Shown here piece after piece: positions 1 through 9,812 of a DNA stretch of 9,812 nucleotides. The DNA is from Actinomycetes bacterium (lineage in GTDB: Bacteria; Actinomycetota; Acidimicrobiia; Acidimicrobiales; JAKAOS01). The stretch spans positions 1 through 9,812 of the forward strand of contig JAJYGW010000133.1 in the NCBI GenBank assembly GCA_021790615.1, written 5' to 3'. A program made the position numbers and the translations under genes. The notes under the pieces were generated by a model that saw nothing but the letters and a program-made list of their open reading frames with translations, ran no database searches and was not told the origin of the DNA. The stretch's first letter is position 1. Every line of letters starts with the position of its first letter.

Positions 1-2
1 CG

Positions 3-59
3 CTCCTCGGCGACTGCGCCGCGGCGCCCTTGCCGAGCCGGTCGCGCCCGCGCACCTGA
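3..59 (+). CDS. Possible 3' end of an upstream gene (partial, unidentified)
   Basis: The reading frame is open from the window edge to a TGA at 57-59. Its 18 sense codons all end in G or C, which is the codon style of the clear genes in this window. After the stop the base composition becomes less biased, as expected for intergenic DNA. The visible tail is rich in Ala, Pro and Arg and has no motif I recognise. It is short, so chance cannot be excluded, and no function can be assigned. Confidence 0.3.
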   Translation, partial: LLGDCAAAPLPSRSRPRT

Positions 60-156
60 CGCCACAAGGGCCAGTTCGACAGGCGTGCGGGCATCGTGCT
101 CTGTTCTACCCGCTCGAGCTCGATCATGACTGGGATCCCGATCCTGTCCGGAGGAG

Positions 157-185
157 TTCCGCACTGCGGAGCGTCCCCCTACCAT
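157..185 (+). promoter_or_regulatory. Candidate selA promoter giving a leaderless transcript
   Basis: A TACCAT hexamer at 180-185 fits the actinobacterial -10 pattern TANNNT and ends 8 bases before the selA ATG at 194. A weak -35 (TTCCGC, 157-162) sits 17 bases upstream. Transcription would then start at or very near the ATG. This agrees with the lack of a usable ribosome binding site: the only purine-rich stretch (GGAGGAG, 150-156) is about 37 bases too far away. The assignment rests on motif and spacing only. Confidence 0.3.
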
Positions 186-193
186 GACAGGCA

Positions 194-1564
194 ATGGCCT
201 CGAGACCGCCGTCGATCGACGCGCTCGCCCGGTCGATCGCGGACGTCGGGCTGCCCCACGCGCTGCTCGTGGAGGCCGCACGCTCGGCCGTGGCGGCCGG
301 AGAACCGGCCGAGGCGAGGGCGATGGCGGAGGAGATGGCGCTCGCACTGCTCCGTCCCGTCGTGAACGCGACCGGCGTCCTCTTGCACACGAACCTCGGC
401 CGGGCACCGCTCGGGGCTCATTCGCCCGCGCGACCGGCCAACGTCGAGCTCGACCTCGCCACGGGGTCGCGAGGTTCGCGCCAGTCGCACGTGGCGCCCT
501 TGCTCGCCCGGCTGACCGGAGCCGAGGACGCGATCGTGGTGAACAACGGTGCGGCCGCCGTGCTGCTCGTGCTGGCGGCACTGGCGGCCTCCCGGCCGGT
601 GGTGGTGAGCCGGGGCGAGTTGGTCGAGATCGGTGGCGGGTTCCGTGTCCCCGAGGTGATGAACAGCTCCGGTGCGCGCCTCGTCGAGGTCGGGACCACG
701 AACCGCACCCGGCTGGCCGACTACCGCCGAGCGCTCGACGAGTCGCCCGACGTCGCCCTCGTCCTCAAAGTCCACCAGTCGAACTACCGCATCGTCGGGT
801 TCACCGAGTCCGTCTCGGTGCGTGAGCTGTCACAGCTGCCTGTCCCGCTCGTGGTCGACCTGGGCTCTGGCCTGCTCGACTCGACGACCCCCTGGCTGGA
901 GGGGCGTCCTCCCGCCTGGCTCGCAGAAGAGCCGGCAGTGCGCCAGAGCCTGCGAGCCGGGGCGGCGCTCGTCACGTTCTCGGGGGACAAGCTCTTCGGC
1001 GGCCCGCAGGCCGGCGTCATCGCCGGCCGGCGGGAGCTGGTCGCCCGCTGTGCTCGCCATGCGCTCGCGAGAGCCGTGCGCCCCGGGGGGCTCGTGCTGT
1101 CGGCGCTCCAGGACGTTGCACTTGCGTACCTGCGCCGGGATGCGTCCTCGATCCCGTTCTGGCGAATGGCGACCTCCCCGGTCGACGAGATACGTGAGCG
1201 GGCGGCCGTCGTGGCGGAGAAGGTCGGCTCGCCGGCATCCGTGACGGCCTGCTCGTCGGTCCCGGGCGCCGGGTCCGCGCCCGGCCAGGCGATCCCCTCC
1301 TTCGGAGTCGCCGTCGCGGGCGACCTCCTGGCTCCCCTGCGGCGCTGCGACACCCCGGTCATCGCGCGGGTGCAGGACGGGCGGACGATCTGTGACCTCC
1401 GCAGCGTCGACCCGTCTGACGACGGCGTGTTGGCGGACGGCCTTGCACGGGCAGTGGCCGTCGGGCCCCGCGACGACAGGCTTTCCGGACCTGCATCCGG
1501 GGCGACGGGACGTTCTCGCCGAAGTTCCGGAGACACACCCCCTCGCGCGACGGGGACGAGGTGA
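194..1564 (+). CDS. selA: L-seryl-tRNA(Sec) selenium transferase (SelA)
   Basis: SelA is a cytoplasmic PLP enzyme that converts Ser-tRNA-Sec to Sec-tRNA-Sec using selenophosphate from SelD. The 456 residues compare with about 463 in E. coli. Visible family blocks are PPSID near the N-terminus, NATGVLLHTNLGRAPL (about residues 58-73), ELDLATGSRGSR, VVNNGAAAVLL, SRGELVEIGGGFR and VEVGTTNRT. The PLP lysine is K266 in TFSGDKLFGGPQAG. ATG 194 is the only reasonable start because an in-frame TGA lies at 185-187. The N-terminal block LRPVVNATG matches the family, so the protein looks full length. About 30 residues after the expected C-terminus form a Gly/Ser/Arg/Thr-rich tail with more AT-ending codons. 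The usual RVDK segment reads RPGG. selB begins 1 base after the stop. Confidence 0.96.
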   Translation: MASRPPSIDALARSIADVGLPHALLVEAARSAVAAGEPAEARAMAEEMALALLRPVVNATGVLLHTNLGRAPLGAHSPARPANVELDLATGSRGSRQSHVAPLLARLTGAEDAIVVNNGAAAVLLVLAALAASRPVVVSRGELVEIGGGFRVPEVMNSSGARLVEVGTTNRTRLADYRRALDESPDVALVLKVHQSNYRIVGFTESVSVRELSQLPVPLVVDLGSGLLDSTTPWLEGRPPAWLAEEPAVRQSLRAGAALVTFSGDKLFGGPQAGVIAGRRELVARCARHALARAVRPGGLVLSALQDVALAYLRRDASSIPFWRMATSPVDEIRERAAVVAEKVGSPASVTACSSVPGAGSAPGQAIPSFGVAVAGDLLAPLRRCDTPVIARVQDGRTICDLRSVDPSDDGVLADGLARAVAVGPRDDRLSGPASGATGRSRRSSGDTPPRATGTR

Positions 1565-1565
1565 C

Positions 1566-3353
1566 ATGGCGGCTCACGTCGTCGCCACCGCCGGCCATGT
1601 CGACCACGGCAAGTCCACCCTCGTCCAGGCGTTGACGGGGATGGACCCCGACCGTTTCGCCGAGGAGAAGGCGCGAGGTCTCACGATCGACCTCGGCTTT
1701 GCCTGGACGGAGCTGCCGTCGGGCCGGGAGATCGCGTTCGTCGACGTGCCGGGGCACGTCCGCCTGATCAAGAACATGCTCGCCGGGGCAGGCACCGTCG
1801 ACCGCTGCCTGTTCGTCGTGGCCGCGGGCGAGGGGTGGAAGCCGCAGTCGGAGGAACACCTGCGCATCCTCGAACTGCTCGCGTATCGCGACGGGATCAT
1901 CGCTTTGACGAAGGTTGCCGGGCTCGATCCTCACCTCGTCGACGTCGCACGGTCCGAAGTGGCCGATCGGGTGGCCGGAACGTTTCTCGAGGGCCGACCC
2001 GTCGTCGCGGTCGATGCTCCCGCCGGTCTCGGTCTCGGGGAGTTGCGGGTGGCGCTCGACGATCTCTGCGCCTCATCAGCGCGGGGGCTCGGTGATGACT
2101 CCGTCACCGGCGAGGGCAAGGCCGAGGGGGTTCGCCTGTGGGTCGACAGGTCCTTCTCGGTCCGGGGGAGCGGCACCGTCGTGACCGGCATGCTGTCGGG
2201 GGGTTCGCTCCGTGTGGGCGATCGTCTCGAGGTCGTGCCGGGACGCTCACCGGACTTCCGGCCCCTCGAGGCACGTGTGCGGGGTCTGCAGGCGCAGATG
2301 CGACCGGTGGAGCAGGCGCGTCCCGGACGGGTCGCCGTCAACCTCGCCGGTCTCTCCGCTCGAGACGTCGAGCGCGGTCGGGCGCTCGTGGCGCCTTTGA
2401 CCTTCGAGCCGGCTCGAGTCGTCGACGTGTCTCTGTCCGTTCTGCCCGGCCTCGGCCACGAGGTGAGCCGGCGGGGGGCATACCGCGCACACTTCGGGTC
2501 CGGGCAGCACGAGGTCCGCCTGCGCCTCCTCGACGTGGGCGTGCTCCTCCCGGGGGAGCAGGCGTGCGCCCGCCTCCACCTGCCCGTGCCGTTGCCCCTG
2601 TTGCCGGGCGATCGCTTCGTCCTGCGTGAGGCGGGCAGGTCCGAGACGGTCGGCGGAGGCGACGTCCTCGATGTCGCCCCGGTGCTGCCGGCCTCGAAGG
2701 CGAGGCCGGATCGCTCGGTCGACCGAGTCATACGAGAGCGCCGCTTCGTCGACGCGGCTCTGTTGGCGCGGATGACGGGAGTGCGGCGGCACCCGGATCT
2801 CGGGGGGCGCTGGGTGTCCGACCCGGTCGCGCGCGCCGCCGCCTCCGCCGCTCTCCTCGGTCGAGTCGAGAGCGCTGGGCCACTCGGGCTCGACGTGTCG
2901 ACGCTCGGCGACCTCGACCGTGCGATCCTCACGACACTGGCCGGTGACGTCGTCATCGAAGGTGGTCAGGCGCGCCCGGTCGCATCTCCGTCACCGGTTG
3001 CGCATCCCTACGTCGCAGCGCTCGAGGCGTCTCCCTACCAACCGCCCGATCCGACGACGTGCCACGTCGACCGGCGGGAGCTGCGCGAGCTGCTCCGGCA
3101 GGGGAGCGTCGTGGAGAGCGGCGGGTGTTACTTCGCCCGCTCGGCGGTGGAGCAGGCGGCCGAGGTCGTGGCATCGATGCTGGCCGAGCAGCCTGCAGGG
3201 GTGACTGCCTCGGCTGTGCGCGAACGCCTCGGCACGAGCCGGAAGTACGTGTTGCCGTTGCTCGCACATCTCGATGCGAGCGGTGTCACGCGCCGCCGGG
3301 GAGATGTGCGAACGGCCGGGCCGAGGCTGCCGCGGGTGCCCGCATGCGGCTGA
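1566..3353 (+). CDS. selB: Selenocysteine-specific translation elongation factor (SelB)
   Basis: SelB is a GTPase that carries Sec-tRNA-Sec to the ribosome and binds the SECIS hairpin of selenoprotein mRNAs. I chose ATG 1566, one base after the selA stop, because it puts the GTPase P-loop at the usual place; an upstream extension within selA is unlikely. The protein has 595 residues against 614 in E. coli. Motifs: G1 GHVDHGKST (10-18), G2 RGLTIDLGFAW with T40, and G3 DVPGH (60-64). The G4 site reads TKVA (115-118) where TKxD is expected. Domain II starts near residue 190 (VDRSFSVRGSGTVVTG). The end of domain III is marked by SETVGGGDVLD. Winged-helix domains follow, ending in the SECIS-binding WH4 block (GTSRKYVLPLLAHLD then GDVR). 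It overlaps selD by 10 bases, so translation is probably coupled. Confidence 0.95.
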   Translation: MAAHVVATAGHVDHGKSTLVQALTGMDPDRFAEEKARGLTIDLGFAWTELPSGREIAFVDVPGHVRLIKNMLAGAGTVDRCLFVVAAGEGWKPQSEEHLRILELLAYRDGIIALTKVAGLDPHLVDVARSEVADRVAGTFLEGRPVVAVDAPAGLGLGELRVALDDLCASSARGLGDDSVTGEGKAEGVRLWVDRSFSVRGSGTVVTGMLSGGSLRVGDRLEVVPGRSPDFRPLEARVRGLQAQMRPVEQARPGRVAVNLAGLSARDVERGRALVAPLTFEPARVVDVSLSVLPGLGHEVSRRGAYRAHFGSGQHEVRLRLLDVGVLLPGEQACARLHLPVPLPLLPGDRFVLREAGRSETVGGGDVLDVAPVLPASKARPDRSVDRVIRERRFVDAALLARMTGVRRHPDLGGRWVSDPVARAAASAALLGRVESAGPLGLDVSTLGDLDRAILTTLAGDVVIEGGQARPVASPSPVAHPYVAALEASPYQPPDPTTCHVDRRELRELLRQGSVVESGGCYFARSAVEQAAEVVASMLAEQPAGVTASAVRERLGTSRKYVLPLLAHLDASGVTRRRGDVRTAGPRLPRVPACG

Positions 3354-4345
3354 CCGAGCACGCTCCCGGCGGCGGATGCTCCTGCAAGGTGTCCGCCGGT
3401 GACCTCGAGAGGTGGCTCGGCCTCGCTTACGGCGACCTCGCGCCGCCCTTGCTCCCGCCCGGAGCCGAGCTCCTGTGCGGCCTCGACTCGGGCGACGACG
3501 CCACGGTCGTCCGCATCGAAGGCGGGACCGCAATCGTGACGACGACCGACTTCTTCCCGCCCGTCGTCGACTCCGCCTTCGACTGGGGCCGCATCGCGGC
3601 TACGAACGCCATCTCGGACGTGTACGCCATGGGCGGCGAGCCGCTGTCGGCACTCAACCTGCTCGCCTGGCCGTCCTCTCTCCCTCCCGAGCTCGCCGTC
3701 GAGGCGCTGAGGGGAGCCCGGTCGGTCGCGGACGGTGAGGGCTTCGTCCTCGCCGGGGGCCACAGCATCGTCGCCGAGGTGCCGCTGTTCGGCCTTGCCG
3801 TCACGGGGACTGCCGACCCCGACCGCCTCCTGCGAAACGACGCCGCCCGAGCCGGTCTGCCGATCACCCTGACCAAGCCCCTCGGTCTCGGCATCCTCAA
3901 CAACTGGCACAAGGCGACGGGCGCGCCCATCGACGAAGCCATCGCGGTCATGACGCGATCCAACCGGGGGGCCTCCCGTGCGGCACTGGCCGCCGGGATC
4001 GAGGCGGCGACGGATGTCACTGGATTCGGCCTGCTCGGCCACCTGTACAAGATGGCGCGTGCGAGCGGCGTGACGGCCGTCATCGACGCGGCCGCGATCC
4101 CCTGTCTCGCAGGGGCCCGGGAGCGACTGGACAAGGGCTACGTCCCCGGTGGCACGCGCCGCAACCTCGACTGGGTGCGCCCGCACCTCGAGGTCGCGGC
4201 GCGGCTGGAGGAGGCCGACCTCCTGCTCCTGGCGGACGCCCAGACATCTGGTGGCCTGCTCGTGGCGGGCGAGATAGCCGGCTCGCCCGTCATCGGCGAA
4301 TTCACCGAGCCCGGACCGGGACCGGCCATTCTCGTCGTCCGCTGA
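3344..4345 (+). CDS. selD: Selenide, water dikinase (selenophosphate synthetase, SelD), Cys type
   Basis: SelD makes selenophosphate from selenide and ATP, the selenium donor for SelA and for tRNA 2-selenouridine formation. I chose ATG 3344, inside the end of selB, because it puts the glycine-rich catalytic loop GGGCSCK at residues 9-15, as in known SelD proteins; the open frame further upstream is a shadow of selB. The protein has 333 residues, a normal size. Catalytic residues are C12 and K15. The codon for residue 12 is TGC, so this is a Cys enzyme, not a selenoprotein. Other family blocks are TTTDFFPPVVD, AATNAISDVYAMGG, GGHSI, LTKPLGLGIL, DVTGFGLLGH and DAQTSGGLL (usually DPQTSGGLL). It is the third protein gene of the sel operon and is followed 33 bases later by the tRNA-Sec gene. 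Confidence 0.95.
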   Translation: MRLTEHAPGGGCSCKVSAGDLERWLGLAYGDLAPPLLPPGAELLCGLDSGDDATVVRIEGGTAIVTTTDFFPPVVDSAFDWGRIAATNAISDVYAMGGEPLSALNLLAWPSSLPPELAVEALRGARSVADGEGFVLAGGHSIVAEVPLFGLAVTGTADPDRLLRNDAARAGLPITLTKPLGLGILNNWHKATGAPIDEAIAVMTRSNRGASRAALAAGIEAATDVTGFGLLGHLYKMARASGVTAVIDAAAIPCLAGARERLDKGYVPGGTRRNLDWVRPHLEVAARLEEADLLLLADAQTSGGLLVAGEIAGSPVIGEFTEPGPGPAILVVR

Positions 4346-4365
4346 ACTCGGTGGCGGCCGCCCGC

Positions 4366-4371
4366 TAGCCT
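4366..4371 (+). promoter_or_regulatory. Candidate -10 element for tRNA-Sec
   Basis: TAGCCT fits TANNNT and ends 7 bases before the first tRNA base. This would place the transcription start at tRNA position 1, without a 5' leader. A possible -35 (CTGAAC, 4342-4347, three of six matches to TTGACA) overlaps the selD stop. The tRNA could equally be cut out of a selABD readthrough transcript. Confidence 0.2.
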
Positions 4372-4378
4372 CGCCGCC

Positions 4379-4471
4379 GGAGGTGTCTGGGCACCTGGTG
4401 GGCTCCCCCGCCTTCAAAGCGGGTGGGACGGGCGATCCCCGTCCGGCGGGTTCGATTCCCGTCCACCTCCG
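4379..4471 (+). tRNA. selC: tRNA-Sec (anticodon TCA)
   Basis: A 93-nt selenocysteine tRNA that aligns without gaps, apart from arm lengths, to the E. coli molecule. The acceptor is GGAGGTG (4379-4385) paired with CACCTCC (4464-4470), followed by discriminator G 4471. The eighth pair is a T4386/C4463 mismatch. The extended 6-position D stem is GGGCAC (4389-4394) with GGGCTC (4400-4405), with one A/G mismatch. The anticodon stem is CCCGC/GCGGG, with loop CTTCAAA (4412-4418) and anticodon TCA at 4414-4416. The long variable arm is GGACGGG (4426-4432) paired with CCCGTCC (4438-4444). The T arm is GCGGG TTCGATT CCCGT (4446-4462). CCA is not encoded (CCG follows). It reads UGA and is the substrate of SelA and cargo of SelB, both encoded just upstream. 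Confidence 0.96.
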
Positions 4472-4509
4472 CCGCCGCCCACCTCTGGCACCGCCCACCT
4501 CCGGCACCG
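4462..4509 (+). repeat. Three tandem 16-bp units starting in the tRNA-Sec 3' end
   Basis: Three head-to-tail units occupy 4462-4477 (TCCACCTCCGCCGCCG), 4478-4493 (CCCACCTCTGGCACCG) and 4494-4509 (CCCACCTCCGGCACCG). Units 2 and 3 differ at one base. Unit 1 contains the 3' acceptor strand and discriminator of tRNA-Sec. The array looks like repeat expansion of the tRNA end. Slippage, or the scar of an element that used the tRNA 3' end as an attachment site, are both possible. Confidence 0.7.
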
Positions 4510-4635
4510 TGGCTAGACTGCGTCAGCCGGATGAGGCTCCGGCGGGCACGCGCTGGCTGTACGCCGGCGGTTGCCCGAACTGTCCACCCGACTGATGGCC
4601 TCTGCGCACGTATAGGGCACTGCGTGGAGGTGTAG
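4472..4635 (+). other. Intergenic region between tRNA-Sec and the Ehr/hydrogenase-like operon
   Basis: This is the longest gap in the window. It holds the last two repeat units, a TANNNT-like TAGACT (4514-4519), a perfect hairpin at 4526-4543 and a TATAGG (4611-4616) shortly before the next gene. TAGACT has no good -35. TATAGG has CCGACT (4588-4593) 17 bases upstream, a weak match. I see no coding frame of the local codon style and no terminator with a T tract. A promoter for the downstream operon is likely here, but none of the candidates is convincing. Confidence 0.5.
4526..4543 (+). other. Perfect 6-bp hairpin, possible terminator or 5' leader structure
   Basis: GCCGGA (4526-4531) pairs fully with TCCGGC (4538-4543) around a 6-base loop. 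No T run follows, so it is not a classical intrinsic terminator. It begins about 7 bases after TAGACT (4514-4519), so it could instead lie at the very 5' end of the downstream mRNA. Confidence 0.3.
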
Positions 4636-5598
4636 GTGACAGGAGTGGAGCTGGCCCCGGCGGAGATCCAGGTCTTGCAGGACCTCACGATCCTCGTCTT
4701 CGCGCCTTTCGTCTCCGGCGCGATCGCCCACGTCGAGGCCCGGGTGCAGGGTCGGCGCGGTCCCCGGATCCTCCAGCCCTACTACGACATCGCGAAGCTC
4801 TTCCGCAAGGAGACGCTCGTCCCGGAGGACGCGAGCTTCGTCTTCCTCGTCGCTCCGATCGTGGCCTTCGTCTGCTACCTCACGGTGCCGCTTTTGATAC
4901 CCGTCCTCACGAGCTATCCGCTTCCGCTCGGGTACATGGGAGACATCCTCGGGGGCGGGTTCATCCTGGCGCTGGCCGGGTTCGCGGTGGCGTTGGCGGC
5001 GGCGGAGACGGACGCTCCCTACGCGCAGCTCGGGAGCAGCCGGGCGATGACCTTCGGCGCGCTCGTCGAGCCGTCCATCCTCTTCGTGACGTTCACGGTC
5101 GCGCTCCTCACCGCCACCGATCTGCCGTACTTCGAGGCCGCCGCTGTGCGCCCGCTCGGTCAGGCCGTCCACCCAGCCCACATCCTCGCCGCGTTCGCCT
5201 TCTTCCTCGTGGTGCTGGCCGACACGGGGCGCATCCCCGTCGAGACCCATTCGAGCACGCTCGAGTTCGGGATGATCGACGAGGCTCGCACGCTCGAGCA
5301 TTCGGGACCGGCCTTCGCCCTCTTGAAGTGGGGAGCCGCGATGAAGCAGATGGTCCTCTACGTCATCTTGATCAACGTCTTCGTCGCGCCGTGGGGCCTC
5401 GCCGGCTCGCGCCAACTCGGCTCCGTGCTCCTCGCGATCCCGATCTTCCTCGCGAAGGCCCTCGGCCTCGGGATCGTCTTCGCCGTCATCGACAACAGCT
5501 TCTCCAAGCTGCGCCTGTTCAAGATCACCGAGTTCATGGCCGCCGCCTTCCTCCTCGCGGTGCTGGCAGTGCTGGTCCTGTACCTGGGAGGTCGTTGA
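4636..5598 (+). CDS. hyfC: HyfC/HycD-like (NuoH-family) membrane subunit of a hydrogenase-related complex
   Basis: NuoH-family integral membrane subunit that links the peripheral arm to the ion-pumping subunits in group 4 hydrogenases and complex I. The GTG start has a strong GGAGG site (4626-4630) 5 bases before it; a second GTG at 4645 is too close to its own purine run. The 320 residues match the family size, with many hydrophobic helices. Signature segments are ARVQGRRGPRILQPYYDIAK (about 35-54), followed by LFRKE, and the acidic loop ETHSSTLEFGMIDEARTLE (about 203-221). In this loop E203, E210, D215 and E216 correspond to the conserved carboxylates near the quinone/cluster end. The gene opens a five-gene operon. 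The name follows homology; the complex may not make or use hydrogen. Confidence 0.9.
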   Translation: MTGVELAPAEIQVLQDLTILVFAPFVSGAIAHVEARVQGRRGPRILQPYYDIAKLFRKETLVPEDASFVFLVAPIVAFVCYLTVPLLIPVLTSYPLPLGYMGDILGGGFILALAGFAVALAAAETDAPYAQLGSSRAMTFGALVEPSILFVTFTVALLTATDLPYFEAAAVRPLGQAVHPAHILAAFAFFLVVLADTGRIPVETHSSTLEFGMIDEARTLEHSGPAFALLKWGAAMKQMVLYVILINVFVAPWGLAGSRQLGSVLLAIPIFLAKALGLGIVFAVIDNSFSKLRLFKITEFMAAAFLLAVLAVLVLYLGGR

Positions 5599-6281
5599 TG
5601 CACGGCCTGTCAGCGGCAGCGAGCGCTCCGTCAGCCGTCACGGGTGCGGCCGAGACCGTCGCGATCCTCGTCCTGCTCTCCGAGTTCGCCATGCTGCGCG
5701 CGGCTCTGTCCCGCTCCCAGGTCCGGCTCTACGCCTTCCAGTCCCTTGCCGTCGCAGCCCTTGCGTTCATCGTGGCAGCCGAGCGCCACATCGGCGAGCT
5801 GTACGTGCTCGGGGGGCTCTCCGTGCTGCTGAAGGTCCTGATCGTGCCTGCCATCATCTACCGCGTACTTCGGGAGGCGCCCGACGACGTCGCGACGAGC
5901 CATCGCTTCGGGGTCGCCTCCATGGTGCTCCTCGCCATCGTCCTCTCCGGCTTCGGGATCTTCGTCGTCGGCACGATGCCGATCCACTCGAAGCTGCTCC
6001 CGGTGCTGGCACTCGCGGTCGCGGCTGCGGTGATCCTCGTCGCCTTCCTGCTCGTGATCGTGCGCTCCGACGTCGTGTCCCAGGCCGTCGGCTTCTTCTC
6101 GCTCGAGAACGGGGTCTCGCTCGCGAGCTTCGTCCTCGCGGCCGGCCTTCCCCTCATCGCGGAGGTTGCCTTCCTCTTCGATCTGCTGGTGGCGGTGGTC
6201 GTCTTCGGCGTCCTGATGCGAGTGCACCATGGGCGCAGCGCGAGCCTCTCCACTCGCCCGCTCGAAAGACTGCGGGGGTAG
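5598..6281 (+). CDS. hyfE: HyfE-like (NuoK-family) membrane subunit
   Basis: Small multi-helix membrane protein, 227 residues against 216 in E. coli HyfE, with about seven hydrophobic segments. I chose ATG 5598 because it overlaps the preceding TGA by one base (TGATG), the coupled-start pattern of this operon; the open frame further upstream is a shadow of the previous gene. The family signature FFSLENGV is at 166-173, with E170, and further acidic membrane residues are E189 and D195, as expected for an ion path. It resembles HycP in the mycobacterial hyc-like cluster, which as I recall has the same order of HycD, HycP, HycQ and HycE. It should sit between the HyfC- and HyfF-like proteins in the membrane arm. 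Confidence 0.85.
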   Translation: MHGLSAAASAPSAVTGAAETVAILVLLSEFAMLRAALSRSQVRLYAFQSLAVAALAFIVAAERHIGELYVLGGLSVLLKVLIVPAIIYRVLREAPDDVATSHRFGVASMVLLAIVLSGFGIFVVGTMPIHSKLLPVLALAVAAAVILVAFLLVIVRSDVVSQAVGFFSLENGVSLASFVLAAGLPLIAEVAFLFDLLVAVVVFGVLMRVHHGRSASLSTRPLERLRG

Positions 6282-6284
6282 GCG

Positions 6285-7736
6285 ATGGGTGGGGTGCTCG
6301 TCGCTCTCATGATCGTGCCGTTCGTGGCGACGGTGGCGTCCCTCGTGGCCGCGCCTCGGATCGGCAAGGCGCTGACCGTGGTGGCGGGAGCCACGAGCCT
6401 CGGGCTGGCCGTCTCCCTCCTCGGTTCCGGGAGGGTGGCGACGGCTCTCGCCGGCTGGCTCCGAGTCGACTCGCTGTCGCTCGTCTTCCTGCTTGCCGTC
6501 GCGTTCCTTTACGCCTCGACAGCGCTGTTCGCCGTCGGCTACGTCGAGAGTGGTCAGGACGACGGGGGGCGGTACGCGCGCCGTTTCTTCGCGGGTCTCA
6601 ACCTATTCGCCTGGGCGATGCTGATGGCTCCGATCGTGAGCGACTTCGCCCTCTTGTGGGTGGCCGTCGAAGTGACCACGGTCGTGTCGGCGCTCCTCGT
6701 CGCGATCGACGACACTGACGGGGCGGTGGAAGCGGCGTGGAAGTACGTCCTCATCGCATCGATGGGCCTCGGCCTCGCCCTGCTGGCCACGCTCGTCATG
6801 TACTACGCGGGGACGGCGACCCTCGGAAGCGGCTACGAGCTCTTCTTTCCGAGACTCCTCGCCGGCGCGCATCACTTCCAGCCGGAGGTGGTGCGTCTCG
6901 CCTTCGGCCTCGCGGTGCTCGGCTTCGGTTCGAAGATGGGCCTCGTCCCGGTGCACACCTGGCTGCCCGACGCACACTCCGAGGCGCCGACCCCCATCTC
7001 GGCGCTGCTGTCGGGGGCCCTCCTCACCGTGAGCTTCTACGCCATCCTCCGCTTCTACCAGGTGACGAGGCTCGCCGTCGGATCTGCCTTCCCACGAGAC
7101 GTCCTCCTCGTCTTCGGCATCGCCTCGCTCGCGCTCGCAGCCCTCTACGTCGCTCGCCAGCGTGATTTGAAGCGGCTGCTCGCCTACTCAAGCGTCGAGC
7201 ACATGGGCATCCTCGCGATCGGCATGAGCTTCGCGGCGCCCATCGCCGTCGCGGGGGTGCTGCTCCAGGTGCTCGCCCACGCGGCGGCGAAGTCGACGGC
7301 CTTCTTCGGGGCGGGGAGCGTCATCCGCAAGTTCGGCACGAAGGACCTCGAGCGCGTCAGCGGGGGCATCGGAGCGCTCCCGTGGAGCGGTCCGATGTTC
7401 GTGCTCGCGGTCCTCGCCCTCTCGGCGATGCCCCCGTTCGGCCTCTTCAGGAGTGAGTTCCTCATCGTCGAGGGCGGCCTCGCCTCGTCGGCGACGGCGC
7501 TCACCGCAGTGCTCGTGGCTCTCGTCACGATCGCCTTCCTCGGGCTCTCCTGGCACGCGAGCCAGATCATGCTCACGCCTCTGCCGGACGGAGTCCTCCG
7601 CGGCGAGACGAGCAAGGTCATGCCTGTCGCCATGGTGGTCGGGCTCGCCGCGCTCGTTCTTCTCGGCGTCCACCCGCCTGCCCAGCTCTCCGAGCTCATC
7701 ACGCGGGCCGCGGCAGAGCTGGGCGCAGGACGATGA
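6285..7736 (+). CDS. hyfF: HyfF-like (NuoN/MrpD-family) antiporter-type membrane subunit
   Basis: Antiporter-like proton or sodium translocating subunit, 483 residues with about 14 hydrophobic segments (E. coli HyfF about 526). It starts 3 bases after the previous stop. Conserved charged residues of the ion channel are present: E129 in WVAVE, K153 in AAWKY, K217 in GFGSKMGLVPVHTWLPDAHS, and H332 and K336 in LAHAAAKS. The blocks EAPTPISALLSGALL and DLKRLLAYSSVEHMG are typical of HyfF/HycC. The pump therefore looks intact even though the redox subunits downstream are not. The stop overlaps the next start by 4 bases (ATGA). It is the only large antiporter-like subunit seen; a HyfB-like partner is missing from the window. 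Confidence 0.92.
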   Translation: MGGVLVALMIVPFVATVASLVAAPRIGKALTVVAGATSLGLAVSLLGSGRVATALAGWLRVDSLSLVFLLAVAFLYASTALFAVGYVESGQDDGGRYARRFFAGLNLFAWAMLMAPIVSDFALLWVAVEVTTVVSALLVAIDDTDGAVEAAWKYVLIASMGLGLALLATLVMYYAGTATLGSGYELFFPRLLAGAHHFQPEVVRLAFGLAVLGFGSKMGLVPVHTWLPDAHSEAPTPISALLSGALLTVSFYAILRFYQVTRLAVGSAFPRDVLLVFGIASLALAALYVARQRDLKRLLAYSSVEHMGILAIGMSFAAPIAVAGVLLQVLAHAAAKSTAFFGAGSVIRKFGTKDLERVSGGIGALPWSGPMFVLAVLALSAMPPFGLFRSEFLIVEGGLASSATALTAVLVALVTIAFLGLSWHASQIMLTPLPDGVLRGETSKVMPVAMVVGLAALVLLGVHPPAQLSELITRAAAELGAGR

Positions 7737-9232
7737 GCGCCGTCCCGCCCACCGTGCGCCTTGCTCCGGACGAGCTGGCGGGCGCGGTCGGTGAGCGTGT
7801 CGCGGGCGGTCGGCGTTTCGCCGGGCTGGTTGCGAGCGGAGACGATGCCGGCTCGACGATCCTGCGAGCCTTCATCGCCGGCGGTCCCTCCTTCGAGGTG
7901 GTGGAGACCGAGCTTCCGGCGGGAGTCAGCGAGTACCCGTCGCTCACGCCGTCGGTTCCCGCCGCCTCGTGGTACGAGCGCGAGATCCACGACCTGTACG
8001 GGATCACGCCCGCCGGCCACCCGCGCCTCGACCCGCTCGTCCTTCCCCTCGCCGGCACGGACCGGGCACACCCGAGGCCGGGCTCGAGCACGGCGGTGGG
8101 ACAGCTGACACTCGATCGCTCGCCGCTCCCCGCCCACGTCACGGGGGAAGGTCTCTTCACGATCCCGTACGGCCCGGTCCGCTCCGGGGTGTTCGAGTCG
8201 GTCGAGTACCTCGTCGAAAGCTACGGGGAGGACATCCCTCACCTGCGGACCAGGGTGTACTACAAGCACCGGGGTATCGAGCGACGCTTCAGCGATCTGC
8301 GCATCCGTGACGGCGTCCTCCTCGCAGAGCGGGTGGAGGGGACAGCGTCGGTCGCCCATGCCGTGGCGTTCTGCCAGGCGGTCGAGAGCCTGACCGGGGT
8401 CGACCCCACACCGGCGGCGGACCTCGTCCGCGTCGTGCACCTCGAGCTCGAGCGAGTCGCTTGTCACCTCGACTCGGTCATCAGGCACACCGAGGGCTCC
8501 GGACAGGCGGTCGCGTATGCACGCATGTCTCTGCACAAGGAGCGCCTCATGCGCCTGCGAGCCCGCTTGTGCGGGCATCGCTTCGGCCGGGGCGTCGCCG
8601 TGCCGGGCGGTGTCAGCGGTCCGCTCCTTCTCGAGCCGGCGGACGCCCTCGCCGGCGTCGAGGCCTTGGAGGAGGCGATCGCGAAGGACATGGCCGTCCT
8701 GATGCAGACCCCATCGTTCCTCGACCGTCTCCGTTCCACCGGCACCCTGCCATCCGACGTCGCTGAGATCCACGGTGCGCTCGGCCCGGTCGGTCGAGGT
8801 TCCGGTGTCGTGAACGACGTCCGCGAAGATCGCCCTTACGGCGGCTACCGGCTGCTCGGCGTCGACGTCGCCAAGCCGGAGCCGGCCGGTGACGCCCTCG
8901 CTCGCCAGCGGGTGCGACTGGAGGAGATCAGCAGCTCCTTCAGCCTGGTCCGCCGAGCTCTCGACGAGCTCTCCGCGTCCAGGGCCGAGCCGACGTGGTG
9001 CCGGGACATGCCGGAGGCAGACGGACTCGGTGTCGGCTGGGTCGAGGCGCCGCAGGGCGAGCTGCTGTATCTCGTGGAGGTGCGGCGGGGACGGATCATC
9101 CGGACGGCACCCCGCACGGCCTCCTTCCACAACCTCGCCCTCATGCCCCAGGCGTTCCGGGGGGACATCTTGACGGACTTCGTGTTCATCGAGGCGAGCT
9201 TCGGCCTCTCGATGGCGGGGGTCGCGCGCTGA
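7733..9232 (+). CDS. hyfG: HyfG/HycE-like fused NuoC-NuoD subunit lacking NiFe ligands (Ehr type)
   Basis: Peripheral large subunit, 499 residues. A NuoC-like domain covers about 1-125 (signature WYEREIHDLYGITPAGHP, 80-97). A NuoD/hydrogenase large-subunit domain covers about 138-499 (YYKHRGIERRFSDL, GHRFGRGV, PGGV, NDVREDRPYGGY, VEAPQGE). In true hydrogenases of this group the segment at 200-209 reads RVCGICSVAH or similar; here it is RVEGTASVAH, so both cysteines are replaced (E202, A205). The C-terminal DPCxSC segment is also lost: S493 and G496 stand at the cysteine places, just before the final R499. The GPxHP motif of NuoD reads GPVRS (147-151). It therefore cannot hold a standard NiFe centre and belongs with hydrogenase-related (Ehr) complexes. 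It overlaps hyfF by 4 bases. Confidence 0.92.
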   Translation: MSAVPPTVRLAPDELAGAVGERVAGGRRFAGLVASGDDAGSTILRAFIAGGPSFEVVETELPAGVSEYPSLTPSVPAASWYEREIHDLYGITPAGHPRLDPLVLPLAGTDRAHPRPGSSTAVGQLTLDRSPLPAHVTGEGLFTIPYGPVRSGVFESVEYLVESYGEDIPHLRTRVYYKHRGIERRFSDLRIRDGVLLAERVEGTASVAHAVAFCQAVESLTGVDPTPAADLVRVVHLELERVACHLDSVIRHTEGSGQAVAYARMSLHKERLMRLRARLCGHRFGRGVAVPGGVSGPLLLEPADALAGVEALEEAIAKDMAVLMQTPSFLDRLRSTGTLPSDVAEIHGALGPVGRGSGVVNDVREDRPYGGYRLLGVDVAKPEPAGDALARQRVRLEEISSSFSLVRRALDELSASRAEPTWCRDMPEADGLGVGWVEAPQGELLYLVEVRRGRIIRTAPRTASFHNLALMPQAFRGDILTDFVFIEASFGLSMAGVAR

Positions 9233-9812
9233 TGGCCGCCTGGTTGCTGCGGGGCCTGCGCGAGGGCGTCGTGACGACGCGGTACCCGCGGCGGCCCGAC
9301 GACTACGGGGAGAGCTTCCGGGCGGCGGTCTCGGTCGTGCCATCCGCCGCGTCGCCCTCGGACGCCCGGCTCGCGGACCTGTGCCCGACCGGTGCCATCT
9401 CGGTGGAGACCGACCGGGTGCTCCTCGACAGAGGGCGCTGCATCGTCTGCGGCCGCTGCGTCACCGCTGCTCCGGACCGCTTCAAATTCGAGTCCGGGCC
9501 CGAGGTCGCGTCTGTCCGAAGGGCCGCTCTCGTCGTGCCGAAGGCCGGGGAGGAGGGCGTCGATTTCGACGGCCTGCGCGAAGGACTCCGCACGCAGGTG
9601 AAGGCCTTTCGGCGCTCGGTACATGTCCGGCACGTCGACGCCGGCTCCGACGGATCGGAGGAGTGGGAGGTCTCCGCTCTGCTCAACCCCGTCTACGACG
9701 TTCAGCGTCTCGGCATCTACTTCACGGCCTCCCCACGCCACGCCGACATCCTCCTCGTGACCGGAGCGGGCTCCATCGGGATGCTCGACCCGCTCCGCAC
9801 GACCTACGACGC
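9232..9812 (+). CDS. Ferredoxin-NuoB-like fusion (HyfH-HyfI type), 3' end beyond window
   Basis: ATG overlaps the hyfG stop by one base (TGATG); 193 codons are visible before the window ends. The N-terminus (LREGVVTTRYPRR) resembles HycF/HyfH. A ferredoxin domain follows with LCPTGAI (C51) and CIVCGRC (C70, C73, C76), enough for one [4Fe-4S] cluster. The first CxxCxxC triplet is absent and the eighth cysteine is A80, so the second cluster is lost. From about 126 the protein is NuoB/HyfI-like (ALLNPVYDVQRLGI, 149-162; SPRHADILLVTG, 167-178). The CNGC motif that should precede EWEV reads DGSE (140-143), so two ligands of the proximal cluster are missing. Later ligands would lie beyond the window. 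The fusion resembles what I recall of Rv0082 in the mycobacterial hyc-like cluster. Confidence 0.88.
   Translation, partial: MAAWLLRGLREGVVTTRYPRRPDDYGESFRAAVSVVPSAASPSDARLADLCPTGAISVETDRVLLDRGRCIVCGRCVTAAPDRFKFESGPEVASVRRAALVVPKAGEEGVDFDGLREGLRTQVKAFRRSVHVRHVDAGSDGSEEWEVSALLNPVYDVQRLGIYFTASPRHADILLVTGAGSIGMLDPLRTTYD

Follow-up and report, generated by a model that had tools for sequence, protein, structure and literature searches.

The window, by which we mean the whole stretch of 9,812 nucleotides analysed here, carries most of one Ehr complex: a group 4 hydrogenase subunit set from which the NiFe ligands are gone, and whose small subunit has also lost all four cysteines that would bind N2, the proximal [4Fe-4S] cluster. 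The operon is under predicted fluoride-riboswitch control, and this points to reuse of an old electron-carrying machine in fluoride resistance. Ehr stands for energy-converting hydrogenase-related complexes, reportedly described as such by Marreiros et al. in 2013; the NADH module (NuoEFG) that marks respiratory complex I was not found in the operon on this contig. We give about even chances to the reading in which fluoride induces the complex and, its redox arm being dead, it serves as an ion transporter, the transport itself being predicted from sequence.

The small subunit is HyfI-like and joins a one-cluster ferredoxin domain to a NuoB fold in a single chain (9232..9812, forward strand); its gene starts at the ATG at 9232 and continues past the window end. 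The whole gene, encoding 262 residues, was read in the window's assembly (L005:3555-4343, on G000:C47); the window shows scattered substitutions against this contig, such as Ile/Val at residue 71 and Phe/Leu at residue 112 of the small subunit, and is thus of another strain or assembly, with DGSE unchanged between the two. By sequence profile and fold, the protein belongs to the NuoB/HycG small subunits (PF01058), but it has none of the four N2 cysteines of that family. The sequence-only reading had placed DGSE, flanked by DAGS and EWEV, where CNGC normally stands, and had supposed the cluster to be absent or changed. The translation bears this out (DAGS at 9637-9648, DGSE at 9649-9660, EWEV from 9661), as does the register of phmmer alignments to FHL subunit 7 (7z0s_G) and MbhJ (6cfw_J), in which D140 and E143 align with the two cysteines of CNGC, N2 ligands 1 and 2. 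The reading even understated the case: in the full gene the two later ligands, which it had proposed to check, are lost as well, the third (GxC site) being Asp207 in GTDATSGG and the fourth (GCP site) Ser237 in PGSPPSP, so that C, C, C, C has become D, E, D, S.

These replacements are conserved. In the best 120 of 4638 relatives from the protein search, a list that takes in the window's protein, all four positions are without Cys in every sequence (DEDS in 111, DDDS in 8, DEDA in 1). The same is true of all 80 loci kept as the best of 328 relatives in the genome scan, all from Actinomycetota, which read DEDS in 60 and DDDS in 8, with the other 12 rows in eight further combinations; the two sets may have sequences in common. 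In these loci position 1 is always Asp (80/80), position 2 Asp or Glu in 77/80, position 3 Asp or Glu in 80/80 and position 4 Ser in 73/80. Since the positions are free of Cys throughout both sets, the loss is not decay, and an isolated decayed copy is ruled out; so is a sequencing error at DGSE, as the motif is clade-wide and the assembly is identical there. A scan of viral contigs returned no relatives.

The large subunit, HyfG/HycE-like (7733..9232, forward strand), has been altered in parallel, which confirms the earlier suspicion that the whole catalytic end was rebuilt. Group 4 [NiFe] hydrogenases have two Cys pairs in this subunit; here the first motif reads RVEGTASVAH (approximately 8330-8359), with E and A at the Cys positions (the former being Glu202, 8336-8338), and the second, EASFGLSMAG (approximately 9191-9220), is free of Cys. 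Relatives in the 80 kept loci mostly read ERxEGxASxAH and EASFGLSxAG; the Glu at the first NiFe Cys is found in 78/78 readable rows, and the same position is Ser in 5/5 sister-clade rows compared. In the ferredoxin domain of the small subunit, Cys51, Cys70, Cys73 and Cys76 (9382..9459, forward strand) are kept in 80/80 loci; they suffice for one [4Fe-4S] cluster and are the presumed ligands of the only one remaining. The full motif CxxCxxCxxxCP occurs in 3/120 listed close relatives, against 117/120 listed of the sister type, and the Cys-Pro of the second ferredoxin motif is likewise retained in 3/120 listed close relatives; by these motifs, the fused domain is predicted to have lost one ferredoxin cluster of two.

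The membrane arm appears to be intact. The operon opens, all on the forward strand, with a HycD/NuoH-like subunit with a GTG start (4636..5598), followed by a HyfE-like (5598..6281; NF008556, 81 bits, under its cut-off of 136) and a HyfF-like, antiporter-type subunit (6285..7736); on the contig beyond the window, a HyfB-like gene is the last subunit gene; between it and the end of the contig lies a gene that looks, by eye, universal-stress-like. Charged residues of the arm are conserved by alignment, in HyfF Glu129 (67/67 readable rows), Lys217 (75/75) and Lys336 (77/77), and in HyfB Glu139 (75/77), Lys218 (78/78) and Lys346 (78/78), where eight HyfF rows and about four HyfB rows are matches to the paralogous subunit, the true gene being off the contig. 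These residues presumably correspond to the set of complex I-type antiporter subunits: Glu in TM5, Lys in TM7, His or Lys in TM11 and Glu in TM12. The Lys of TM8 is missing, which is not peculiar to the Cys-less clade: in seven plasmid Ehr loci outside it, this site is Asn in HyfF in six (the row of the seventh is misaligned), and in HyfB Asn in four and Lys in three.

Ahead of the operon lies a predicted fluoride riboswitch aptamer (4523..4613, forward strand), identified by a lineage model, by pairing and by covariation. It has the P1 stem, the hairpin and the pseudoknot that form the core of RF01734, the pseudoknot joining GAGGC (4533-4537) with GCCTC (4598-4602). Because of an insert of about 33 nt between P1 and the AAC segment, it falls below the Rfam cut-off, with 16.2 bits against a gathering threshold of 34, which relatives pass. 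A first model (R1), trained on 25 Rfam-passing aptamers, ranked it first of 44 candidates in the window with filters off, at a weak score (14.7 bits, E 0.025), and for this reason a second model (R2) was trained on 17 lineage aptamers from related loci, leaving the window out. R2 gives the window's aptamer 69.8 bits (E 2.3e-14), and in the 3.04-Mb assembly it is the only strong match (E 6.7e-12; the next has E 2.3). A second fluoride riboswitch was not found in the assembly with RF01734, R1 or R2; the first two carry little weight on absence, because in genome-wide use (for R1, with 150 of 4061 candidates scored) both missed the window's own copy.

The same arrangement recurs in relatives. Aptamers passing the Rfam threshold were found in 7/7 Actinomycetota loci tested (six named strains and one MAG), in 6/7 on the same strand approximately 45-135 nt upstream of the operon (HycD); Rfam fluoride riboswitches also precede the operon in Mycobacterium branderi, with a NUDIX gene between, in Caballeronia and in B. 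cenocepacia. R1 matches within 300 nt of HycD in 53/64 loci with enough upstream sequence (46/57 outside the training set), and in the 11 misses the aptamer core is visible by eye. A pattern search with pseudoknot check matches the window at 4530-4605 and lies 16-237 nt before HycD in 35/75 loci (33/64 of the Actinomycetota set, 2/11 of the others), with no match in 1.64 Mb of reversed sequence. When an alignment of 11 rows, the window's included, is set against the structure described for the family, pairing holds in 97.2% of cells, falling to 28-57% in slid controls; all five pseudoknot pairs form in 11/11 rows (100%), and in three pairs both bases have changed. One of five covariation measures, further pair types, is no higher than in shuffles.

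The order of events can be read from a tree of 79 NuoB domains, built with the ligand columns removed on 127 columns, a small number; it holds several long branches (L121, L122 and L096 among them), and we draw only on the two clades named here. One (99/98) comprises the Cys-less Actinomycetota; the other, larger (96/90), unites it with the proteobacterial and the CCPS type. The proteobacterial sister clade, of Burkholderia type, has CCCC at N2 in 120/120, the best 120 of 7812 relatives. The riboswitch precedes the operon in every part of the larger clade, in the members with enough upstream sequence (L118-L120, L132-L134, L135 with 53.3 bits in R2, L136 with 29.7 bits in R1); none was found at 11 loci that fall outside that clade (L121-L127, L137-L140), with best E values of 0.35 for R1 and 2.5 for R2. 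Since the Cys-bearing sister clade also has the riboswitch, fluoride control most likely came earlier, and the predicted loss of the N2 cluster later.

Variants of the N2 site occur in further loci. L090-L093 and L132-L134 have an intermediate motif, CCPS, in which CGAC is kept and the third and fourth ligands are changed; their small subunit is without the ferredoxin part, and a fluoride riboswitch stands ahead of it. L121, on plasmid pMESIL01 of Allomeiothermus silvanus and on a long branch, has lost all four N2 cysteines (T, D, E, S), apparently independently of the Cys-less clade; no fluoride riboswitch was detected before its Ehr operon. L154, from the same order as the window, reads D, V, D, D at the four positions, with no adjoining ferredoxin part by tblastn.

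The fluoride channel CrcB gave no match in the window's assembly (81% complete), which has two CLC proteins. A Burkholderia CrcB query matched none of the 80 loci (0/80), and whole-genome searches were therefore used. Among 59 genomes of the order, 7 have an Ehr at E 1e-50 or better: the six with a Cys-less Ehr have no CrcB match (0/6), the seventh, with CCCC, has CrcB, and of the 53 genomes besides the six 44 have CrcB and 9 have none (Fisher p 1.1e-4; p = 3.4e-4 for CrcB against Cys-less Ehr in 46 good genomes). In the 79 genomes reached from the 80 loci, a set that is without completeness values, includes many incomplete MAGs and related, non-independent genomes, and overlaps the order set (four of the six Cys-less order genomes are apparently shared), CrcB and Cys-less Ehr coexist in 47 (18/32 and 29/47). 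Because of this coexistence, replacement of CrcB by Ehr is not general, and exclusion of CrcB by Cys-less Ehr is ruled out as a general rule.

In the reading we prefer, cells accumulating fluoride would switch on the Ehr complex via the aptamer. With the electron path through the small subunit to the catalytic or quinone site presumably closed, the complex would carry out Mrp-like secondary ion transport, easing fluoride stress by expelling either fluoride with coupled ions or the protons brought in by HF. D140, E143 and D207 at the former N2 site, together with Glu202 at the former NiFe site, would form a metal-binding or protonatable coupling site, and the sole cluster left would have a structural role or act as a redox sensor. 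The loss of the ligands, the kept fold, the kept membrane-arm residues, the riboswitch in the window and in relatives, and the absence of CrcB from the order's six genomes with a Cys-less Ehr all speak in its favour; against it, the riboswitch is evidence for regulation, not for transport. Taken to its full extent, namely that this complex I relative is an electron-free, fluoride-induced pump whose membrane arm moves fluoride out of the cell together with H+ or Na+, the gate being a carboxylate and perhaps metal-fluoride site at the former N2 position, and that it stands in for CrcB in some Actinomycetota, the proposal is distinctly doubtful.

The strongest rival, though itself rather unlikely, is a complex that is still a redox pump: the ferredoxin cluster would accept electrons from a mobile donor and deliver them to an organic cofactor or substrate newly housed in the vacated N2/NiFe cavity, and proton pumping would restore the membrane potential eroded by fluoride. 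Energy supply would suffer under fluoride because it inhibits enolase and pyrophosphatase, according to the accessible part of PMC5533749. The invariance of the ferredoxin CCCC in all 80 loci hints at residual redox use, and the membrane arm is intact; the sister clade, which has the same switch, retains N2 and two cluster motifs, so that a role under fluoride is possible with a working redox arm, and the function common to both clades may be redox-driven. Among the invariant residues, however, no new Cys set is seen and only one clade-specific His, H466 of the large subunit. The retained cluster, which we take to be N6b by complex I numbering, would moreover lie some 25 Å from the old active site, with no N2 between. 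An improbable further reading would have the small subunit as a redox-dead sensor or scaffold, in which fluoride or a metal-fluoride complex at the acidic N2 site gates the membrane arm; this is consistent with the three conserved carboxylates in place of cluster ligands and with the clade's Glu202, and is countered by the sister clade, which is under fluoride control with its N2 motif intact.

The least probable reading is a chain linked to formate dehydrogenase, of formate hydrogenlyase type, suggested by a selenocysteine kit at 194-4473 of the window (selA, selB, selD and tRNA-Sec, the last at 4379-4473), directly upstream of the operon, beside which an FdhA of actinobacterial type (NF041513) with an in-frame UGA lies on the other strand (L004:6204-9449). 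FDH-Ehr pairs have been proposed in other cases, as the available part of PMC6349859 has it, but tblastn with FdhA, SelA, SelB and SelD (E 1e-10) gave no match throughout the 80 related loci, which reach no further than 10 kb in either direction and are often truncated by contig ends; past tRNA-Sec, moreover, the Ehr operon is preceded by a riboswitch of its own. Set against these loci, the linkage is seen in this genome only; formate hydrogenlyase identity is rejected on synteny, and we treat the sel genes and FdhA as neighbours.

Returning to the transporter reading, Mrp antiporters, unlike the window complex, are not known to have NuoB/NuoD-like subunits. The likeness lies in the antiporter-type membrane subunits, which in Mrp cation/proton antiporters work without redox centres (PMC7419157, accessible part). 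From residue conservation, redox-free antiport of the Mrp type is predicted for the window complex. The top PDB match of the large, small, HycD-like and HyfB-like subunits is E. coli formate hydrogenlyase (7z0s), from which the complex differs in being without the NiFe site and N2 and in the fusion of its small subunit to a one-cluster ferredoxin domain. With Ehr complexes as treated in the available part of PMC6349859, it shares the group 4 hydrogenase subunit set with NiFe ligands gone; it is, in addition, without N2 and one ferredoxin cluster, and has the conserved acidic replacements and the fluoride riboswitch. The regulatory link is known in kind, as Weinberg et al. (2010; PMC2864571), in the text accessible, noted 'formate hydrogen lyase' genes behind the crcB-motif fluoride riboswitch, the same arrangement of an aptamer ahead of FHL-like genes; redox-centre loss or a Cys-less clade are not mentioned in that portion. 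The sole paper found with both 'fluoride riboswitch' and 'hydrogenase' (PMC12595759) deals, in its accessible part, with E. coli and PFAS, and no published description of the redox-stripped clade, the acidic replacements or the CrcB pattern was found in a search of an open-access library. The genes noted in 2010 would gain a testable function, and genomes without CrcB a candidate fluoride defence. One fluoride-controlled clade, with clusters kept, partly lost and wholly lost and the ion-path residues retained, offers an apparent natural experiment on whether a complex I-type membrane arm can carry out useful ion transport without an electron chain.

Several loci hold two Ehr operons. In L020 (353-4610 and 7188-12514), one is of the Cys-less type and the other, diverged, has its own riboswitch, with an enolase-like gene between them; L155 has a Cys-less operon and a diverged copy reading SCAACES at the N2 site; and in L122, on a Variovorax plasmid, two operons adjoin, the first encoding a small subunit of the fused kind in which the N2 cysteines are retained. 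Among the neighbours in the 80 loci are enolase in 9 and DUF190 in 15. Plasmid relatives also have neighbours of fluoride type: DUF190 and enolase in one record, and DUF190, pyrophosphatase, crcB and a chloride-channel-type gene in another.
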